64,000 nucleotides of DNA from Myxococcus guangdongensis (GTDB lineage Bacteria > Myxococcota > Myxococcia > Myxococcales > Myxococcaceae). Below are positions 1 to 64,000 of the stretch, one piece after another (position 1 is the first letter of the stretch; each line of letters starts with the position of its first letter). The notes under the pieces are model-generated. The model searched no databases. It had not been told where the DNA came from and worked only from the letters and a program-made list of their open reading frames with translations. The stretch is taken from assembly GCF_024198255.1 (NCBI RefSeq), contig NZ_JAJVKW010000010.1, positions 1 through 64,000 on the forward strand, in the 5' to 3' direction. A program made the position numbers and the translations under genes.

Positions 1-71
1 CACGGAAGTTAAGCCCTCCAGAGCCGATGGTACTCCGCGGGAAACCGCGTGGGAGAGTAGGTCGCTGCCGG
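1..71 (+). rRNA. rrf: 5S ribosomal RNA, 3' part
   Basis: The first ~70 bases read as the 3' two thirds of a bacterial 5S rRNA: GAAGTTAAGCCC near the start (loop B/helix III), then GATGGTACT, the helix IV/loop E region, and GGGAGAGTAGGTCGCTGCC at the end. The 5' part lies outside the window. A GC hairpin with a T-run follows immediately, so this is the end of an rRNA operon transcribed rightwards. The exact 3' end (about 70-72) is estimated. Confidence 0.93.
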
Positions 72-80
72 ATTCTTTTT

Positions 81-123
81 GAGAAGCCCTCGTCGCCTCG
101 TGCGACGGGGGCTTTTCTTTTTT
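81..123 (+). terminator. Rho-independent terminator of the rRNA operon
   Basis: GAAGCCC(T)CGTCGC pairs with GCGACGGGGGCTTTTC around a short CTCGT loop and is followed by a run of T residues (CTTTTCTTTTTT). It sits about 10 bases after the 5S rRNA end, the classic position for an rRNA operon terminator. Confidence 0.9.
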
Positions 124-186
124 CCGCGCCCCCTTTCGCGAGCCGGAGGCCCCAGCGCTCCTCGCGCTGGGGGGCTGGTGATCGGC

Positions 187-1158
187 TCAGGCGACCCTGA
201 GCACGACCTTGCCCACGGTGGCGCGGGATTCCAGCTGCCGGTGGGCTTGGGTGGCTTCTTCCAACCCGACCACCAATCCCAGCTTCACCCGAAGTCGTCC
301 GTCCGCGAGGGCCTGACCCAATGCCTCACGCGCCTGGCGTTGCAGCGCGGCGGGGTGTGGTGTGCGCAACCAGTACGCGCTGACCTTCAGTGACTTCGCG
401 TAGAGCGTCTCCACCTCCAGTGTTGGCGGAGGTCCACTGGCGCTCCCGTAGCTCACCAGATGGCCGAAAGGCGCGAGCGACTCGAGGCTGCTCGCCCAGG
501 TGCTGGCGCCTACTGAGTCCAGCACCAGCTCCACGCCGCTGCCTCCCGTTACCTGCTTCACCCAATCCGAGACTGACTCCGCGCCTCCGTACACGAAGAC
601 TTCATCGGCGCCGGCCTCCCGCGCGAGCGCGGCCTTCTCCACGCTCGACACCGTTCCAAGCACTACTGCTCCCAAGGTCTTGGCGAGCTGGATGGCGCGA
701 AGACCCACGCCTCCCGCCGCGGCATGAATCAGGACTCGGCGGCCTTTCTGCACCTGCGCTGACGTGAAGAGGAGGTGCCAGGCCGTGAGGCCCTGGACCA
801 GGAGTCCCGCGGCCTCCTCGAAGGACACGTGCTCGGGAAGTTCCAGGAGCTCATCCACGGAGGTCGTCGCGAGCTCCGCGTAGCTGTGCTGCGCGAGGGC
901 CACCACTCGCTTGCCGACCCAGCGCGAGTCGACACCTGGGCCGACCTGGTCCACGACGCCCGCGGCTTCGCTTCCGAGGATTCGTGGGAGAGGGGATGTC
1001 GCGTCGTAGAGGCCTCGACGGCGCTCTGTGTCCGCGAAGTTCACGCCCGCGGCCTTCACCCGGATGCGCACCTGTCCCGGACCGGCTGTCGGGTCTGTTA
1101 CCTCCTCCAGCCGCAACACTTCCGGACCGCCTGTCTCGTGGTAGCGAATGGCTCTCAT
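187..1158 (-). CDS. Zinc-free NADPH:quinone oxidoreductase-like MDR enzyme
   Basis: A 323-residue medium-chain dehydrogenase/reductase of the quinone oxidoreductase (QOR/zeta-crystallin) type. The N-terminal GroES-like domain (about 1-125) contains AGVNFADTERRRGLY, typical of QOR. The Rossmann domain has the nucleotide motif AAAGGVG at residues 146-152. The cysteine ligands of zinc alcohol dehydrogenases are absent, which fits NADPH-dependent reduction of quinones or enones in the cytosol. The frame stays open upstream of 1158, but protein homology begins at MRAIRYHETGG, so that ATG was chosen; its Shine-Dalgarno is poor. The gene is convergent with the rRNA operon and divergent from the small envelope protein at 1415. 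The true substrate is not visible from sequence. Confidence 0.88.
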   Translation of the reverse strand: MRAIRYHETGGPEVLRLEEVTDPTAGPGQVRIRVKAAGVNFADTERRRGLYDATSPLPRILGSEAAGVVDQVGPGVDSRWVGKRVVALAQHSYAELATTSVDELLELPEHVSFEEAAGLLVQGLTAWHLLFTSAQVQKGRRVLIHAAAGGVGLRAIQLAKTLGAVVLGTVSSVEKAALAREAGADEVFVYGGAESVSDWVKQVTGGSGVELVLDSVGASTWASSLESLAPFGHLVSYGSASGPPPTLEVETLYAKSLKVSAYWLRTPHPAALQRQAREALGQALADGRLRVKLGLVVGLEEATQAHRQLESRATVGKVVLRVA

Positions 1159-1414
1159 CCCCGCGTCGTAACGACGAGGTGACTTCGTCGCCGCTGCTCC
1201 CTCGCGTGGATTCGCACGCCTCCGAGGTTCGTGCTCACGCGCTCGCCCTTCACTCTGGGATGACTTGGGTCCGCTGGGGCTGTCGCTGTTCCGCTGATGT
1301 TGACCCATGGACGTGAAAAAGTGCGGGAACGCAGCGGGAACGCCTCGTGTGACTGGCCTCGGTCCACTGGGCTTGCTTGAGTGGCGGTCCCCCCACGCAA
1401 GAGGAGCCTCCTGC

Positions 1415-1861
1415 ATGAAGCTGCTTCGTCCCTCGCTTGGTGTCCTGCTCGCGGCCGGTTTCTTCGTCGCGCCCATGCGCTCCGATGCCGCCACCGTTCG
1501 CGTCGGGCTCGGGGCCGACTACTGGATTGATCAAAGCGCGGCCTTCAGCTTCCTCTTGGGAGTGGAAGGTCGGCTCGCGGGGCCCCTTTCTGTGGGAGCT
1601 CGCTTCGGTGCTTCGCTCATCACCGATGGCAACGACGTCGGCATCCCCCTGGACCTCGTCCTCCGCGCGAACATCGCCAGCGCGGGCGTCTACGTCGAAG
1701 GACTCGTCGGGCCCTGGATCGTCATGGGCCGGGGTGACGCGCTTCGCGCTCATGCCGCCTTCGGCTTCGGCCTGCAAGGCAAGGCCGCGAGCATTGGCGT
1801 GGAAGTGGGCTACCTGGACCCCGACCCCGTCATCGGTCTGCGCCTGGGCTACAAGTTCTGA
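1415..1861 (+). CDS. Small secreted, probably outer-membrane beta-barrel protein
   Basis: A 148-residue protein with a clear signal peptide (MKLLRPSLGVLLAAGFFVAP, cleavage likely after ADA/SDA near residue 25). Alternating hydrophobic strands follow (VRVGLGADYW, FSFLLGVEGRL, LSVGARFGASL, AGVYVEGLVG, AAFGFGLQG, ASIGVEVGYL) and it ends in GLRLGYKF. A terminal aromatic residue and this strand pattern are typical of small outer-membrane barrels. The start is supported by GAGGAG eight bases upstream. No family is recognised with certainty. It abuts the convergent slyX gene. Confidence 0.75.
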   Translation: MKLLRPSLGVLLAAGFFVAPMRSDAATVRVGLGADYWIDQSAAFSFLLGVEGRLAGPLSVGARFGASLITDGNDVGIPLDLVLRANIASAGVYVEGLVGPWIVMGRGDALRAHAAFGFGLQGKAASIGVEVGYLDPDPVIGLRLGYKF

Positions 1862-1864
1862 AGC

Positions 1865-2065
1865 TCAGTAGTGCGGTGGACGCTCTTGCTGACGGGCGTC
1901 CACCAAGCCGGGCTCGGCCTCCAGCTTCTTCTTCAGGAGGTCCAGCTCCACGCGCAGCGCCTCGATGACTCGCTGCTGCTGATAGAGCACGTCACTCAGC
2001 TCCTGCAGCGTCTCCTGCTGCTGCATGTAGCGAAGCTCCAGCTCGGTGATGCGCGACTCGTCCAT
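1865..2065 (-). CDS. slyX: SlyX family protein
   Basis: A 66-residue predicted coiled-coil protein: MDESRITELELRYMQQQETL, then heptad-like LSDVLYQQQRVIEALRVELDLLKKKL, ending in RPPHY. The ELE..., LYRQQ.IE.L and PPHY features are those of the SlyX family, small cytosolic proteins of unclear function first noted beside E. coli slyD. An in-frame GTG nine bases upstream (2074) could also start translation; the ATG is preferred because of an upstream AAGG. It ends three bases from the convergent gene at 1415-1861. Confidence 0.85.
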   Translation of the reverse strand: MDESRITELELRYMQQQETLQELSDVLYQQQRVIEALRVELDLLKKKLEAEPGLVDARQQERPPHY

Positions 2066-2130
2066 GGGGCCCACCCTTACCTCGGAGTGGCCCTCGTCGT
2101 CCCTTCCTCGCAGCGCCCCGGCGTCCTGCC

Positions 2131-2430
2131 ATGAACGTCCAGGAACATCTTCAACGTGCCCGCGAGCTCCTCGCCCGGGGACAATCCGAGCTGGCCGAGT
2201 CCGCGCTCAGTGACGCCATCGACGCGTCCGTCGCCCAGGAGGACCTGGTGCTCCTCACGCGTGCCCGCTTCGCGCTCGGGGAGTTGCTCTTCCTGCAGGA
2301 GCGCGACGACGAGGCCCTGCCGTATCTCCTGGCCGTCGTCCGGACCGAGCGCGTCGATGGCGCGGTGGACCACGAGGTCAAGGCCTCCGCGCGAATGCTC
2401 CGCCAGATTCGAGGCATCGAGCCTCGCTGA
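2131..2430 (+). CDS. Small TPR-like helical protein
   Basis: A 99-residue, largely helical acidic protein. Two helix pairs resemble tetratricopeptide repeats (QRARELLARGQSELAESALS and FALGELLFLQERDDEALPYL, the latter with the TPR-like G.L...Q...EAL spacing). There is no signal peptide or membrane segment, so it is probably a cytosolic scaffold or adaptor. It is divergent from slyX and convergent with the membrane TPR protein that ends at 2443. The function is unknown. The ATG is not preceded by a strong Shine-Dalgarno. Confidence 0.6.
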   Translation: MNVQEHLQRARELLARGQSELAESALSDAIDASVAQEDLVLLTRARFALGELLFLQERDDEALPYLLAVVRTERVDGAVDHEVKASARMLRQIRGIEPR

Positions 2431-2442
2431 GCCCGCGCCCTG

Positions 2443-3441
2443 TCACGGCAGGCTGCACGACTGACGGATGAGCTCCATGCGTCCGGAGAAACGGCGCTCG
2501 AGGTCCATCCGCGTCAGTCGCGCGTCGTCGATTCGACGCGCTTCGAGCTGCATCGCGCACAGGGCCGCCAGGGACTTGGGGCTCCCCAAATCCAGCCGGT
2601 CCGCCTGTCTCAGGGCATCCTGGGCGCCGTCCAGGTCTCCCAGACGGAACAAGGCCAACCCCAGCTCGAAGTGCGCGAGCGAGAGCCTGGGGTCCTCCAG
2701 CGTCGCCTTGCGCAACACCGCCACGGCCTCCGCGCCCTGGCCGTCCGCGCGCAACACCAACGCCTGCTCCACCAGCAGTCGCGCCAGGGGGACCTTGCCC
2801 CTCAGCGTCGTCAGCACCGAGAACGCCTCGGAGGGCAGCCTGGCGGCACTCAAGAGTCGCGCGTAACGAAGCCCGATGAGCGGCTCCCCAGGGGCCTTCT
2901 CGAACGCGGCCTTCATCGCCTCGGACGCGCCCACCGTGTCGCCCCCGCGCTCCCGGAGCTCCGCTCGGAACACGTCGGGCCGAGCGTCCGTGGGGGCGAG
3001 CTGGTTCGCCCGCTCCAGCGCAGTGCGGACACAGCGCTCCATCCGCTCCACTTCGCAGACGCGCGCGAGCAGCAGCTGCGTCTCCAGCGCCTCGGGCTCC
3101 CGTCGCTCCGCCTCCAGGACCAACTCGTGTGCCTCGGAGGGGGCGCCGTCGAGCAGCAGTTCCGCGGCTTCACGCAGCTCCGCGGGCGTCGCTTTCGGAT
3201 GCTCGCGCAAGGGAAGCAGCAGCCTGACGCGCTGCTCGGGCCGCGAGGTGGCTCGCGCGATGCTCAACTCCTGCTCCGGCATGTTCCTGGGCAGCAGCAG
3301 CGGGATGAGGTGAATCAGGAACGCCACGCCGCACACCACCAGCATGCCGCGCAGGCCCTGGTCGGCCCGCCAGCGCCGCCGCTTCACGGCGGGCACAGCC
3401 TCGGTGAGGGGTTGCTGCTGCTCCGCTTCCATCCGCCGCAC
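2443..3441 (-). CDS. Membrane-anchored TPR repeat protein
   Basis: A 332-residue protein with a basic N-terminus (VKRRRWRADQGLRG) and one transmembrane helix at about residues 33-51 (MLVVCGVAFLIHLIPLLLP). About 280 residues of helical TPR-like repeats follow (for example HFELGLALFRLGDLDGAQDA near 265-285). The topology suggests an inner-membrane anchor with the TPR domain on the periplasmic side. It starts 30 bases after the DUF2007/zinc-ribbon gene (3472-3816) on the same strand, so the two probably form an operon. The partner proteins bound by the repeats are unknown. Confidence 0.75.
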   Translation of the reverse strand: MRRMEAEQQQPLTEAVPAVKRRRWRADQGLRGMLVVCGVAFLIHLIPLLLPRNMPEQELSIARATSRPEQRVRLLLPLREHPKATPAELREAAELLLDGAPSEAHELVLEAERREPEALETQLLLARVCEVERMERCVRTALERANQLAPTDARPDVFRAELRERGGDTVGASEAMKAAFEKAPGEPLIGLRYARLLSAARLPSEAFSVLTTLRGKVPLARLLVEQALVLRADGQGAEAVAVLRKATLEDPRLSLAHFELGLALFRLGDLDGAQDALRQADRLDLGSPKSLAALCAMQLEARRIDDARLTRMDLERRFSGRMELIRQSCSLP

Positions 3442-3471
3442 GTCCCGTTCTCGCCAAGCCGCCGATGTGGC

Positions 3472-3816
3472 TCACACTGCCCGAAGTCGCGGCCGGAGGC
3501 CTCGAGGCAATTCGACCCCGCAGCTCCAGCACAGCTCGAAGTTGCCTGGGTTCTCCTCCCGACACCCCGGACACTCCACCGTGCGCGACGCCTCCTCCTG
3601 GTTCTCCCTCAGCTCCGCGACCACCGCTCGCGCCTGCTCCACGTCCTCGGGATGGAGCCAGAGCTCCACCCACGTCTCGCCGCTCGGAATCTCTCCAGTC
3701 AGCGGGGCAAGCGACTCGCCGCGCACCTGGACGGACATTCCCTCGGCTTCCAGCGTCCCCGCCAGCAGCCGCGCTTCTCCCACCGTGCGGTGCACGGAGA
3801 ACTGCACACGCTTCAT
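3472..3816 (-). CDS. DUF2007-like protein with C-terminal zinc ribbon
   Basis: A 114-residue protein. Residues 1-70 (MKRVQFSVHRTVGEARLLAG, EAEGMSVQVRGE, ELWLHPEDVEQARAVV) resemble the DUF2007 'putative prokaryotic signal transducing' fold. The C-terminal part has CPGC and CWSC pairs, which would form a zinc ribbon. The start was moved from an upstream in-frame codon to the ATG at 3816 because GAAGAGAGAG lies directly before it and homology begins there. It is the first gene of a likely two-gene operon with the membrane TPR protein. The biological role is unknown. Confidence 0.75.
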   Translation of the reverse strand: MKRVQFSVHRTVGEARLLAGTLEAEGMSVQVRGESLAPLTGEIPSGETWVELWLHPEDVEQARAVVAELRENQEEASRTVECPGCREENPGNFELCWSCGVELPRGLRPRLRAV

Positions 3817-4080
3817 GTCTCTCTCTTCACAGATGACGGGGCGCACGGCAACCACACCCACCGCCCACGTCCCGCCTTCTCTCACCGAAGCCTGCTCGTC
3901 TGCTTATTGTTCATGCTTTGTCACAACCCAAACGGGTCATCTGTCGCCTGTCCCCCGGTGTTTGCCTTTCACCGCGCGTCCAGGTGAAAATCAACGTCGG
4001 CGGGGTGCTGCCCGAGAGTCTCCCGGCGCACCCTCCACTCACTGTGTGAAGCCTTTGTCCAGGATGCGAGACGCCGTCCC

Positions 4081-6018
4081 ATGCGTGCGCACGCTCTCCA
4101 ATTCCGTTCGACTCTTCCCACACACCTCGCGTGGGTCCGATACGGTTTCGCCGTCCTCTGCGTGAGCCTCACGGGCCTCGCCTCGTGGTGGTTCGTCCTG
4201 CCCGGAACCACCGCGCTGCTGCTGTCGCTCACGACCGTGCTCCTGGTGGCGCTCGCGGGCGGCGTGGGCCCCGCCTGGTTGGCGACCCTGATGGGGACGC
4301 TCCTCCTCATGCTCGGTCCCGCTTCGCCTTCGAGCCCCTCCGCGCCGAGCACCATCGTCCTCTTCCTCGTCGTGGGGGCGCTCGCCTCCCTCCTGGCGGC
4401 GCGACGTGTCCCGGTGGAGGAGCGCGTCACGGCGCCCTCGCTCGCACCCCCCGCGCCGTCCTCCGGACTGGAGGCGCAGTTGCTGCGAAGCCTCAACGAC
4501 GCGGTCCTGGCCACCGACAACCGGGGCGTCGTGCGCTACCTCAACCCCGCGGCCGCGCACCTGCTGCAGTGTTCGGAGTCGGATGCCCTGGGCGTTCCCC
4601 TGTCGCACGTGCTGCGCTCCCGTCCCGAGTCGGGCTCCTTCCCGCTGCGTCAGGCGGCGCCTCCCAGGACATGGTCCCAGTGGCCGCGCGCGCTGAAGCG
4701 ACGCGATGGCGGAGAGCTGCCCATCGAGGAGTGCACCGTGTCCCTGCGCGGGGCCGACGACGAGGAGCTCGGCGCCGTGTGGGTGTTCCGGGATGCGACG
4801 GCGCGTCGACAGCATGAACTCGAGCGCGCGCGGTTGCTCGAACGTGAGCACGCGGCGCTCGCCGAGGCGCAGGTCCAGCGCGAGCGCATGGAGTCACTCT
4901 TCCTCCAGGCCCCCGTCGCCATCGCCGTCTTCCGAGGACCGGACCATGTCTGTGAGCTGCTCAACCCCCAAGCCTGCGCGCTGCTGGAGGTGGATGCCCA
5001 CGCCATCGGCAAGCCGCTGCGAGACCTGCAGCCCGCCATGGACCCCGGCATGTTGCGGCTCCTCGATGATGTCTACCGCGACGGCAAGCCCTTCTCCGGG
5101 CGCGAGGTGCCCCTGGCCTCCGCGTCCCCCTACGTCGCCCCCGCGTTCTCCCGGCCGCAGCGCTTCCACGACTTCAGCTGGCAGCCCTGGTGTGATGCCC
5201 GAGGCGTCGTCCAGGGCGTGATGGCCGTCGCCGTGGAGGTGACGGGACTGGTGGTGGCCCGGCGCGCCGCGGAGGACCTGGCGAGGGATTTGCGCGAGGT
5301 GGTGCAGTCCCGCGACGAGTTCCTCTCCATCGCGAGCCACGAGCTGCGCACCCCCATCACCTCCGTCCAGCTCCAGCTCCAGTTCCTGCTGCGTGGCGCT
5401 CCGGCGATGGGCTCCGAGGCGACGGCCTCGCTCGTGCGTCGCCGCGTCGAGTCCACGCTGCGCTCCGTCGCCCAGCTCCACCAGCTCGTCGCCACGTTGT
5501 TGGATGTTTCGCGCATCCGCGCGGGACGACTCGACCTGCATCGCGAGCGGGTGGACCTGTCGTCGCTCACCCAAGAGCTGGTGTCCCGGGTCCAGGAGGA
5601 TGCGGCGGGCGCGCGATGTCCCGTGCGGCTCGTGGTGTCCGAGCCGCTCGTCGGCCACTGGGACCGTGTGCGTCTGGAGCAGGTCATCACCAACCTGCTC
5701 TCCAATGCCTTCAAGTACGGCGCGCAGCAGCCCGTGGACGTCCACGTCACGCGCGAGGACGGCTACGCGCGCTTGAGCGTGAAGGACCAGGGCATCGGCA
5801 TCGCCGCCGAGGACCACGCCCGCATCTTCCAACGCTTCGAGCGCGCCGTGTCCCAGCGCCACTACGGTGGCTTCGGACTGGGCCTCTGGATCGTCCGGCA
5901 GATCGTCGAGGCGCTCCAGGGCGACATCCGCGTGGAGAGCGCGCCCCACGCGGGGTCCACCTTCATCGTCCGGTTGCCGTTGCAGGACTCGGCCACCTCG
6001 GCCGATGCGTCCCTCTGA
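4081..6018 (+). CDS. Membrane PAS-domain sensor histidine kinase
   Basis: A 645-residue orphan sensor kinase. Residues ~17-107 hold several transmembrane helices in a KdpD/DUF4118-like arrangement. Two PAS domains follow (~135-240, with LNDAVLATDNRGVVRYLNPA; ~272-395, with APVAIAVFRGPDHVCELLNP). The kinase core has the H-box SIASHELRTPI (phospho-acceptor His420), N-box ITNLLSNAFKYG, G1 DQGIGI and G2 GGFGLGLWIV. All ATP-binding motifs look intact, and no receiver domain or adjacent response regulator is seen. The stop codon is directly adjacent to the stop of the convergent gene at 6019, with no intergenic base. The second PAS closely resembles the one in the hybrid kinase at 34267. The ligand is unknown. 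Confidence 0.92.
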   Translation: MRAHALQFRSTLPTHLAWVRYGFAVLCVSLTGLASWWFVLPGTTALLLSLTTVLLVALAGGVGPAWLATLMGTLLLMLGPASPSSPSAPSTIVLFLVVGALASLLAARRVPVEERVTAPSLAPPAPSSGLEAQLLRSLNDAVLATDNRGVVRYLNPAAAHLLQCSESDALGVPLSHVLRSRPESGSFPLRQAAPPRTWSQWPRALKRRDGGELPIEECTVSLRGADDEELGAVWVFRDATARRQHELERARLLEREHAALAEAQVQRERMESLFLQAPVAIAVFRGPDHVCELLNPQACALLEVDAHAIGKPLRDLQPAMDPGMLRLLDDVYRDGKPFSGREVPLASASPYVAPAFSRPQRFHDFSWQPWCDARGVVQGVMAVAVEVTGLVVARRAAEDLARDLREVVQSRDEFLSIASHELRTPITSVQLQLQFLLRGAPAMGSEATASLVRRRVESTLRSVAQLHQLVATLLDVSRIRAGRLDLHRERVDLSSLTQELVSRVQEDAAGARCPVRLVVSEPLVGHWDRVRLEQVITNLLSNAFKYGAQQPVDVHVTREDGYARLSVKDQGIGIAAEDHARIFQRFERAVSQRHYGGFGLGLWIVRQIVEALQGDIRVESAPHAGSTFIVRLPLQDSATSADASL

Positions 6019-6441
6019 CTACTCCTCCTGACGCAGCTCGTGCGGCAACACCACGTGCGCATGTCTCGGCGCGCGGGTGTGCAGCTCCCGCGTCAGCATT
6101 GCGTCCAGTTCCAAGAGCAGGAGGTCGTAGAGCGGTCCCGCGCCCGTCGCGGGCAGGCGCTCCGTGGCCAGTCGGACCCGAGGTGACTCCTCGTCCTCGA
6201 ACGCGAGCGTCACCGCGAGACCGTCGGGGCCGCCCGCCTGGGGCACGAGCACCACGGGCGCCGGCTGGCGGCCCACCTCCTCGAGCAGCGGCGTGAGCCT
6301 GCGGACCTCGTGGGCCGTCAGGGCTCGCTCCGACACCACCTCGCCCTGCTCCAGGACCGACAGGTGTTCGAGTCCCGTCAACCGCAAGGCCTGGGCCGCC
6401 GTGTTGGTCCGGCCGCTGCGCTCATAGGTCATCGTCCTCAC
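6019..6441 (-). CDS. Hypothetical protein
   Basis: A ~140-residue acidic soluble protein with no recognised domain and no signal peptide (TYERSGRTNTAAQALRLTG; RLTPLLEEVGRQPAPVVLVP). The start is uncertain. GGAGGTGAT, a near-perfect Shine-Dalgarno, lies eight bases before the GTG at 6441, which I chose. ATG codons at 6447 and 6432 are alternatives. It is tail-to-tail with the histidine kinase with zero intergenic bases, so transcripts of the two must overlap. Confidence 0.6.
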   Translation of the reverse strand: MRTMTYERSGRTNTAAQALRLTGLEHLSVLEQGEVVSERALTAHEVRRLTPLLEEVGRQPAPVVLVPQAGGPDGLAVTLAFEDEESPRVRLATERLPATGAGPLYDLLLLELDAMLTRELHTRAPRHAHVVLPHELRQEE

Positions 6442-6653
6442 GCCCATCACCTCCGTGCCTAGGAGGTAGGCACTCAGGCGCGTCCCGACATCCCCGCACG
6501 GACGAGGGACGGCCCGCAGCGCCGCAGCCCCGACACCCGGACGTACGCTTCAGGACAGCGTGGCGAGCCCTCCGCCCGAGTGTTCGCCGCCGGGCCTCTC
6601 TCTACGTTGCGGCCCTCTCGAGCACTCCCGCTCGGGACTCCGGAGGTTCGCCG

Positions 6654-6863
6654 ATGGGCAACAAGGGTAGCGGAAAGATGCCGAGCGCCAATGACCAGCG
6701 CTCCGACTCCAAGAATCCCAACAACCCCGCGCAGAAGTCGTCGCAGGACAACCGCGCCAATCAGATGAACAAGGAGCATGCGCCGAGCAAGGGCCCGGGC
6801 AACACCATCCCAGGCGGTGCTCCGGGCAGCGGGCAGCCAGGCTCGAACCCGCCGAAGCACTGA
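6654..6863 (+). CDS. Small disordered hydrophilic protein
   Basis: A 69-residue protein made almost entirely of G, N, S, P, Q, K and D (KNPNNPAQKSSQDNRANQ; GGAPGSGQPGSNPPKH), with no hydrophobic core. It is therefore predicted to be intrinsically disordered. A good Shine-Dalgarno (GGAGG at 6642-6646, seven bases from ATG) supports translation. The composition recalls small stress- or desiccation-linked disordered proteins, but that is only a compositional impression. It lies alone between divergent and convergent neighbours. Confidence 0.6.
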   Translation: MGNKGSGKMPSANDQRSDSKNPNNPAQKSSQDNRANQMNKEHAPSKGPGNTIPGGAPGSGQPGSNPPKH

Positions 6864-6890
6864 CGTCCCCTTGGATCGAGGCCCCCACTC

Positions 6891-6977
6891 CCGGTGGACC
6901 AGCACCGGTGGAGAGGGCGCCTGGCCCCATCACGGCCGGCGCGGTGTGTCGCTCGCGCGACGGAGGTTCACCGCGCC
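6891..6977. terminator. Hairpins between convergent genes
   Basis: Two inverted repeats lie between the small protein ending at 6863 and the lipoprotein gene ending at 7001. One is CCGGTG/CACCGG (6891-6908). The other is GGCGCGGTG at 6938-6946 pairing with CACCGCGCC at 6969-6977. Neither has a T-run, so termination is inferred from position and stem strength. Confidence 0.35.
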
Positions 6978-7000
6978 GCCGTGTCGTGCGTCGAAGTGTT

Positions 7001-7840
7001 TCAGCGCGCGCGGGGCGAGCACTCGCCTTCGCCCCGGAAGTGGCCCGCGGTGCGGACCAGCGCCGTGACGAAGTCGCGCAGGTTGCGCACGTTGGCCGCG
7101 CCGCCCGTGCCGTACTGGTCGATGGGCAGCTCCGTGAGGTCCACCGCGGCCAGCTCCTCCAGCGTCACCTCGCCGTCCGGTCCGGCGATGCCCAGCCTGT
7201 CCGCCTGGGCGATGGCGTCGAAGCGCATCTTCGCGTCCGGCGACTGGAGGTCGTCGAAGAAGAGGTGGTCTCCGTGGATGGTGAGCTGCACCGTCTCCTC
7301 GCCGTCCTTGGGCACCGTCACGCCCGCGCCCAGCTCGGGGCTCTCGCAGTGCTCGTAGAGCGTGTTCGTGGTGAAGCCCCAGTGGAAGCGCTTGGTCTCG
7401 CGGTCCTTCGTCGCCTGACCCGCGACGTACACGCTGTAGCCCTCCGTCTTCATCAGCGTCACGTCCGCGGCGTCCGCGTTGCCCGCCACCGCGTCCGCCA
7501 CCGGCGCCATCGCGAAGCTGATGTGGTCCCACTTCTGCGCGCCAAGGTCCTTGAAGCTCTCCACCACGACGGGGCCGGGCTTGTGCACGTCGAACACGCG
7601 CGCCTGCGTCTGCTTCGCGGCCACCTCGTCGTGCGTCTCCACCGTCACCTCGCTGAGCACCACGAGGAACTTGTCGAAGCGCACCGTCCACCCGTCGGTG
7701 AAGCCCGCTTCGTCGCCCACCGCGGGAGGAATCTGCTTCTCGATGAAGTCCTCTCCGTACGTGGTGAACGTCACGTTGCCCGTCCCATCACTGCAGGCGA
7801 CGAGTCCCAGACACGACAACCCCAGCATCCAGTTCTTCAT
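7001..7840 (-). CDS. Lipoprotein in TonB-receptor operon (second lipoprotein)
   Basis: A 279-residue predicted lipoprotein. The signal peptide MKNWMLGLSCLGLVAC ends in a lipobox (LVAC) followed by Ser-Asp. The mature part is acidic, with GWTVRFDKFLVVLSEVTVET, LTIHGDHLFFDDLQSPDAKMRFD and an EF-hand-like acidic stretch near GPDGEVTLEELAAVDL that might bind a divalent cation. The start codon overlaps the stop of the upstream lipoprotein gene by four bases (ATGA), so it is translationally coupled as the third gene of the operon. The family is not recognised. Surface-exposed capture of a TonB-dependent substrate is an inference from context. Confidence 0.8.
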   Translation of the reverse strand: MKNWMLGLSCLGLVACSDGTGNVTFTTYGEDFIEKQIPPAVGDEAGFTDGWTVRFDKFLVVLSEVTVETHDEVAAKQTQARVFDVHKPGPVVVESFKDLGAQKWDHISFAMAPVADAVAGNADAADVTLMKTEGYSVYVAGQATKDRETKRFHWGFTTNTLYEHCESPELGAGVTVPKDGEETVQLTIHGDHLFFDDLQSPDAKMRFDAIAQADRLGIAGPDGEVTLEELAAVDLTELPIDQYGTGGAANVRNLRDFVTALVRTAGHFRGEGECSPRAR

Positions 7841-8592
7841 TGCGCGGCTCCCTCTTCCCACGTCACCACGTAGGCGGTTGTGTCCTCCACGCCGCGCACC
7901 AGGGCATTGCGCGCCTGGCTGTCGGCGGGGAAGGTGTAGATGCCATCCGCGTCCGTGTCGGTCGCGGTGGCGAAGTCGATGCGGTCCACCCACTTCCACA
8001 GGTCCACCGTGATGCGCACCCGGCCCGCTTCCATCCCGAGGGACTTCTCGAAGCGCACTCCGGCCACGGGCTTGGGCAGGTCCGCCTCCACGTCGAAGCG
8101 CACCTGACCTCCGTCCGCGTTCGTCGCCGTGCCCACCAGCCGCACGGCGTGGCCCTTCAGGATTCCCCGCGCGTCGGTGGCCGCCGTCGGTGTGGCCAGC
8201 GTCAGCTCCACGGAGCCGTACTCGCCCGTCACCGCGCTCGCGGTGCCCAGGGGGGTGACCCCGCTCAGGAGGTCCACCGTGTGCGTCTCCAAGAGCTCGC
8301 CCATGGCGTCTCCGGGGACGTAGTGGCCCGGGTGCGCGTGCGCCGTGCCTCCGATGAGCGCGTACCAGTCGAAGGCGCGGGAGAGCAGCACCCGGCCCTC
8401 GAAGAAGCGCACGGGGCCCAGCGAGACGTGCGCTGAGTCGAGGGTGATGCGCCAGCCTCGCTCGTTGGGTGTGGCGGACAGTGGGGCCGCGGTGGACTCC
8501 ACGGTGAATACGCGGCGCTCGGCCTCGCTGCCACAGCCGAGCAGCAGGGCCGCGACGGCCACCGTGCCCCTCAGGACGTGTCTGCGATTCAT
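7837..8592 (-). CDS. Lipoprotein in TonB-receptor operon (first lipoprotein)
   Basis: A 251-residue predicted lipoprotein. RRHVLRG precedes a hydrophobic stretch ending in the lipobox LLGC, an arrangement also compatible with Tat export (RRHVL). The mature protein is beta-rich and contains a His-rich segment, TAHAHPGHYVPGDAMGE, near residues 80-96 that could coordinate a metal. It is coupled on both sides: four-base overlap with the TonB-dependent receptor upstream (8589-8592) and with the next lipoprotein (7837-7840). It probably works with the receptor at the outer membrane. The substrate is unknown; the His cluster hints at a metal or metal complex. Confidence 0.8.
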   Translation of the reverse strand: MNRRHVLRGTVAVAALLLGCGSEAERRVFTVESTAAPLSATPNERGWRITLDSAHVSLGPVRFFEGRVLLSRAFDWYALIGGTAHAHPGHYVPGDAMGELLETHTVDLLSGVTPLGTASAVTGEYGSVELTLATPTAATDARGILKGHAVRLVGTATNADGGQVRFDVEADLPKPVAGVRFEKSLGMEAGRVRITVDLWKWVDRIDFATATDTDADGIYTFPADSQARNALVRGVEDTTAYVVTWEEGAAQ

Positions 8593-11324
8593 AGATGGAC
8601 CTCCAGGGTGAGCGAGGCCATTCGAGGCGACCCCGCGGTGAAATGTCGGGCCGGGACGAGGCTCGCCGGGGCACTCGGGTCGAAGCGGGAGCTGTAGACG
8701 AACTCGCCATCACGCCAGCGCGCGTCCAGGAGGTTGCGCACCTCCAGCTTCAACCCCAGCTCTCCCCGGCGCAGGCCGAGGTCCAGGTCGGTGAGGAAGA
8801 CGGAGCGACTCTGCTCGTCGAAGGGCAGCGGGCGCGGGCCGATGAATGTCAGCCCCGTGCCCACCGTGAAGAGGGTGGGCTCGGCGCTCAACCAGGACCA
8901 CTCGAGGGGATGCTCCCAGCCCACGTCCGCCCTGGCGACGAAGGGCGCGAAGTAGGGGAGCAGCGTGTCGGTCTTCGTCACGTAGGCGTGCGCCACCGTG
9001 CCACTCAGCGCCGCGACGAGGCCGGGCACGGGGCGCGCCTGGAGTGACGCCGTCACTCCCGAGCGGAGCGTCTCACCCGTGTACACGGTGGTGCCCACGG
9101 TGTGGTCGAAGAAGAAGTCGTTCTCCACCTGCGAGCCGAAGACGCTGAGCTGCACGGCCCAGGTCTCTCCGTCCTTGCGCGCGCCCACCTCGGCGCCATG
9201 CACGGAGACGAAGGGGGCTCGTTCTCCCTCGGAGAGGCTGCGTGCCTGGGGCGAGCGGAAGCCGTCGCCGTAGCTGGCGAACAGCCGCCAGGTGGTCGCG
9301 TCGTCCGACAGCGCGTACTCGAGACCCGCCTTCGCGCCCAGGTGCACACCGAAGGCGCTGCGGGAGTAGCCCTGGCCGTCGTAGAAGCGCGGGTCTCGGA
9401 AGGCGAGCGCGTCGAAGACCTCGACACCGAGCGCGTCCGCGCGTCCTCCGATTCGCAGCGCCCAGCGTCCGAGGACCATGCGCCCCTCGGCCCAACCCCA
9501 GACATCCGTCTGCGTGAAGTGGGCGTCGATTTCGTCGGAGAAGAAGGTGCCGTCCGATTCGCGGTAGCGCCGCTGCGTCTGCTCCACGCCGTCGCGCCTG
9601 GCGCCCAGGCCGAGCGCCAGGGCCACGGGACGGCCGAACATCGTCACCGTGCGACGGTGCTCGGCGCGCGCTCCGAGGATGATGGAGTCGTTCGTCTGCT
9701 CGAGTCCGTCACCCCGCTCGTCCACCCGGAAGCCGGTGAAGTTGTTGCGCAGCCGCAGGTCCGAGAGGATTCCGAAGAGCTCGAGCTTCGTGCGGCCCTT
9801 GCCCGAACGGGGGAGCTCGACGCCGAGCAGGAGTTGGTGCCGGGAGACGGTGCCTCCCTGTCGTGGCGTGGAGGCGGAGAAGAAGTCCTGCTGGCCGGCG
9901 AGCAGGGTGTCCTCGCGCACGACGCCGGGCGAGTCGAAGCGTGTGACGTAGCTGCCTCCGAGGGCCCTCAAGGTGAGGCCGTCGGTGAGCCGCGTCGTTG
10001 CCTGGGCGAGGAGGGAGGCCCGGCCGTAGCCGCGCTGGGTGCCGTAGTTCCGGGCCTCGCCGAGCTCCACCGCGGCGAAGGTCTCCGGGTCCTCGCCCGG
10101 GCGCACGGTGGCCACCAATCGCCGCTGTCGGTACTGGCCCAGTGTGCCCGCGATGTGGACGCCCTGCTCCTTGACGCCCAGGTCCATGCGCACCGTGCCG
10201 GCGACGGCGAAGTCACCTTGTGATGCGCGATACGAACCCTCTGTCACCTCGAGCGCCTGGACGACCTCGGGGATGACGAAGTTGAGGTCCGCGTAGCCGA
10301 GCGCGTGGATGTGGCTGACCTCGTTCACCGGGAGGCCCGCGACATCGAGCTCCACGTCCTGGCCGTGCAGGGCGTCGAAGCCGCGCAGGAAGAGCTGGTG
10401 TGCCTTGCCCTCTCCGCTGTGCTGCGAGGCCACGAGGCCGGGCACGGCGCGGAGCAGGTCCACGGCTCCGCTGCGCGGCGCCGCGTCCAGGATGTCTCGA
10501 CCGAGGGTGAGTTCCGAGGCGTTCTGGGGTGCCCTCGTGCCTCGGACCACCGTGTTGGTCTTCGGCTCCGTGGGTGGAGGCACGCTTGTGTCCGACTCGG
10601 CTCGCGTGGCTTGGCTGGGGTGGGGCTCTGGGGCGGGGGGCGCTTCGGTGTCGGGTTCGGGCTTACGGGGCTGGTGGGGCTTGGGCTCCGGGGTGGTTTG
10701 CGCCTCGGTGTCGGGTTCGGGCTTACGGGGCTGGTGGGGCTTGGGCTCCGGGGTGGTTTGCGCCTCGGTGTCGGGTTCGGCCTGACGGGACTGGTGGGGC
10801 TTGGGCTCCGCGGTGGTTTGCGCCTCGGTGTCGGGTTCAGCCTGACGGGACTGGTGGGGCTTGGGCTCCGCGGTGGTTTGCGCCTCGGTGTCGGGTTCGG
10901 CCTGACGGGACTGGTGGGGCTTGGGCTCCGTGGGGGGCGTGGGCGCTTCGGCGCTTGGCTGTACCGTTGGGGGCTGGCTGGCGATGCGGGTGGGCTGTGC
11001 GGGCGATGTCGTCGCTTGCGTCGTGCCCTGCTCCGCACTCGGGAGCCTGGTGTCGATGCGGCGCTGTGCGGACGGCGTTATCGCGTAGGCGCTCAGCGCT
11101 GCAGGCGGGGGCGCGACCCGGGGCCATTCGGATGGCGTTGTCGCTTCCGTGTTCAGCCCTTCGTGAGCAGATGGGCTCGTGGTTGGGCGTGCGCTCGTCG
11201 ACGAGGGCATGCTCACTGCGTCGAGAGCGGGATGTGGCTCCGCCTCTTGCGCCACCGCGAGCAGCGGTGCGCAGAGGACCCACAAACCTGTCGATAGCGC
11301 GACGGTCACGACTCTCGTGAACAT
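8589..11324 (-). CDS. TonB-dependent outer-membrane receptor with repeat-rich N-terminus
   Basis: About 911 residues. A signal peptide (MFTRVVTVALSTGLWVLCAP...AVAQ) leads into ~260 residues of Ser/Thr/Pro/Glu-rich, presumably disordered sequence that includes 20-residue repeats. Next come a TonB plug domain (TVVRGTRAPQNAS, LLRAVPGLVASQHSG, LFLRGFDALHGQDVELDVAG) and a 22-strand-type beta barrel ending in MASLTLEVHL. It imports a bound substrate using TonB/ExbBD energy, here encoded elsewhere. It is the first gene of an operon with two lipoproteins. ATG at 11324 was chosen; a GTG at 11333 is possible and neither has a strong Shine-Dalgarno. The long repeat-bearing linker before the plug is unusual. 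Confidence 0.92.
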   Translation of the reverse strand: MFTRVVTVALSTGLWVLCAPLLAVAQEAEPHPALDAVSMPSSTSARPTTSPSAHEGLNTEATTPSEWPRVAPPPAALSAYAITPSAQRRIDTRLPSAEQGTTQATTSPAQPTRIASQPPTVQPSAEAPTPPTEPKPHQSRQAEPDTEAQTTAEPKPHQSRQAEPDTEAQTTAEPKPHQSRQAEPDTEAQTTPEPKPHQPRKPEPDTEAQTTPEPKPHQPRKPEPDTEAPPAPEPHPSQATRAESDTSVPPPTEPKTNTVVRGTRAPQNASELTLGRDILDAAPRSGAVDLLRAVPGLVASQHSGEGKAHQLFLRGFDALHGQDVELDVAGLPVNEVSHIHALGYADLNFVIPEVVQALEVTEGSYRASQGDFAVAGTVRMDLGVKEQGVHIAGTLGQYRQRRLVATVRPGEDPETFAAVELGEARNYGTQRGYGRASLLAQATTRLTDGLTLRALGGSYVTRFDSPGVVREDTLLAGQQDFFSASTPRQGGTVSRHQLLLGVELPRSGKGRTKLELFGILSDLRLRNNFTGFRVDERGDGLEQTNDSIILGARAEHRRTVTMFGRPVALALGLGARRDGVEQTQRRYRESDGTFFSDEIDAHFTQTDVWGWAEGRMVLGRWALRIGGRADALGVEVFDALAFRDPRFYDGQGYSRSAFGVHLGAKAGLEYALSDDATTWRLFASYGDGFRSPQARSLSEGERAPFVSVHGAEVGARKDGETWAVQLSVFGSQVENDFFFDHTVGTTVYTGETLRSGVTASLQARPVPGLVAALSGTVAHAYVTKTDTLLPYFAPFVARADVGWEHPLEWSWLSAEPTLFTVGTGLTFIGPRPLPFDEQSRSVFLTDLDLGLRRGELGLKLEVRNLLDARWRDGEFVYSSRFDPSAPASLVPARHFTAGSPRMASLTLEVHL
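10625..10940 (-). repeat. 60-bp tandem coding repeats (about five units)
   Basis: The segment repeats with an exact 60-base period. On the + strand each unit contains TTGGGCTCCG, TGGTTTGCGCCTCGGTGTCG and CTGGTGGGGC. Units at 10681-10740 and 10741-10800 begin with the same 40 or more bases; 10801-10860 and 10861-10920 differ by only a few bases; flanking units at 10621 and 10921 are degenerate. In the receptor each unit encodes 20 residues of the form EPKPHQSRQAEPDTEAQTTA, keeping frame. Two subtypes exist (SRQAEP versus PRKPEP). The near-identity of neighbouring units suggests recent slippage or unequal recombination. Confidence 0.95.
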
Positions 11325-11534
11325 GAAGGGCACTCACGGCGGGTCGCCTCGGTCCTCGGGCCCTGGTGCACGCGGACCGCGCGTGACACTCCTGGCTCGA
11401 AGACGGAGACCCTCCGCCGTCATGGATGTGGGGCAACGACACGCAACACACCGGCGCCTCATCGCGCAGAACCGGTGCGCGGAAGGTCCGAAGCTCACGT
11501 TCGATGGATTCGCTTCAGCGCGAGCGCCGTGGAC
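11325..11534 (-). other. Intergenic leader of the TonB-receptor operon
   Basis: About 210 bases between the His-rich membrane protein gene and the receptor, with no plausible gene. On the minus strand it is very GC-rich with several short inverted repeats. It contains CGAGCCAGGAG (about 11391-11401), which equals part of the 3' conserved box of cobalamin riboswitches. The other conserved boxes of that riboswitch (AGGGAA, GCCACTG) were not found, so no riboswitch is called. Confidence 0.35.
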
Positions 11535-11942
11535 CTAGGGCCCTTGGGGCATCGCCGTCGGCCGCGGCGGTACGCCCGGCAATCGCGTCGGCGCATGCAC
11601 GGACTCGTGCTTCCACGACACCCACCGCACCACCGGCACCAGGGCCACGACCCACGTCGTCGCCACCACGCTCAGGTGCTCCACCGAGCCGGTCAGGTGC
11701 TTGTGGCCATCCGGCCCATGTCCCGCCTCGGGGGACTGATTCGTGGGCTTCGGCGCGAGGCCACGCTCGTCCGCCGCTTCATGGCTGTGCGCCTGACCAC
11801 CGTGACTGTGCACACTCCCCGTGCCACCGATGTGCCCCGCATGACCCACCACCGCGTGCAGCACCGGCGCCACCGCGAGCCCGTACACCAGGACCATCAG
11901 GCCCAGGCTCGCGAGGTCTCGTCGGTCGTGGGGATTCAGCAA
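11535..11942 (-). CDS. Histidine-rich membrane protein upstream of TonB receptor
   Basis: A ~135-residue protein with two hydrophobic helices (LGLMVLVYGLAVAPVLHAVVG, ~13-33, and VVATTWVVALVPVVRWV, ~89-106). They flank a His-rich hydrophilic loop (HSHGGQAHSHEAADE, GHGPDGHKHLTGSVEH). Such His-rich loops usually bind or buffer Zn, Ni, Co or Cu. It lies ~210 bases upstream of the TonB-dependent receptor on the same strand and may be co-transcribed. The start is uncertain: the longest frame begins at a TTG (11942), while an internal ATG at 11897 would remove a short N-terminal tail and keep both helices. No named family is recognised. Confidence 0.6.
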   Translation of the reverse strand: MLNPHDRRDLASLGLMVLVYGLAVAPVLHAVVGHAGHIGGTGSVHSHGGQAHSHEAADERGLAPKPTNQSPEAGHGPDGHKHLTGSVEHLSVVATTWVVALVPVVRWVSWKHESVHAPTRLPGVPPRPTAMPQGP

Positions 11943-12505
11943 GGAGCTGGTCGACAGGGCAGGGGGGTGGTTGCCTCCTACCCGGCTTCACTGGCCCGTG
12001 CAAGGCAGCACCCCCGTGCCGCGCGCCGCCCCGTTCATGCGTGGACTCAATGCGCACGCATCGCGACCTCGCAACACGACGCCACCCGGAGAAGGCCCTT
12101 CTGCCGCGCAACGAAGTCAGTTGACGGCGCGGCGCCCCCCAAGCCAATGGCATACAGCGGGCCTCCGTCCACGCGCCGCCATCATCGCGTGCGCAGGTGT
12201 TGTGCCCATTCCGTGTGCACATGCTGCGTGCGCGGCGGCTCCGGAAGCTTTGTGGCCACGCGCGAGGGTGAAGCCTGGTGACACGGCTGAGCGCGAGGAC
12301 TTCCTCCGCGTCCCCGATGTAGGCGTCGGACACCCGGCTCCACGGGCCCGCCGTGGAGGTCCCCGGGGGACGGGTCCTCCGCCTCCCACCCGTCACTCTC
12401 CCGGGGAGACTGTCCACCGTCCCCGTCCTCGGGATGTGGGTGCTGTGTCCCTCTTGACGCGGCGCATTGATTCCCGTGTCACCCGGGGCGGACCGTCATT
12501 ACAAT
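11943..12505. other. Intergenic region upstream of glpD
   Basis: A 563-base region between the leftward His-rich gene and rightward glpD; no convincing gene. It must hold both divergent promoters. On the + strand, ~150 bases before glpD, two perfect GC hairpins lie back to back: CTCCACGG/CCGTGGAG (12338-12358, 5-base loop) and GTCCCCGGGGGAC (12359-12371). No T-run follows either, so they look like a structured 5' leader rather than an intrinsic terminator. Confidence 0.4.
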
Positions 12506-14206
12506 ATGCGTGTGCGTTCTGAATCCGTAGCGCTCCGCCAGTTGTCCGCAGAGGGGGACATTCCGCCGACGAAGCCTCGCTCCGAGCGGCTGAAGGCCCT
12601 CGCCACCGAGGAGTTCGACCTGCTCATCATCGGGGGCGGTGTCACCGGCGCGGGCTCCGCGCGCGACGCCGTCCTGCGCGGACTCAAGGTCGCCCTCGTG
12701 GAGCGCGAGGACTTCGCCAGCGGCACGTCCAGTCGCTCGTCCCGCCTCATCCACGGCGGCCTGCGCTACCTCGAACACGGCCACCTGGGCCTCGTCTTCG
12801 AGTCCAGCATCGAGCGCCGCCGCCTCCTCACGCTCGCGCCCCACCTGGTGCGCCCGCTCGCCTTCGTGTGGCCCGTCTACGCCGGCGCGCGCGTGCCCCG
12901 CTGGAAGCTCAACGCGGGCCTCATGCTCTACGACGCCCTCTCCCTCTTCCGGAACGTGAAGGGCTACCAGCGCCTCAACCGCGAACAGCTCCACCAGTCC
13001 GAGCCCGGCCTGCGCACCGATGGCCTCAAGGGCGGCGCGCGCTACTACGACGCCGCCACCGATGACGCCCGCCTCACCCTGGCCAACGCGCTCGGCGCCT
13101 CCGAGTCCGGCGCCGTCGTCCTCAACCACGCCTCCGTCCAACGCCTGGACGTCGTCGACGGCAAGGCCCGCGGCGCCATCGTCGTGGACCACCTCACCGG
13201 TCAGCAGCTCACCGTGCGCGCTCGCGCCATCGTCAACGCCACCGGGCCGTGGAGCGATGAGATCCGCAAGCTCGATGCCCCCGACGGCAACGCCCACGCC
13301 GTGCGCGGCAGCAAGGGCGTGCACGTCGCCGTGCCTCGCAAGCGCCTGGGCAACCACGACGCCCTCACGCTGCTGTCCCCCAAGGACGGCCGCGTGATGT
13401 TCGTGCTCCCCGCCGACGACTTCACCATCATCGGCACCACGGAGACCTCCACGCGCGCGCACCCCGCCGAGGTCCGCGCGAGCGAGACGGACGTCGCCTA
13501 CCTCCTCGAGTCCGCCAACGCCTTCTTCCCCGAGGCCCACCTCACCCGCGAGGACGTGGTGAGCGCCTGGGCCGGCATCCGCCCCCTCTCCGCCAGCGGC
13601 TACCACGGCACCACCGACGCGGGCAGCGCCAGCCGTGAGCACCACATCGACCTCAGCCCCACCGGCGTGCTCGCCATCAGCGGCGGCAAGCTCACCACCT
13701 ACCGCGTCATGGCGCGCGACGTCGTGGATGCGGTGGAGAAGCACCTCGGCCAACCGCGCCGCAAGGCTCCCACCGAGTCACTGCCCCTGCCCGGCGGCGA
13801 CATCCCCGACCTGAACGCGGAGCTCGCCGCCGCGCGCGATGTCGTCGGCGACGCGGCCACCGCCACGCACCTGGTGCGCGCCTACGGCAGCCGCTGGCGC
13901 CGCGTCTGGGCGCTCACCCGCGAGGACACCTCACTCGCCCGGCCGCTCGCTCCCGGTCTGCCCTATCGCGCCGCCGAGGCCGTGTGGGGCGTCACCCACG
14001 AGCTGGTGCACACGCTCTCCGACCTGCTCATCCGTCGACTCAAGGTTGCCTTCGAGACCCGGGACCTCGGTCGCGGCGCCGCCCAGGTGGCCGCCGAGGT
14101 CATGGCCCCTCGCCTGGGTTGGGACGAGGCCGAGACACGCCGTCAACTCGACACCTACGCCTCCGACGCGCTGCGTATCTTCGGTGTCGACAGCGCTGAA
14201 TCCTGA
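12506..14206 (+). CDS. glpD: FAD-dependent glycerol-3-phosphate dehydrogenase
   Basis: A 566-residue aerobic glycerol-3-phosphate dehydrogenase. It oxidises sn-glycerol-3-phosphate to dihydroxyacetone phosphate and passes electrons to the quinone pool at the inner face of the cytoplasmic membrane. The FAD-binding dinucleotide fold is LLIIGGGVTGAGSARDA (~39-55). GTSSRSSRLIHGGLRYLEHG (~73-92) and SAWAGIRPLS are GlpD family signatures, followed by ISGGKLTTYRVMARD. The C-terminal helical domain is present and the length is in the normal range. The start is the ATG at 12506 (MRVRSESV); no clear Shine-Dalgarno is visible and the frame extends 39 bases upstream. No glpK, glpF or regulator is adjacent. 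Confidence 0.95.
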   Translation: MRVRSESVALRQLSAEGDIPPTKPRSERLKALATEEFDLLIIGGGVTGAGSARDAVLRGLKVALVEREDFASGTSSRSSRLIHGGLRYLEHGHLGLVFESSIERRRLLTLAPHLVRPLAFVWPVYAGARVPRWKLNAGLMLYDALSLFRNVKGYQRLNREQLHQSEPGLRTDGLKGGARYYDAATDDARLTLANALGASESGAVVLNHASVQRLDVVDGKARGAIVVDHLTGQQLTVRARAIVNATGPWSDEIRKLDAPDGNAHAVRGSKGVHVAVPRKRLGNHDALTLLSPKDGRVMFVLPADDFTIIGTTETSTRAHPAEVRASETDVAYLLESANAFFPEAHLTREDVVSAWAGIRPLSASGYHGTTDAGSASREHHIDLSPTGVLAISGGKLTTYRVMARDVVDAVEKHLGQPRRKAPTESLPLPGGDIPDLNAELAAARDVVGDAATATHLVRAYGSRWRRVWALTREDTSLARPLAPGLPYRAAEAVWGVTHELVHTLSDLLIRRLKVAFETRDLGRGAAQVAAEVMAPRLGWDEAETRRQLDTYASDALRIFGVDSAES

Positions 14207-14436
14207 GAAGGCGGGCGAAACAACGCGCGTCCGTCCAACGCCGTACGCCCGCGTGTCTCACGTCCCGAGACAGTCGTCCTCCGCCTGACAGGCCCGCGAG
14301 CAGCCGGACGGCTGGCGTGCTTAACTTGCGCGTGGGGAACGGGAAGCGGTGTCCTCTCGTTCATCCCGGCCGTCGAATCCGGACCGGGGTGCCCTCCGTA
14401 CCTACCCGTTCGCCGGGGCGTTCAAGGAGAATGACG

Positions 14437-16227
14437 ATGAAGCGTTGGGTCTGGCTCGGGTTGCTCGGTGGGGCGGTGGCGTGCACCAAGGTCCCCGACA
14501 GGGAGCCCTCGGTCACCGAGGAGGTCTGTCCTGGGACGGAGGAGCTGTCGCTGCCGGGGACCGCGAGTCAGGCGCTCAGCCCGCTCGCCGGCGCGGATGG
14601 CGCGGAGCCGGTGCTCATCACCTTCCGTCCCCGCGTGTCCGCCAGCGCCGTGTCCAACCTGGACACGCTCACCGAGTCGGCCCGACGCGTGGGCGCCCAG
14701 GTCCACCGCCGCTTCCCCCACCTGAACACCGTCGCCGCGAAGGTGACCCCCGAGGCCCGCGCGGCGCTCGAGCAGGACCCCGACGTGCTGCGCGTGGAGC
14801 CGGACCGCGTGGTGCGCGCGTTCGGCATGCCGAGCCTGTTGTCCCCGTCCCTGTTGCAAGGTGTGCTGCCCAACACGAGCGGCTCCACGGGCGAGTACAC
14901 CGCGGGCCTGCACCGGGTGCAGGCGCCCATGGTCTGGGACGCGAACAACGACGGCGTGCTGGATGACGGCGCGCCCTCCGGGACCGGCATCAAGGTGTGC
15001 ATCATCGACAGCGGCTGGGACAACCGGCACCCGGAGCTGGCGGCGGCGTACCTGGAGGGCAAGGACTTCCTCGACGGGGACGACGAGCCGCTGGACCAGT
15101 CGCGCTCGGGCGGCGTGGTGAAGTGGGGTGGCGGCCACGGCACGCACACGGCGGCGACCATCGCGGCGCAGCTGGGCGCGGGCGCGCACGTGCGGCCCGG
15201 CGAGGAGCCCAACGGCGTGGCGGGCGTGGCGCCCACCGTGTCGCTGCTGGTGGCCCGCGTGCTCGACGTCAACGGCGACGGCAACACGTCCAACGTCATC
15301 GCCGCCATGGACTGGTGCATCGAGCGCGGCGCGCACATCGCCTCGCTGTCGCTGGGCTCCATCGCGCCCTCGCAGACGGAGGAGGAGGCCTTCAAGCGCG
15401 CGTTCGAGGCGGGCATGGTGGCCATCGCCGCGACGGGCAACCGGGGCACGGAGGAGAAGTCCTACCCCGCGGGCTACGAGAACGTCATCGCCGTGGGCGC
15501 CATCGACGCGAACAACGCGTGGGCGCCGTTCTCCCAGTACGGCAAGGACTTCGTGTCGCTGGTGGCGCCGGGCGTGGGCATCCTGAGCGCGACCATCGTC
15601 GGCGGCGCGCCGTACGGCGACGTGGACGTGGGCGGCACGCGCTTCGCCTCCGAGCCGCTGGAGTACACCGGCGTGGGCAAGTACGCGGGGCGGATGGTGT
15701 ACTGCGGCCTGGGCGAGCGCGTGTCGTCGTGCGGCGAGGGCGCCACGTGTGACGGCTTCGTCGCGCTGGTGGACCGCGGCGGCGGCATCCTGTTCAAGGA
15801 GAAGGCGCTCAACGCCATCCGCGCCGGCGCGAAGGCCATCGTCGTCGGCAACAACACCAGCGAGGACGGGGCGGGCAACTTCACGCTCACCGACCCGGAG
15901 GACTTCTGGGTGCCGACGACGTCCGTCACCCTGGTCAACGCCAACTCGCTCAAGGGGCTGGTGGGACAGGACGTGACGGTGGACGTGTCGGGCCTGGACT
16001 ACCTGCGCCAGTCGGGCACGTCCATGGCCACGCCGCACGTGGCGGGCGTCGCCGCGCTGGTGCTGGGCGCGTGCCCCAAGCTCACCAACGTCCAGGTGCG
16101 CGAGGTGCTGCAGAAGACGGCGCTGGACCTGGGCGACGCGGGCAAGGACATCAAGTTCGGCCACGGCCTGGTGCAGGCCAAGGCCGCGGTGGAAGAGGCC
16201 CGGCGCGTCTGCCCTCCCGCGCCGTGA
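14437..16227 (+). CDS. Secreted subtilisin-family serine protease (lipoprotein, PA-domain insert)
   Basis: A 596-residue subtilase. MKRWVWLGLLGGAVAC is a lipoprotein signal peptide. An I9-type propeptide follows (~58-128), then the catalytic domain with Asp191 (CIIDSGWDNRHPE), His234 (GGHGTHTAATIA) and Ser529 (SGTSMATPHVAGVAALVLG). The unusual ~295-residue gap between His and Ser is filled by a protease-associated (PA) domain at ~408-515 (MVYCGLGE...VALVDRGGGILFKEKALNA). AAGGAGA is optimally placed for the ATG at 14437 rather than the ATG two codons upstream. It probably acts extracellularly in protein degradation, consistent with a predatory or proteolytic lifestyle. The target is unknown. 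Confidence 0.93.
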   Translation: MKRWVWLGLLGGAVACTKVPDREPSVTEEVCPGTEELSLPGTASQALSPLAGADGAEPVLITFRPRVSASAVSNLDTLTESARRVGAQVHRRFPHLNTVAAKVTPEARAALEQDPDVLRVEPDRVVRAFGMPSLLSPSLLQGVLPNTSGSTGEYTAGLHRVQAPMVWDANNDGVLDDGAPSGTGIKVCIIDSGWDNRHPELAAAYLEGKDFLDGDDEPLDQSRSGGVVKWGGGHGTHTAATIAAQLGAGAHVRPGEEPNGVAGVAPTVSLLVARVLDVNGDGNTSNVIAAMDWCIERGAHIASLSLGSIAPSQTEEEAFKRAFEAGMVAIAATGNRGTEEKSYPAGYENVIAVGAIDANNAWAPFSQYGKDFVSLVAPGVGILSATIVGGAPYGDVDVGGTRFASEPLEYTGVGKYAGRMVYCGLGERVSSCGEGATCDGFVALVDRGGGILFKEKALNAIRAGAKAIVVGNNTSEDGAGNFTLTDPEDFWVPTTSVTLVNANSLKGLVGQDVTVDVSGLDYLRQSGTSMATPHVAGVAALVLGACPKLTNVQVREVLQKTALDLGDAGKDIKFGHGLVQAKAAVEEARRVCPPAP

Positions 16228-16234
16228 CGCGGGC

Positions 16235-16726
16235 CTAGTCCCGACGCAGGGCCAGCACGGGTGAGGCGATGAGGCACGCGCCCACCCGGGCCTCCAGCGC
16301 GGCGGCGGCGTCCTCGCACGCCTCCACGCCTCCGGTGACGAGCACCTCGCGGCTCCACGGCTCGTCCACGCTGGGGCCGCTCCCGCCGCCCCGGGGCAGC
16401 ACCAGCCCCACGAAGGCCACGGCCGCGGCGGCGGCCATCAGCATCTTCCCCCAATGTCTCCACTCGCCCTCGCGCGGAGGCTGACGCACGACGGGCGTCG
16501 GCGCGCGGGCGGCGAGGCGTGCCTCGAGCGCCTCGAAGCTCAGGGCGGCGCGGCGGGGCTCGCGGCGCGCGCGCTGGGCCATCCACCCGCGCTCGGCGCG
16601 CTGCCACGCCAGCGCGTGCTTGCAGGCGGCGCAGGTGTCCGCGTGCGCGCGCACCCTCGCGGCGTCCTCGGGTGAAAGCTCTCCGGCCAGCAGCGCGTCC
16701 AGCTCGCTCTCGCGGCACGTGCTCAT
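16235..16726 (-). CDS. Zinc-binding anti-sigma factor
   Basis: A 163-residue membrane anti-sigma factor. The N-terminal ZAS-type domain has the HxxxCxxC signature HADTCAAC (His28, Cys32, Cys35) with a preceding CRESELDALLAGELSPEDA helix. A single transmembrane helix lies at ~93-110 (MLMAAAAAVAFVGLVLP), and the C-terminal part would be periplasmic. It overlaps the upstream ECF sigma gene by four bases (ATGA), so sigma and antagonist are translationally coupled. A strong GGAGGAGGA precedes the ATG. It presumably sequesters the sigma factor at the membrane until an envelope or redox signal is received. Confidence 0.87.
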   Translation of the reverse strand: MSTCRESELDALLAGELSPEDAARVRAHADTCAACKHALAWQRAERGWMAQRARREPRRAALSFEALEARLAARAPTPVVRQPPREGEWRHWGKMLMAAAAAVAFVGLVLPRGGGSGPSVDEPWSREVLVTGGVEACEDAAAALEARVGACLIASPVLALRRD

Positions 16727-17316
16727 GGGTGTCCTCCTCCGAGATGGGCGGCCAGCTGCTCGCGCAGGCGCAGGCGGGCGCGGTGGATTTCGTTCTTCAC
16801 CTTCTGCAGCGACCAGCCCATCACCGAAGCAATCTCCTCGTAGGGAAGCCCATGGTCGATGCGCAGCAGCAGCGCCGCGCGCCGCTCCTCGTTGAGCGTC
16901 CCGAGCGCCTGGGCCAGAAGCCCCTCCAGCTCCCGGTCCAGGAGCAGGTCCTCCGGGGACGGCGTGGGCAGCACCGCCTCCAGGTGCGCGGCGTGCTCCT
17001 CGTCCTCCACGTCCACGTGGACCCCCCGGGTGCGGCGGGACTCCAGATAGACATGGCGGGCGATGCCGAGCAGCCACGCGCCCACCCGGTCCTCGTCGCG
17101 CAGCGCCCCGAGCCTCGCGTGCGCGCGGACGAAGGTCTCCTGGGTGGCCTCGTCGGCGGCGGCCTCGTCGCGCAGCAAGTCCCTGAGGAAGCGCCAGACC
17201 GCGGGGGAGTGCCGCTCGAAGAGCGTGCGGAAGGCGGCGGGGTCCCCCGTCCGGGCCCGACGCAGCAGGCGGCGCTCACCCTCCGTGTCGGATGGGGGCG
17301 CACCCACCAGGACCAT
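16723..17316 (-). CDS. ECF-family RNA polymerase sigma factor
   Basis: A ~197-residue sigma-70 family ECF factor. Region 2 includes DPAAFRTLFERHSPAVWRFL and DEAAADEATQETFVRAHARL; region 4 includes LNEERRAALLLRIDHGLPYE, EIASVMGWSLQKVKNEIHRA and RLRLREQL. It directs RNA polymerase to stress- or envelope-related promoters and is held in check by the coupled anti-sigma factor encoded downstream with a 4-base overlap. The ATG at 17316 was chosen; an in-frame GTG at 17340 is an alternative. The target promoters are unknown, and I could not identify a convincing autoregulated ECF promoter upstream. Confidence 0.9.
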   Translation of the reverse strand: MVLVGAPPSDTEGERRLLRRARTGDPAAFRTLFERHSPAVWRFLRDLLRDEAAADEATQETFVRAHARLGALRDEDRVGAWLLGIARHVYLESRRTRGVHVDVEDEEHAAHLEAVLPTPSPEDLLLDRELEGLLAQALGTLNEERRAALLLRIDHGLPYEEIASVMGWSLQKVKNEIHRARLRLREQLAAHLGGGHP

Positions 17317-17478
17317 CTTCACCGCGGAAAGAAGAGCCACGCCACCACCGTGTCACGAGCGGCGCGGGAGTTTCAGCCGCCCCGTCGAATCCGCCACGCG
17401 CGGGTGCCCGCCTGCTCCGCTCACGAGGGCGGGGAGCCAACCTTGTTGGGGAACTGACGTTGTTGGTATGAGAATCCC

Positions 17479-18708
17479 ATGTCTTCCCATCTCGCCCGTC
17501 CGGACGCCGCGGCGTCGGCGGCGCCTGCTCCGCGCCTGCATGGGCACCTGCCCGTGCTCGACGGCGTGCGGGGACTCGCGGTCCTCCTGGTCGTCTTCTT
17601 CCACACCACGCACCTGAGCGACCAGAGCGTCGCGGGCAAGGCGACGTGGTGGCTGGCCGGCGCGGGGTGGACGGGCGTGGACCTGTTCTTCGTCCTCTCC
17701 GGCTTCCTCATCACCGGCATCCTGTGGGAGGCGAAGGGGCAGACGTACTACTTCCGCAACTTCTACGCGCGGCGCGTCCTGCGCATCTTCCCGCTGTACT
17801 ACGCGGCGCTGGCGGTGTCGTTCCTGGTGCTGCCATCGCTGGCGGGGCGGCTGAACCTGGACGAGCGCATCACCACGGACGGCGCCGTCTGGTACCTGCT
17901 CTACCTGTCCAACTTCTACCAGCTGTGGGTGGACACGACGCACCCCATCCTCGGCGTGGTGTGGTCGCTGGCCATCGAAGAGCAGTTCTACATCGTCTGG
18001 CCGTTCCTCCTCGCCGCCGTCTCGTACAAAGGCGCCATCCGCCTGTGTCTGGGCACCATCGCCATGGCGGTGGCGGTGCGCGTGGGGCTCACGCTGTGGG
18101 GCGCCAGCGAGGAGAGCACGTACGTGGTGACGTTCTGCCGCGTGGACTCGCTCGCGCTGGGCGCGCTGTTGTCCCTGGCGCTGCGTCACCCGGAGGGCAA
18201 GGGCCTGGCGGCCTTCCCGTGGATGCGCTGGGCGCCGTGGCTGGCGCTGCCCGTGGTGGCGGCGATGATTGCCCTGCCGATGGGCCCGGCGTTCAAGACG
18301 GTGGTGCGCACGGGCGGCTACACCGCGGTGGGCATCCTCTACACGCTGCTGGTGTATCGGGTGGTGGCGGCGAAGCCGGGCAGTGTGCTCCACCGCGTCT
18401 TCTCCAACCGGGTGCTGCTCACGTACGGCAAGTACAGCTACGCCATCTACCTGGTGCACTCGCCGCTGGACGCCATCCTGCGGCGCACCGTGCTCAAGAC
18501 GCCGCTGCAGCAGGTGGCGGGCTCCGACTTCCCGATGCAGCTGGTGTTCTATGTCGTGGCCGCGGTGCTGTCGTGGGGCATCGCGCTGGTGAGCTGGAAC
18601 CTGTTCGAGAAGCACTTCCTGAAGCTCAAGGACTACTTCCCGTACAGCGAGCGTCCGGCCCCCGCGCCCGTCCCGGTGTCCACCGGCTCATCGGGCGCCG
18701 CGAGCTGA
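17479..18708 (+). CDS. Acyltransferase-3 (OafA/YrhL-type) membrane O-acyltransferase
   Basis: A 409-residue polytopic membrane protein with the acyltransferase-3 signature near the N-terminus: HLPVLDGVRGLAVLLVVFFH (catalytic-type His in FFHTTH), FVLSGFLITGILW and NFYARRVLRIFPLYY. About ten hydrophobic helices follow, ending in ALVSWNLFEKHFLKLKDYFP. Such enzymes transfer acetyl or other acyl groups from the cytoplasmic side to surface polysaccharides, lipids or secondary metabolites. It is a stand-alone gene divergent from the ECF sigma gene and followed by a strong bidirectional hairpin. The acceptor cannot be deduced. Confidence 0.93.
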   Translation: MSSHLARPDAAASAAPAPRLHGHLPVLDGVRGLAVLLVVFFHTTHLSDQSVAGKATWWLAGAGWTGVDLFFVLSGFLITGILWEAKGQTYYFRNFYARRVLRIFPLYYAALAVSFLVLPSLAGRLNLDERITTDGAVWYLLYLSNFYQLWVDTTHPILGVVWSLAIEEQFYIVWPFLLAAVSYKGAIRLCLGTIAMAVAVRVGLTLWGASEESTYVVTFCRVDSLALGALLSLALRHPEGKGLAAFPWMRWAPWLALPVVAAMIALPMGPAFKTVVRTGGYTAVGILYTLLVYRVVAAKPGSVLHRVFSNRVLLTYGKYSYAIYLVHSPLDAILRRTVLKTPLQQVAGSDFPMQLVFYVVAAVLSWGIALVSWNLFEKHFLKLKDYFPYSERPAPAPVPVSTGSSGAAS

Positions 18709-18711
18709 AGC

Positions 18712-18745
18712 GGCGCGCGCGTGGAGGTGATTCCACGCGCGCGCC
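18712..18745. terminator. Strong 14-bp hairpin between convergent genes
   Basis: A perfect 14-bp inverted repeat (GGCGCGCGCGTGGA at 18712-18725 with TCCACGCGCGCGCC at 18732-18745, 6-base loop) starts four bases after the acyltransferase stop and ends eight bases before the stop of the convergent gene at 18754. It has no T-run but is well placed as a shared bidirectional terminator. Confidence 0.7.
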
Positions 18746-18753
18746 CGAGTGCT

Positions 18754-19044
18754 TCACCCAGCCTGCAGCAGGGCCTTGGCGACCATCAGCGCGTAGGCCT
18801 CCGCGGAGTCGAGCTCCGCGCGGGCGCTGCAGTAGCGGTCCAGGCTCTCGTCGGAGCCGTCGCGCAGGAAGATGGCGTCATGCAGCTCGCGCTGCGCACG
18901 GCTCAGCCACAGGCTCGCTTGCAGCCGCAGCTTGGCGGCCGAGTGAGGGTCCCTCAGCGACTGCGTGGGCGTCTGGAGCTCGTGTTCCTCTGGGTACAGC
19001 ATCGTCATCTTGTTGTAACCGGCGTGCTCAAGTGTCGTAGTCAT
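18754..19044 (-). CDS. Hypothetical small helical protein
   Basis: A 96-residue protein with a helical C-terminal two thirds (AAKLRLQASLWLSRAQRELHDA, LDRYCSARAELDSAEAYALMVAKALL), no signal peptide and no recognised domain. Codon usage matches neighbouring genes. The start is uncertain: ATG at 19044 (MTTTLEHAG) or ATG at 19008 (MTMLYPEEHEL), neither with a clear Shine-Dalgarno. It is convergent with the acyltransferase across a strong hairpin. Confidence 0.6.
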   Translation of the reverse strand: MTTTLEHAGYNKMTMLYPEEHELQTPTQSLRDPHSAAKLRLQASLWLSRAQRELHDAIFLRDGSDESLDRYCSARAELDSAEAYALMVAKALLQAG

Positions 19045-19186
19045 GGATTGAGAATGTGAACCCCAGACCAAGCAGGCACCTGTCCGGTCGGGCAGCCCAC
19101 TGTCTTGTTCCTGGCAGGTGAGCCCGCGCGAACGCCAGCAGCGGAGAATTCCGAACCCATCGCGTACCGCTGCGGCGCGTCAGGCT

Positions 19187-20245
19187 TTACTTCAGGCTCT
19201 TCATGTCGATGACGAACCGGTATTTCACGTCACCCCGGAGAATCCTGGTGTAGGCGTCGTTCACTTGCTGAATCGGAATCACCTCCACGTCGGAGACGAC
19301 CTCGTGCTCGGCGCAGAAGTCGAGCATTTCCTGTGTTTCTCGGATGCCGCCAATCATGGAGCCGGCGAGCTTGCGGCGGGTGCCGATGAGGTTGAAGGCG
19401 CCGAGCTCCAGGGGCTTCTCCGGGACGCCGACGAGCACCATCTGCCCGTCGCGGCGCAGCAGGCGCAGGTAGGCGTTGAGGTCGTGCTGCGCGGAGACGG
19501 TGTCGAGGATGAAGTCGAAGGCGTTCTCCCGGGCCTTCATCTGGGCAGCGTCGGAGGAGACGACGAACTCGTGGGCGCCCAGGCGCAGGGCGTCCTGACG
19601 CTTGTTCTCCGAGTGGCTGAGGACGACGACGTGGGCGCCGAGGGCGCGAGCGAACTTCACGCCCATGTGGCCCAGGCCGCCCAGGCCGACGATGCCCACG
19701 CGCTGGCCGGCGCGGACGTTCCAGTGGTGGAGCGGGGACCAGGTGGTGATGCCCGCGCACAAGAGGGGCGCGGCGCGCGCGGGGTTCAGGCTGTCCGGCA
19801 CGCGCAGGACGAAGGCCTGGTCCACGACCATGGCGCTGGAGTAGCCGCCGAAGGTGGGCTGCTGGCTCTGGCGCTCGCGTCCGTTGTACGTGACGGTGGG
19901 GCCGCCCTTCTCGCAGTACTGCTCGAGGCCGTCCTGGCAGGACGGGCAGGCGCGGCACGAGTCCACCATGCAGCCGACGCCCACGGAGTCGCCGACCTTG
20001 AAGCGGGTGACGTTGGCGCCGACGCGCGTGACGCGGCCGATGATTTCGTGGCCGGGGACCATGGGGAAGATGGAGCCGCCCCACTCGTCGCGGGCCTGGT
20101 GGATGTCGGAGTGGCAGACGCCGCAGTAGAGGATGTCGAGCTCGACGTCGTCGACGCCGGGCTCGCGGCGCTCGAACTGGAAGGGGGCGAGGGGGGAGCG
20201 GGCGTCCTGGGCCGCGTAGCCGCGTACGGTGGTCATGGTGTTCAT
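19187..20245 (-). CDS. Zinc-dependent alcohol dehydrogenase (YahK/cinnamyl-type)
   Basis: A 352-residue medium-chain zinc alcohol/aldehyde reductase, most like E. coli YahK and plant cinnamyl-alcohol dehydrogenases. Catalytic zinc ligands: Cys44 (YCGVCHSD), His66-Glu67 (PGHEIIG) and a Cys near 163 (LCAGITTW). Structural zinc: Cys97, Cys100, Cys103 and Cys111. The Rossmann motif is GIVGLGGLGHMGVKFA. It would reduce aldehydes to alcohols with NADPH. It is divergent from a LysR regulator with a 13-bp palindrome in the 100-base gap, so LysR-type control is likely. AAGGA lies just before the ATG. Confidence 0.93.
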   Translation of the reverse strand: MNTMTTVRGYAAQDARSPLAPFQFERREPGVDDVELDILYCGVCHSDIHQARDEWGGSIFPMVPGHEIIGRVTRVGANVTRFKVGDSVGVGCMVDSCRACPSCQDGLEQYCEKGGPTVTYNGRERQSQQPTFGGYSSAMVVDQAFVLRVPDSLNPARAAPLLCAGITTWSPLHHWNVRAGQRVGIVGLGGLGHMGVKFARALGAHVVVLSHSENKRQDALRLGAHEFVVSSDAAQMKARENAFDFILDTVSAQHDLNAYLRLLRRDGQMVLVGVPEKPLELGAFNLIGTRRKLAGSMIGGIRETQEMLDFCAEHEVVSDVEVIPIQQVNDAYTRILRGDVKYRFVIDMKSLK

Positions 20246-20308
20246 GTTCCTTGGGAGAGGGGCACTCTTGCTCCAGGACTATGCGCACCCGCGCGCCCGG
20301 GGAAAATC

Positions 20309-20321
20309 TGTGGAATCCACA
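20309..20321. promoter_or_regulatory. LysR-type operator palindrome (T-N11-A)
   Basis: TGTGGAATCCACA is a perfect 5-3-5 palindrome fitting the LysR T-N11-A consensus. It is the only strong dyad in the 100-base gap between the alcohol dehydrogenase (start 20245) and the LysR gene (start 20346). It is a candidate shared operator. Confidence 0.6.
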
Positions 20322-20345
20322 AGGGCTGTGTAGGAAAACTTCCGA

Positions 20346-21293
20346 ATGGCTTTTACCCCGCTCAATGCCTTGAACGCTTTCCTCGCGGTGGCGCGCAGGC
20401 GCAGCTTCGCCGTCGCGGCGCGAGAGCTGGGCGTGTCCGCCTCTTCACTCAGCCAGAGCGTGCGGCAGTTGGAGGCGCGGCTGGGCGTGGCGCTGCTCAC
20501 GCGGACGACGCGCAGCGTGGCGCTCACCGAGGCGGGCCGGAGGCTTCTGGAGGGGGCGGGCCCGTCGGTGGACCAGGCGCTCGCCGCGCTGAAGGTCGCG
20601 GCGGCCGAGCCCGGCGAGGTGACGGGGACGGTGAAGCTCACCGTGCCGACCATCGCGGTGCCGCATGTCCTCGCGCCCATGCTCACGCGCTTCCTCGCCC
20701 GTCATCCCCGCGCCGACGTGGAGCTGCGGGTGGAGGACGCGATGGTGGACATCGTCGCGGAGGGGCTGGACGCGGGCATCCGCATGTCCGAGTCGCTGGA
20801 GCGCGACATGGTGCAGGTGCGGCTGTCGGAGGGCTACCGCTTCGTGGTGGTGGCCGCGCCGGCGTACCTGGAGCGAAGGGGTGTCCCGGAGAAGCCCAAG
20901 GACCTGCTGTCCCATGACTGTCTTTGCATCCGCTCCAACACCACCGGCGCGCTCTACCAGTGGGAGCTGGAGCGCGGCGCCCGGAGCTGGCGGGTGCCGG
21001 TGCGCGGGCCGCTCACCGCCACGAGCTTCCAGGGCCTGTTGCCGTTGGTCGAGGAGGGCGTGGGCTTGATGTATGCCTTCGAGCCGGACGTGGCGGAGCG
21101 GGTGCGCAAGGGCGTGCTGAGAATCGTCCTGGAGCCCTACGCGGCCCACGTGGACGGCTTCTATCTCTACTTCCCCAGCCGGGCGCGGGTGTCACCGACG
21201 CTGCGCGCCTTCGTGGACGTGGCGCGCGAGGTGGTGGCGGAGCGCCGTGCTGTCTCCCGCGAGGTGCCCCGCTCCCCGAAGCGCCGCGCGTGA
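20346..21293 (+). CDS. LysR-family transcriptional regulator
   Basis: A 315-residue LysR regulator. The winged helix-turn-helix is at ~6-65 (LNAFLAVARRRSFAVAAREL, SASSLSQSVRQLEARLGVAL, RTTRSVALTEAGRRLL). A periplasmic-binding-protein-like effector domain follows from ~90 (GTVKLTVPTIAVPHVLAPML). It is divergent from the zinc alcohol dehydrogenase, with a LysR box between them, so it probably controls that gene and itself. This resembles the DhcR/YafC subgroup that often flanks oxidoreductases. The effector is unknown. Confidence 0.93.
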   Translation: MAFTPLNALNAFLAVARRRSFAVAARELGVSASSLSQSVRQLEARLGVALLTRTTRSVALTEAGRRLLEGAGPSVDQALAALKVAAAEPGEVTGTVKLTVPTIAVPHVLAPMLTRFLARHPRADVELRVEDAMVDIVAEGLDAGIRMSESLERDMVQVRLSEGYRFVVVAAPAYLERRGVPEKPKDLLSHDCLCIRSNTTGALYQWELERGARSWRVPVRGPLTATSFQGLLPLVEEGVGLMYAFEPDVAERVRKGVLRIVLEPYAAHVDGFYLYFPSRARVSPTLRAFVDVAREVVAERRAVSREVPRSPKRRA

Positions 21294-21300
21294 GCGAGCC

Positions 21301-23373
21301 TCAGGCGCTGGGGATGCCGCGGGCGCGGGCCCTGACGCGGGCGGCCTCGTCGAGCGCGCCCGCTTCTTCCAGCGCGGTGGCGGCGCGGTAGTAGAGCAGG
21401 GCGGCCTCCATGTGGCGGAAGGCGGAGGCCTCCGCGTTGGCGGCGGCGACGAGGAAGGGCGCGGCGCGCTGGGGCTCCTTGCCCTCCAGCCAGTGCTGCG
21501 CGACGACGACGGGCGCGGCCCTGCGCTGCTCCAGGGCGCTGGCCAGCCGGCGGTGCAGCAGGGGCACCAGCGAGGGGGGAATCGCCTCGCGCACCACGTC
21601 GAAGAGCAAGTCATGGGTGAAGCGCTCGCCGCGCAGCACGTGCGCGGCCTCCAGCTCGGAGATGTGCGTGGCGAGCGACATGGGCGTCATCTCCAGCACC
21701 TCGCTGGCCAGCTCCATGGCGAAGGACGTCTTGGCGAGCGCGGCCAGCCGGGCCACCTGGAGCGCGGGTGCGGACAGCCGCTCCAGCCGCCGCTGAATCA
21801 AGTCCCGTCCCCGCCCGGAGAGGTGCACCTGTTCGGGCCAGCCGCGCTCCAGGCCGCCGGACTCCAGCAGGTTGCGCAGCGCCTCCATGATGAACAGGGG
21901 GTTGCCGCCCGTGTAGCGCATCACGTTGTCCGTGAGCCCCTCCGCGCCGGCCAGCTCCAGGCTGCCCAGCAGCGTGCCCACCGCCTCCGAGTGCAGGGGC
22001 TCCAGCTCGATGACCACCGCGAGCCCCGCCTCCACCAGCTGCTGGATGCAGGCGGCGGCGATGGGCGTCAATTCGCCCCGGCGGTACGTGTCCACGAAGC
22101 GGGGGAAGACGCCGTCCGACGGGATGTCGTGCCGGCGCGAGAGCATGAGCAGCGCGAACTCCGCGGTGGCCGCGTCCATGTACTGCAAGTCATCCGCGAC
22201 GATGGCGTCCATCCCGGCGCACAGCTGGTAGATGGCCAGGCAGTTGGCCTCCAGGAAGCGGCTGCGCTCGGCCTCGTCCACCATGGGCGGCGGCGGTCCC
22301 TCCGTGCCGGCCATGTCCGGCATCAGCCGCGACAGCTCCCGGCGCACCCAGGGCGCGAGCGTCGCGTCCGGACAGCGGGCCATGATCTGCCGCAGCAGGC
22401 GCACGTGCGTGGAGTAGGCCACGTGCGTCTCACCGGGCCGCGACTCGAGCACCATGTGCACGCCGCGCGACGCGGCGAAGTCGTGCGCCAGGCGCGTCTT
22501 GCCCACCCCGGGCTCGCCGCTCAGGAAGATGGTCTTCCCCTCGGCCCAGGCCTCCTCCATCCGGGCCCACTCCCGCTCGCGCCCCACCAGGACGGGCGGC
22601 CGCAGCACGGACAGGGGCAGCTTCGCCGGAGCGTTGCGCGCGGGCTGGGCCGTGGCCGGGCCGCGTTCAATCTCCCGCGCCAGGGCCACCGTCTGGGGCA
22701 GGGGCTGCGTGGCCAGCTCCTCGCGCAAGAGGCGGCGGCAGCGCTCGAAGGCGTTGAGCGCGGCCATCCGGTCGCCCGCGATGTAGTGCAGCCGCATCAG
22801 CCGGCGCCACGCCTCCTCCGAGTACGGGTCCATGGCGAGCAGCTTCTCCGCCAGCACCAGCGCGCCGGACAAATCCCCCGCGCGCTCCTTGGCCTCCGAC
22901 TCCGCGGACGCGGCGCGGCGGCGCAGCTTGTCCAACCGCTCGCGCGCGCTCTCCAGCCACGACTGGAACTCCGGGCAGTCGTCGAACTCCAGCGCGCCCA
23001 GCAGCACGCCCTCCAGCGCGAGCGCCTGGGCATGACGCCCGGCGAGCACGTGGGCCTGCAGCTCCGCGGCGTCGATGGTGACGCCCTCGACGAGCGACAG
23101 CACATCCGAGCCCTGCACCAGCTCCGCGCCCACCGACAACCGCAGCCGGCGCAACAGCTGACGCATGTTGTTGCGGGCCGTGGCCTCGCTCGACTCGGCC
23201 CACAACAGGCCCGCCAGGCGGTACTTCGGATGCGGCCCTTCCAATGCCAGCCATGTCAGCACCGCCGCCGTGCGGCGCTCCAACGGCAGATGAGCGCCGC
23301 CATGCCGCAGGCGGGCCTCGCCGAGCAGCGCGAGATGAAAGACTTGCGTCCCTGCCGCGTCGTCGCCTGCCAT
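21301..23373 (-). CDS. AfsR/SARP-like regulator: winged helix + BTAD + STAND-type ATPase
   Basis: A ~690-residue regulator. An OmpR-like winged-helix DNA-binding domain (~10-95: LALLGEARLRHGGAHLPLER, GLLWAESSEATARNNMRQLL) leads into a bacterial transcriptional activation domain (~100-245: FQSWLESARERLDKLRRRAA, DPYSEEAWRRLMRLHYIAGD). An AAA/STAND ATPase follows, with Walker A GEPGVGKT (Lys292) and VADDLQYMD as a Walker B-like segment. The C-terminal part is helical. This is the AfsR/SARP architecture common in antibiotic and catabolic control. Homology begins at ATG 23373 (MAGDDAAG). It is divergent from an FAD hydroxylase whose promoter carries SARP-like 11-bp direct repeats. Confidence 0.9.
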   Translation of the reverse strand: MAGDDAAGTQVFHLALLGEARLRHGGAHLPLERRTAAVLTWLALEGPHPKYRLAGLLWAESSEATARNNMRQLLRRLRLSVGAELVQGSDVLSLVEGVTIDAAELQAHVLAGRHAQALALEGVLLGALEFDDCPEFQSWLESARERLDKLRRRAASAESEAKERAGDLSGALVLAEKLLAMDPYSEEAWRRLMRLHYIAGDRMAALNAFERCRRLLREELATQPLPQTVALAREIERGPATAQPARNAPAKLPLSVLRPPVLVGREREWARMEEAWAEGKTIFLSGEPGVGKTRLAHDFAASRGVHMVLESRPGETHVAYSTHVRLLRQIMARCPDATLAPWVRRELSRLMPDMAGTEGPPPPMVDEAERSRFLEANCLAIYQLCAGMDAIVADDLQYMDAATAEFALLMLSRRHDIPSDGVFPRFVDTYRRGELTPIAAACIQQLVEAGLAVVIELEPLHSEAVGTLLGSLELAGAEGLTDNVMRYTGGNPLFIMEALRNLLESGGLERGWPEQVHLSGRGRDLIQRRLERLSAPALQVARLAALAKTSFAMELASEVLEMTPMSLATHISELEAAHVLRGERFTHDLLFDVVREAIPPSLVPLLHRRLASALEQRRAAPVVVAQHWLEGKEPQRAAPFLVAAANAEASAFRHMEAALLYYRAATALEEAGALDEAARVRARARGIPSA

Positions 23374-23554
23374 GGCCTCCGAGGTTCCAAGAAGGGAAGA
23401 GCGTGTCTGGCCTAACGTAACACGCCGCACAGCAGGCTCCCTCGCGGGTAGGGATTAACCCAGGCAAGACGGCCCCATCACGCGGTGCGGCTCGAATTCC
23501 CAGTACACGGCAGCTCGCCGTCACGGGCGGACGGCATTGCGAATCGACTGGTGC

Positions 23555-23588
23555 GGTCACACCCTGGTCACACCTCGTTCGTTATGAA
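23555..23588 (+). promoter_or_regulatory. SARP-type direct repeats and -10 of the hydroxylase promoter
   Basis: GGTCACACC occurs twice as a direct repeat (23555-23563 and 23566-23574) with an 11-bp period. Eight bases downstream lies TATGAA (23583-23588), a plausible -10, 32 bases before the hydroxylase ATG. Heptamer-like direct repeats spaced 11 bp, with the last 8 bp from the -10, are the known layout of SARP binding sites, and a SARP/BTAD regulator is encoded divergently next door. Confidence 0.6.
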
Positions 23589-23620
23589 TCAAGTCAGGCG
23601 GGTCAACCACGGGGGTCGCA

Positions 23621-25210
23621 ATGGTTTGTGACAAGCAGCAGGCCGACATGGAGGTTGATGTCATCATCAGCGGCTGCGGTCCCGTGGGAGCACTGACAAG
23701 CAATCTGCTGGGCTCCCTGGGCGTGCGAACGCTGGTGTTGGAGCAGGACCTGGCGCCGCATGGACAACCGCGGGCGTTCTCGTGTGATGACGAAGCCTTG
23801 CGCATCTACCAGTCCACGGGCCTGGGCGCCGAGCTGCAGAAGGACATGCGGCAGAACCATTTCGCTGAATATGTGGGTCAGACAGGCAAGCGCTTCGCGG
23901 AGGTGCACACCAGCTCCGCGGACTTCGGCTTCGGGTATTCGCCGCTGTGGTTCTTCCACCAGCCGCTGGTGGAGGGGGTGCTGCGCGGCGGGCTGGAGCG
24001 CTTCCCCCACGTGACGCTGCAGCTGGGCGCGAGCGTGGAGTCGCTGGAGCAGGACGCTGGTGGGGTGACGGTGCGCTACCGCCTGGTGGAGAAGGGCGAG
24101 ACGCGCACGGTGCGTGGGCGGTTCCTGCTGGCGTGCGACGGGGCGCGCAGCCCGGTGCGCAAGGCGCTGAACATCAAGATGGCGGGCCGGGCGTACGGCG
24201 AGCCGTGGCTGGCGGTGTCCGGGCAGGTGGAGGGCGACGCGCCGGAGCTGTGCCGCTTCGTGTGCGACCCGAACCGCCCGGCCTTCGTCGCCACGGGCGC
24301 GGTGGGGCAGTTCCGGTGGGAGTTCATGCTGATGCCGGGCGAGACGCGCGAGGAGATGGAGCGCCCGGAGACCATCAAGAAGCTGCTGGAGCCCTACATC
24401 GACCCGGAGCGCGTGCACGTGGAGCGCGCGCAGGTGTACACGTTCCACTGCCTCAACGCGGCGCGCTGGCGCGACGGCAACGTGTTCCTGCTGGGGGACG
24501 CGGCGCACACCATGCCGCCCTTCATGGGCCAGGGCCTGGTGTCGGGCATGCGCGACGCGTCCAACCTGGCGTGGAAGCTCCAGCGCGTGGTGCGGGGGCT
24601 GGCGCCGGTGTCGCTCCTGGACACCTACGAGGAGGAGCGTCGTCCGCACGTGGAGGCGGTGCAGAAGCTGTGCGTGCGCGTGGGGCACCTGTTCCTCGCG
24701 CGCAACCGCTGGGTGGCCAGCGCCCGGGACCTGGTGATGCGCGCGCTGCAGCGCATCCCCCGGGTGCGGCGCTTCATCCAGGGCTTCGAGTTCAAGCAGC
24801 CGCCGATGCACGAGCAGGGCTACTACCTGGGGGGCAAGCGCGAGGGTGCCCAGTCGGCGGAGGGCACGTACTTCATCCAGCCCCGGGTGCGGCTGCCGTC
24901 CGGCCAGGAGGTCCTCCTGGATGACGCCATCGGCAACGACTTCGCGGTGCTGTGCCGCGCCAACGCGCCCTCGTCGCAGCTGGCCGCGGCGCGCGGGCTG
25001 GCGGAGGCCCTGGGTGGGCGGCTGCTCGCCGTCCAGCCGGCGGGCGAGCACGGCGGCGAGGTGCCCTCGGTGGAGGACATCACCGGGAAGCTGGGCGACT
25101 GGTTCTCGCGGCACGGCTCGGACGTGGTGGTGCTGCGCCCGGACCGCTTCGTGTTCGGCGCGGTGAAGGCGGAGCAGCTGCCGGAGCTGCGCGACGCGCT
25201 GGGCGTGTGA
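23621..25210 (+). CDS. FAD-dependent monooxygenase, MhpA-like (3-(3-hydroxyphenyl)propionate hydroxylase type)
   Basis: A 529-residue class A flavoprotein hydroxylase. The FAD Rossmann motif is IISGCGPVGALTSNLLG (15-31). The DG motif is LACDGARSPVR, and the GD motif is VFLLGDAAHTMPPFMGQGLV followed by SGMRDASNLAWKL, characteristic of the MhpA/PheA group. A C-terminal thioredoxin-like domain is expected for this length. It would hydroxylate an aromatic ring with NAD(P)H and O2. No ring-cleavage genes are adjacent, so it may act in secondary metabolism rather than in an mhp pathway. It is divergent from the SARP/BTAD regulator. An internal ATG at 23648 is an alternative start. Confidence 0.9.
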   Translation: MVCDKQQADMEVDVIISGCGPVGALTSNLLGSLGVRTLVLEQDLAPHGQPRAFSCDDEALRIYQSTGLGAELQKDMRQNHFAEYVGQTGKRFAEVHTSSADFGFGYSPLWFFHQPLVEGVLRGGLERFPHVTLQLGASVESLEQDAGGVTVRYRLVEKGETRTVRGRFLLACDGARSPVRKALNIKMAGRAYGEPWLAVSGQVEGDAPELCRFVCDPNRPAFVATGAVGQFRWEFMLMPGETREEMERPETIKKLLEPYIDPERVHVERAQVYTFHCLNAARWRDGNVFLLGDAAHTMPPFMGQGLVSGMRDASNLAWKLQRVVRGLAPVSLLDTYEEERRPHVEAVQKLCVRVGHLFLARNRWVASARDLVMRALQRIPRVRRFIQGFEFKQPPMHEQGYYLGGKREGAQSAEGTYFIQPRVRLPSGQEVLLDDAIGNDFAVLCRANAPSSQLAAARGLAEALGGRLLAVQPAGEHGGEVPSVEDITGKLGDWFSRHGSDVVVLRPDRFVFGAVKAEQLPELRDALGV

Positions 25211-25222
25211 GGCGGCGATTCG

Positions 25223-25238
25223 AACTAAGGGCTTAGTT
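25223..25238. promoter_or_regulatory. BlaI-type operator 1
   Basis: AACTAAG-GG-CTTAGTT is a perfect 7-2-7 palindrome 48 bases before the BlaI-family repressor start. Size and symmetry fit BlaI/MecI/CopY family operators. A second copy lies 23 bp downstream (centre to centre). Confidence 0.75.
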
Positions 25239-25246
25239 GACGAAGA

Positions 25247-25260
25247 ACTAAGCTCTTAGT
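25247..25260. promoter_or_regulatory. BlaI-type operator 2
   Basis: ACTAAG-CT-CTTAGT is a perfect 6-2-6 palindrome sharing the ACTAAG half-site with operator 1. Its centre is 23 bp away, about two helical turns, which allows cooperative binding of two repressor dimers on the same DNA face. It is 26 bases before the repressor ATG, so it should overlap the promoter or transcription start and give autoregulation. Confidence 0.75.
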
Positions 25261-25285
25261 AGTTTGCTGGCCACGGAGGACCTCC

Positions 25286-25684
25286 ATGGCCAGACAACCC
25301 GAGCCCGAGGCGCCCCGGCCATTGACGCCGGTGGAGCTCGAGCTGATGCACATCGTGTGGAAGCAGGGCGAGGTGAGCGTGGCGGACGTGCTGGCCGCGC
25401 TGCCGCCGGAGCGCGCGTTGGCGTACACGTCCGTGTCCACGGTGCTGCGCATCCTGGAGCAGAAGGGCGTCATCGTCAGTCGCAAGCAGGGGCGGGGGCA
25501 CCTGTACTCGGCCACGCTGCCGCGCGAGACGTACGAGGCGCAGAGCCTGCGCCACCTGGTGGACACCGTCTTCGATGGGACGCCCTCCGCGCTGGTGGCG
25601 CGTCTGGTGGAGGCGGTGCCGCTGGCGCCCGACGAGGTGGAGCAGATTCGCAAGCTGCTCAAGGCCAAGGGCGGCAAGCCGTGA
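25286..25684 (+). CDS. BlaI/MecI/CopY-family transcriptional repressor
   Basis: A 132-residue penicillinase-repressor-type regulator. The winged helix (~12-85) has LTPVELELMHIVWKQGEVSV and AYTSVSTVLRILEQKGVIVS, the family signature, then GRGHLYSATLPRE. The C-terminal dimerisation helices contain the region usually cleaved by the cognate BlaR1 protease. Two palindromic operators lie immediately upstream, so autoregulation is very likely. The stop overlaps the start of the M56 peptidase gene by four bases (GTGA), coupling repressor and membrane protease. Confidence 0.93.
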   Translation: MARQPEPEAPRPLTPVELELMHIVWKQGEVSVADVLAALPPERALAYTSVSTVLRILEQKGVIVSRKQGRGHLYSATLPRETYEAQSLRHLVDTVFDGTPSALVARLVEAVPLAPDEVEQIRKLLKAKGGKP

Positions 25685-27288
25685 GCGCACTGGTGTCCCT
25701 GTATCTCGCGGTGGCGCTGGTGTTGCCCGTGGCGCTGCTGCTGGCGTGGGGCGCGCTGGCGGTGCTCGCGCGGCTGGGGTGGGCGCTGTCGGCGCGGCAG
25801 GCGCTGAAGGTGGGGCGAGGCGCGCTGCTGCTCGCGCTCGTGCTGCCGCTGTTGGCGATGGGCGCGCGGGCGCTGTCTCCCGCGGGGCCGTTGTTCGATT
25901 TCGAACGTTCGGTGGCGAGGCAGGCGCAGCGGCTCCCGTCGGCGGTGTGGACGGCGAGCCCCGTGGGCAGCGCGGCTCCCCCGGCGTCGAAGGCGACGTC
26001 TGTTCCCCTCGGCGTGTGGATGGGATTGTCCGGAGCGTGGCTCGTGGGCGCGGTGCTCTTCACGGGGCGGGCGCTCTGGCGGCACCGGAGGCTGCTCCGA
26101 CGATTGGAGCGGCTGCCCCGGGTGCGCTCGGTGCGGCGGGCGGCGGTGGTGCTGGGTGAGGAGGGGACGCCCGCGTTCTCCGCGTGGTTCCCCCGCTCGG
26201 GCGCGCGTCCCTCCGCGTGGGTGGTGGTGCCTCCGTCGCTGCTCGAGGACTCGGAGGCGTTCCGGCTCACCGTGCTGCACGAGCTGCAGCATCACCGTCA
26301 GCGCGACACGCACCTGGCGCTGGGCCGACTGTTGTTGTCGGGCCTGTTCTTCTGGCACCCGGCGGTGCACGTGTTGTCGCGTTGGCTCGCGTCGTTGCAG
26401 GAGCTGGCGTGTGACGAGGCGTTGGTCGCCAGCGGTCGGGCCCAGGCCCAGGCCTATGCGCGCTGCCTGCTCCAGGCGGCGCTCCGACTCCCGGGCGCGG
26501 AGCCCGTTCCCGCCGGTGCCACCGGCATGTCCCACCCCACACAGAGGAGAATCCACATGCTGTTCCAGCCGCGTCCCCGTCGTGCCCACGCTGTCCCCGC
26601 GCTGCTCGCCGCGCTGTCCCTGTTGCTGCTCCCCGTGGCCGTGCTCGCGCAGGGCGCGGCGAAGGGCCGCGCGGTGACTCGCGCCGAGGTGGAGGCGCTC
26701 GCCCGGACGAGTCAGCCGAAGGGTGATGTGTCCATCGTCGTGGATGACAAGGTGGTGGAGCGCGTCAACAAGCTCATCGGCACCGAGAAGGGGCGCGCCT
26801 TCATGAAGCGCGCGCTGGAGAACCTGGGCACGCACCGCGCCGCGATGACGTCGACGCTGAAGGCGCAGGGGCTGCCCGAGGGGCTGCTCGCGGTGGCGGT
26901 GGTGGAGTCCGCGGTGACGAACATGCCGGAGACGGATGGGCGGCCGTCGCTCGCTCCGGGGATGCGGGGCGCCGGGGTGTGGATGTTCATCCCGGAGACG
27001 GCGCGTCGCTATGGGCTGGAGGTGAGCGCGACGAAGGACGAGCGGCTCGACGTGGCGCGGGAGACGCAAGCCGCGGCGACGCTGCTGTCGGACCTGCACG
27101 CGCGCTACCAGGACTGGCGACTGGCGCTCGCCGCGTACAACCAGGGGGAGCGCAAGGTGGACCAGGCCCTGAGCGAGGGGGGCAGCCGCGACACGACGGC
27201 GCTCAACGCCGCGGGGCACCTCAATGACTATCCCGCCACGGTGCAGGCGGGCCTGCTCATCGTGCGCAACCCGCACCTGTTGGATTGA
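25681..27288 (+). CDS. M56 (BlaR1-like) membrane metallopeptidase fused to a lytic transglycosylase domain
   Basis: A 535-residue fusion. Residues 1-~285 form a BlaR1/MecR1-type M56 peptidase: transmembrane helices (MSALVSLYLAVALVLPVALL...), zinc motif HELQHHRQRDTH (His200, Glu201, His204) and ELACDEALVASGRAQAQAYA. A further hydrophobic helix (~300-322, VPALLAALSLLLLPVAVLAQ) precedes a C-terminal SLT/MltD-like domain with ESAVTNM (Glu409, probable catalytic acid), GVWMFIPETARRYGLEV and RLALAAYNQGERKV. The translation start is the GTG overlapping the blaI stop. Typical BlaR1 has a penicillin-binding sensor at this position. Here a peptidoglycan-binding or -cleaving domain takes its place, suggesting that cell-wall state is sensed directly and relayed to the repressor. 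Confidence 0.9.
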   Translation: MSALVSLYLAVALVLPVALLLAWGALAVLARLGWALSARQALKVGRGALLLALVLPLLAMGARALSPAGPLFDFERSVARQAQRLPSAVWTASPVGSAAPPASKATSVPLGVWMGLSGAWLVGAVLFTGRALWRHRRLLRRLERLPRVRSVRRAAVVLGEEGTPAFSAWFPRSGARPSAWVVVPPSLLEDSEAFRLTVLHELQHHRQRDTHLALGRLLLSGLFFWHPAVHVLSRWLASLQELACDEALVASGRAQAQAYARCLLQAALRLPGAEPVPAGATGMSHPTQRRIHMLFQPRPRRAHAVPALLAALSLLLLPVAVLAQGAAKGRAVTRAEVEALARTSQPKGDVSIVVDDKVVERVNKLIGTEKGRAFMKRALENLGTHRAAMTSTLKAQGLPEGLLAVAVVESAVTNMPETDGRPSLAPGMRGAGVWMFIPETARRYGLEVSATKDERLDVARETQAAATLLSDLHARYQDWRLALAAYNQGERKVDQALSEGGSRDTTALNAAGHLNDYPATVQAGLLIVRNPHLLD

Positions 27289-27621
27289 CGCGCACCCGGC
27301 CCGGCGGCTGCCTCGCGCGGGCCGAGGGATGTGAGTGATTCGCGCGGGTCCTGCCTGTGATGCATCGGCTCCGCGGTCGTGAGTCAGCGGCGATGACGGT
27401 GGTTGGGTTCAGCGTGGGACATCCCCACCTGCTGGGCTGAGCGCCCACCTGTTTCCCTTTGGCTCCCTCCTGTATGCCAATCGTCTGTGCTGGCCGACGT
27501 GGGCGCGTGCCCGCGAGGGCTCAGCTGCGCGCGTGGGCTGCCCGGTGTGCGCGGCCCACGCGCGTGGGAGGAACGCTCCAGCCCGCCTGGCTCCATTCAG
27601 GCGGGCTTCTTCTCAGCAGGC
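27289..27621. other. Intergenic region with hairpins after the M56 gene
   Basis: 333 bases between the M56 fusion gene and the convergent TetR gene, with no convincing gene. It holds the CGGCCCG/CGGGCCG hairpin just after the M56 stop (27297-27324), a CCCACGCGCGTGGG palindrome near 27556, and a strong terminator at 27580-27613. The terminator lies nearly 300 bases past the last rightward gene, leaving room for a small RNA. Confidence 0.4.
27580..27613 (+). terminator. Rho-independent terminator
   Basis: AGCCCGCCTG (27580-27589) pairs perfectly with CAGGCGGGCT (27598-27607) around an 8-base loop and is followed by TCTTCT on the + strand. It would stop rightward transcription before it runs into the convergent TetR gene, which ends nine bases further on. 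Confidence 0.75.
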
Positions 27622-28266
27622 TCACGACGCCGCACTGCCTCCCAACATGCGCAGCGCCAGCTCCGCGTGCAGGTCCGCCAGGGTGTCCACGTCGAGCGCG
27701 CTGCCGGGCTCGTACCAGTAGGGCAGCCGCACCCCCATCGCGGAGATGGCCGCCGCCGCGACGCGTGGATGCGGCGGAGAGAAGCTCCGCTGTGCCACGC
27801 CCCGCTCGATGACCTCCGCGAGCAGCGCGGCGGACTTGTCCCGCAACACCACCGCGGGCGCGGCCAGCTCCGGCGTCAACGCGTACAGCTCCTCGTTGAC
27901 CACCACCGCCAGCTGCGGGTGCAAGGCGTGCGTCCGGGTGTGGGCTCGCACCAGCGCCCGTATCTGCTCGGCCGGCTCCGGGCCGGAGCTCTTCAGCGCG
28001 GATTGGAGCGCGTCGTGGTGGGCCTCGTGGCCGATGCGCACCAGCTCCGCGAGCACGTGCTCCTTGGAGGAGAAGTGTGCGTACAGCGCACTCGGCTGGA
28101 GCTCCAGCACCTTGGCCAGGTCTCGGATGGACGTGTCGTGATAGCCGCGGTTCGCGAAGAGCTGGAGCGCGGTCTCCAGGATTCGACGACGGGTGCCGTC
28201 CGACGGAGCGGAGGGCGGAAGGCTCGCCGGATGGGCGCGAAGCCGGGAGCGGGTCGGTGGGCTCAT
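27622..28266 (-). CDS. TetR-family transcriptional regulator
   Basis: A ~214-residue TetR regulator. The N-terminal helix-turn-helix (~24-70) reads DGTRRRILETALQLFANRGY, DTSIRDLAKVLELQPSALYA and HFSSKEHVLAELV. The C-terminal ligand domain is all-helical. The ATG at 28266 was chosen because a longer start at 28293 would lie inside the palindromic operator. The gene is divergent from the alpha/beta hydrolase, with the operator between them, so it probably represses both. TetR proteins of this type (with PEQIRALVRAHTR, LVVVNEEL-like segments) often respond to acyl-CoA or lipophilic ligands; that is only suggestive. Confidence 0.92.
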   Translation of the reverse strand: MSPPTRSRLRAHPASLPPSAPSDGTRRRILETALQLFANRGYHDTSIRDLAKVLELQPSALYAHFSSKEHVLAELVRIGHEAHHDALQSALKSSGPEPAEQIRALVRAHTRTHALHPQLAVVVNEELYALTPELAAPAVVLRDKSAALLAEVIERGVAQRSFSPPHPRVAAAAISAMGVRLPYWYEPGSALDVDTLADLHAELALRMLGGSAAS

Positions 28267-28277
28267 GTCAGTGGTTG

Positions 28278-28293
28278 ATGAACGAACGTTCAT
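28278..28293. promoter_or_regulatory. TetR operator palindrome
   Basis: ATGAACG-AA-CGTTCAT is a perfect 7-2-7 palindrome in the 75-base gap between the divergent TetR gene (start 28266) and the hydrolase (start 28342). TGAACG/CGTTCA half-sites are common in operators of fatty-acid-type TetR repressors. Confidence 0.75.
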
Positions 28294-28341
28294 TCAGCTA
28301 GGGTGTGGGGAACTGCTGTTATTTCGCGCCGGGAGTTCTGG

Positions 28342-29169
28342 ATGTCCACGCTTCAGCTCACTGATTCGTCTCTTCACTACGAAGAGTCTGGGCACGGCAT
28401 TCCGGTCTTGCTGCTTCATGGCCTCGGCTCGTCCGGCGCGGACTGGGAGCGGGTAACGCCAAGGTTGTCGGGGAATTACCGGCTGGTGGTGCCAGATGCA
28501 CGGGGGCATGGGACGAGCGGGAAGCCTCCTGGGACGTACGGAGTGCCACTGTTTGCCCGGGATGTCGCGGCGCTGTGCGATGCGCTGGGGTTGAAGCAGG
28601 TCCATGTGGTGGGGCTGTCGATGGGCGGGATGATGGGCTTCCAGCTCGCGGTGGACCGGCCGGACCTGGTGCGCAGCCTGGTCATCGTCAACAGCGGGCC
28701 GGAGCTGGTGGCCCGCACGCTGCGTCGTAAGTTCGAGTTCGCGCTGCGGCTGACCTTGCTGCGGCTGCTCGGGCCCGCGGGGCTGGCCAAGGTGCTGGCG
28801 CCCAAGCTGTTCCCCAAGCCGGAGCAGGAGCCGCTGCGTCAGCGTGCCATCGCGGCGTTCTCCGCCAACGAGCCGGATGCCTACCTGCGCGCCACGCGCG
28901 GGCTCGTGGGGTGGAGTGTGATGTCGCGGCTGAAGGACATCACCTGCCCGGTGCTGGTGGTGCACTCCGAGCGCGACTACACGCCCCAGGCCTCGAAGCA
29001 GGCGTATGTCGACCTGCTGCCGGACGCGCGCCTGACGGTGCTGGCGGACTCCGGGCATGCCGCGCCGCTGGACCAGCCCGAGGCGCTGTGTGACGCGGTG
29101 GAACCCTTCCTCCGCGAAGTCGATGGCGCCGCCGCCGGTGCCGCGCCTGGCGTTCGCGCCGGGCCTTGA
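28342..29169 (+). CDS. Alpha/beta hydrolase
   Basis: A 275-residue alpha/beta hydrolase. The oxyanion-hole motif is LLLHGLGSSGADW (~25), the nucleophile elbow GLSMGG (Ser ~98), the acid in HSERDYTP and the His in DSGHAAPLDQPE. All triad positions are present. Length and motifs match esterases/lactonases such as 3-oxoadipate enol-lactonase-like enzymes. GGGAG precedes the ATG by six bases. It is divergent from the TetR repressor and 29 bases upstream of the secreted esterase gene, so hydrolase and esterase may be co-transcribed. The substrate is unknown. Confidence 0.9.
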   Translation: MSTLQLTDSSLHYEESGHGIPVLLLHGLGSSGADWERVTPRLSGNYRLVVPDARGHGTSGKPPGTYGVPLFARDVAALCDALGLKQVHVVGLSMGGMMGFQLAVDRPDLVRSLVIVNSGPELVARTLRRKFEFALRLTLLRLLGPAGLAKVLAPKLFPKPEQEPLRQRAIAAFSANEPDAYLRATRGLVGWSVMSRLKDITCPVLVVHSERDYTPQASKQAYVDLLPDARLTVLADSGHAAPLDQPEALCDAVEPFLREVDGAAAGAAPGVRAGP

Positions 29170-29198
29170 GCGAACTCCCCCAAACAGGAGGCTGGACG

Positions 29199-30200
29199 AT
29201 GTCGATGCTTCGACGTGGTGGCGCACTCTCGCGGTCGCTGTTCCTGCTCTCGGTGGTGGTGACGCTCGGCGTGGGGGCCCCCGCCCACGCTGGCTCCTGG
29301 GTGCACGGCATCCACGTGGGCTCCTCGGGCGCGCGGGGCTACCAGCTCTGGGTGCCCACCGGGTATCAGCCCGGGGCGCCCATGCCGCTCCTGGTGGCGC
29401 TGCACGGCTGTCTCCAGAACCCGGACCAGTTCGCGGGCCTCACGCGCCTGAACGAGAAGGCGGACGCGGAGGGCTTCCTCGTCCTCTATCCGAACCAGGC
29501 GATGTTCGTGAACGCCACGCAGTGTTGGAACTTCATGCTCGGCACCAACATGGAGCGCGGCAGGGGCGAGCCGGCGCTCATCGTCGGCATGGTGGAGCAG
29601 ATGAAGCAGCAGTACGCGGTCGACGCGCGCCGCGTGTACGTGGGCGGCGTCTCCGCGGGCGGCGTGCTGACGGGCACGCTGATGGCCTGCTACTCGGACG
29701 TGTTCGCCGCGGGCATGGTGGGCGCGGGCGCGATGTACAAGGCGGCCACCACGGTGTCCGGCACCGCCTTCGCCATGCTCTTCGGCAGCATCTACTCGCC
29801 GGATGACCGGGGCAAGGACGCGTGGACCTGCTCGGGCCGGCCGCGCCGCACGGTGCCGGTGCTGGTCATGCACGGCACCGAGGACAGCGTCGTCAACCCG
29901 CTCAACGGCGAGCAGGCGATGAAGCAGTTCCTGCAGACCAGCGACTACGGTGACGACGGCGTGGCCAACGACAGCGTCCGGGGCACGCCCACCAGCACCG
30001 CGACCTTCCGCGCCGCGGGTGGCCGCGACTACACCGTGAAGAACTACGTCTACGGCGGTGAGCTCGTGGGCCAGAAGCTGGAGGTCCGCGGCATGGACCA
30101 CGCCTGGCCCGGAGGGGATTCGCGCTATCCCTTCGCGGACCCCGCCGGTCCCGACGCCACGACGTTCATGTGGGACTTCTTCAAGCAGCACGCGCTGTAG
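29199..30200 (+). CDS. Secreted PHB-depolymerase/feruloyl-esterase family esterase
   Basis: A 333-residue secreted esterase of the PHB depolymerase (LpqC/Esterase_PHB) family. The signal peptide (SRSLFLLSVVVTLGVGAPAHA) is followed by VALHGCLQNPDQFAG, the nucleophile elbow GVSAGGVLTGTLM, MHGTEDSVVNP (acid) and GMDHAWPGGD (His), all in the expected order. It would hydrolyse short-chain polyester, acetyl-xylan or feruloyl esters outside the cell. A strong AGGAGG sits seven bases before the ATG at 29199. It follows the hydrolase gene by 29 bases and may share its TetR-controlled promoter. Confidence 0.92.
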   Translation: MSMLRRGGALSRSLFLLSVVVTLGVGAPAHAGSWVHGIHVGSSGARGYQLWVPTGYQPGAPMPLLVALHGCLQNPDQFAGLTRLNEKADAEGFLVLYPNQAMFVNATQCWNFMLGTNMERGRGEPALIVGMVEQMKQQYAVDARRVYVGGVSAGGVLTGTLMACYSDVFAAGMVGAGAMYKAATTVSGTAFAMLFGSIYSPDDRGKDAWTCSGRPRRTVPVLVMHGTEDSVVNPLNGEQAMKQFLQTSDYGDDGVANDSVRGTPTSTATFRAAGGRDYTVKNYVYGGELVGQKLEVRGMDHAWPGGDSRYPFADPAGPDATTFMWDFFKQHAL

Positions 30201-30203
30201 GCG

Positions 30204-31163
30204 TCAGTGCTGGTGGCCCAGGCGCACCGCCACCTCGGGGTGCGCCGCGGCGAAGGCGCGCAGCTTCTCGAAGCTCTGGCGGCCGCGCGCCGCGTCGGCG
30301 GTGAAGGTGCCCGGCTCCACGTCGTGCTCCCAGCCCCAGCGGGTGTGGCTGGCGTCGCCCACCAGCAGCACGGGGCCCTTCGTGGAGCGCACCAGGTACG
30401 CGGTGCTGCCCGGCGTGTGGCCCGGCACCCAGAGCGCCCACACGGAGCCGTCGCCGAAGATGTCCACCGCGCCCTCGAAGAGGCCGTTCGTCTCGGGGGT
30501 GTACGTCCACTCGGAGATGGCGGCCTTGCCCGACAGCGCGCGGTCCGTGATGGACTGGGTGAGGAGGTTGAAGAACGAGCGCGGCGTCGTCTCACCCGGG
30601 CCCGCGTAGACGGGCGTGCCCGCGGGCACGTCGGCCATGCCGGTGAGGTGGTCCAGGTGCAGGTGCGTCAGGAGCACGCCCGAAAGCGGCCCGGGCTGCT
30701 TCGCGAGCCACGCGCCCAGCGGCTCCTTCACCTGCATCTTCTCCTTCACCTTCATGGCGTCGGCGAGCAGGCCGCTCAGGGCCGCCTGCTCCGGCGCGTC
30801 GCGCAGCGCGTTCTCCACGCCGGTGTCGACGATGTAGAGCCCCTTCGTCGGGTGGCGCAGCGCGTGGAAGAAGACCTGGATGGGCTCGTCCCCGTCCACC
30901 AGGCCCGCGGACTTCGCGGTGGGGTGGCCCAGGTTGACGAGGCCGCTCCGGTCCACGGCCCAGTCCGCCGAGGCGATGGACTCCAGCTCCACCGGACCGG
31001 GCTCGTTCAAGCGCGCGAGCAGCTCCACCGAGGGCCGCGCCGCGCCGAGCGTGGAGCGCTGGTGGGGATGCGAGGTGGTCGCGGCGCCCACGAGGACAAG
31101 GGTGGCGACGGCGACGAACAGGACGGCGACGGCGGCGAGGACGATGCGCTTGGCGTTCTTCAT
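30204..31163 (-). CDS. Membrane-anchored metallo-beta-lactamase-fold hydrolase
   Basis: A ~319-residue protein with an N-terminal transmembrane helix or signal anchor (RIVLAAVAVLFVAVATLVLVG, ~6-26) and an MBL fold. The metal motif is LTHLHLDHLTG, then GHTPGSTAYLV, LLVGDASHTRWGW and a C-terminal LGHQH. The two-metal site looks complete, as in lactonases and other MBL hydrolases. The domain probably faces the periplasm. Homology starts at the ATG at 31163. The gene is divergent from a LysR regulator 65 bases away, which probably controls it. The substrate is not predictable; quorum-quenching lactonase activity is possible but unproven. Confidence 0.88.
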   Translation of the reverse strand: MKNAKRIVLAAVAVLFVAVATLVLVGAATTSHPHQRSTLGAARPSVELLARLNEPGPVELESIASADWAVDRSGLVNLGHPTAKSAGLVDGDEPIQVFFHALRHPTKGLYIVDTGVENALRDAPEQAALSGLLADAMKVKEKMQVKEPLGAWLAKQPGPLSGVLLTHLHLDHLTGMADVPAGTPVYAGPGETTPRSFFNLLTQSITDRALSGKAAISEWTYTPETNGLFEGAVDIFGDGSVWALWVPGHTPGSTAYLVRSTKGPVLLVGDASHTRWGWEHDVEPGTFTADAARGRQSFEKLRAFAAAHPEVAVRLGHQH

Positions 31164-31228
31164 GGGTGCCAAGGTATCGATGCGCTGCTGCATGGAAAAT
31201 GGCGATTCTGGTATGGAGCCATGCATTC

Positions 31229-32119
31229 ATGGATATCTCCTGGGATGACGCGCGGCTGTTCCTGGCCATCGCGGAGACGGGCAGCTTCAGCGCGGCGGCG
31301 AAGCGGCTGCGCATCGGTCAGCCGACGGTGAGTCGGAGGTTGGCGGCGCTCGAGTACACGGTGGGCGCCAAGCTGTTCCGGCGCGGCGTGGAGGGCGCGG
31401 CGCTGACGGCGGCGGGCGAGCGGCTGGTGATGCCGGCGCGGAAGATGGCGGAGTGGGCCGGAGAGCTCCAGCGCGCGGCCGGGTCGAGCGACACGTCACC
31501 CAAGGGGCTGGTGCGGGTGACGGCGAGCCCGTTCCTCAGCTTCGACTTCCTGGCGCCCTTCGCGGGCCACGTGGCGAGCAAGCACCCGGGGCTGCGGCTG
31601 GAGGTGCAGTCCACCATCCAGTACGCGGACCTGGGGCGCGGCGAGGCGGACCTGGCGCTGCGCACCCAGTGCACGCGCAACACGGACCTCACGTGTCTCT
31701 TCGAGCTGGAGGTGCACAACGCGCTGCTCGTCTCGCGTGCGCTCAAGGAGAAGCTGCCCAAGCGCCCCACGCTCCAGCAGCTGCCCTGGGTGGCGTGGGC
31801 GCCGCCTTACGAGGCCGTGCCGCCCAATCCGCAGCTCCAGGCGCTCATGCCGAACTTCTCGCCCGCGTTCACCTCGGACAACTACCTGGTGCAGCTGGCG
31901 GCGGTGGAGGCGGGCGTGGGGGTGATGATCAGCGGGCACATCCCGCACCGGTTCAGCTCCCTGCGCGAGAGGAACCTGGTGGCGCTCGACATCGACCTGG
32001 GGCCCTACGCGAAGAGCGAGCTTCACCTCATCTGCGCGAAGTCGGCGTTGGACATCCCCCGGGTGCGCCGCGTGTCGGAGCTGCTGGTGCAGGAGCTGGA
32101 GCGCGCGAGGAAGCGCTGA
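31229..32119 (+). CDS. LysR-family transcriptional regulator
   Basis: A 296-residue LysR regulator. The winged helix at ~1-60 reads MDISWDDARLFLAIAETGSF, SAAAKRLRIGQPTVSRRLAA and LEYTVGAKLFRR. The effector-binding domain follows (LVRVTASPFLSFDFLAPFAG; VAAVEAGVGVMISGHIPH). The ATG at 31229 was chosen from the family N-terminus. It is divergent from the MBL-fold hydrolase, its likely target. The 65-base gap has several T-N11-A matches but no perfect dyad. Confidence 0.92.
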   Translation: MDISWDDARLFLAIAETGSFSAAAKRLRIGQPTVSRRLAALEYTVGAKLFRRGVEGAALTAAGERLVMPARKMAEWAGELQRAAGSSDTSPKGLVRVTASPFLSFDFLAPFAGHVASKHPGLRLEVQSTIQYADLGRGEADLALRTQCTRNTDLTCLFELEVHNALLVSRALKEKLPKRPTLQQLPWVAWAPPYEAVPPNPQLQALMPNFSPAFTSDNYLVQLAAVEAGVGVMISGHIPHRFSSLRERNLVALDIDLGPYAKSELHLICAKSALDIPRVRRVSELLVQELERARKR

Positions 32120-32164
32120 AGCCTCGCGCGCTGGGGCCCGAGCTTGCGGTGTACCTCCCTCCCG

Positions 32165-33145
32165 TCAGGGAGGCGTGCCCGGCGGAGGACCCATGCCGCC
32201 ATCCCAGCCCGGGGGCGGGCCCATGCCACCGTCGCCGCCGGGAGGAGGGCCTCCGCCTCCGCCGCCACCGTTGCCGCCGGGAATCTGGCACTGCGCGGTG
32301 TCGAGCGAGGAGCGGATGATGAGGGTCTTCCACGCGAGCAGGGCGCCGTCGTCCTGGCGCGCGGTCTGGAAGAGGTAGTCGTTCACGGACTCGGCGGACA
32401 CCACGTTGTCGTTGGCGTTGGTCGTGTCGCGGGGGCCGCGCGTGTCGTAGAGCGGCTGGTGGTTGATGATGTCGTCGTTGAGCGCGTCGTCGAAGAAGAG
32501 CTGCGACGTCACGTACTCCGCCTCGCCGATGCGCACGGTGAAGTGGATGTGGACGGTGCGGCTGCTGTACCAACCGGGGAAGCAGGTGTCGAAGTCGCAG
32601 CGGCCGTCCGCGTCCGTCACCTGCACGCCGCGGAACCAGCGGGCGCTGGTGGCCGAAGGGTCGTCGGAGGTGCAGAAGGTGCTGGCGTCCTCGCCCGAGT
32701 AGAGGCCCTCGGGGGCGGCGTGCCAGATGTCGACGGAGGCGCCCTGGATGGGGCGGCACTGGTCGTCGAGGATGCGGAAGGCGAGCCGCACGGGCAGACC
32801 GTCATGGCCCTCGCTGATGTCCTGGCGGACCAGGGTTTCGGCGTAGCAGGGGCCCAGGGTGGCGGCGCAGGTGAGGGCGCAGGTGGTGCCCGGGTCCTCG
32901 GTGAAGGGGTTGGCGTAGGTGCCCGACATGACGGCGGTGCCGCCGGTGGCCCAGGCGGTGGCGCTGGTGCCGCCGTCGGGGGTGGAGCCCGAGTCGGTGT
33001 CGCCTCCGGGGGCGGGGGCGTCCTCGGGGCCGCAGGCGAGCACCTGCACCAGCGGTATCGCCGCCAGCGTCAGGCCCATGCCGCGCAGCACCTTGCGGCG
33101 GCTCATGATGGCCGAGGTGAGGGTCTTGGTGTCCTGGTTGCTCAT
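32165..33145 (-). CDS. Secreted intradiol ring-cleavage dioxygenase-like lipoprotein
   Basis: A 326-residue protein. SRRKVLRGMGLTLAAIPLVQVLAC combines a Tat-type twin-Arg with a lipobox. A Ser/Gly/Asp linker leads into an intradiol dioxygenase domain (protocatechuate 3,4-dioxygenase beta-like, ~95-275). It contains QCRPIQGASVDIWHAAPEGL (Tyr in GLYSGED), FPGWYSSRTVHIHFTVRIG (Tyr and two His Fe(III) ligands) and YVTSQLFFDD. All four metal ligands are visible. The C-terminus is a Gly/Pro/Met-rich tail with repeated GGMGPPPG. Exported homologues occur in bacteria and fungi and may cleave catecholic compounds outside the cell. It is divergent from the SDR gene at 33267. The substrate is unknown. 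Confidence 0.88.
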   Translation of the reverse strand: MSNQDTKTLTSAIMSRRKVLRGMGLTLAAIPLVQVLACGPEDAPAPGGDTDSGSTPDGGTSATAWATGGTAVMSGTYANPFTEDPGTTCALTCAATLGPCYAETLVRQDISEGHDGLPVRLAFRILDDQCRPIQGASVDIWHAAPEGLYSGEDASTFCTSDDPSATSARWFRGVQVTDADGRCDFDTCFPGWYSSRTVHIHFTVRIGEAEYVTSQLFFDDALNDDIINHQPLYDTRGPRDTTNANDNVVSAESVNDYLFQTARQDDGALLAWKTLIIRSSLDTAQCQIPGGNGGGGGGGPPPGGDGGMGPPPGWDGGMGPPPGTPP

Positions 33146-33266
33146 CGCGAGTCCTCTCGAGGGGCCGACGCGTCCGGCCCGAACAGCCCGTGTCCTCGGG
33201 CTCGAGAATCGCTATACCCAGGGAGTTCTTAAGCAGACCTTACGTGCCACCCACGGAGACGCGCGC

Positions 33267-34088
33267 ATGACGACACTCAAGGGGAAGACGCTGTTCATCA
33301 CCGGGGCCAGCCGGGGCATCGGCAAGGCGATTGCGCTGCGCGCCGCTCGGGACGGGGCGAACATCATCATCGCCGCGAAGACGACGGAGCCGCACCCCAA
33401 GCTGCCGGGCACCATCTTCACGGCGGCGGAGGAAATCGAGAAGGCGGGCGGCCGGGCGCTCCCCATCGCGGTGGACATCCGTGAAGAGGACCAGGTCATG
33501 GCCGCGGTGGCGAAGGCGGTGGAGACGTTCGGCGGTCTCGACGTGCTGGTGAACAACGCGAGCGCCATCCACCTGACGGGCACGGTGGACACGCCGATGA
33601 AGCGCTATGACCTGATGCACAGCATCAACACGCGTGGGACGTTCCTGTGCTCGAAGGCGTGCATCCCGCATCTGAAGCGCTCGAGCAATCCGCACATCCT
33701 GAACAACTCGCCGCCGTTGAACATGGAGGCGCGGTGGTTCGCGCCGCACGTGGCGTACACGATGGCGAAGTTCGGCATGAGCATGTGCGTGCTGGGCATG
33801 GCGGAGGAGCTGCGTGACGACGGCATCGCGGTCAACGCCATCTGGCCGCGCACGGTCATCGCGACGGCGGCGGTGCAGAACCTCTTGGGCGGCGAGGACA
33901 CCATCAAGGGCAGCCGCTCGCCGGACATCATGGCGGACGCCGCGTACGCCATCCTCACCAAGCCCAGCCGCAGCTTCACGGGCAACTTCTGCATCGACGA
34001 GGACGTCCTGCGCGCCGACGGCGTGACGAACTTCGACAAGTATCAATCCGTGCCCGGCGAAGACCTGTTCCCCGACTACTTCATCTGA
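33267..34088 (+). CDS. Short-chain dehydrogenase (HSDL2-like SDR)
   Basis: A 273-residue SDR. The cofactor motif is TGASRGIG (~12-19), then NNAS (VLVNNASAIHLTG) and YTMAKFGM as the YxxxK active site; the upstream catalytic Ser is in ILNNSPPLN. Features such as AAKTTEPHPKLPGTIFTAAE and the C-terminal FCIDEDVLRADGVTNFDKYQ are shared with hydroxysteroid dehydrogenase-like protein 2, often linked to lipid metabolism. GGAG precedes the ATG. It is followed by a strong hairpin terminator. The substrate is unknown. Confidence 0.93.
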   Translation: MTTLKGKTLFITGASRGIGKAIALRAARDGANIIIAAKTTEPHPKLPGTIFTAAEEIEKAGGRALPIAVDIREEDQVMAAVAKAVETFGGLDVLVNNASAIHLTGTVDTPMKRYDLMHSINTRGTFLCSKACIPHLKRSSNPHILNNSPPLNMEARWFAPHVAYTMAKFGMSMCVLGMAEELRDDGIAVNAIWPRTVIATAAVQNLLGGEDTIKGSRSPDIMADAAYAILTKPSRSFTGNFCIDEDVLRADGVTNFDKYQSVPGEDLFPDYFI

Positions 34089-34104
34089 AGCCGGGGAGCG
34101 CAAT

Positions 34105-34140
34105 CCGGGCTCGCCGCGAACACCGCGACGGCGAGCCCGG
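34105..34140 (+). terminator. Hairpin terminator after the SDR gene
   Basis: A perfect 12-bp inverted repeat (CCGGGCTCGCCG at 34105-34116, CGGCGAGCCCGG at 34129-34140, 12-base loop) lies 17 bases after the SDR stop codon. There is no T-run, so termination is inferred from stem stability and position. Confidence 0.6.
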
Positions 34141-34266
34141 TCGGCTGGAGGGAAGACGACTCACCCGCGAAGTGTTGGGGAACAGAGCATTCCAGCGTCA
34201 CTGATTGCACGCTTGTGGACGCGACACTAGAAGCGCAGGCCACTTCCATTCTCCCGCTGAGCACTG

Positions 34267-37200
34267 ATGTCCGAGCAGGACTCCCCCCCGAATCGCGCCG
34301 CTGCATTCCTGGATGGCCACCTTGGCGGAGGTGGCGAGATGGCGGACCTGGTCCGCTCCAAGGACTGGTCCCAGACGCCCCTGGGCCCCCTCGAGGGCTG
34401 GCCCACCAGCCTGCGCACCATGGTCGGCGTCGTGCTGGGCAACCGCTTCCCCATGCTCCTGTGGTGGGGGCCTCAGCTCCTTCAGATCTACAATGACGGC
34501 TATCGCCCCGTGCTGGGCATGAAACACCCCGGCTCGCTCGGCGCCCCCGCGTCCGTCGTGTGGCAGGAAATCTGGGACGTCGTCGGCCCCATGGCGGAGG
34601 GCGTGCGCCAGGGCGGCCCCGCCACCTGGAGCGAGCACCTGCAGCTCTTCATCAACAGCCGCGGCTTCCTCGAGGAGACGTTCCACACCTTCTCCTATAG
34701 CCCCGTCTACGACGAGGTCGGCGGCGTCGGCGGCGTGCTCGTCACCGTCCAGGAGACCACCGAGCAGGTCCAGGACAACCGCCAGCTCAAGCTGCTCGGT
34801 GAGCTGGCCACCAGCTCCGCCTCCGCGAAGACGGCCGAGGAGGCCTGCCAGACGGCCGCGCGCATCTTCTCCGCCTACGACGAGGACCTGCCCTTCACCT
34901 TGCTGTACCTGCTCGACGACGACGCCACCCAGGCGCGCTGCGTGGGCTCCAGCGGGCTGGCCGGCTACTCGGGCCCGGCGAAGCCGGAGTCCTGCCCGTT
35001 CCACCCCACGCCGGACATGCCCGAGGCCTGGCCCTTCGCGCAGGCCGCGCAGACCGGCCGCGAGGTGCTCGTCGAGGACCTGCGCTCGCGCTTCGGCGCG
35101 CTCCCGGGTGGACGCTGGGAAACCCCGCCCTCGCGCGCCGTGGTGTTGCCGCTGTCGCGCTCGGGGCTGGCGCATCCGTATGGCTTCCTCGTCGCGGGGG
35201 TCAGCCCCCGACGCACGCTGGACGAGCGCTACCTGGCCCTCTTCCGGCTGGTCGCGGACCCCGTGGTGACGGCCATCGCCAACGCGCGCGCGTACGAAGA
35301 GGAGCGCCAGCGCGCCGAGGCCCTGGCCGCCATCGACCGCGCGAAGACGGCCTTCTTCAACAACGTCAGCCACGAGTTCCGCACACCACTGACGCTGATG
35401 CTCGGTCCCACCGAGGACGCGCTGGCGTCGTCGTCGCGCGCCCTCTCCGGTGAGGGCCTGGAGACGGTCCACCGCAACGCGCAGCGCCTGTTGAAGCTGG
35501 TCAACTCGCTGCTCGACTTCTCCCGCCTGGAGGCCGGCCGCATCCAGGCGCGCTACGAGCCGGTGGACCTGTCCGCCCTCACCGCGGGCCTGGCCAGCGC
35601 GTTCCACTCCGCGCTCGAGCGCGCGGGGCTCGGCTTCGACATCGACTGCGCCCCGCTGCCCGAGGCCATCCACGTCGACCAGGACATGTGGGAGAAGATT
35701 GTCCTCAACCTCCTCTCCAACGCGCTGAAGTTCACCTTCGAGGGCCGCATCGGCGTCTCCCTGCGCTGGGTGGACGGCCAGGCCGAGCTCCAGGTCTCCG
35801 ACACGGGCATCGGCATCCCGGAGCGGGAGCTGCCGCGCATCTTCGACCGCTTCCACCGCGTGCAGGGCGCCCGCGCGCGCACGCACGAGGGCTCCGGCAT
35901 CGGCCTGGCGCTGGTGCACGAGTTGGTCCGGCTGCACGGCGGCGCGCTGTCGGTGGCGAGCACCGAGGGCAAGGGCACCACCTTCACCCTGCGCATCCCC
36001 GCGGGCAACGCCCACCTGCCCCAGGAGCACCTGGGCGCTCGCGACACGCGGGCCTCCACCGCCCTGGGCGCCGCGCCCTTCGTGAACGAGGCGCTGCGGT
36101 GGCTGCCGGGGGGCCTGGAGGTGGAGTCGCTCGAGCTGGGCGCGGAGGTGCCCGCGGAGGACAAGCGCCCCGACTCCGCGCGCATCCTGCTGGCGGACGA
36201 CAACGCGGACATGCGCGAGTACCTGAAGTCGCTCCTGTCCCGCTACTGGGAGGTGGAGGCGGTGGCGGATGGCCTCGCGGCGCTCGAGTCCGCGCGGGTG
36301 CGTCCTCCGGACCTGGTGCTGACGGACGTGATGATGCCGGGGCTGGATGGCTTCGGGCTCCTGCGCGAGCTGCGCGCCGACGAGCGCACGCGCCACGTCC
36401 CCGTCACCATCCTCTCCGCGCGCGCGGGGGAGGAGGCCCGCATCGAGGGCCTGCGCGCCGGCGCCGACGACTACCTGGTGAAGCCCTTCTCCGCGCGAGA
36501 GCTGCTGGCGCGCGTGGAGACGCAGCTCACCAAGGCGCGCCTCCAGGCCATCCAGGATGCGCACGGGAAGATGCTCACGCGCGTCTTCCAGTTCGCGCCG
36601 GTGGGCATCGCCATCCTGCGCGGCCCCCAGCACGTCTACGAGTTCGTCAACGCGGGCTACCTGCGGCTCATCGCCAACCGGTCCGTGGTGGGCCTGCCCA
36701 TCGCCCAGGCGCTCCCCGAGCTCGCGGGCCAGGGCATCTACGAGCTGCTCGACAACGCCTACCGCACCGGCGAGCCGTACATCGGCCGCTCCCTGCGGGC
36801 GACCATCATCTCCGACGAGGGCGGGCCTCCGCGTGAGCGGTTCTTCGACCTGGTCTACCAGCCCATGCTGGATGACGCGGGCCAGGTGGACTCCATCGTG
36901 GTGGTGGCCTTCGACGTGACGGACCTGTCCAACGCCCGGCGCGAGGCGGAGTCCGCCAGCCGCGCCAAGGACGAGTTCCTGGCGATGCTCGGCCACGAGC
37001 TGCGAAACCCCCTGGCCCCCATCCTCACCGCGCTCCAGCTGCTGCGGCTGCGCGGCGGCGGGGCCGTGGAGCGCGAGCGCACCGTCATCGAGCGGCAGGT
37101 GCACCACCTGGTGCGGCTGGTGGATGACCTGCTCGACGTGTCCCGCGTCACGCGCGGCAAGGTCGTGCTGCGGCGCGAGCGCGTGGAGCTGGCGGAGGTG

Positions 37201-38073
37201 GTGGCGAAGTCCATCGAGCTGGCCAGTCCCTTGTTGGAGCAGCGCGGCCACCACCTGACGGTGGAGGTGGCGCGCCAGGGCCTGCCGTTGGAGGCGGACC
37301 CGACGCGGCTGGCGCAGGTGTTCTCGAACCTCCTGACGAACGCGGCGAAGTACACCGAGCCCGGGGGGCGCATCACGGTCCAGGGCGCGCGCGAGGGGGA
37401 CGCGCTGGTGGTGAAGGTGCGAGACAACGGCACCGGCATCAGCGCGGAGATGCTGCCGCGCATCTTCGACCTCTTCTTCCAGGAGCGGCAGGAGCTGGAC
37501 CGCTCCCAGGGAGGCCTGGGCCTGGGGCTCGCCATCGCCCGGAGCCTGGCGTCCCAGCACGGAGGCACCCTCCATGCGGACAGCGAGGGCCGGGGCCAGG
37601 GCAGCACCTTCACCGTGCGCCTGCCGTCTCTCGAGGCGGGGGCGGATGTCTCGGCGGTGGTGGCCGCGGAGTCCGAGGCCCCGCGACAGGAGTCGATGCC
37701 GATGCCGCACCGGGTGCTGATTGTCGACGACAACCGCGACGCGGCGGACGTGCTGGCCGAGGCGCTGGACATGCTGGGCTGCGAGACGCGCGTCACCTAC
37801 GACGGCCCCAGCGCGCTCCAGGTGGCGCCCACGTTCCGCCCGGAGCTGGCGCTGCTCGACATCGGCCTGCCCGTGATGGACGGCTACGAGCTGGCGAAGC
37901 ACCTGCGCACCCAGCGGCCGGACGGCGGGCTCCAGCTGGTGGCGGTGACGGGCTACGGCCAGGAGTCGGACCGGTTGCGCTCAAAGGAAGCCGGCTTCGA
38001 CGCGCACCTGGTGAAGCCCATCGACTTCAACACCCTGGGCTCGCTGCTCAAGCGCCTGGGGCCCGTCTCCTGA
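34267..38073 (+). CDS. Multidomain hybrid histidine kinase (PAS-GAF-HK-REC-PAS-HK-REC)
   Basis: A 1268-residue soluble hybrid kinase with two complete transmitter modules. Order: PAS-like (~30-175, with DWSQTPLGPLEGWPTSLRTM), GAF (~175-345), HisKA with His369 (NVSHEFRTPLTL), HATPase (VLNLLSNALKFTF, DTGIGIPE), REC1 (~638-755, phospho-Asp687 in LTDVMMPG, KPFSARELL), PAS (~775-885), HisKA with His910 (MLGHELRNPLAP), HATPase (FSNLLTNAAKY, DNGTGI, GGLGLGLAIARSL) and REC2 (~1155-1266, phospho-Asp1198 in LLDIGLPVMDG, KPIDF). No transmembrane segment is seen, so it senses a cytosolic cue. All catalytic residues appear intact. It has no dedicated output domain and may feed a His-Asp relay as in other myxobacterial orphan kinases. 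Confidence 0.94.
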   Translation: MSEQDSPPNRAAAFLDGHLGGGGEMADLVRSKDWSQTPLGPLEGWPTSLRTMVGVVLGNRFPMLLWWGPQLLQIYNDGYRPVLGMKHPGSLGAPASVVWQEIWDVVGPMAEGVRQGGPATWSEHLQLFINSRGFLEETFHTFSYSPVYDEVGGVGGVLVTVQETTEQVQDNRQLKLLGELATSSASAKTAEEACQTAARIFSAYDEDLPFTLLYLLDDDATQARCVGSSGLAGYSGPAKPESCPFHPTPDMPEAWPFAQAAQTGREVLVEDLRSRFGALPGGRWETPPSRAVVLPLSRSGLAHPYGFLVAGVSPRRTLDERYLALFRLVADPVVTAIANARAYEEERQRAEALAAIDRAKTAFFNNVSHEFRTPLTLMLGPTEDALASSSRALSGEGLETVHRNAQRLLKLVNSLLDFSRLEAGRIQARYEPVDLSALTAGLASAFHSALERAGLGFDIDCAPLPEAIHVDQDMWEKIVLNLLSNALKFTFEGRIGVSLRWVDGQAELQVSDTGIGIPERELPRIFDRFHRVQGARARTHEGSGIGLALVHELVRLHGGALSVASTEGKGTTFTLRIPAGNAHLPQEHLGARDTRASTALGAAPFVNEALRWLPGGLEVESLELGAEVPAEDKRPDSARILLADDNADMREYLKSLLSRYWEVEAVADGLAALESARVRPPDLVLTDVMMPGLDGFGLLRELRADERTRHVPVTILSARAGEEARIEGLRAGADDYLVKPFSARELLARVETQLTKARLQAIQDAHGKMLTRVFQFAPVGIAILRGPQHVYEFVNAGYLRLIANRSVVGLPIAQALPELAGQGIYELLDNAYRTGEPYIGRSLRATIISDEGGPPRERFFDLVYQPMLDDAGQVDSIVVVAFDVTDLSNARREAESASRAKDEFLAMLGHELRNPLAPILTALQLLRLRGGGAVERERTVIERQVHHLVRLVDDLLDVSRVTRGKVVLRRERVELAEVVAKSIELASPLLEQRGHHLTVEVARQGLPLEADPTRLAQVFSNLLTNAAKYTEPGGRITVQGAREGDALVVKVRDNGTGISAEMLPRIFDLFFQERQELDRSQGGLGLGLAIARSLASQHGGTLHADSEGRGQGSTFTVRLPSLEAGADVSAVVAAESEAPRQESMPMPHRVLIVDDNRDAADVLAEALDMLGCETRVTYDGPSALQVAPTFRPELALLDIGLPVMDGYELAKHLRTQRPDGGLQLVAVTGYGQESDRLRSKEAGFDAHLVKPIDFNTLGSLLKRLGPVS

Positions 38074-38168
38074 CGGACGGGGGAATCCACGGCATGGCGG
38101 CTGCGCTATGCTGTGGGCCTCCGTATGGCTTTGGGGGAGGCCCGGGGAGAACAGACGAGGCGTTCGGG

Positions 38169-39260
38169 ATGAGCAGCGACGTGGCGGCAGCGAAGGACGG
38201 AGTGGTGGTTCTCGATTACGCGAAGCTGGTGGAGGGCGCGGACCTGTCCGCGGACATCGCCCGCGCGTATGGCCCGGATGGCATCGGCCTGCTCATCGTC
38301 CGGGGCATTCCTGGGCTGGTGGAGCTGCGCCAGGGGTTGTTGCCGCTGGGCTTCCGCTTCGCCGCGCTGCCCAACGAGGTGAAGGACCGCTACGTCCACG
38401 AGCGCAGCAGCTACTCGTTCGGCTGGAGCCACGGCAAGGAGGTCCTCAAGCCCGGCCAGTTCGACGAGTTCAAGGGCTCCTACTACAACAATCCCCAGTA
38501 CGACGCGCCCGCGGTGGCGCCGGCGCTGGTGGAGAAGTACCCGGAGAACTACCTGCCCAACGTGTGGCCGGACGCGGACTTCCCCGCGCTGCGCCCCGCC
38601 TTCCAGTCGCTGGGGCGGAAGATGGTGGACGTGGGCCTGCTGGTGGCCGCGCAGTGCGACCGCTACGTGAAGGCGAAGCTGGGGGAGCGGCTGTCCCCGG
38701 ACGCGAGCCTCGCGCGCACCATCCGCGAGTCGCGCGCGTGCAAGGCGCGGCTGCTCTACTACTTCGCCATCAACGAGGACGCGACGCCGCGCACGCGCGA
38801 CTCGTGGTGCGGCTGGCACAGCGACCACGGCTCGCTGACGGCGCTGTGTCCCGCCATGTACTTCGACGCGGAGCCCGGCGCCCCGGAGCCTGGACGCCAG
38901 GACATCCCGGTGCCGGACCCGGACGCGGGCCTCTACGTGCGCACGCGCAGCGGCGAGGAGCGCAAGGTGGTCATCCCCAAGGACTGTCTGGCGTTCCAGA
39001 TTGGCGAGAGCGCGCAGATCGTGACGGGGGGGCTGCTGCGCTCCACGCCGCACGCGGTGCAGGCGCTGGCCCATCCGGCGAGCCGCAACATCTCCCGCTC
39101 CACCTTCGCCGTCTTCATGCAGCCCGACAACGAGGAGCACCTGCGCGCGCCGGAGGGCACGGACCCCGCGGAGGCGCGCGTGGGCGCCTTCCAGCCGGGG
39201 ATGACCTTCGGCGACTTCGCGCGCGCCACCTTCGCGCGGTTCTACAACCCGTACGCGTGA
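38169..39260 (+). CDS. 2-oxoglutarate/Fe(II)-dependent oxygenase (isopenicillin N synthase-like)
   Basis: A 363-residue non-heme iron oxygenase of the IPNS/2OG family. The facial triad is visible as WHSDHGSLT (HxD) and TPHAVQ (distal His), and SRSTFAVFMQPD supplies the Arg-x-Ser-type 2OG-binding segment. The N-terminal DIOX_N-like part contains GIGLLIVRGIPGLVELRQG. It would hydroxylate, desaturate or cyclise a small molecule using Fe(II), O2 and probably 2-oxoglutarate. The start MSSDVAAAKDG was chosen over an upstream in-frame ATG because GAGG is well spaced. It is convergent with the TonB-receptor operon's lipoprotein. The substrate is unknown. Confidence 0.88.
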   Translation: MSSDVAAAKDGVVVLDYAKLVEGADLSADIARAYGPDGIGLLIVRGIPGLVELRQGLLPLGFRFAALPNEVKDRYVHERSSYSFGWSHGKEVLKPGQFDEFKGSYYNNPQYDAPAVAPALVEKYPENYLPNVWPDADFPALRPAFQSLGRKMVDVGLLVAAQCDRYVKAKLGERLSPDASLARTIRESRACKARLLYYFAINEDATPRTRDSWCGWHSDHGSLTALCPAMYFDAEPGAPEPGRQDIPVPDPDAGLYVRTRSGEERKVVIPKDCLAFQIGESAQIVTGGLLRSTPHAVQALAHPASRNISRSTFAVFMQPDNEEHLRAPEGTDPAEARVGAFQPGMTFGDFARATFARFYNPYA

Positions 39261-39290
39261 GTCCCGCTCGCGCGGGGTGTCGCTTCGGCT

Positions 39291-40484
39291 TCAGAAGACG
39301 GACACCTCGCGCAGCTGGGAGAAGTACCCGCGAGTCTGTGTGGGCAGACCCGGGACGGGGCCGAGCGAGAACACCCGCACCTGGTCCACGCGCGGCGCGC
39401 CCTCGGTGAGGGGGATGTCCACGTCCCGCTCGAACGCGATTTGCGTCGCGACGTCATCCGCGTAGGGCGCGTCACCCAGCTCCGGAATCGGCGCGCTCTG
39501 GCCCAGGGGCACCCAGGCACCCCCGTCGAGTGAGCCCTCCACGTGGAAGACCTCCTGGGGCCGCGTGCTGGAGTGGCCACGAATCAGCACGCGCCTCGGG
39601 TGGACGGGCTCGCGCAACCGGAAGATGAGTTCATCCTTCAGCGAGCCGTAGGGCGAGACGGGCACCCGCTGCGACTCGAGCTTCCCGTCGGTGAAGGGAC
39701 AGGGCTCCACCACGCCCTCGTCCGTCTCGCACGGCTGCCCGCGGCTCACGGGGACGACGCCGGTGAAGGGCAGCGGCACCGGGGGCGCCTCGTGCACGTC
39801 CGTGTAGCCGAGCCCGCTCTGAATCCACGAACGCTCCCCGCGAGCCCGGGCCTGCACGTACGCGAACGGTGACGCGAAGTCCTCCAGCATCTCCGGTCCG
39901 AGGAACGCCTCGCTGGAGCGCGTGTCCTGCGTCCACACCACGCCCCACTCGCCGCGCGCCTGCAGGGCATAGGTGTGCGGAGGGATGTCCGCCAGGGCGG
40001 GCACGTCCACCCAGGACAGGCGCACGCCGCTGGTGTGTGGATGGGATTGCACGCGACTGTCCCAGCGGCGCAGGGGAGGCAGGTCGGCGTCCCGGGTGAA
40101 GTGGAACCGGAGGAAGTCCCTCGCGCCATCGACGGGAGGCAGGTCGAGCCTGAAGGTATCGACATTGGCCCAGGGCGTGGGGCGGTCCAGTCCGTCCGCG
40201 CCGGTGTCTCGCGCGGTCAGCTCGAACAGGAACAAGCCCTCCGCGTCGGGCGTCACCTGGGCCCAGGGCTCGTACGCCAGCGTGGGGCGTCCGGTGGGGG
40301 GCTGGCCCGGGAGTGGCGCCGTGCCGGGGAGCTTGCGCGGGCGCAGCAGCGTCAGCGGGCCGCCGCGCCAGGGTGTGCCGTCCAGCTCCAGCACGGTGCC
40401 GGAGAGGAAGACGGGGGAGTCGGGCTCCAGCGCGCAGCCGGAGGCGAGGAGGACGAGCGGCAGGAGGGCGCGTGGCGTGCGCAT
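39291..40484 (-). CDS. Lipoprotein downstream of TonB-dependent receptor
   Basis: A 397-residue predicted lipoprotein with signal MRTPRALLPLVLLASGC (lipobox ASGC). The mature part is beta-rich: FLSGTVLELDGTPWRGGPLTL near the N-terminus looks like a carboxypeptidase-regulatory/transthyretin-like module. The C-terminal ~130 residues (PRRVLIRGHSSTRPQEVFHV, SLDGGAWVPLGQ) resemble a discoidin-like carbohydrate-binding fold. It starts one base after the TonB-dependent receptor stop (40486), so it is translationally coupled and probably a surface partner that delivers substrate. Exact family and ligand are unknown. Confidence 0.78.
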   Translation of the reverse strand: MRTPRALLPLVLLASGCALEPDSPVFLSGTVLELDGTPWRGGPLTLLRPRKLPGTAPLPGQPPTGRPTLAYEPWAQVTPDAEGLFLFELTARDTGADGLDRPTPWANVDTFRLDLPPVDGARDFLRFHFTRDADLPPLRRWDSRVQSHPHTSGVRLSWVDVPALADIPPHTYALQARGEWGVVWTQDTRSSEAFLGPEMLEDFASPFAYVQARARGERSWIQSGLGYTDVHEAPPVPLPFTGVVPVSRGQPCETDEGVVEPCPFTDGKLESQRVPVSPYGSLKDELIFRLREPVHPRRVLIRGHSSTRPQEVFHVEGSLDGGAWVPLGQSAPIPELGDAPYADDVATQIAFERDVDIPLTEGAPRVDQVRVFSLGPVPGLPTQTRGYFSQLREVSVF

Positions 40485-40485
40485 G

Positions 40486-43127
40486 TCAGAAGGTCCCCTT
40501 GGCGCCGAGCGTGGGCAGAATCACCGGGATGCCGAAGGGCTTGCGCTTCAAGCGCACGGGCTGGCCGTCTTCGCCCTCGTAGCCGTAGTCGTGCGAGAGC
40601 ACCTCGCTGCGCGCGGTGACGTTGAAGACATCCAGATACACGTCGAGGAGGAACTGGTCGAAGACGATGGTGCGCGAGGCGCGGAAGTCGAGACGGAAGA
40701 ACGCGGGCAGGCGGTCCACGGCGCCTCGGCCCACGGGCTTCCACTCGGGCTCGCCGTCCGCGTCCACGCCCTCGCGCATGGTGCGGTAGCCGAACTGGCC
40801 CGTCTCCGGACGGCCGGTGTTGAAGTGCGCCACCGTGCCCAGGGTGACGAAGTCGAAGCGGTAGCTGAGCGCGGCGTTGAGCGAGTGCGCCTGCTCGAAG
40901 GTGTACGGCAGATAGCCCTCGGCCATGCCGAGCTCCTCGCCATTGGGGCCCACCTTCGCGTAGCGCTCGAAGCGCTTGCTCTGGTTGAAGCCATACGTGA
41001 GCCAGCCGAACCAGCGGCGGCCCAGCGGACGGCGCACCATCAACTCCAGGCCGTAGCTGTGGCCGTGGCGCTCCACGTCCTCGGCCTCGAGTCCTCGGCG
41101 GCGCAGGTTGCTCAGCACGTCCTCGAAGTTGAACTCCAGCGTGCGCAAGAGCGGATTGAAGTAGCCCTCCGCCGTCACCTCCCAGCCGTTGACGGGGCGC
41201 CACTCCGCGCCGAGCGAGAACTGCGCCGCGCGCTGGAGCCCTCGTTCGAGCGCGAGCATCTCGCCCGCGGGCACGGGCAGCAGCACGGTGGCGGGCTGGT
41301 GATACAGGCCCGCGCCTGCCTTCAGCGTGAGGCTCTCCGTGAGCGCGTGCCGCACGGCGACCCGGGGCTCCAGCGCCAGCCGCGTCCGGTCTCCGAAGCC
41401 GTGGTAGCTGTCGAGCCGCAGTCCTGGCACCAGCACCCAGCGCTCGGAGGGCGTGTACGTGAGCTGTGTGCCCACGCCCGCGAAGGTGCCCAGGATGCCG
41501 GGGCGCGAGTACGCGTCCTTCCCGTCGAAGGGGCCCACGGGGCGGAACCGGCCGGTGGCGCGCATGCTCGCCTCGCGGCGCTCCGCGTGGCTGAAGAGCT
41601 CCAGCTTCAACGCCGCCATGAGCTCCCGCGTGTAGCCCGCGCGCAGGGCCACGCTGCCCTGCGAGAGCTCGTAGTGGCCCAGGGAGGTGCCTCCCCGGCC
41701 GTAGGCGAGGCCGAGCCTGTCATACCCGAGCGTCAGGCCCACCTCGGCTTCGCCCCCTCGAAGGGGTGACGGCCCCGCAGGTCCAGGCGATGGAACAACA
41801 GACCCACGCCTCCTTCGTTGTGGTTCTGGGACTCGCGCGAGGTGAGGCCCACCGCGTCCGAGGTTCCCAGCGCGAGCAGGCGCAGCTGGCCCTGGCCCGC
41901 GCGCTGCTCCACGCGGGCCTGGTAGTCCCAGTAGTCCGCATAGACCTTGGGCTCGCCGCCGTCGCGGTACACGGTGCCGTCGCCCGCGGTGTACGTGGAG
42001 GGCGCGTTGACGGCGTTGACGACGCGGGTGATGAGCAGGCCCGTGTAGCTGACACGCGCGGCGGCGGCGACGGTGGTGCCCGTCTCGGGGATGGGCACCT
42101 CGAGGAAGGCGCCAGCCTGGAGGAGGTCCGCGTAGGCGCTGCCGTGGAGGCCCTCTTCGCGAGGCCGGCTCACGTGCGCGTCCACCGCGCCGCCGAGGAG
42201 GCTGCCGTAGCGCGCGGAGGGGACACCGACCTGGAAGTCGAGGGACTCGACGAGGTCCGGGTACACCACCGCGTTGCCGACCATCAGGTGGTAGAGGAAG
42301 GGCACGCGCACGCCGTCGACGAAGAAGGCGCTGGCCGCGGGCTGGACGCCGCGCACCACGGGATACGAGAGCCCGGAGGCGAGCGTCGTCACGCCGGGCA
42401 TCAACATCACCACGCGGAACGGGTCGCCCATGGTGCCGGGGACTTCGCGCAGCTCCTGCTCGTGCAGCGTGACGCGGGAGACCTCGGTGCGTGGACGGTC
42501 CGCGCGCACCACCGTCTCGTAGGGATTCACCGCGAGGGGTTCCAGCGTGTAGTGCACCTCCAGTCGCTGCCGGGCCTCGAGCGTCTCGGTGAGGTACAGC
42601 AGGCGGTGGCCCGGCGCGGTGATTCTCAGCGCGTGGGCGCCGGGGGGAAGCTCCAGTCGGAACAGGCCCTGTGCGTCGGCCTCGACCATCGCCGTGTCGG
42701 TGCGGAGGATGGCGCCGGCGAGCGGCTTGCGACTGCCCTTGGCGCGCACGCGGCCCGTGAGCACCGCGCGGGTGTCCTCCACGGGCGGGGGCTCGAAGCG
42801 GTAGGTGAAGGGCACGCGCACGGCGATGGGGTGCCCCTGCGACGTGGCGGGGTGGAAGCGCAGGTGCGGCGCGGCGTGCAGCGCGGAGCGGGCGAGCGCG
42901 GCCGGAGGCTCACCGATGACCCGGGCCTCGACGACTTCGCCGGCTTCGTCGAGGGTGAGTTCCAACTCGACGGAGACAGGCCCGTCGAGGACATGACCCA
43001 CGGGGAGCCGCGCCGGGGCGTCCTGGGCGAGGGTGGGAGGCACGAGGGCCGAGGGCTCGTCGGGAGACGAGCCCTGCGCCGGGAGGACACCCAGGAGCAG
43101 CAGGATGAGGAGGCCGAGGCGTGTCAT
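40486..43127 (-). pseudogene. TonB-dependent receptor with N-terminal TonB-C-like domain, broken by a one-base frameshift
   Basis: Two overlapping frames together make one receptor of ~880 residues. Frame A (43127 to 41733, 464 aa) has a signal peptide, a TonB C-terminal-like domain (~45-115: VSVELELTLDEAGEVVEARV, RFHPATSQGHPIAVRVPFTY), a carboxypeptidase-regulatory-like domain, a plug (LREVPGTMGDPFRVVMLMPG) and the first barrel strands. It runs into a stop after RHPFEGAKPRWA. Frame B (up to 41742, ending 40486) resumes with VGLTLGYDRLGLAYGRGG and continues the barrel. Adding one base to the five-G run (C-run at 41753-41757 on the + strand) restores RHPFEGGEAEVGLTLGY. Either a recent mutation or a homopolymer sequencing error explains this. 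The coupled lipoprotein gene follows after one base. Confidence 0.85.
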
Positions 43128-43534
43128 CGCGGGGGAAGGGCAGACAATCCTTCCATACGCGGGCTCGTCAGGATTCAGGTCGTTGCCAGGTGATGAGGAG
43201 GTTCCGATTCACCCACCACGGAACTGTGTCGGTGTGCCGACTGAGGAGCGGATTGCAGCGAGGGGAGCAGGTCTGTCGATTCACCGGGCGCGGAGTGGGG
43301 CCCCTGTCGGAAAGACAAGGGTGGTCGAGCTGGGACGGCGACTCACGGCTTCGAGCTGCAAGAGGAGAGGTCGAGCCCTCCGCGTGTGCGGTCCCCATGG
43401 CGCGAGGCGCTGCACGACGGTGGAGGTCTCCCTGGGCCTCGACGCGGAGGCGCGTCGCGATGGCGGAGGCCATCCGAGGAGACGACTCCGCTCCGGAGCG
43501 TGGCTCACGGAGCGGTGAGGCGTTCGACCTCGAG
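43128..43534. other. Intergenic region, no gene seen
   Basis: About 407 bases between the receptor start and the end of the small membrane protein gene, both on the minus strand. It should contain the receptor promoter. I see no coding frame with believable protein composition and no clear hairpin with a T-run. Confidence 0.4.
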
Positions 43535-43891
43535 TCAGAGGTTCGAGGCGCTGAGCCGTCGGGCGCACCATGCATCCACGGCAGTGGCGCCGAGGACGAA
43601 GGCGACGGCGCCCGCGACGTTCTCCCGGCGAGGGCTGTGCTTCCCCGCTGGGCCGAGGCTCGCGAGGTCCAGCAAGTCTCCACCCACGCGGGCCCAGACC
43701 CATGGCGTGGGATTGGCGCGGGTCAGGATGCCAACACCCGCGGCGATTTCGCGCAGGCCATAGGCGCGCAGCAGCCCGGTGCCTCGTCGTACGCCCAGAA
43801 AGCGGGCCAGCGCACCGGGCGCCACCAGCTCACTCAAACCCAGCCCGATGCTCACCCATCCGAGCACCTTCGCCACTTTCATTGCGTTCAT
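43535..43891 (-). CDS. Small integral membrane protein
   Basis: A 118-residue membrane protein with three to four hydrophobic helices: VAKVLGWVSIGLGLSELVAP (~6-25), LLRAYGLREIAAGVGIL (~40-57), then a helix near WARVGGDLLDLASLG and VAGAVAFVLGATAVDAWCA. It resembles the membrane domain found at the N-terminus of some cyclase/dehydrase-type proteins, here stand-alone. The ATG at 43891 has an excellent Shine-Dalgarno (GGAAGGAG). It is divergent from mltA. The function is unknown. Confidence 0.75.
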   Translation of the reverse strand: MNAMKVAKVLGWVSIGLGLSELVAPGALARFLGVRRGTGLLRAYGLREIAAGVGILTRANPTPWVWARVGGDLLDLASLGPAGKHSPRRENVAGAVAFVLGATAVDAWCARRLSASNL

Positions 43892-44117
43892 GATGACTCC
43901 TTCCGAGGACCGACCGGATGGTCGCGCCCGACGTGTGAGGAAAGGATGGGGGCTCGGTTGGCGCGGTGACGCCGAGGGTCGCCTGCCTGCGTGCCGGATG
44001 GACGGCTGGCGGGCCCGGTGCGGAGCGCATGGTGGGGCGCGAGGGCACCGTGGATTCCCGGCCCGGTGCCGCCCTGGAAGTGTCGCCCGTGCACGGGCTG
44101 GAGTAGGTACGAGGGTG

Positions 44118-45332
44118 ATGCTCACCCGGTCCTCTCGTCGCCTTGGGTTGCTGTGCCTCCTGCTCGTCTGCGCCGCGTGCGCGCGTGCGCCCCGTCCCGC
44201 CGTCACGCGTCCCCAGGATGCGCTGGTCGCCGAGCTCGCCTCCAACGTGGAGCTCATGGACGACGCGGACACGGCGTCGCTGCGCGTGGCGTTGGACCAG
44301 AGCCTCATCTGGCTGCGGACCCGGCCCGTGGACCATCGCTTCGTCTACGGACCTCGCGAGGTGACGGCCGGTGAGCTGGTCGCCGCGCTGGAGCGACTGC
44401 GCGCGCGACTGACGGACACGATGTCCTCGCTCGAGGTGTCCAAGGCGGTGATGGAGGACTTCGAGCTGCTCGAGTCCGCGGGCGGCGAGGATGGAACGGT
44501 GCTCTTCACCGGCTATTACGAGCCGGTCATCGAGGCGAGCCTCGCGCCGACGGACGAGTACCGCATCCCCGTGCTCTCCGCGCCGGACGACCTCATCGAA
44601 GTCCCATTGGAGCCCTTCGCGGAGCGCTTCGCCTCCGAGCGCGTCTTCGGCCGACTCGAGGGCAAGCGCGTCGTCCCCTACTGGAACCGCGCGGAGATTC
44701 GTGGAGGCAAGCTGGGCCAGCGCAAGCTGGAGCTCGCGTGGGTGAGGGACCCGGTGTCGCTGTTCTTCATGGAGGTGCAGGGCAGCGGCACGTTGCGCCT
44801 CATCGACGGCACCGAGCGCCGCGTGGGCTACGCCGCGTCGAACGGGCGCCCGTACCGCAGCATCGGCGCGCTGCTCATCCAGGAGGGCGCCATCCCTCGC
44901 GAGCAGATGTCCATGCAGGCCCTGCGCGCGTGGCTCGCGGCGAACCCGGACGAGCGCGAGCGCGTGCTCGACTACAACGAGTCCTATGTCTTCTTCCGCT
45001 TCCTGCCGGGGGCCGCGGTGGGCTCCCTGGGACGAGAGGTGACGCCGGGGCGCTCCATCGCCACCGACGCGCGCCTGTTCCCCAAGGGCGGCCTCGCCTT
45101 CATCCACACGGACCATCCGGTGCGGATGGCGGACGGCTCGGTGCAGTGGCGGCCGCTGTCGCGCTTCGTCTTCAACCAGGACACGGGCGGCGCCATCCGG
45201 GGCGCGGGCCGCGTGGATGTCTTCTGGGGCCGAGGCTCCCAGGCCGAGCTGGCCGCCGGCATGATGAAGCAGAAGGGACGTCTGCTCTTCCTCGTGCCGA
45301 AGCCCCGCGCCCCCGCCGTGACGGCGCGGTGA
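44118..45332 (+). CDS. mltA: Membrane-bound lytic murein transglycosylase A
   Basis: A 404-residue MltA-family lytic transglycosylase lipoprotein (signal LGLLCLLLVCAAC). The family core is clear: LFTGYYEPVIEASLAPTDEY, VPYWNRAEI, FFMEVQGSGTLRLIDGTERR, VGYAASNGRPYRSIG, YNESYVFFRF and the 3D-domain region FNQDTGGAIRGAGRVDVFWG containing the catalytic-type Asp. It cleaves the MurNAc-GlcNAc bond in periplasmic peptidoglycan, forming 1,6-anhydromuropeptides. The start is the ATG at 44118 just after GAGGGTG; a GTG one codon earlier is possible. Monocistronic, followed by the convergent DsbA-like gene 19 bases on. Confidence 0.94.
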   Translation: MLTRSSRRLGLLCLLLVCAACARAPRPAVTRPQDALVAELASNVELMDDADTASLRVALDQSLIWLRTRPVDHRFVYGPREVTAGELVAALERLRARLTDTMSSLEVSKAVMEDFELLESAGGEDGTVLFTGYYEPVIEASLAPTDEYRIPVLSAPDDLIEVPLEPFAERFASERVFGRLEGKRVVPYWNRAEIRGGKLGQRKLELAWVRDPVSLFFMEVQGSGTLRLIDGTERRVGYAASNGRPYRSIGALLIQEGAIPREQMSMQALRAWLAANPDERERVLDYNESYVFFRFLPGAAVGSLGREVTPGRSIATDARLFPKGGLAFIHTDHPVRMADGSVQWRPLSRFVFNQDTGGAIRGAGRVDVFWGRGSQAELAAGMMKQKGRLLFLVPKPRAPAVTAR

Positions 45333-45351
45333 CGCGGGGCATGGATTCGCG

Positions 45352-46677
45352 CTAGCGAGTGGCCACGCCGGCCTTCTTCAGCTCCTCATCGATGACGCGG
45401 CGGAACTGGTCCACCGGCACCGCGCCGATGATGGGCCGGCCGTTGATGAAGAACGTGGGCGTCCCCCCGGCGCCCACGCGCGTGCCCTCGCGCGAGTCCT
45501 CGGCGATGACCGTGTCGAACTTCCCGGAGTCGAGCGCCTTGTTGAAGCGCGCCACATCCAACCCGAGCTGCTTCGCGTAGTCCTCGAGCGCGGGCCGCTG
45601 GAGCTGGCGCTGGTTGGCGAAGAGCAGGTCGTGGAACTCCCAGAACTTCCCCTGCTCATGCGCCGCCAGGGACGCCGCGGCCGCGAGCTTCGCGTTCGGG
45701 TGGTTGGGCAGCGGCTGGTGCTTGAAGGCCACGCGCAGCTTGCCCTCGTACTCCTTCTCCAGCGTCTTGAGCGTGGGCACGGCGCGCGAGCAGAACGGGC
45801 ACTCGAAGTCCGACCATGCCACCAGCGTGACGGGCGCGTTGGCGGGGCCGCGCGAGGGGGCCTTGCCCACCTCCACCTGCTGGCGAGGCGCCTCCTCGGG
45901 CGTGGGCGGCGCGGGCGGGCGCTCCACGCCGCGCTCGATGGTGCGCGCGTAGACCTCCGCGCGCGGCACGCCGCCCTTCACCAGCGCCTCCGCCTTCGCC
46001 AGCTCCTCGTCGATGACGCCGGTGAAGACCTCCACGGGCTGCGCGCCGTTGATGAAGCGCCCGTTGACGAAGAAGGCCGGGGTGCCGGTGGCGCCGACCT
46101 GCAGGGCCAGCGTCTCGTCGCGGCGCACGCGCTCGGCGAGCTTGGGGTCCAGGCGGTCCTTCTTCCAGCGCTCCACATCCAGCCCCAGCTCCTTCGCGTA
46201 GCGCTCCAGGTCCTCCTCCTTCTGCGCGCGCAGGTTGGCGAAGAGGACGTCGTGGTACTCCCAGAACCTGCCCTGCTCGGCGGCGGCCAGCGCGGCGAGG
46301 GCGGACGGGAGGGCGCGCGGGTGCATGTCCAGCGGGTGGTGCTTCATCACCAGGCGCAGCTTGTCGCCGTAGCGCTGCTGGAGCTGCTTCACGGTGCCGT
46401 GTCCGCGCGAGCAGAAGGGGCACTCGTAGTCGGAGAACTCCACCAGCGTGACGAGCGCGGACTCGGAGCCCTGGCTGTGCGAGCCATCCAGGGGGACCTT
46501 GTAGACGACGGGCGAGATAGGAGGCCGCTGCCGGGCGGCGGTCGGGGCCGCGGCCGCGGACGGCGCGCGCGGAGCTTCCGCGCCCCTGGCGGCGGGCGCG
46601 GGCGCGAACGTGCGTCCTCCCACGAACCCCAACACGAGCCCCACGACGAGGCTCACCCACACCGATGACTTGTTCAC
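45352..46677 (-). CDS. Double DsbA-domain thioredoxin-fold protein
   Basis: A 441-residue membrane-anchored protein. A transmembrane signal anchor (VWVSLVVGLVLGFVGGRTF) and an Ala/Pro linker lead into two tandem DsbA/DsbG-like thioredoxin folds. Each has a CPFC active site: Cys86-Cys89 (DYECPFCSRGHG) and Cys293-Cys296 (DFECPFCSRAVP). Each also has the cis-Pro segment (ATGTPAFFVNGRFINGA; AGGTPTFFINGRPIIGA). The duplicated halves suggest an internal gene duplication. It should act in the periplasm as a thiol oxidase, isomerase or reductase. The GTG at 46677 is chosen because GGGAG lies eight bases upstream. No DsbB-like partner is seen nearby. Confidence 0.9.
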   Translation of the reverse strand: MNKSSVWVSLVVGLVLGFVGGRTFAPAPAARGAEAPRAPSAAAAPTAARQRPPISPVVYKVPLDGSHSQGSESALVTLVEFSDYECPFCSRGHGTVKQLQQRYGDKLRLVMKHHPLDMHPRALPSALAALAAAEQGRFWEYHDVLFANLRAQKEEDLERYAKELGLDVERWKKDRLDPKLAERVRRDETLALQVGATGTPAFFVNGRFINGAQPVEVFTGVIDEELAKAEALVKGGVPRAEVYARTIERGVERPPAPPTPEEAPRQQVEVGKAPSRGPANAPVTLVAWSDFECPFCSRAVPTLKTLEKEYEGKLRVAFKHQPLPNHPNAKLAAAASLAAHEQGKFWEFHDLLFANQRQLQRPALEDYAKQLGLDVARFNKALDSGKFDTVIAEDSREGTRVGAGGTPTFFINGRPIIGAVPVDQFRRVIDEELKKAGVATR

Positions 46678-46832
46678 GACGCGACTCCCGGAATGAAGAC
46701 ACACCCCGGGCGCGGTTGGCCCGAGCCACCGAGGGGCCAGGCGCGTGAGGCCCGGCGTCCCTTCAGTGCGTCGAGGGCGCGGGAAGTTTCAGCGTGCTTT
46801 TCCGACGCGCGACGAAGCGGGGCGCCGACGCG

Positions 46833-48023
46833 TCAGCCGAGTCGACGGCGGACCTCGTCGTCCCCGGAGGTGAAGGGCGCGGGGAGCGTCCAGAGCGCCG
46901 AGGGGTGGCGGTAGCCCAGCTCGAAGGCGGTGAGGATGGCGGGCCAGCGGTCCGCGAGGAGGGCCCAGTTGTACTCGGTGGGCTTCGAGGTGAGCGGGTT
47001 GGCGTCCCGGTCGCGCTGCGTGGCCGCGTAGTCGGCGAAGTTCCACGCCACCGTGCCCAGCTCCAGGCGCAGCAGCGGCGTCATCGCCAGGGTGAGGTCC
47101 GCGCGGGGGATTTCACCGGGGAGCCGCTCGGGCGGCGTGAAGGCGGGTTGCACGGCGTCGGCCTGCTCGCGCCAGGCGAAGCAGTTGTTGGCGACCTTGA
47201 CGAGCGCATCCCGCGCGGCGGGGCCGGGGCACTGCCTCGCGCGCTCCAGCAGGGCGAAGCCCGCCACCACGAGGCTCATGGCGGACATGCCCGGAAAGCG
47301 GCGCGCGAAGTCGGAGGGCGCGGGCGTCTGGTGGGTGAGGCCCTGCAGGACGGTGAAGGCGTGCTGGGCCTCGTCGGGCTTCGCGCCCGCGAGGGTGAAG
47401 TCGCTCAGCACGTGCTCGGGGGTGACGCCGACGGTGTCGGGTCTCCAATCGAGGTAGCGCAGGGCCGCGCCGCCGATGTCGGTGAAGATGGCGACGTTGC
47501 CCTCGTTGAGCATGCGCTCCAGGGTGATGGCGAGCGACTCCGCCTTGTCGAGCGGGAGGATGCCCGGGGCCTGGAAGAACAGCCGCGCGAAGCGATGCGC
47601 GGTGGCCCAGAGCGTGCGCGGGTCTCCGAGCGGCTCCAGGTTCATGGCCCCCGCGAGCGCGCCGAGCGCGGTGGCCGCGTCCTGGGGCAGGCCATGTCCA
47701 CCGAGGGCCTCGGAGAGCTTCTCCGCGCCCTGTCGCGCGCTGCCCGTGAGGCCCATGCGGTCATACGTCCGGGCGGGGCCGGGGAGGGCCTCACCCTGCG
47801 CGAGGTCGATGATGCGTCGGGCGATGGCCGCGCCGAGCATGCCCTTGCCGGCCTCGTGCGAGGCGTGGATGGCGAAGGCGAACCAGCCCGGAGTCGCCTG
47901 GCTGCCGTGCGTCGGATGGAACTCCGGGTCCACCAGCTCCTGGAGCGTGCGCGCCAGGTGCGTGTAGCCCTGGGTGATGAAGCGGTTCTGCTGGAGCGGT
48001 GTGCCGGCGGGGACCTCCGTCAC
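46833..48023 (-). CDS. Hypothetical protein, ~400 residues, start uncertain
   Basis: A large soluble, mostly helical protein without recognised domains (TPGWFAFAIHASHEAGKGML, FARLFFQAPGILPLDKAESL, LERMLNEGNVAIFTDIGGAA, NCFAWREQADAVQPAF, LGTVAWNFADYAATQRDRDA). The N-terminus is a problem. Protein-like sequence continues upstream of the GTG at 48023 to about 48134 (TKSPEETPTQPGFRVPNWPP), where GAGGAG occurs but no ATG, GTG or TTG follows at normal spacing. The next in-frame ATG lies much further upstream in non-coding-looking sequence. A non-canonical start or a small sequence error is possible. It is divergent from the lipoprotein at 48324. The function is unknown. Confidence 0.65.
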   Translation of the reverse strand: MTEVPAGTPLQQNRFITQGYTHLARTLQELVDPEFHPTHGSQATPGWFAFAIHASHEAGKGMLGAAIARRIIDLAQGEALPGPARTYDRMGLTGSARQGAEKLSEALGGHGLPQDAATALGALAGAMNLEPLGDPRTLWATAHRFARLFFQAPGILPLDKAESLAITLERMLNEGNVAIFTDIGGAALRYLDWRPDTVGVTPEHVLSDFTLAGAKPDEAQHAFTVLQGLTHQTPAPSDFARRFPGMSAMSLVVAGFALLERARQCPGPAARDALVKVANNCFAWREQADAVQPAFTPPERLPGEIPRADLTLAMTPLLRLELGTVAWNFADYAATQRDRDANPLTSKPTEYNWALLADRWPAILTAFELGYRHPSALWTLPAPFTSGDDEVRRRLG

Positions 48024-48323
48024 CGGCGCGAGCAGCTCCGGCGCGGGCTCGCTCAGGGCGTTGGCGGACGGGGGCCAGTTCGGAACACGAAACCCGGGTT
48101 GGGTGGGCGTCTCCTCGGGGGATTTCGTCGTGATGGCCGTGCTCCGGAGCCAGGGTGGGGCCGCACTATCGCCGGATTCGCGTCGGCAGGCAGGTGTGTT
48201 GCCCGACCTGGAGCCGGAGGGGCGCTTTCCCGGTGGCCTGCTCCCCGTGCGCCGGCCTGCCCTGTCGCTGGTTGTCCATGGGGGGGCAGGCCCCATCTTC
48301 CAGGGACGAGGGGAGGCTGTGAC

Positions 48324-49109
48324 ATGCGTCGGAGCGCGGCTGGGATGGCGGTGGCAATCACGGGCTTCTCCGTCCTGTTGTGCGGCGGGGGGTGCACGGC
48401 GAACGCGCGATCGAACGAGGACGCGGAGCCTGCGGCGGCGACGGAGCCCCGGCGTCAGGCGACGCCCTCGGAGGGCGAGGTGTCCGAGCTGTGGAACAGC
48501 GTCTCGGGCCTGCGCGCGGAGGTGCGCGAGCTGCGCCGGGAGGTCTCGAAGCTGCGCGCCCAGGTGGACGCGGGAGGGACCAACGGCGCGGGCGCTCGGG
48601 CACAAGGCACCGGCGGCTCGGGTCCGACGACCGCCGACCGTGAGCCCGCGTCACCGGCGCGCGCTGCTCGGGCCGACGACGCACGGGCGACGGCGAGCGA
48701 TGCCTCGGCGCGCGCGGGCAACACAGGCGCCGCGTCGGACGAAGGCGCATCCGCGCAAGGCACGGGCGGCTCGGGCACGCAGCCACGTCCCGAGGACGGA
48801 ACGGGCACGGCGCGCGACGTACCGCCCGCGGGGACGAACGTGCCGGCGCCGGTGGGCACCGCGGTGGTGACGGCCACGTATTCGGGCGTGGTGCGCTCGG
48901 TGGCGCCGCCGGACGTGGTCATCGGGCAGGACTCCGGTGAGGCGCTGACGCTGGAGGTCGGTCCCCGGACACGCGTGCTGCGCGAAGGCCGAAGCATCGG
49001 CGTGCGGGACCTGGACCCGGGAGACCGTGTCTACGCGGTGGTCGACATGGTGGGGCAACACGAGACGATGGAAATCTCGGTGGTGCGGAAGGAGGCCCCC
49101 GAGGACTGA
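48324..49109 (+). CDS. Coiled-coil lipoprotein with low-complexity linker
   Basis: A 261-residue predicted lipoprotein (MRRSAAGMAVAITGFSVLLC...GGGC, lipobox at the last Cys). A short coiled coil (SELWNSVSGLRAEVRELRRE, VSKLRAQVD, ~52-80) is followed by an Ala/Gly/Thr/Asp-rich low-complexity linker (AQGTGGSGPTT and ASAQGTGGSGTQP are an imperfect repeat). A small beta-rich C-terminal domain ends it (VVTATYSGVVRSVAPPDVVI, GPRTRVLREGRSIGVRDLDP), resembling DUF5666-like domains. GGGGAGG lies eight bases from ATG. It could tether the envelope or bind a metal or polyanion; no function is known. Confidence 0.78.
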   Translation: MRRSAAGMAVAITGFSVLLCGGGCTANARSNEDAEPAAATEPRRQATPSEGEVSELWNSVSGLRAEVRELRREVSKLRAQVDAGGTNGAGARAQGTGGSGPTTADREPASPARAARADDARATASDASARAGNTGAASDEGASAQGTGGSGTQPRPEDGTGTARDVPPAGTNVPAPVGTAVVTATYSGVVRSVAPPDVVIGQDSGEALTLEVGPRTRVLREGRSIGVRDLDPGDRVYAVVDMVGQHETMEISVVRKEAPED

Positions 49110-49178
49110 GGGCGAGGGGTCCGCTCGCGTCAGTCGTCCGCTCCCAGCCTCGTCGTCGCACGAAGGGAGGTTCCCGTC

Positions 49179-49400
49179 ATGACGGCCTTTGACCGATACC
49201 GCGCACTGTTGCGCAAAGTCTCGAATGTGCGAGCGCGACATCCGGAGGGTGGCTCGCCCGAGGAAGATGCCTTGCTGGACGACCTGGACGACGTCTGGTC
49301 GGAGATGAGCGAGGGTGAGCGCGCCGCGGTGTCCTCCGAGCGCGCCCAGACCCTGGGGCTCTCGGAGTCGGAGGACTCCGCGCCGCCGCCCCCGGGCTGA
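49179..49400 (+). CDS. Small acidic hypothetical protein
   Basis: A 73-residue acidic protein (FDRYRALLRKVSNVRARHPE; SPEEDALLDDLDDVWSEMSE) ending in PPPPG, with no signal peptide. A strong GGGAGG precedes the ATG. Small proteins of this form occur widely in myxobacteria without an assigned role. It ends directly at the stop of the convergent phosphatidyltransferase gene (49401), with no intergenic space. Confidence 0.7.
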   Translation: MTAFDRYRALLRKVSNVRARHPEGGSPEEDALLDDLDDVWSEMSEGERAAVSSERAQTLGLSESEDSAPPPPG

Positions 49401-50069
49401 TTACTTGCGAGCCGTGGGCATGGGCGTCCCCCGCGTCCCATGCCCGTCGCCCACGGGCGGCCGCGCGGCCTCGCGAGGCTTCATCCGGGCCCGCAGCACC
49501 GCGCGCGTGTAGTCCACCACCGACGCCAGCGACAGCAGGGCGATGAGCGCCACCAGCGGGCGCACCGCCGGGGGGAACAGCAGCACGCACAACAGCGCGA
49601 GCAACTGCAGCGAGGTGACCACCTTGCCGAGCATCCGCGCCTTGAGCTCCACGCGCCGCAGGGCGGGCACCAATCGCGCGACGAGGAAGCCCACCGCGGT
49701 GCCGATGTCCCGCACGAGCAGGAGCAGCACCTCCGGCAGCGACACCAGCCCGTCCAGGTAGCACACCAGGATGGCCGTCACCATGAAGGCGCGGTCGGCC
49801 ACCGGGTCGATGAGCGCGCCCAGCCGCGTGGCCAGCCCCTTGTTGCGAGCAATCCATCCGTCCAGGAAGTCCGACAGCGCCGCCAGCACGACGAGCGTCG
49901 CCCGCACCCTCGCGTCGGGCACGACGATGAAGGCCACCGCCATGGGCAGCCGGGACAGCGACAGGATGTTGAGCAGCACGAGGCTCGCCTGGCGGCGCAT
50001 CTTCTTGGAAAGGTAGTGCTCGCCCGTGGTCACGCACCTGCCGTGGAGGACGGGCTGTCGTCGGTTCAC
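49401..50069 (-). CDS. CDP-alcohol phosphatidyltransferase family membrane enzyme
   Basis: A ~222-residue integral membrane enzyme with the full CDP-alcohol phosphatidyltransferase signature DGxxAR(x8)GxxxDxxxD: DFLDGWIARNKGLATRLGAL followed by IDPVADR. About six hydrophobic helices follow. The family includes PgsA (phosphatidylglycerophosphate synthase) and related phospholipid-head-group enzymes that condense CDP-diacylglycerol with an alcohol acceptor. The motif arrangement and length suit a PgsA-like enzyme, but the acceptor is not provable. Starts at GTG 50069 or GTG 50033 (MTTGEHYLSKK) are both possible; the catalytic core is unaffected. Confidence 0.88.
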   Translation of the reverse strand: MNRRQPVLHGRCVTTGEHYLSKKMRRQASLVLLNILSLSRLPMAVAFIVVPDARVRATLVVLAALSDFLDGWIARNKGLATRLGALIDPVADRAFMVTAILVCYLDGLVSLPEVLLLLVRDIGTAVGFLVARLVPALRRVELKARMLGKVVTSLQLLALLCVLLFPPAVRPLVALIALLSLASVVDYTRAVLRARMKPREAARPPVGDGHGTRGTPMPTARK

Positions 50070-50190
50070 CGCTCGTCACCCGGACAGAGGGCAGGCGACC
50101 TCACCGCCCCGCATTCGCGGGCTGCCAGGGAACTTCCGGCCGGCGACAATCCTCCCAGCAAGACCCCCAGCCTCCTGGAGTCCCACCCTC

Positions 50191-51123
50191 GTGACTGCCT
50201 CCGTACGCCCGCCTGCCCTCTCCCGCCGCTCCTGGCTCCTGGTCGCCGCGCTCCTGGGCCCGGGCCTCGCCGGCGCCACGCCGTCCCCGGACGCGCGCGT
50301 CGCCCAGGCCCCCGCGTCGGAGGCGGAGCCCCGGGCCCCCACGCGCGAGGAACTCTCCCGCTACACGTGGCTGTCGAAGGACGCGCGCATCCGTTCCCTG
50401 GAGCTCGCGCTGCCCCCACCGGAGGGCTACACGCGGGTGGGCGTGGAGGCGGGCACGTTCGCCGCGTGGCTGCGGGGGCTGCCCCTGCGCGCGCCGGGGA
50501 CACCCGTGCTGCACTTCAAGGGCGGACAGGTGCTGCCCGCGGACGACGCGCGCCTGGCCGCGGTGGCGGAGCTGGACATCGGCACGGCCAACCTCCAGCA
50601 GTGCGCGGACTCCGTCATCCGGCTGCACGCCGAGTGGCTGTGGTCCGCGAACCAGAAGGAGCGCATCGCCTACCGCTTCACCAGCGGGCACCTGGCCTCG
50701 TGGACGAAGTACGCCTCCGGCGAGCGGGCGAGAATCTCCGGCTCGAAAGTCACCTGGGTGAAGAGCGCGGCGGCGGACAGCTCACGCGGCGCGTTCCGCT
50801 CCTACCTGGACCTGGTCTTCATGTACGCGGGCACGTTGTCGCTGGAGGGCGCCAAGGGCCGGCCCACGAAGGACGACGTGCGTCCCGGGGACTTCTTCGT
50901 GCTGGGCGGCAGCCCGGGGCACGCGGTGCTGGTGCTGGACGTGGCGGCCGACGCGGGGGGCCGCCGCGTGGCGCTGCTGGGCCAGGGGTTCATGCCCGCC
51001 CAGGACTTCCACATCCTGTCAGGGGGAGGGGACACCGGGCCCTGGTTCCCGCTGGAGACCGACGCGGTGGCCACGCCCTTCTGGAAGCCCTTCCCCTGGA
51101 CGTCGCTGCGCCGCTTCCCCTGA
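50191..51123 (+). CDS. DUF4846-family exported protein
   Basis: A 310-residue protein with a signal peptide containing twin Arg (SRRSWLLVAALLGPGLAGA) and a DUF4846-like domain (~45-305). Family landmarks are LPPPEGYTRVGVEAGTFAAW near the start and DIGTANLQQCADSVIRLHAE, with YRFTSGHLASWTKYASGERA, RPGDFFVLGGSPGHAVLVLD and GQGFMPAQDFHIL further on. The SPGHAV segment and the conserved Cys in NLQQCAD are reminiscent of an NlpC/P60-like active site, an inference only. The start is the GTG at 50191, ten bases after GGAG. Probably an exported enzyme acting on the envelope. Confidence 0.85.
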   Translation: MTASVRPPALSRRSWLLVAALLGPGLAGATPSPDARVAQAPASEAEPRAPTREELSRYTWLSKDARIRSLELALPPPEGYTRVGVEAGTFAAWLRGLPLRAPGTPVLHFKGGQVLPADDARLAAVAELDIGTANLQQCADSVIRLHAEWLWSANQKERIAYRFTSGHLASWTKYASGERARISGSKVTWVKSAAADSSRGAFRSYLDLVFMYAGTLSLEGAKGRPTKDDVRPGDFFVLGGSPGHAVLVLDVAADAGGRRVALLGQGFMPAQDFHILSGGGDTGPWFPLETDAVATPFWKPFPWTSLRRFP

Positions 51124-51153
51124 GCAGGGGTCGGCCGCGCGCGTGTCCAAGCG

Positions 51154-52215
51154 CTACGAGTGCAGCGGCAGCCGGACGCCCGAGGCCTGCGGCGGCGGCG
51201 CGGCGGGCAGCGACTCCTCCACGGAGTCCGGCTTGCGCGTCAGGTACTGCACCAGGCTGTTGTGCTTGCCCAGGTACGTGTCGAAGCGATTCACCCCGTC
51301 CTCGAGCAGCCCCGCCTGGTCCAGCGCGTCGTGCATCACCGGCAGGTTGTAGAAGGGCACGGACGGGAACGCGTGGTGCGTCAGGTGGTAGTTGCAGTTG
51401 AGCGGCGCCACGAAGAAGTTCTCCAGCAGCGTGCCCTTCACGTCGCGCGTCTCGCGCGTCTCGTCGCCCTTGGGCTCGATGTCCAGCGGGTGCTCGCCCA
51501 AGGCGCGCATCCGGAAGAAGGCCATCATCACCGTCGTCGTGGGCAGCACCCACAAGAGCAGCCAGTACATCCACGCGCCCGTCGTCACCAGCGTGGTGAC
51601 CAGCAGCGCCACGTACGTCCAGTAGCGCGCGTGTTCGGCGGCGCTGATGCGCGGCTTGGCGCCACCCAGCAGCCGGCCCCAGTACGTCCAGGGCAGCACC
51701 ACCTTCAGGTGGTTGGGCGCGTACAGGCCCAGCGCGTCGCCCACGAACACCGCCGCGGCGCGCAGGGGCGTGCGCGGGAAGTGCCAGGACGTGTCGTCCT
51801 GCATGGAGGCCCAGTACGGGTCCTGCTGCGTGTTGACGTACCGGTGGTGCTCCATGTGCTGGTGCCGGTAGCCCGCCGTCGTCATGTTCAGCGGGAAGGC
51901 GCACAGGAAGTCCGCCACCACGTCGCCCACCTTCCGGTTGGACAGGAAGTGGTAGTGCGCCGCCTCGTGCATCAGCGCCAGCATCGCGTGCTGCCGCGTG
52001 GCGATGATGAGCGCCGCGATGGGCCACGCCCACCACCGGTCCACCCACACCACCCCGGCGAACGCCGCCGCGATGACGAGCCACTGGGAGGCGAGCGCCC
52101 ACACCGCCCGAGCATTGCTCACCCGCGACATCTCCCGGGTCAGCTTGGACAGCGTCTGGCGGTCGACGCGCCGCGCGATTTGGACATCCGCCTCGTCAAC
52201 GACTTCGGCGTACAT
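51154..52215 (-). CDS. Membrane fatty-acid desaturase
   Basis: A 353-residue fatty-acid desaturase-type di-iron membrane enzyme. The three histidine boxes are HEAAHYH (~95), HQHMEHHRY (~133, HxxxHH-type) and HLTHHAFP (~275), with four hydrophobic helices between. It introduces a double bond into acyl chains or a related lipid such as sphingoid or carotenoid-like substrates. The start at ATG 52215 has a strong AAGGAG upstream. The 317-base upstream region is relatively AT-rich, unlike the rest of the window, consistent with a regulated promoter. Lies downstream of the P450 gene on the same strand but separated by a strong hairpin. Confidence 0.92.
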   Translation of the reverse strand: MYAEVVDEADVQIARRVDRQTLSKLTREMSRVSNARAVWALASQWLVIAAAFAGVVWVDRWWAWPIAALIIATRQHAMLALMHEAAHYHFLSNRKVGDVVADFLCAFPLNMTTAGYRHQHMEHHRYVNTQQDPYWASMQDDTSWHFPRTPLRAAAVFVGDALGLYAPNHLKVVLPWTYWGRLLGGAKPRISAAEHARYWTYVALLVTTLVTTGAWMYWLLLWVLPTTTVMMAFFRMRALGEHPLDIEPKGDETRETRDVKGTLLENFFVAPLNCNYHLTHHAFPSVPFYNLPVMHDALDQAGLLEDGVNRFDTYLGKHNSLVQYLTRKPDSVEESLPAAPPPQASGVRLPLHS

Positions 52216-52532
52216 GAGGGGGCTCCTTCGTTTTACGAGCAAGCGGGGTAATCCAGGACTCTTTCTCGCAAGAACGGCCAGTATGGCAAGAAATTTCTCT
52301 CTGTAACGTACGCACGCCCTTTTCAAAGAGCTACGGGAAGTCCGAGAAAACCCCTTGGGGGTCAACAATGACTGCCATTTAAAGCCCCGCCCGGGTGTGA
52401 TTGGACTCTGGTGGGAGGGATTCGGCCACTGAAGTCAGACGCCAGACATGCGCGGGGCCCTGGAGACCGATGAAGGTCCACAGGGCCCCGGGCAACGACA
52501 TGGAGGCGGTCACGCGCGAGGCGTGAGCGGGC
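52216..52532 (-). promoter_or_regulatory. Desaturase upstream region with P450 terminator hairpin
   Basis: 317 bases. The distal half holds a strong hairpin (CGGGGCCCTG 52453-52462 with CAGGGCCCCG 52481-52490, extended inside by GACC/GGTC), probably ending P450 transcription. The half next to the desaturase is AT-rich for this genome (AAGAAATTTCTCTCTGTAACG, CCATTTAAAGCC) and probably contains the desaturase promoter, but no unique -35/-10 pair stands out. Confidence 0.5.
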
Positions 52533-53825
52533 TCAAGGCGTGGCGTCCCACTCCACCTTGAGGTGTCGCATCTGGCGCAGGACGATGCTCTGCCACGTGC
52601 CGTAGTCCTGGTTGGGGACCAGGCGCGGGGCGGGCACGGCCTCCACCAGGAGGCGGGTGGTGATCTGCGTCTGGAGGCGGGCCAGGGGCGCGCCCAGGCA
52701 GAAGTGGATGCCGCGGCCGTAGGTGAGGTGCTGGGGCGGCTTCTCGCGGTCCACGTCCAGCTTGTTCGCGTGCGGGCAGAGCGACTCGTCGCGGCTGCCG
52801 GCGCCGTACAGCAGGAGCAGCCGCGAGCCCGCGGGCAGGGGGATGCCGCCCACCTCCACGTCCTCCAGGGCGGTGCGAATCATGGCGTGCTGGACGGAGT
52901 CGAAGCGGCTGCCCTCCTCGATGAACTTGGGGATGAGCTCCGGGTCCTCCCGCAGACGTCCCCACAGGCCGTGCTCGAGCGCCAGCTTCCACGTGTTGGA
53001 CATCAGCGCCGTGGTGGACTCGTGGCCGGCGGACAGGAAGGACGCGCCGATGGCCATCACCAGCTCGTGCACGCTCAGCGCCTCGCCGTCCGCCTCCACC
53101 TCCACCAGGTAGCTGGTGAGGTCCTCACGGGGCGCCTTGCGCCGCTCCTCGATGAGGTTGACGCAGTAGCGCTGGAACTCCAGCACCCCGCGCGCCATCT
53201 CCGGCTGCTTCTCCGCGGGCACGTGCTCGAAGGTGAGCGACTGCCAGTCCGCGCTCCACTTTTTTATCTTCCACACGTCCTCCTGGGGCACCCCCATGAC
53301 GCCGAGGATGACGTGGGCCGGCAGCGGATAGGCCAGCTGCTCCACCAGGTCCGCGTGCCCGTCCTTGGCGAAGCGGCCAATCAGCTCGCGCGCCATCTTC
53401 TCGATGAAGGGCTCCATCCCGGCGATGCGCTGCGAGGTGAAGCCCCGGTTCATCAGGCGCCTCAGGCGCGTGTGGTCCGGCGGGTCCATGCCCAAGAGCA
53501 CGTGGGCGATGGGAAAGCCCTGGGAGAGGATGGCCTTGGCCTCCTCGGTGAGCTGGGTGCCGCTCACCAGCATGTCCCGGTTGGAGAAGCGCGTCGTCTC
53601 CTTGAGGACCTGGAGGATGTCGTCGTGGCGGCTGACCAACCACATGCCGAGCATGGGGTTGAAGCTGACGGGCTCCTCCTTGCGCAGCCGCTCGAAGAAC
53701 GGGTGGGGGTTGTCCACGTGCGGCCCCGCGAAGGGGTTGTACTGGGCGCCCAGGTGGGGGCAGCGCCCTGTCGGGGCGTGGGCCGGGACTCCGGTCTCTT
53801 CCTGCTTCTGAACCGTCACAGGCAT
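52533..53825 (-). CDS. Cytochrome P450
   Basis: A 430-residue soluble bacterial P450. The heme-binding loop is YGRGIHFCLGAPLARL (Cys376), the I-helix AGHESTTALM, and the K-helix ExxR lies in EEGSRFDSVQHA. LLGMDPPDHTRLRRLMNRGF is the typical C-helix segment. This is CYP107/CYP109-like bacterial class I, needing a ferredoxin and reductase encoded elsewhere. It would hydroxylate a lipid, terpenoid or polyketide; the substrate is unknown. The start is ATG 53825 (MPVTVQKQEE). The upstream 425 bases contain an AT-rich promoter-like tract (TATAAA on the minus strand near 54002-54007). Confidence 0.94.
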   Translation of the reverse strand: MPVTVQKQEETGVPAHAPTGRCPHLGAQYNPFAGPHVDNPHPFFERLRKEEPVSFNPMLGMWLVSRHDDILQVLKETTRFSNRDMLVSGTQLTEEAKAILSQGFPIAHVLLGMDPPDHTRLRRLMNRGFTSQRIAGMEPFIEKMARELIGRFAKDGHADLVEQLAYPLPAHVILGVMGVPQEDVWKIKKWSADWQSLTFEHVPAEKQPEMARGVLEFQRYCVNLIEERRKAPREDLTSYLVEVEADGEALSVHELVMAIGASFLSAGHESTTALMSNTWKLALEHGLWGRLREDPELIPKFIEEGSRFDSVQHAMIRTALEDVEVGGIPLPAGSRLLLLYGAGSRDESLCPHANKLDVDREKPPQHLTYGRGIHFCLGAPLARLQTQITTRLLVEAVPAPRLVPNQDYGTWQSIVLRQMRHLKVEWDATP

Positions 53826-54250
53826 GGCGTCACTCGCAGTTCGAGCGCGGGCCCCCCAGCTCACCGCTCGGACATGGGTTGATTGAGGCGTGGGGCACAG
53901 CCGGTCCGGAGCCAGGACGAGGGAATTACCGGGCGAGATGGAGGCTCTGGAGTGACCGCCTATACAACGTTTCCCGACTATTAAGCCAGTGGGGGAGGAT
54001 TTTTATAGTACAGCTGGTCCCTGCCAACAGCACGAAGGTGCAGTATTCCTGAAATATGCCGGATTCCGGACGACTGGGGGGCCCCGTTGGGCATGAAGTG
54101 GCTCGGATTCTGAGAAATGGGGAGGCGGAGCCGGGACGACCGGGGAGCGCGAGCGGGCTCGACCGCGGTGTCACGAGGGGCGGCTGCGGGGGCCCCGGGG
54201 AGGGGCCGCCACGAAAGGCAGACGGACGGCGGGTGCGGTGGGCGGGGTGC
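53826..54250 (-). promoter_or_regulatory. P450 upstream region
   Basis: 425 bases between the P450 and the STAS-like gene (both leftward), no gene seen. Between ~53960 and 54060 there is an AT-rich island with minus-strand TTGGCA (54022-54027) and TATAAA (54002-54007). Spacing is 14 bases, shorter than the ideal 17, so promoter assignment is tentative. Confidence 0.35.
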
Positions 54251-54661
54251 TCAGCCGCTCTTGCGGACGTTGGAGCGGCGCTGCTGCTCCACCCAGGCGC
54301 GGGCCTCGTCCATCGTCTTGACGAACTCCGTCTTGAACTCGGTCTTGCCGGTCAGGAACATGCCCAGGGAGATGACCTTGCCGAAGGTCTGCTGGACCAT
54401 GTCCGCGCCCACGTAGACGCAGCCCTTGAACCACTCGGGCTTGCTGTTGTCGGACAGGTAGCGGCGCGCCTCCGCCTGGAGCTGCGAGTTGCCGATGTCC
54501 GCAATCATGAAGTAGGGGCCGGCCTTGGCGACCGAGCTGTAGATTTCAACGGCCCGCTTCATGTCCTCCAGGTTCAGCAACCCGCTGAACACCGCCACCA
54601 GCACGTCCTGCTGCTCGTGGCGAATCTGGTGCGTCCCGAACTTCCATTCCTGTTGCTGCAT
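54251..54661 (-). CDS. STAS/SpoIIAA-like protein, copy 1
   Basis: A 136-residue soluble protein. The pattern (VLVAVFSGLLNLEDMKRAVE, PYFMIADIGNSQLQAEARRY, GCVYVGADMVQQTFGKVISL, FVKTMDEARAWVEQQR) fits the beta-alpha STAS or SpoIIAA-like fold that often mediates protein-protein regulation. It is a close paralogue of the gene at 54816-55235, sharing EWKF at the start, the SEWF/PEWFKGCVYVGAD block and TFGK..SL.M..TGK. The start at ATG 54661 is supported by GGGAG. The role is unknown. Confidence 0.75.
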   Translation of the reverse strand: MQQQEWKFGTHQIRHEQQDVLVAVFSGLLNLEDMKRAVEIYSSVAKAGPYFMIADIGNSQLQAEARRYLSDNSKPEWFKGCVYVGADMVQQTFGKVISLGMFLTGKTEFKTEFVKTMDEARAWVEQQRRSNVRKSG

Positions 54662-54815
54662 GGGCACTCCCTATGGGCTGGCCACACAAGCATACCGCCC
54701 GTGGCCAACGGGAGCGAGAATCCAGTCTTCCCCTTCAAACCACGACTTTCGGACGACCCTGGGTCTGGAATGGAACAGCGGGGGTGTCGAGCGGCACACA
54801 CCCGAGGCCCTCGTC

Positions 54816-55235
54816 TCAGCCCGCCTTGCGCTGCTGTCGGGCGCGGTGCTGATCGACCCAGGTGCGCGCGTCCGCCAGGGTGTCGACGAAGGTGGTGTCG
54901 AAGCTCGTCTTGCCCGTGTAGAGCATGGCGAGCGAGATGGCCTTGCCGAAGGTCTTCTGGACGATGTCCGCGCCCACGTAGACGCAGCCCTTGAACCACT
55001 CGCTCTTGTTGTTCTCGGAGAGGTAGCGGCGGCCGGCGGCCTCGATTTGGGAGCGGCCGATTTCCGCGACGATGTAGTAGGGGCCGAGAATCGTGAAGAG
55101 CTCCGCGTAGACCTCGGAGGTGCGCTTCACGTCATCGAGGGTGATGGGGCCTTCGAAGACCGCCACCGCCATGTCAGCCGATTCGATGCGAACGCGGTGC
55201 GCGCTGAACTTCCACTCCCGAGGCTTCTCCGCCAT
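54816..55235 (-). CDS. STAS/SpoIIAA-like protein, copy 2
   Basis: A 139-residue paralogue of the gene at 54251-54661 and upstream of it in the same direction, 154 bases apart. It keeps the same blocks: AVAVFEGPITLDDVKRTSEV, PYYIVAEIGRSQIEAAGRRY, WFKGCVYVGADIVQKTFGKA, TLADARTWVDQH. Tandem duplication followed by divergence is the simplest explanation; roughly half of the residues are identical by eye. The ATG at 55235 (MAEKPREWKF) was preferred to a GTG four codons earlier. Divergent from the ABC importer operon. Confidence 0.75.
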   Translation of the reverse strand: MAEKPREWKFSAHRVRIESADMAVAVFEGPITLDDVKRTSEVYAELFTILGPYYIVAEIGRSQIEAAGRRYLSENNKSEWFKGCVYVGADIVQKTFGKAISLAMLYTGKTSFDTTFVDTLADARTWVDQHRARQQRKAG

Positions 55236-55451
55236 GTGTTCCCCCACCCAGAGGTCCTGTCTGTCCGAAGAATAACGCCCGCTCCCGGGCGGAAGGCAAA
55301 CAGACGTCCCGAGTTGTGTGCCCGAAGTTCCAGGGAGACGTTTTTCTCCACATGCACACGAATTACATGGTGCCGGGATGTTCGGGTGAGAACGGGGGCG
55401 GTGCGGGTGTGTTGACGGTGGGGGAGTGGGAGGGGCTCATGCCGGGTTCCC

Positions 55452-56720
55452 ATGGTTCGCCCGCTCTTCTTCTCGCTCGTGCTGGGGCTTGTCTTCGTGT
55501 CGCTGGGGTGTCGGCGCGGGGAGGGTGAGCGCGAGCGGGGGGCGCGGCTGGTGTTGAAGTATCAGCCGCTCTGGGGGCCGCCGGAGCCGTTCCGGGCGCT
55601 GTTGGCGGACTTCGAGGAGGCGCACCCCGGGGTGACGTTGGTGACGGAGGCGTTGCCGAACTCGTCGGACCTGGCGCACCAGTTCTTCCTCACGTCGTTG
55701 GAGGGAGGGGCGGCGGACTTCGACGTGCTGGTGGCGGACGTGGTGTGGGTGCCGGAGTTCGCGCGCGCGGGGTGGATTGCGGACCTGTCGGAGGCATTTC
55801 CTCCCGAGCGGCTGCGCGAGGAGTTCCTGCCGGGGCCGGTGGAGGCGGTGGTGGTGGACGGCAGGACGTACGCGGTGCCGTGGTACCTGGACGTGGGGGT
55901 GCTGTACTACCGGACGGATTTGGTGCCTCGGGCGCCGCGCACGTACGCGGAGCTGGAGCGGTTCGCGTTGGAGGCGAAGGCGAAGGTGCCGGGGATGCAG
56001 GGCTTCGTGTGGCAGGGGCGGCAGTACGAGGGCCTGAGCTGCAACGTGTACGAGGCGCTGTGGGGGCACGGTGGGCAGGCGTTGGGGGAGGACGGGCGCG
56101 TGTTGTTGGACACGGAGGCGGGGCGCGAGGCGCTCGGGTATCTGCGCGGGTTGCTGACGCGCGGGGTGTCTCCGGAGACGGTGATGGGGTTCGGCGAGGA
56201 GGAGGCGCGGCGCGTGTTCCAGGAGGGGCGCGCGGTGTTCATGCGCAACTGGCCGTATGCGTGGAGCGAGGCGCAGAAGGAGGACTCGCCCATTCGCGGG
56301 AAGGTGGGCATGGCGCCCCTGCCCACGGTGAGTGGGGAGCCTGGGTTTGGAACGCTGGGCGGGTATCAGCTCGCGGTGAACGCGAGCGTGTCACCGGAGC
56401 GAAAGAAGCTCGCGGAGAAGCTCATCGCGCACCTGACGTCGCCGGAGGCGAACCTGGTGCTGGCGGTGCACTACGCGCGCAACCCGCCGAGAGCGGCGGT
56501 GTATGACGATGCGAGGCTGAAACAGGGCTCACCATTCATCGCGAGCCTGCGCGAGATGGTGGAGCGCGCGCGGCCCCGGCCGGTGACGCCGTACTACAAC
56601 CTGATTTCGGATGTGTTGCAGAGCGAGTTCTCCGCGGCGGTGGCGGGGATTCGCACGCCCGAGGAGGCCTTGGGGCGCGCGCAGAAGCAGGTGGACCACC
56701 TGATGGGGGAGGGGCGATGA
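55452..56720 (+). CDS. Sugar ABC transporter substrate-binding lipoprotein (trehalose/maltose type)
   Basis: A 422-residue extracellular solute-binding protein of family 1. The signal MVRPLFFSLVLGLVFVSLGC ends in a lipobox (SLGC). YQPLWGPPEPFRALLADFEE and DFDVLVADVVWVPEFARAGW begin the first lobe, and YAVPWYLDVGVLYYRTDLV with MQGFVWQGRQYEGLSCNVYE are characteristic of trehalose/maltose-binding proteins such as LpqY/ThuE. It captures a disaccharide or related sugar and delivers it to the two permeases encoded next, which overlap by four bases. It is the first gene of the operon, with a 216-base divergent promoter region upstream. Confidence 0.92.
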   Translation: MVRPLFFSLVLGLVFVSLGCRRGEGERERGARLVLKYQPLWGPPEPFRALLADFEEAHPGVTLVTEALPNSSDLAHQFFLTSLEGGAADFDVLVADVVWVPEFARAGWIADLSEAFPPERLREEFLPGPVEAVVVDGRTYAVPWYLDVGVLYYRTDLVPRAPRTYAELERFALEAKAKVPGMQGFVWQGRQYEGLSCNVYEALWGHGGQALGEDGRVLLDTEAGREALGYLRGLLTRGVSPETVMGFGEEEARRVFQEGRAVFMRNWPYAWSEAQKEDSPIRGKVGMAPLPTVSGEPGFGTLGGYQLAVNASVSPERKKLAEKLIAHLTSPEANLVLAVHYARNPPRAAVYDDARLKQGSPFIASLREMVERARPRPVTPYYNLISDVLQSEFSAAVAGIRTPEEALGRAQKQVDHLMGEGR

Positions 56721-57601
56721 GCGGGCCGGTGCGTGGCTCCCTGGAGCGGGAGCGGAGGCAGGCGTACTGGCTGGTGGCGCCGGCGGTGGTGGTGCTGGCG
56801 GGCGTGGCGCTGTACCCGATTCTCGCGGCGGTGTGGCTGAGCCTGCACCGCTTCATCCTGGTGTTCGGCGAGCGGAGGTTCGTGGGGTTGGGGAACTACG
56901 CGTACCTGCTGGGGGACGCGCGGTTCTGGGCCGCGTTGGGGAACACGGCGTACTTCACGGCGGTGGCGGTGACGGTGGAGCTGCTGCTCGCGGTGCCGCT
57001 GGCGCTGTTGCTCCAGAAGTCGTTCCCGGGGCGGGGCTTGTTGCGAGCCTCGGTGCTGGTGCCGTGGGCGATTCCCACCGTGGTGAGCGCGAGGCTGTGG
57101 GCGTGGATGTTCAATCCGGACTACGGGCTCATCAACCGCTTGCTGCTCGGGCGGGACATCAACTGGCTGGGGGCGCCGGGGTACGCGCTGCACGCGGCGA
57201 TACTGGTGGACGTGTGGAAGACGACGCCCTTCGTGGCGCTGTTGGTGTTGGCCGGGCTGCAAGGGATTCCGGAGGACTTGTACAAGGCGGCGCGGGTGGA
57301 TGGGGCGTCACCGTGGCGAATCTTCCGGTCGATAACGCTGCCGCTGCTCAAGCCGGCGCTGCTGTTGGCGGTGTTGTTCCGCTCGTTGGATGCGTTCCGG
57401 GTGTTCGACGCCATCTATGTGCTGACGGAGGGGGGGCCGGCGAACACGACGGAGACGTTGAGCATCTACGCGTACAAGACGCTGATGCGCTCGGGGGACT
57501 TCGGGTACGGGAGCACGTTGTCGGTGGCGACGTTCCTGTGCGTGGTGGTGCTGGCGGCGGTGTGGCTGCGGCTGTTGGGGCGTGAGGAGCGGGCGCGATG
57601 A
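56717..57601 (+). CDS. Sugar ABC transporter permease (MalF/UgpA type)
   Basis: A 294-residue inner-membrane permease with six hydrophobic helices. The cytoplasmic EAA loop is DLYKAARVDGASPWRIFRSI-TLPLLKP, the contact site for the ATPase. Translation start overlaps the upstream stop by four bases (ATGA). With the second permease it forms the transmembrane channel of the importer. ERRQAYWLVAPAVVVLAGVA and GNYAYLLGDARFWAALGNTA are typical of MalF-family permeases. Confidence 0.93.
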   Translation: MSGPVRGSLERERRQAYWLVAPAVVVLAGVALYPILAAVWLSLHRFILVFGERRFVGLGNYAYLLGDARFWAALGNTAYFTAVAVTVELLLAVPLALLLQKSFPGRGLLRASVLVPWAIPTVVSARLWAWMFNPDYGLINRLLLGRDINWLGAPGYALHAAILVDVWKTTPFVALLVLAGLQGIPEDLYKAARVDGASPWRIFRSITLPLLKPALLLAVLFRSLDAFRVFDAIYVLTEGGPANTTETLSIYAYKTLMRSGDFGYGSTLSVATFLCVVVLAAVWLRLLGREERAR

Positions 57602-58410
57602 GACAGCGCGTGGGGTTGGGGACGGCGCTCGCGGTGGTGGCGTTCCTGACGTTCTTCCTGGGGCCGTTCTTCTGGCAGGTGCTGACGAGCCTGTGGCCGG
57701 ACGGAGAGCTGACCCGGCCGTGGCCGTCGCACCTGACGTGGGACAGCTACGCGAGCGTGCTGTGGGGGCGGCCGTTCCTGCGGGTGGTGGTGAACTCGCT
57801 GGTGGTGGCCGCGCTGACGACGGGGTTCTGCCTGGTGGTGGGCTCGGCGGCGGCGTTCGCGTTGGCGAAGCTGGAGTTCCGAGGGAAGGGGTTGTTGTTG
57901 AGCGCGGCGTTGGCGGTGAGCATGTTCCCGCCGATCGCGACGGTGAGCCCGCTGTATCTCATCCTGCGCGCGGTGGGGCTGAGGGACAGTCTGGTGGGAC
58001 TGGCGTTGCCCTATGCGACGTTCGCGATGCCGTTGACCCTGTGGGTGCTGACGTCGTTCTTCAAGCAGTTGCCGGATGAGTTGTATCGGGCGGCGAGGGT
58101 GGACGGGTGCACGCCGTTCCAGGCGTTCCGGAGGGTGCTGTTGCCCTTGGCGGCGCCGGGGCTCGCGACGACGGCGATATTGGTGTTCATCTTCGCGTGG
58201 AACGAGTTCCTGTTCGCGCTGACGTTCCTGACGACGCCGGAGAAGCGCACGGTGCCCGTGGCCATCAGCCTGTTCGCCAGCGAGTACCGTGAGCCGTGGG
58301 GAGAGATTGCCGCGGCCTCCGTGGTTGCGACGCTGCCCCTGGTGGTTCTGACGGTGCTGTTCCAGCGGAGGATTGTGTCTGGGCTCACCGCAGGGGCGGT
58401 GAAGGAGTAG
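57598..58410 (+). CDS. Sugar ABC transporter permease (MalG/UgpE type)
   Basis: A 270-residue permease with six hydrophobic helices and the EAA loop ELYRAARVDGCTPFQAFRRV-LLPLAAP. The N-terminal QRVGLGTALAVVAFLTFFLG and the C-terminal motifs (FAWNEFLFALTFLTTPEKRT; GLTAGAVKE) are those of MalG-family permeases. It overlaps the first permease by four bases. No MalK/MsmK-type ATPase gene follows in the window, so a multitask ATPase elsewhere is presumably used. A GC hairpin lies just downstream. Confidence 0.93.
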   Translation: MRQRVGLGTALAVVAFLTFFLGPFFWQVLTSLWPDGELTRPWPSHLTWDSYASVLWGRPFLRVVVNSLVVAALTTGFCLVVGSAAAFALAKLEFRGKGLLLSAALAVSMFPPIATVSPLYLILRAVGLRDSLVGLALPYATFAMPLTLWVLTSFFKQLPDELYRAARVDGCTPFQAFRRVLLPLAAPGLATTAILVFIFAWNEFLFALTFLTTPEKRTVPVAISLFASEYREPWGEIAAASVVATLPLVVLTVLFQRRIVSGLTAGAVKE

Positions 58411-58417
58411 GGAGGAC

Positions 58418-58438
58418 GGGGTGGGAGAGACCCGCCCC
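58418..58438 (+). terminator. Hairpin after the ABC importer operon
   Basis: GGGG-T-GGG pairs with CCC-G-CCCC (58418-58438, 5-base loop, one T-G wobble) eight bases past the stop. The T-run is weak (GATTTCTC further on), so terminator function is likely but not certain. The kinase gene begins ~50 bases later. Confidence 0.45.
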
Positions 58439-58490
58439 CGTGTGGGGATTTCTCGCGTGGGGCCTGGCGGAGTAAATCCTTTCGCATCCC

Positions 58491-61400
58491 ATGCTCAGTG
58501 CTCCGTCGTCCCAGGTTGGCCCGTTCCGGTTGCTGAGGCGGTGTGGCTCCGGAGGCATGGGCGAGGTGTTCGAGGCCGTCAACGAAAACACCGGGCAAAT
58601 GGTGGCGTTGAAGCTGCTGTCCAAGGAGGCGTCGCGGGAGCCGCAGGTCGTCGCGCGCTTCCTCCAGGAGGGGCGCGCGCTGGTAAAGCTCAACCTCCCG
58701 GATGTGGTGCGAGCCTTTCATTGCGAGAAGCAGGCGGACCAGGTGTTCCTGGTCATGGAGTTGCTCGAGGGCCAGAACCTGCGGAAGTGGATGGACGGGC
58801 ACTCGGGACGCGTGCCGCGTGAGACCGCCTTGGCCCTGTGCGCCCATGTCGCGCGAGTGATGGCGGAGATCCACGCGAAGGGCATCGTCCACCGGGACCT
58901 GAAGCCGGAGAACGTGTTCCTCTGCACCGACGCGAGCGCGGCCCTGGGCTATCGGGTCAAGCTGCTGGACTTCGGTATCGCCAAGCTGCCTCCGTACCGT
59001 GATGACGGAGTCGCCGCGACCCTGGTCCATACGCATGAGAACGTGCTCATCGGGACCTATCACTACACGGCACCGGAGCAGCTCAGGAGCGCCTCATCGG
59101 CGAAGGTCTCCGCGGACGTCTACTCCCTGGGGGTGATGCTGTTCGAACTGCTGGCGGGGCAGAAGCCCTTCGAGTCGAAGGAGATGGTTGAGGTCATCTC
59201 CGCGCACGTGAACACGCCGCCGCCCGCCCTGGGGCAGCTCGTGCCGACGATTCCGGGAGCGCTTGCCACCTTCGTGGCGTCGATGCTCGCGAAGTCGCCC
59301 GAGGAGCGCCCGACGATGGCGCGGTGTCGGGACATGCTGCTTCGTCCCTGGGCGCAGGAGCAGGACGTCTGTCCCGTGCCGGGGTTGGCGGCCTTCAATG
59401 AGGCGCAGGCGGAGCTGTTCTTCGGGCGCGGTGCAGAGACGCGCAGGGTCCTCGAGTACCTGGACGAAGCACGCTCGGGAGGGCGGCGCTGGGTCTCGCT
59501 GGAGGGGCCGAGTGGCGTGGGCAAGTCCTCGCTGCTCCATGCGGGCGTGCTGCCGAGGCTTCGTGAGCCATCTCCGCCAGGGCTGCCGCGCTGGGTGGTC
59601 GTCGTGGCGAGGCCGTCGTATGAGCCGGTGCGGAGCCTCGCGAAGGCGCTCGTGACGGCCTTCCCAGCGCAGGAGGTCGACGCGGTGGAGCGAGGGCTGC
59701 GACGCGGGCCCGAGGGCCTGCGAGCCTTCGTCCAGACGAACGTCCCTGAAGACAGCCTGATGCTGCTGGTCGTGGAACCCTTGGAGGAACTCTTCACCTC
59801 GGGGAGTGCCGAGCAGTCAGTGCTGGATGGGCTGCTGGTCACGGCCTTGTCCCAGGAAGGGCGGCTGCGGCTGCTGACGTGCTTGCGCAGCGACTTCCTG
59901 CACCGGCTGGAGCAGTTGCCGAGGCTTCCCCACCAGCTTCAAGAAGCGATGCGCTTCCCGCTCTTGCCGATGGACGAAGCGGCCCTGAAGGAGGTCGTCG
60001 ATGGGATGGCGCGTCAGGCGGGGATGCAGCTCAGTGAAGGATTGGCGGAGCGGATGGTGCGCGACGCGAAGGGAGAGGGCGGCGGGCTGCCGTTGCTCGG
60101 GCATGCGCTGCGCTCACTGTGGACCTTGAGCGGTGGTGCGCCCCTGACGCACGAGCACTACGACCGGATGGGAGGCGTGGGCGGCGCGCTGTCCCAGCAG
60201 GCGGAGCAGTTGCTGGCGAGCCTGGGCGAGCAGGGTCGGGAACGTGCGAAGTGGATCCTGCTGTCCCTGGTCCAGGTGGGACGTGGCGTGCAGGACACGC
60301 GGCGGCCTCGCCCCAGAAGCGAGGTGTTGGTGGAGGCTGGCGGGGATGCTCGCACCGAAGAGGTGCTGCTTCGCCTCAGTGGGCTGTCCGGAGTGGCGGG
60401 TGGCGAGCCCGGACCTCGGCTGGTGCTCCTGTCCGGAGGCCCCGAGGTCGAGTCACAGCGCGTGGACCTGGTGCACGAGACGCTGTTGCAGCGGGTCCGC
60501 CCGCTCGTCGCGTGGCTGGAGGAGGAGCGGAAGGACCTGGAGGTGAGCGCGGACGTCGAGGTCGCCGCGCGGAGCTGGGAAGAAGCGAAGTGGCCGAATG
60601 AAGGGCTTCCGCAGGGGACGATGCTTGCGCATTACCAGAAGGGCGTGAGCACCTCCGGGCGGGGTGTGCGCCGGCTGAGTCCTCGCGCGAACGCGTTCCT
60701 GCGGGCCGCGACCTGGCTGGAGTGGCGTGGGGTGTGGACCCGCCGCGCAGGGGTGGCCACGGCTTTGTTGGCCGTGGTCGTGATGCTCGGAGTAACGGTG
60801 CAGGCGTGGGAGCAGCGGGAGCGCGCCGACCAGAACCTCCATCGCATCATGAACTCCGCGGAAGGCATCGTCTCCGATGCGGACTGGGAGCTGAGCTGGA
60901 TTGCGAACACGCTCGAGGTCCGGCGGGCGTTGTTGCGCGGCTTGTCAGCCTCGCTGGAGGGCTTCTCCGCGGAGGAGCAGGAGCGGCGAGAGGTCCTCTG
61001 GCAGCGCATCAGTCTGGCCCACCGGATGGCCGACCTGAGCTTCCTCAATGACACGCTCCATGTCGCGGGCGAGCACCTCCGCCACGCCAGGAGCCTCCTG
61101 ACCCAAGGTGAGGCGCTTGGTTTTGGAGACGAGGGTTACCGCATGCAGTGGGCCTTCAATCACTCGAAGCAGGGCAAGGTCGACCTGGCGGCAGGGCGAC
61201 TGTCCGAAGCGCGAGCCCTCTTCCTTCAATCCGTCGAGTATTTCGAAGCTCAGCGCGCTGCTGAGCCTCGCTCGGTCTCTGGAGACCGGGACTCCGCGGT
61301 GGGCCTCAGCGAGCTGGCGGACCTGGAGCTTGCCGAGGGACGCGCGGGCGAGGCCCTGCGTTGGCTCGAACGCGCCGTTCCGCTGTTCTCCACGCAGGAC

Positions 61401-61877
61401 CCGGATTACGGCGCGGCCCTGTACGCGCAGGGCCTGGCGTATCAGGCGGAGGTGATGCGACGGGCGGGGCGCCTCGCGGACGCACGACCTCGATTGGACG
61501 AGGCGATGAGACTCATGACCGAGGAGGTGAACGCCCACGGTGGAGACCAGCACCGCAAGTGGATGCTGGGATGGGTTCGACTCTGGAGCGCGAGGTTGGC
61601 GGTGGCGGAGGGGCGCGGGGTGGATGCAGGGGTGGGTTATGCGGCTGCGGTGACTTCAGGGCGCGAACTGGTCAGGGGCGAGCCCACGAGCAAGCGATTT
61701 GCCCTGGCGCTCCTGGAGGCCCTGCGCGGGGCCGAGGCGTTGGCGCTTCGGCGAGAAGACGCTGACCAGGCGAAGGCATTGCGAAATGAGGGATGTGCGC
61801 TGGTTCATGAGTTCGTCGCGCGCGACCCGGAGGACGTGCGCTTCAAGGCCCTGGCGTGCGAGAGTTTCAAACCGTGA
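58491..61877 (+). CDS. Ser/Thr protein kinase with STAND-type NTPase, transmembrane helix and TPR-like C-terminus
   Basis: An 1128-residue Hanks-type kinase, complete by motif: G-loop GSGGMGEVF (~19-27), Lys41 (VALKLL), catalytic HRDLKPEN (Asp136, Asn141), DFG at 160-162 and TAPEQL. From ~300 a STAND (nSTAND1-like) NTPase domain follows, with LAAFNEAQAELFFGRGAETR and Walker A GPSGVGKSS (Lys345). A single transmembrane helix lies at ~752-772 (GVATALLAVVVMLGVTVQAW), then a helical TPR-like region (~880-1125, SEARALFLQSVEYFEAQRAA) that would be periplasmic. It likely senses an envelope signal and phosphorylates cytosolic targets. It is the first gene of an operon with the sigma factor gene ~15 bases downstream. 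Confidence 0.92.
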   Translation: MLSAPSSQVGPFRLLRRCGSGGMGEVFEAVNENTGQMVALKLLSKEASREPQVVARFLQEGRALVKLNLPDVVRAFHCEKQADQVFLVMELLEGQNLRKWMDGHSGRVPRETALALCAHVARVMAEIHAKGIVHRDLKPENVFLCTDASAALGYRVKLLDFGIAKLPPYRDDGVAATLVHTHENVLIGTYHYTAPEQLRSASSAKVSADVYSLGVMLFELLAGQKPFESKEMVEVISAHVNTPPPALGQLVPTIPGALATFVASMLAKSPEERPTMARCRDMLLRPWAQEQDVCPVPGLAAFNEAQAELFFGRGAETRRVLEYLDEARSGGRRWVSLEGPSGVGKSSLLHAGVLPRLREPSPPGLPRWVVVVARPSYEPVRSLAKALVTAFPAQEVDAVERGLRRGPEGLRAFVQTNVPEDSLMLLVVEPLEELFTSGSAEQSVLDGLLVTALSQEGRLRLLTCLRSDFLHRLEQLPRLPHQLQEAMRFPLLPMDEAALKEVVDGMARQAGMQLSEGLAERMVRDAKGEGGGLPLLGHALRSLWTLSGGAPLTHEHYDRMGGVGGALSQQAEQLLASLGEQGRERAKWILLSLVQVGRGVQDTRRPRPRSEVLVEAGGDARTEEVLLRLSGLSGVAGGEPGPRLVLLSGGPEVESQRVDLVHETLLQRVRPLVAWLEEERKDLEVSADVEVAARSWEEAKWPNEGLPQGTMLAHYQKGVSTSGRGVRRLSPRANAFLRAATWLEWRGVWTRRAGVATALLAVVVMLGVTVQAWEQRERADQNLHRIMNSAEGIVSDADWELSWIANTLEVRRALLRGLSASLEGFSAEEQERREVLWQRISLAHRMADLSFLNDTLHVAGEHLRHARSLLTQGEALGFGDEGYRMQWAFNHSKQGKVDLAAGRLSEARALFLQSVEYFEAQRAAEPRSVSGDRDSAVGLSELADLELAEGRAGEALRWLERAVPLFSTQDPDYGAALYAQGLAYQAEVMRRAGRLADARPRLDEAMRLMTEEVNAHGGDQHRKWMLGWVRLWSARLAVAEGRGVDAGVGYAAAVTSGRELVRGEPTSKRFALALLEALRGAEALALRREDADQAKALRNEGCALVHEFVARDPEDVRFKALACESFKP

Positions 61878-61891
61878 CGTGGGGGATGCGC

Positions 61892-62707
61892 ATGGCCAAG
61901 CCTTCTTTGTCGGAGTGGTCTTTCGAGGCGCTGTTGATTCGTGTTCGTGATGGCGATTCGTCGGTGCGTGACGAGCTGGGGCGTCGCTGCCTGCAGCAGG
62001 TGGAGCAGTGGACCAAGTCACAGCGTTCTCAGGTCGAGAAAGCGGGAGCGCGCCCCTCGGATCTCACTCAGGACTCCTTGTTGAAGGCCTTCCAGCATCT
62101 CGAGAGCTTCAAGGGCTCCACGGAGAAGGAGTGGTGGGCCTGGCTCCGCCGCATCGTGGCGAATGAGGCGGTCGGGACGTATCGACACAGCAGGCGGAAA
62201 CAGCGTGACGTGTTGGAGACGATTCCCTTGGACTCGGAGGATGCGCTGAGCGTCAAGGCGCCAGGTGCCACCCCGAGCCACGTGACGGCTGTCCAGGAGG
62301 AGTGGCGGCGCCTGCTCATGGGCCTGCAACAGTTGGCGGAGCATGAGCCGGACCAACAGCGAGCCCTGACGCTGTGTTACCTGGAGAACCAGCCCAGGAA
62401 GGATGTCGCCGAACTCATGGGCAGGACTGTCCGCTCCGTGGAGGGACTCGTGGCGCGTGGTGGTCAGGCGCTGTGGCGCTTCATGACCGATGAGCCGGAT
62501 TCAAAGGACCCGCACTCCACCGAGGCCGCAGCGATGTTCAACGAGGTGGATGCCGCCATCTCCAGGTATCTGCGGCTTCTGGAAGCTGGAGAGCGGGTGG
62601 AGGTCGACGCATTCGTGATGCAGCATCCTGTCTGCGGGCGCGAACTCCGAGGCATCCTCCACTCGATGGAGCGATTGCGTGCACTGGACCCGGCCAGGAC
62701 GTCTTGA
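61892..62707 (+). CDS. ECF-like RNA polymerase sigma factor with C-terminal extension
   Basis: A 271-residue sigma factor. Region 2 is ARPSDLTQDSLLKAFQHLES and WAWLRRIVANEAVGTYRHSR; region 4 is QQRALTLCYLENQPRKDVAE and LMGRTVRSVEGLVARGGQAL. The ~60-residue C-terminal extension (AMFNEVDAAISRYLRLLEAG, ERVEVDAFVMQHPVCGRELR) is like the segment that precedes many Ser/Thr kinase domains. The gene sits directly between two kinase genes, and its stop overlaps the second kinase ATG (TGATG). ATG at 61892 was chosen, with GGGGG six bases upstream; ATG 61886 is the alternative. Likely phosphorylation-controlled by the neighbouring kinases. Confidence 0.88.
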   Translation: MAKPSLSEWSFEALLIRVRDGDSSVRDELGRRCLQQVEQWTKSQRSQVEKAGARPSDLTQDSLLKAFQHLESFKGSTEKEWWAWLRRIVANEAVGTYRHSRRKQRDVLETIPLDSEDALSVKAPGATPSHVTAVQEEWRRLLMGLQQLAEHEPDQQRALTLCYLENQPRKDVAELMGRTVRSVEGLVARGGQALWRFMTDEPDSKDPHSTEAAAMFNEVDAAISRYLRLLEAGERVEVDAFVMQHPVCGRELRGILHSMERLRALDPARTS

Positions 62708-63564
62708 TGCTGGCGCCTGGTTCACGGGCAGGCGACTACGTCATTGTCCGCCTCGCGGATGTGGGAGGAGCGAGCAATGTCTATCTGGCGCGCCATCTCC
62801 AGAGTGGCGCCCATGCCGCGGTGAAGGTTCCGAGCGCGAGCGCGAGCCTCCAGCAGGAACTGGTGGCCCGCTTCCACAACGAGGCCCAGACGCTCCTCGA
62901 ACTCCAGCACTTCTATCTGGTCAAGGCGCTCGCATTCGGGGTGCTCACGGATGAAGGGCTTCCGTTCCTGGTCTTGGAGTGGCTTCCCACGAGCCTCCAC
63001 GCGCTGCTTCGACAACAAGGAGGTCGACTCTCGTTGGGCGATGGGCTCCAGGTGCTCCGACAGCTCGCGAACGTCTTCTGTTTCCTTCATGGGCGTGGCG
63101 TCATCCATCGTGACCTGAAGCCGGAGAACGTATTGCTCGCCAACGCGCTGCCAGGGGCGTTGGAGGTGCGGCTCGCAGACCTGGGATTGGCCAGGCTTGT
63201 CCCAGAGGAAGGTGCGCCTCATCCGCCGCTCCCTGTGTCCACGGCTCGGGGCGCCTTGTTCGGGACGGGCGAGTACATGGCTCCAGAACAGTGGGGCACC
63301 CCCAAAGGGGTGGATGCGAAAGTCGACGTCTATTCGTTGGGGGCACTCGCCTTCCATCTGTTGGTAGGGGAACCACCGTTCGGCTCGGGGGCGCTCCCTG
63401 GCTTGAGCTTCAACCACATGGTCCGGCCCCCTCCCTTGGACCGATTGGAGGGCCTGGCCTCTGAATCACTCCGGACACTGGTCGGGGCGATGCTCGCGAA
63501 GGTCGCCAGCAGGCGCCCTTCCATGCGGGACGTCCTCCTGGCTCTGGAGAACCTTGAGGCCTGA
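62707..63564 (+). CDS. Ser/Thr protein kinase with degenerate G-loop and DLG motif
   Basis: A 285-residue compact kinase with no transmembrane or sensor domain. VGGASNV (19-25) replaces the usual GxGxxGxV; the first and third glycines are D and S. Lys40 (HAAVKVP) and HRDLKPEN (Asp136) are present, but DLG (158-160) replaces DFG. ATP binding may be weakened or altered. EYMAPEQWG and the C-lobe are intact. The start overlaps the sigma-factor stop by one base (TGATG), indicating translational coupling. It is probably the regulator of the sigma factor or a partner of the large upstream kinase; the activity needs proof. An in-frame TTG directly precedes the ATG. Confidence 0.88.
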   Translation: MLAPGSRAGDYVIVRLADVGGASNVYLARHLQSGAHAAVKVPSASASLQQELVARFHNEAQTLLELQHFYLVKALAFGVLTDEGLPFLVLEWLPTSLHALLRQQGGRLSLGDGLQVLRQLANVFCFLHGRGVIHRDLKPENVLLANALPGALEVRLADLGLARLVPEEGAPHPPLPVSTARGALFGTGEYMAPEQWGTPKGVDAKVDVYSLGALAFHLLVGEPPFGSGALPGLSFNHMVRPPPLDRLEGLASESLRTLVGAMLAKVASRRPSMRDVLLALENLEA

Positions 63565-63632
63565 CCCGCGAGGGATGGTGGCGGGTCCTGGCGTCTCTCC
63601 TCCTGGGTGTCCTGGAATCGGAGAGGTGCGAC

Positions 63633-64000
63633 ATGTGGACGGTGGAGCAGGCGATGCAGCAGCTCGTCGAGGAACTGGAGCTGACTGCCGACGAGGATAA
63701 AAACGTGAAGCGGCAGCACGGCGTGGTGCGCGAGGTGCTGCGCAGGCGGTTGTTCTCGGTAGAGGAGTTTCTTTCGGGCTCCTACAGCCGGGGGACGGCG
63801 CTGCGTCCGCTGCACGACGTGGATGTGTTCGTCGTCGCCCGGCCGCCTCGTGGGTCTCGGACCCCGGATGACCTGCTGCGGGAGGTGCGGCAGGTGTTCA
63901 AGGCGGAGTGGTCTGACCGGGCGCTGCCCGTCCTCCAGCGGCACTCCCTGCGCATCGACTTCTCCTCGGGAATCAGCGTCGACATCGTGCCGGCCTTCGC
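63633..64000 (+). CDS. CD-NTase/CBASS-type nucleotidyltransferase, partial (runs off the right edge)
   Basis: The frame is open from ATG 63633 to the edge, 122 codons, preceded by GGAGAGG. It shows the CD-NTase/SMODS signature in order: GSYSRGTAL (Gly49-Ser50), HDVDVFVV with Asp62 and Asp64, and VDIVPAF with Asp117. These three acidic residues and the GS motif make up the metal and nucleotide site that builds cyclic di- or trinucleotide messengers in CBASS antiphage systems. TADEDKNVKRQHGVVREVLR precedes them, as in other family members. It follows the kinase gene by 68 bases; downstream effector genes are outside the window. It could also be another nucleotidyltransferase, such as a nucleic-acid-modifying SMODS enzyme. 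Confidence 0.82.
   Translation, partial: MWTVEQAMQQLVEELELTADEDKNVKRQHGVVREVLRRRLFSVEEFLSGSYSRGTALRPLHDVDVFVVARPPRGSRTPDDLLREVRQVFKAEWSDRALPVLQRHSLRIDFSSGISVDIVPAF

Follow-up and report, generated by a model that had tools for sequence, protein, structure and literature searches.

A two-gene operon of Myxococcus guangdongensis appears to encode, in a single gene, both a membrane-anchored sensor and its effector: downstream of blaI, an M56 protease is fused to an SLT domain, and this domain would also be made alone from an internal start that lies within the protease-coding part. We put the probability that this is an autoregulated operon whose M56-SLT gene yields a membrane-anchored sensor and a free SLT effector at roughly 60%, based on comparative sequence analysis and structure prediction. 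The operon lies within the window, by which we mean the whole stretch of 64,000 nucleotides that was analysed, and its features are collected in Table 1.

Table 1 Features of the blaI and M56-SLT operon, in coordinates of the window
Feature	Position	Strand	Basis or remark
BlaI-type operator dyad 1, AACTAAGGGCTTAGTT	25223..25238	.	Conserved in 47/47 readable loci; putative binding site
BlaI-type operator dyad 2, AACTAAGCTCTTAGTA	25246..25261	.	23 bp from dyad 1; putative binding site
blaI, repressor gene, 132 aa	25286..25684	+	Penicillinase_R/BlaI, Pfam E 5.2e-31
M56-SLT fusion gene	25681..27288	+	Open frame, 535 aa, GTG start, 4-nt overlap with the blaI stop
Peptidase_M56 domain, residues 65–294	25873..26562	+	Pfam E 8.9e-19; aligns with BlaR1 (8exs)
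Internal Shine-Dalgarno AGGAGA, codons of Arg289-Arg290	26545..26550	+	Codon bias, anti-SD pairing
Proposed internal reading frame from the ATG of Met293, putative secreted SLT, 243 aa	26557..27288	+	
Residues 293–323, TM4 in the long form and signal-peptide-like N-terminus in the short form	26557..26649	+	
SLT domain, residues 394–506, catalytic Glu409	26860..27198	+	Pfam E 4.2e-17, fold match, conservation

The domain composition of the fusion gene is established from its sequence. A Pfam search of the 535-residue frame (E up to 0.001, curated cut-offs) returned Peptidase_M56 and SLT, both above their curated cut-offs (68.2 bits against 31 for M56), and no other Pfam domain at that threshold, confirming the M56 protease fused to an MltD/Slt-like domain that an earlier note on this DNA had proposed. 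The Pfam search found no penicillin-binding sensor domain in the protein, and the NCBIfam model blaR1_generic, whose cut-off is 400 bits, gave a score of 22.7; as the same note had held, the SLT domain stands where BlaR1 carries its penicillin-binding sensor, with Glu409 intact. An AlphaFold2 model of the last 207 residues (pLDDT 84.8, pTM 0.84) has MltD of Pseudomonas aeruginosa (8rhi) as its top fold match (Z 17.0, rmsd 2.6, 173 aligned), in support of the SLT fold expected for this domain, which is, by these comparisons, a putative lytic transglycosylase enzyme of MltD-like type. The model of the full-length protein is of low confidence across the M56 part, with a mean pLDDT of 59.6; the fold matches listed for it up to E 0.001 are to MltD, with VIA rows that span only residues 328–535, and BlaR1 is not among the matches listed, which is uninformative because the M56 half is poorly modelled.

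The same fusion was found in 53 of 195 Myxococcota genomes, from seven genera of one family, and since some of these are single-contig genomes, an assembly artefact joining two genes, which the earlier note had raised against its own reading, is excluded. All 27 genomes of the window's own genus carry it, and the named relatives that do so are mostly Myxococcus, Pyxidicoccus and Corallococcus. We analysed 50 loci out of the 53 genomes, leaving out G017, G023 and G026, which are cut by contig ends. In one genome (G016; locus L074, G016:C6:120789-122365), a frameshift that may be real or a sequencing error separates the M56 and SLT halves, and the internal SD-ATG is intact. A record titled Comamonas sp. 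KCTC 72670 (L039) holds the same myxobacterial locus at 72% protein identity, and its assembly is probably mislabelled. Candidate fusions outside the Myxococcota, in Saprospiraceae, were rejected, as the frames at the match in L052 and L053 encode free-standing MltD-like proteins; these two were the frames read, with L054 and L055 left out.

The catalytic residues are likewise established across these homologues. Glu409-Ser410 and the active-site Arg290 are each present in 50 of 50, a count to be read with the kinship of these sequences in mind, which group into 26 clusters at 90% identity, 12 at 80% and 7 at 70%, and the zinc site (H200-E201-H204, E241 and D245) is kept in all 49 homologues that cover these residues. 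The G-x-W and YNxG motifs of the SLT domain are also conserved. The second motif of family-1 lytic transglycosylases is GLxQ; here Met replaces its Gln in 49 homologues, while Gln is found in one.

The coupled BlaI repressor previously placed upstream of the fusion is indeed there, as a Penicillinase_R gene that overlaps the fusion gene by 4 nt. A BlaI motif adjoins the fusion gene in 47 of the 50 loci; two of the other three are cut by contig ends, and at the frameshifted L074 the range covered was too short. Upstream of blaI lie two tandem dyads of the type AACTAAG-NN-CTTAGTT, with at most two mismatches in the rows found, and both dyads, their starts 23 bp apart, are present in all 47 loci with a readable blaI. 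The genes flanking the operon in the window, among 21 loci tested, occur only in Myxococcus-type loci. Adjoining the operon, at 21301–25210, is a BTAD/AAA regulator gene on the minus strand, divergent from an FAD-binding monooxygenase gene, and these two genes also adjoin the operon in several Myxococcus relatives.

Next, we considered what else BlaI might control. Across the 27 Myxococcus genomes, 53 of the 54 exact operator matches listed (both strands, 25 genomes) precede the M56-SLT operon. The sole match among those listed that lies away from it is G063:C1:12402080-12402094. A reversed control pattern was about as frequent, at 0 to 3 per strand and genome in the same 27 genomes, so that the place of the operator matches, and not their number, is what tells, and rarity alone proves nothing; with one mismatch allowed, the control was commoner than the operator pattern in the window's own genome (7 vs 2). 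No further operator site with up to one mismatch was found in that genome beyond the operon, and the search for exact matches would miss weak BlaI targets. The next likely gene downstream is a TetR gene on the minus strand. Because the operator matches lie before the M56-SLT operon, SLT is the only output in sight, and the operon seems, from these patterns, to control only itself. A scan of positions 25150–27700 found no sigma-70-type promoter and a single terminator-like site, which lies inside the gene and is at chance level. In Staphylococcus aureus BlaI, the scissile bond is Asn101-Phe102, with Phe at P1' (PMC9834060). The alignment places Leu, not Phe, at this position of the myxobacterial BlaI, as do the 45 homologous rows of equal length, and its scissile region is well conserved within the M56-SLT group, so the specificity of cleavage would have to differ from that in S. 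aureus.

The evidence for a second product comes from the codons ahead of TM4. Arg289 and Arg290 are encoded by AGG AGA, followed after 6 nt by an in-frame ATG (26557), and the arrangement GGAGR-N6-ATG is kept in 50/50 M56-SLT homologues. Arg290 is AGA or AGG in all 50, and Arg289 is AGG in 40 and CGG in 10, whereas AGA and AGG make up only 76 of the 2437 other Arg codons of the same genes (3.1%; AGA 6/2437). When all codon columns were ranked by synonymous bias, Arg290 came first and Arg289 third; one further Arg column, 429, has AGR in 13/50 homologues. The second most biased column is codon 276 (26506–26508), about 50 nt before the internal ATG, which is CTT in 35/50 homologues and GTT in the window.

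Anti-SD pairing and RNA folding were then compared along the gene. In a scan of 48 sequences (L074 and L075 left out), no in-frame start codon shared by 40 or more of the genes had stronger anti-SD pairing than Met293 (-8.80); stronger SD-like stretches (-9.2 to -10.4) lie before codons 450–453 and 184–187, but neither is followed by a conserved start. Folding energy, taken from every second sequence, averaged -8.45 around the internal ATG vs -24.1 (sd 3.74) over 164 sampled positions, the weakest of those sampled, and in 43 of 50 genes this region was at least as open as each of the ~257 windows lying more than 45 nt away. As a yardstick, 3 of 278 internal ATGs in the 47 gene models of the window pass loose SD and folding limits, and the ATG of Met293 is the most extreme of the three on each feature. 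The other two, which likewise follow SD-like stretches where folding is weak, lie in the gene models at 14317–16227 (codon 40) and 32919–34088 (codon 116), the former of which may start too early. The operon's own starts are not open (folding -20.5 for blaI and -22.5 for M56), so openness supports a start and does not define one. We also considered a GCCGG-N5-CCGGC hairpin before the internal SD as a control element and rejected it, as it is lost in some homologues (by eye).

Arg290 aligns with Arg294 of BlaR1 (profile alignment, residues ~187–294 in profile numbering against BlaR1 192–302), a residue that in the BlaR1 dimer is described as extending into the active site of the other chain (PMC9834060); the amino acids would therefore be kept by the protease and the codons by something else. 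A Shine-Dalgarno sequence would be the simplest reason for the conserved Arg289-Arg290 codons. The conserved internal SD-ATG is itself established from the alignment, and on sequence grounds internal initiation at Met293 is a well-supported prediction.

These observations bear on the reading that follows the earlier note, in which the gene makes one product only, an SLT sensor that would bind glycan strands and switch the M56 protease to cleave BlaI. No feature of the sequence indicates that SLT takes part in signalling. The 4-nt overlap that joins BlaI to M56 and the conserved dyads agree with it, and the C-terminal domain is the sensor in BlaR1, as described in PMC9834060; however, it leaves the AGGAGR-ATG signature unexplained, the retention of catalytic Glu409 in every homologue is what one expects of an enzyme, and, as the operator search turned up no separate target gene, nothing but the sensor itself would be induced, so that we consider this reading unlikely. 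For SLT, the role of effector is no less likely than that of sensor, because the internal start, with TM4 as signal peptide, would make SLT a candidate product of its own.

The predicted short product has the corresponding features. Its N-terminal part, from Met293 on, is positively charged (net +1 to +3) and leads into a hydrophobic core, which can be read as a putative signal peptide, the same stretch being TM4 in the long form, and the A/S323-Q324 boundary behind it is conserved in 50/50 homologues. This boundary would also suit a scheme in which free SLT arises by proteolysis only, with signal peptidase cutting the full-length protein after TM4, and since the S. aureus signal peptidase SpsB is described as cleaving the sensor domain of BlaR1 (PMC9834060), proteolysis could be a second route to free SLT. 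As the sole route it is improbable, as it explains neither the codon bias nor the open structure around the ATG, but cleavage after TM4 may act in addition to internal initiation.

To see whether the internal site recurs, we surveyed other M56 genes, for which 81 loci were given; 75 were read by one rule, and the remaining six, five distinct genes (three classical BlaR1, G108 and G004), were read separately. Met was found at the site in 51 of the 75, with AGR at 91 of 97 Arg codons, a mean SD of -10.4 and a folding z of +2.2, although best-scoring M56 matches were preferred as survey loci, which may favour the Met type, and the 51 belong mostly to one orthologous group and therefore represent few independent cases. 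The 24 genes without Met gave AGR 1/36, a mean SD of -3.7 and a folding z of -1.0, figures in which the rule took a neighbouring R-x motif in some genes (e.g. L078, whose true motif is CGN). Myxococcaceae M56 types with the internal SD-Met site have the motifs HRRLxML, KRRIAML and KERIIML. In G004, Met lies one codon earlier, with AAGGAG again 6 nt upstream and CGC as the Arg codon. Met and SD at the motif are both absent from the classical BlaR1 genes of Peribacillus, Enterococcus and Priestia, from a bla-linked Paraburkholderia M56 gene, which has a GTG further on with an SD of -9.1 but in folded RNA, and from G108, a myxobacterial M56 gene of another family.

Two individual genes show this arrangement, the second of them an independent case outside the Myxococcaceae. 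The second M56 gene of the window's genome (L076, G000:C3:355926-356534), which lacks SLT and has a long low-complexity tail, carries AGGAGG-N6-ATG before TM4. An M56 gene on a Sphingomonas plasmid, preceded by a BlaI gene (L152:2045-3658), has GGGAGG-N6-ATG at the same place, and its short product would begin with an RR-containing signal-like stretch.

Pausing of ribosomes at SD-like stretches is disputed. The contrast between M56 genes with and without Met speaks against the idea that the SD-like codons, which do sit just before TM4, merely slow elongating ribosomes for its correct insertion with the internal start unused, and this idea is highly improbable, as it needs neither an ATG nor a 6-nt spacing nor open structure, M56 genes without Met lack the element, three classical BlaR1 genes and the bla-linked gene have neither Met nor SD, and in G004 the element has kept its distance from the shifted Met. 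We place at even odds the wider proposal that a hidden second start recurs among M56 genes (in M56-SLT, in three more subfamilies of the Myxococcaceae and in one gene of Sphingomonas), with conserved-arginine codons doubling as Shine-Dalgarno and the periplasmic domain also secreted alone, and that in the M56-SLT operon BlaI controls only its own sensor gene, this sensor gene being its own effector.

Under our preferred reading, the operon would work as follows. The full-length protein would be an inner-membrane zinc protease of M56/BlaR1 type whose periplasmic side bears a lytic transglycosylase resembling MltD, and ribosomes would also start at the SD hidden in the two arginine codons before TM4 to make SLT alone, with TM4 as the signal peptide and a mature enzyme of ~212 residues released into the periplasm; the second gene of this two-gene, autoregulated operon would then encode two proteins. 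Several steps of this scheme are inferred: production of both proteins, binding of BlaI to the two dyads at its own promoter, its cleavage, and the state of the wall as the signal. Once the tethered SLT encountered the appropriate state of the cell wall, BlaI would be cut by the M56 site and the operon would be induced, so that the free transglycosylase would rise together with the sensor. The sensor of BlaR1 resembles the kind of enzyme that BlaR1 induces; here, sensor domain and effector would be the same sequence.

The M. xanthus counterpart of the gene fits MXAN_7318, by relative genome position only, which is listed as Slt/MltD/MltE, LTG family 1, in a table of PMC11444678. That paper describes knock-outs of 13 LTG genes other than agmT that kept gliding, and PMC12265050, which describes 14 knock-outs, names two other LTGs as needed for sporulation. 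We found no mention of MXAN_7318 elsewhere in the literature searched. In that search, outside which most subscription journals lay, there was no paper linking BlaI, BlaR1 and Myxococcus, none on the M56 family with BlaR1 and a transglycosylase, two apparently unrelated papers on M56 family metallopeptidases together with BlaI, and, among the matches listed, no report of an internal start in BlaR1/MecR1 (M56).

It is chiefly for sensing antibiotics that M56 proteins are known, and some would, by this analysis, watch something else. If the proposal holds, the periplasmic domain is also produced on its own, its start concealed within the protease-coding sequence, and one gene may supply both sensor and response; a BlaI-type switch would be linked to wall cleavage in a bacterium used as a model of social behaviour. 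Two synonymous codons offer a cheap way to ask if a gene for membrane signalling also encodes the effector.

Compared with known systems, M56-SLT shares with BlaR1/MecR1 (S. aureus, 8exs) the HExxH and ExxxD motifs and a conserved Arg near the active site, the elements that define the M56 site (PMC9834060), as well as a BlaI partner and a C-terminal domain beyond the last helix, and its profile matches residues 192–302 of 8exs (E 5e-4). It differs in carrying SLT in place of the penicillin-binding domain, in the internal SD-ATG before TM4, which the three BlaR1 genes and the bla-linked M56 gene lack, in having no separate target gene that we could find, and in the scissile position of BlaI. 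The system is predicted to work like BlaR1-BlaI but not as a beta-lactam sensor, because the defining sensor domain was not found. With MltD and other family-1 lytic transglycosylases (8rhe, 8rhf, 8rhi) it has in common the SLT fold, Glu-Ser, G-x-W and YNxG, whereas no LysM was found in it by Pfam, Met stands for the Gln of the second motif in nearly all homologues, and it is joined to an M56 protease. A precedent for part of a protein also being made alone, from an in-frame start within its gene, is described for cas11b (PMC11899642); in M56-SLT, by contrast, initiation at the hidden site would make a signal peptide out of a transmembrane helix, and a periplasmic enzyme would be released from its sensor.
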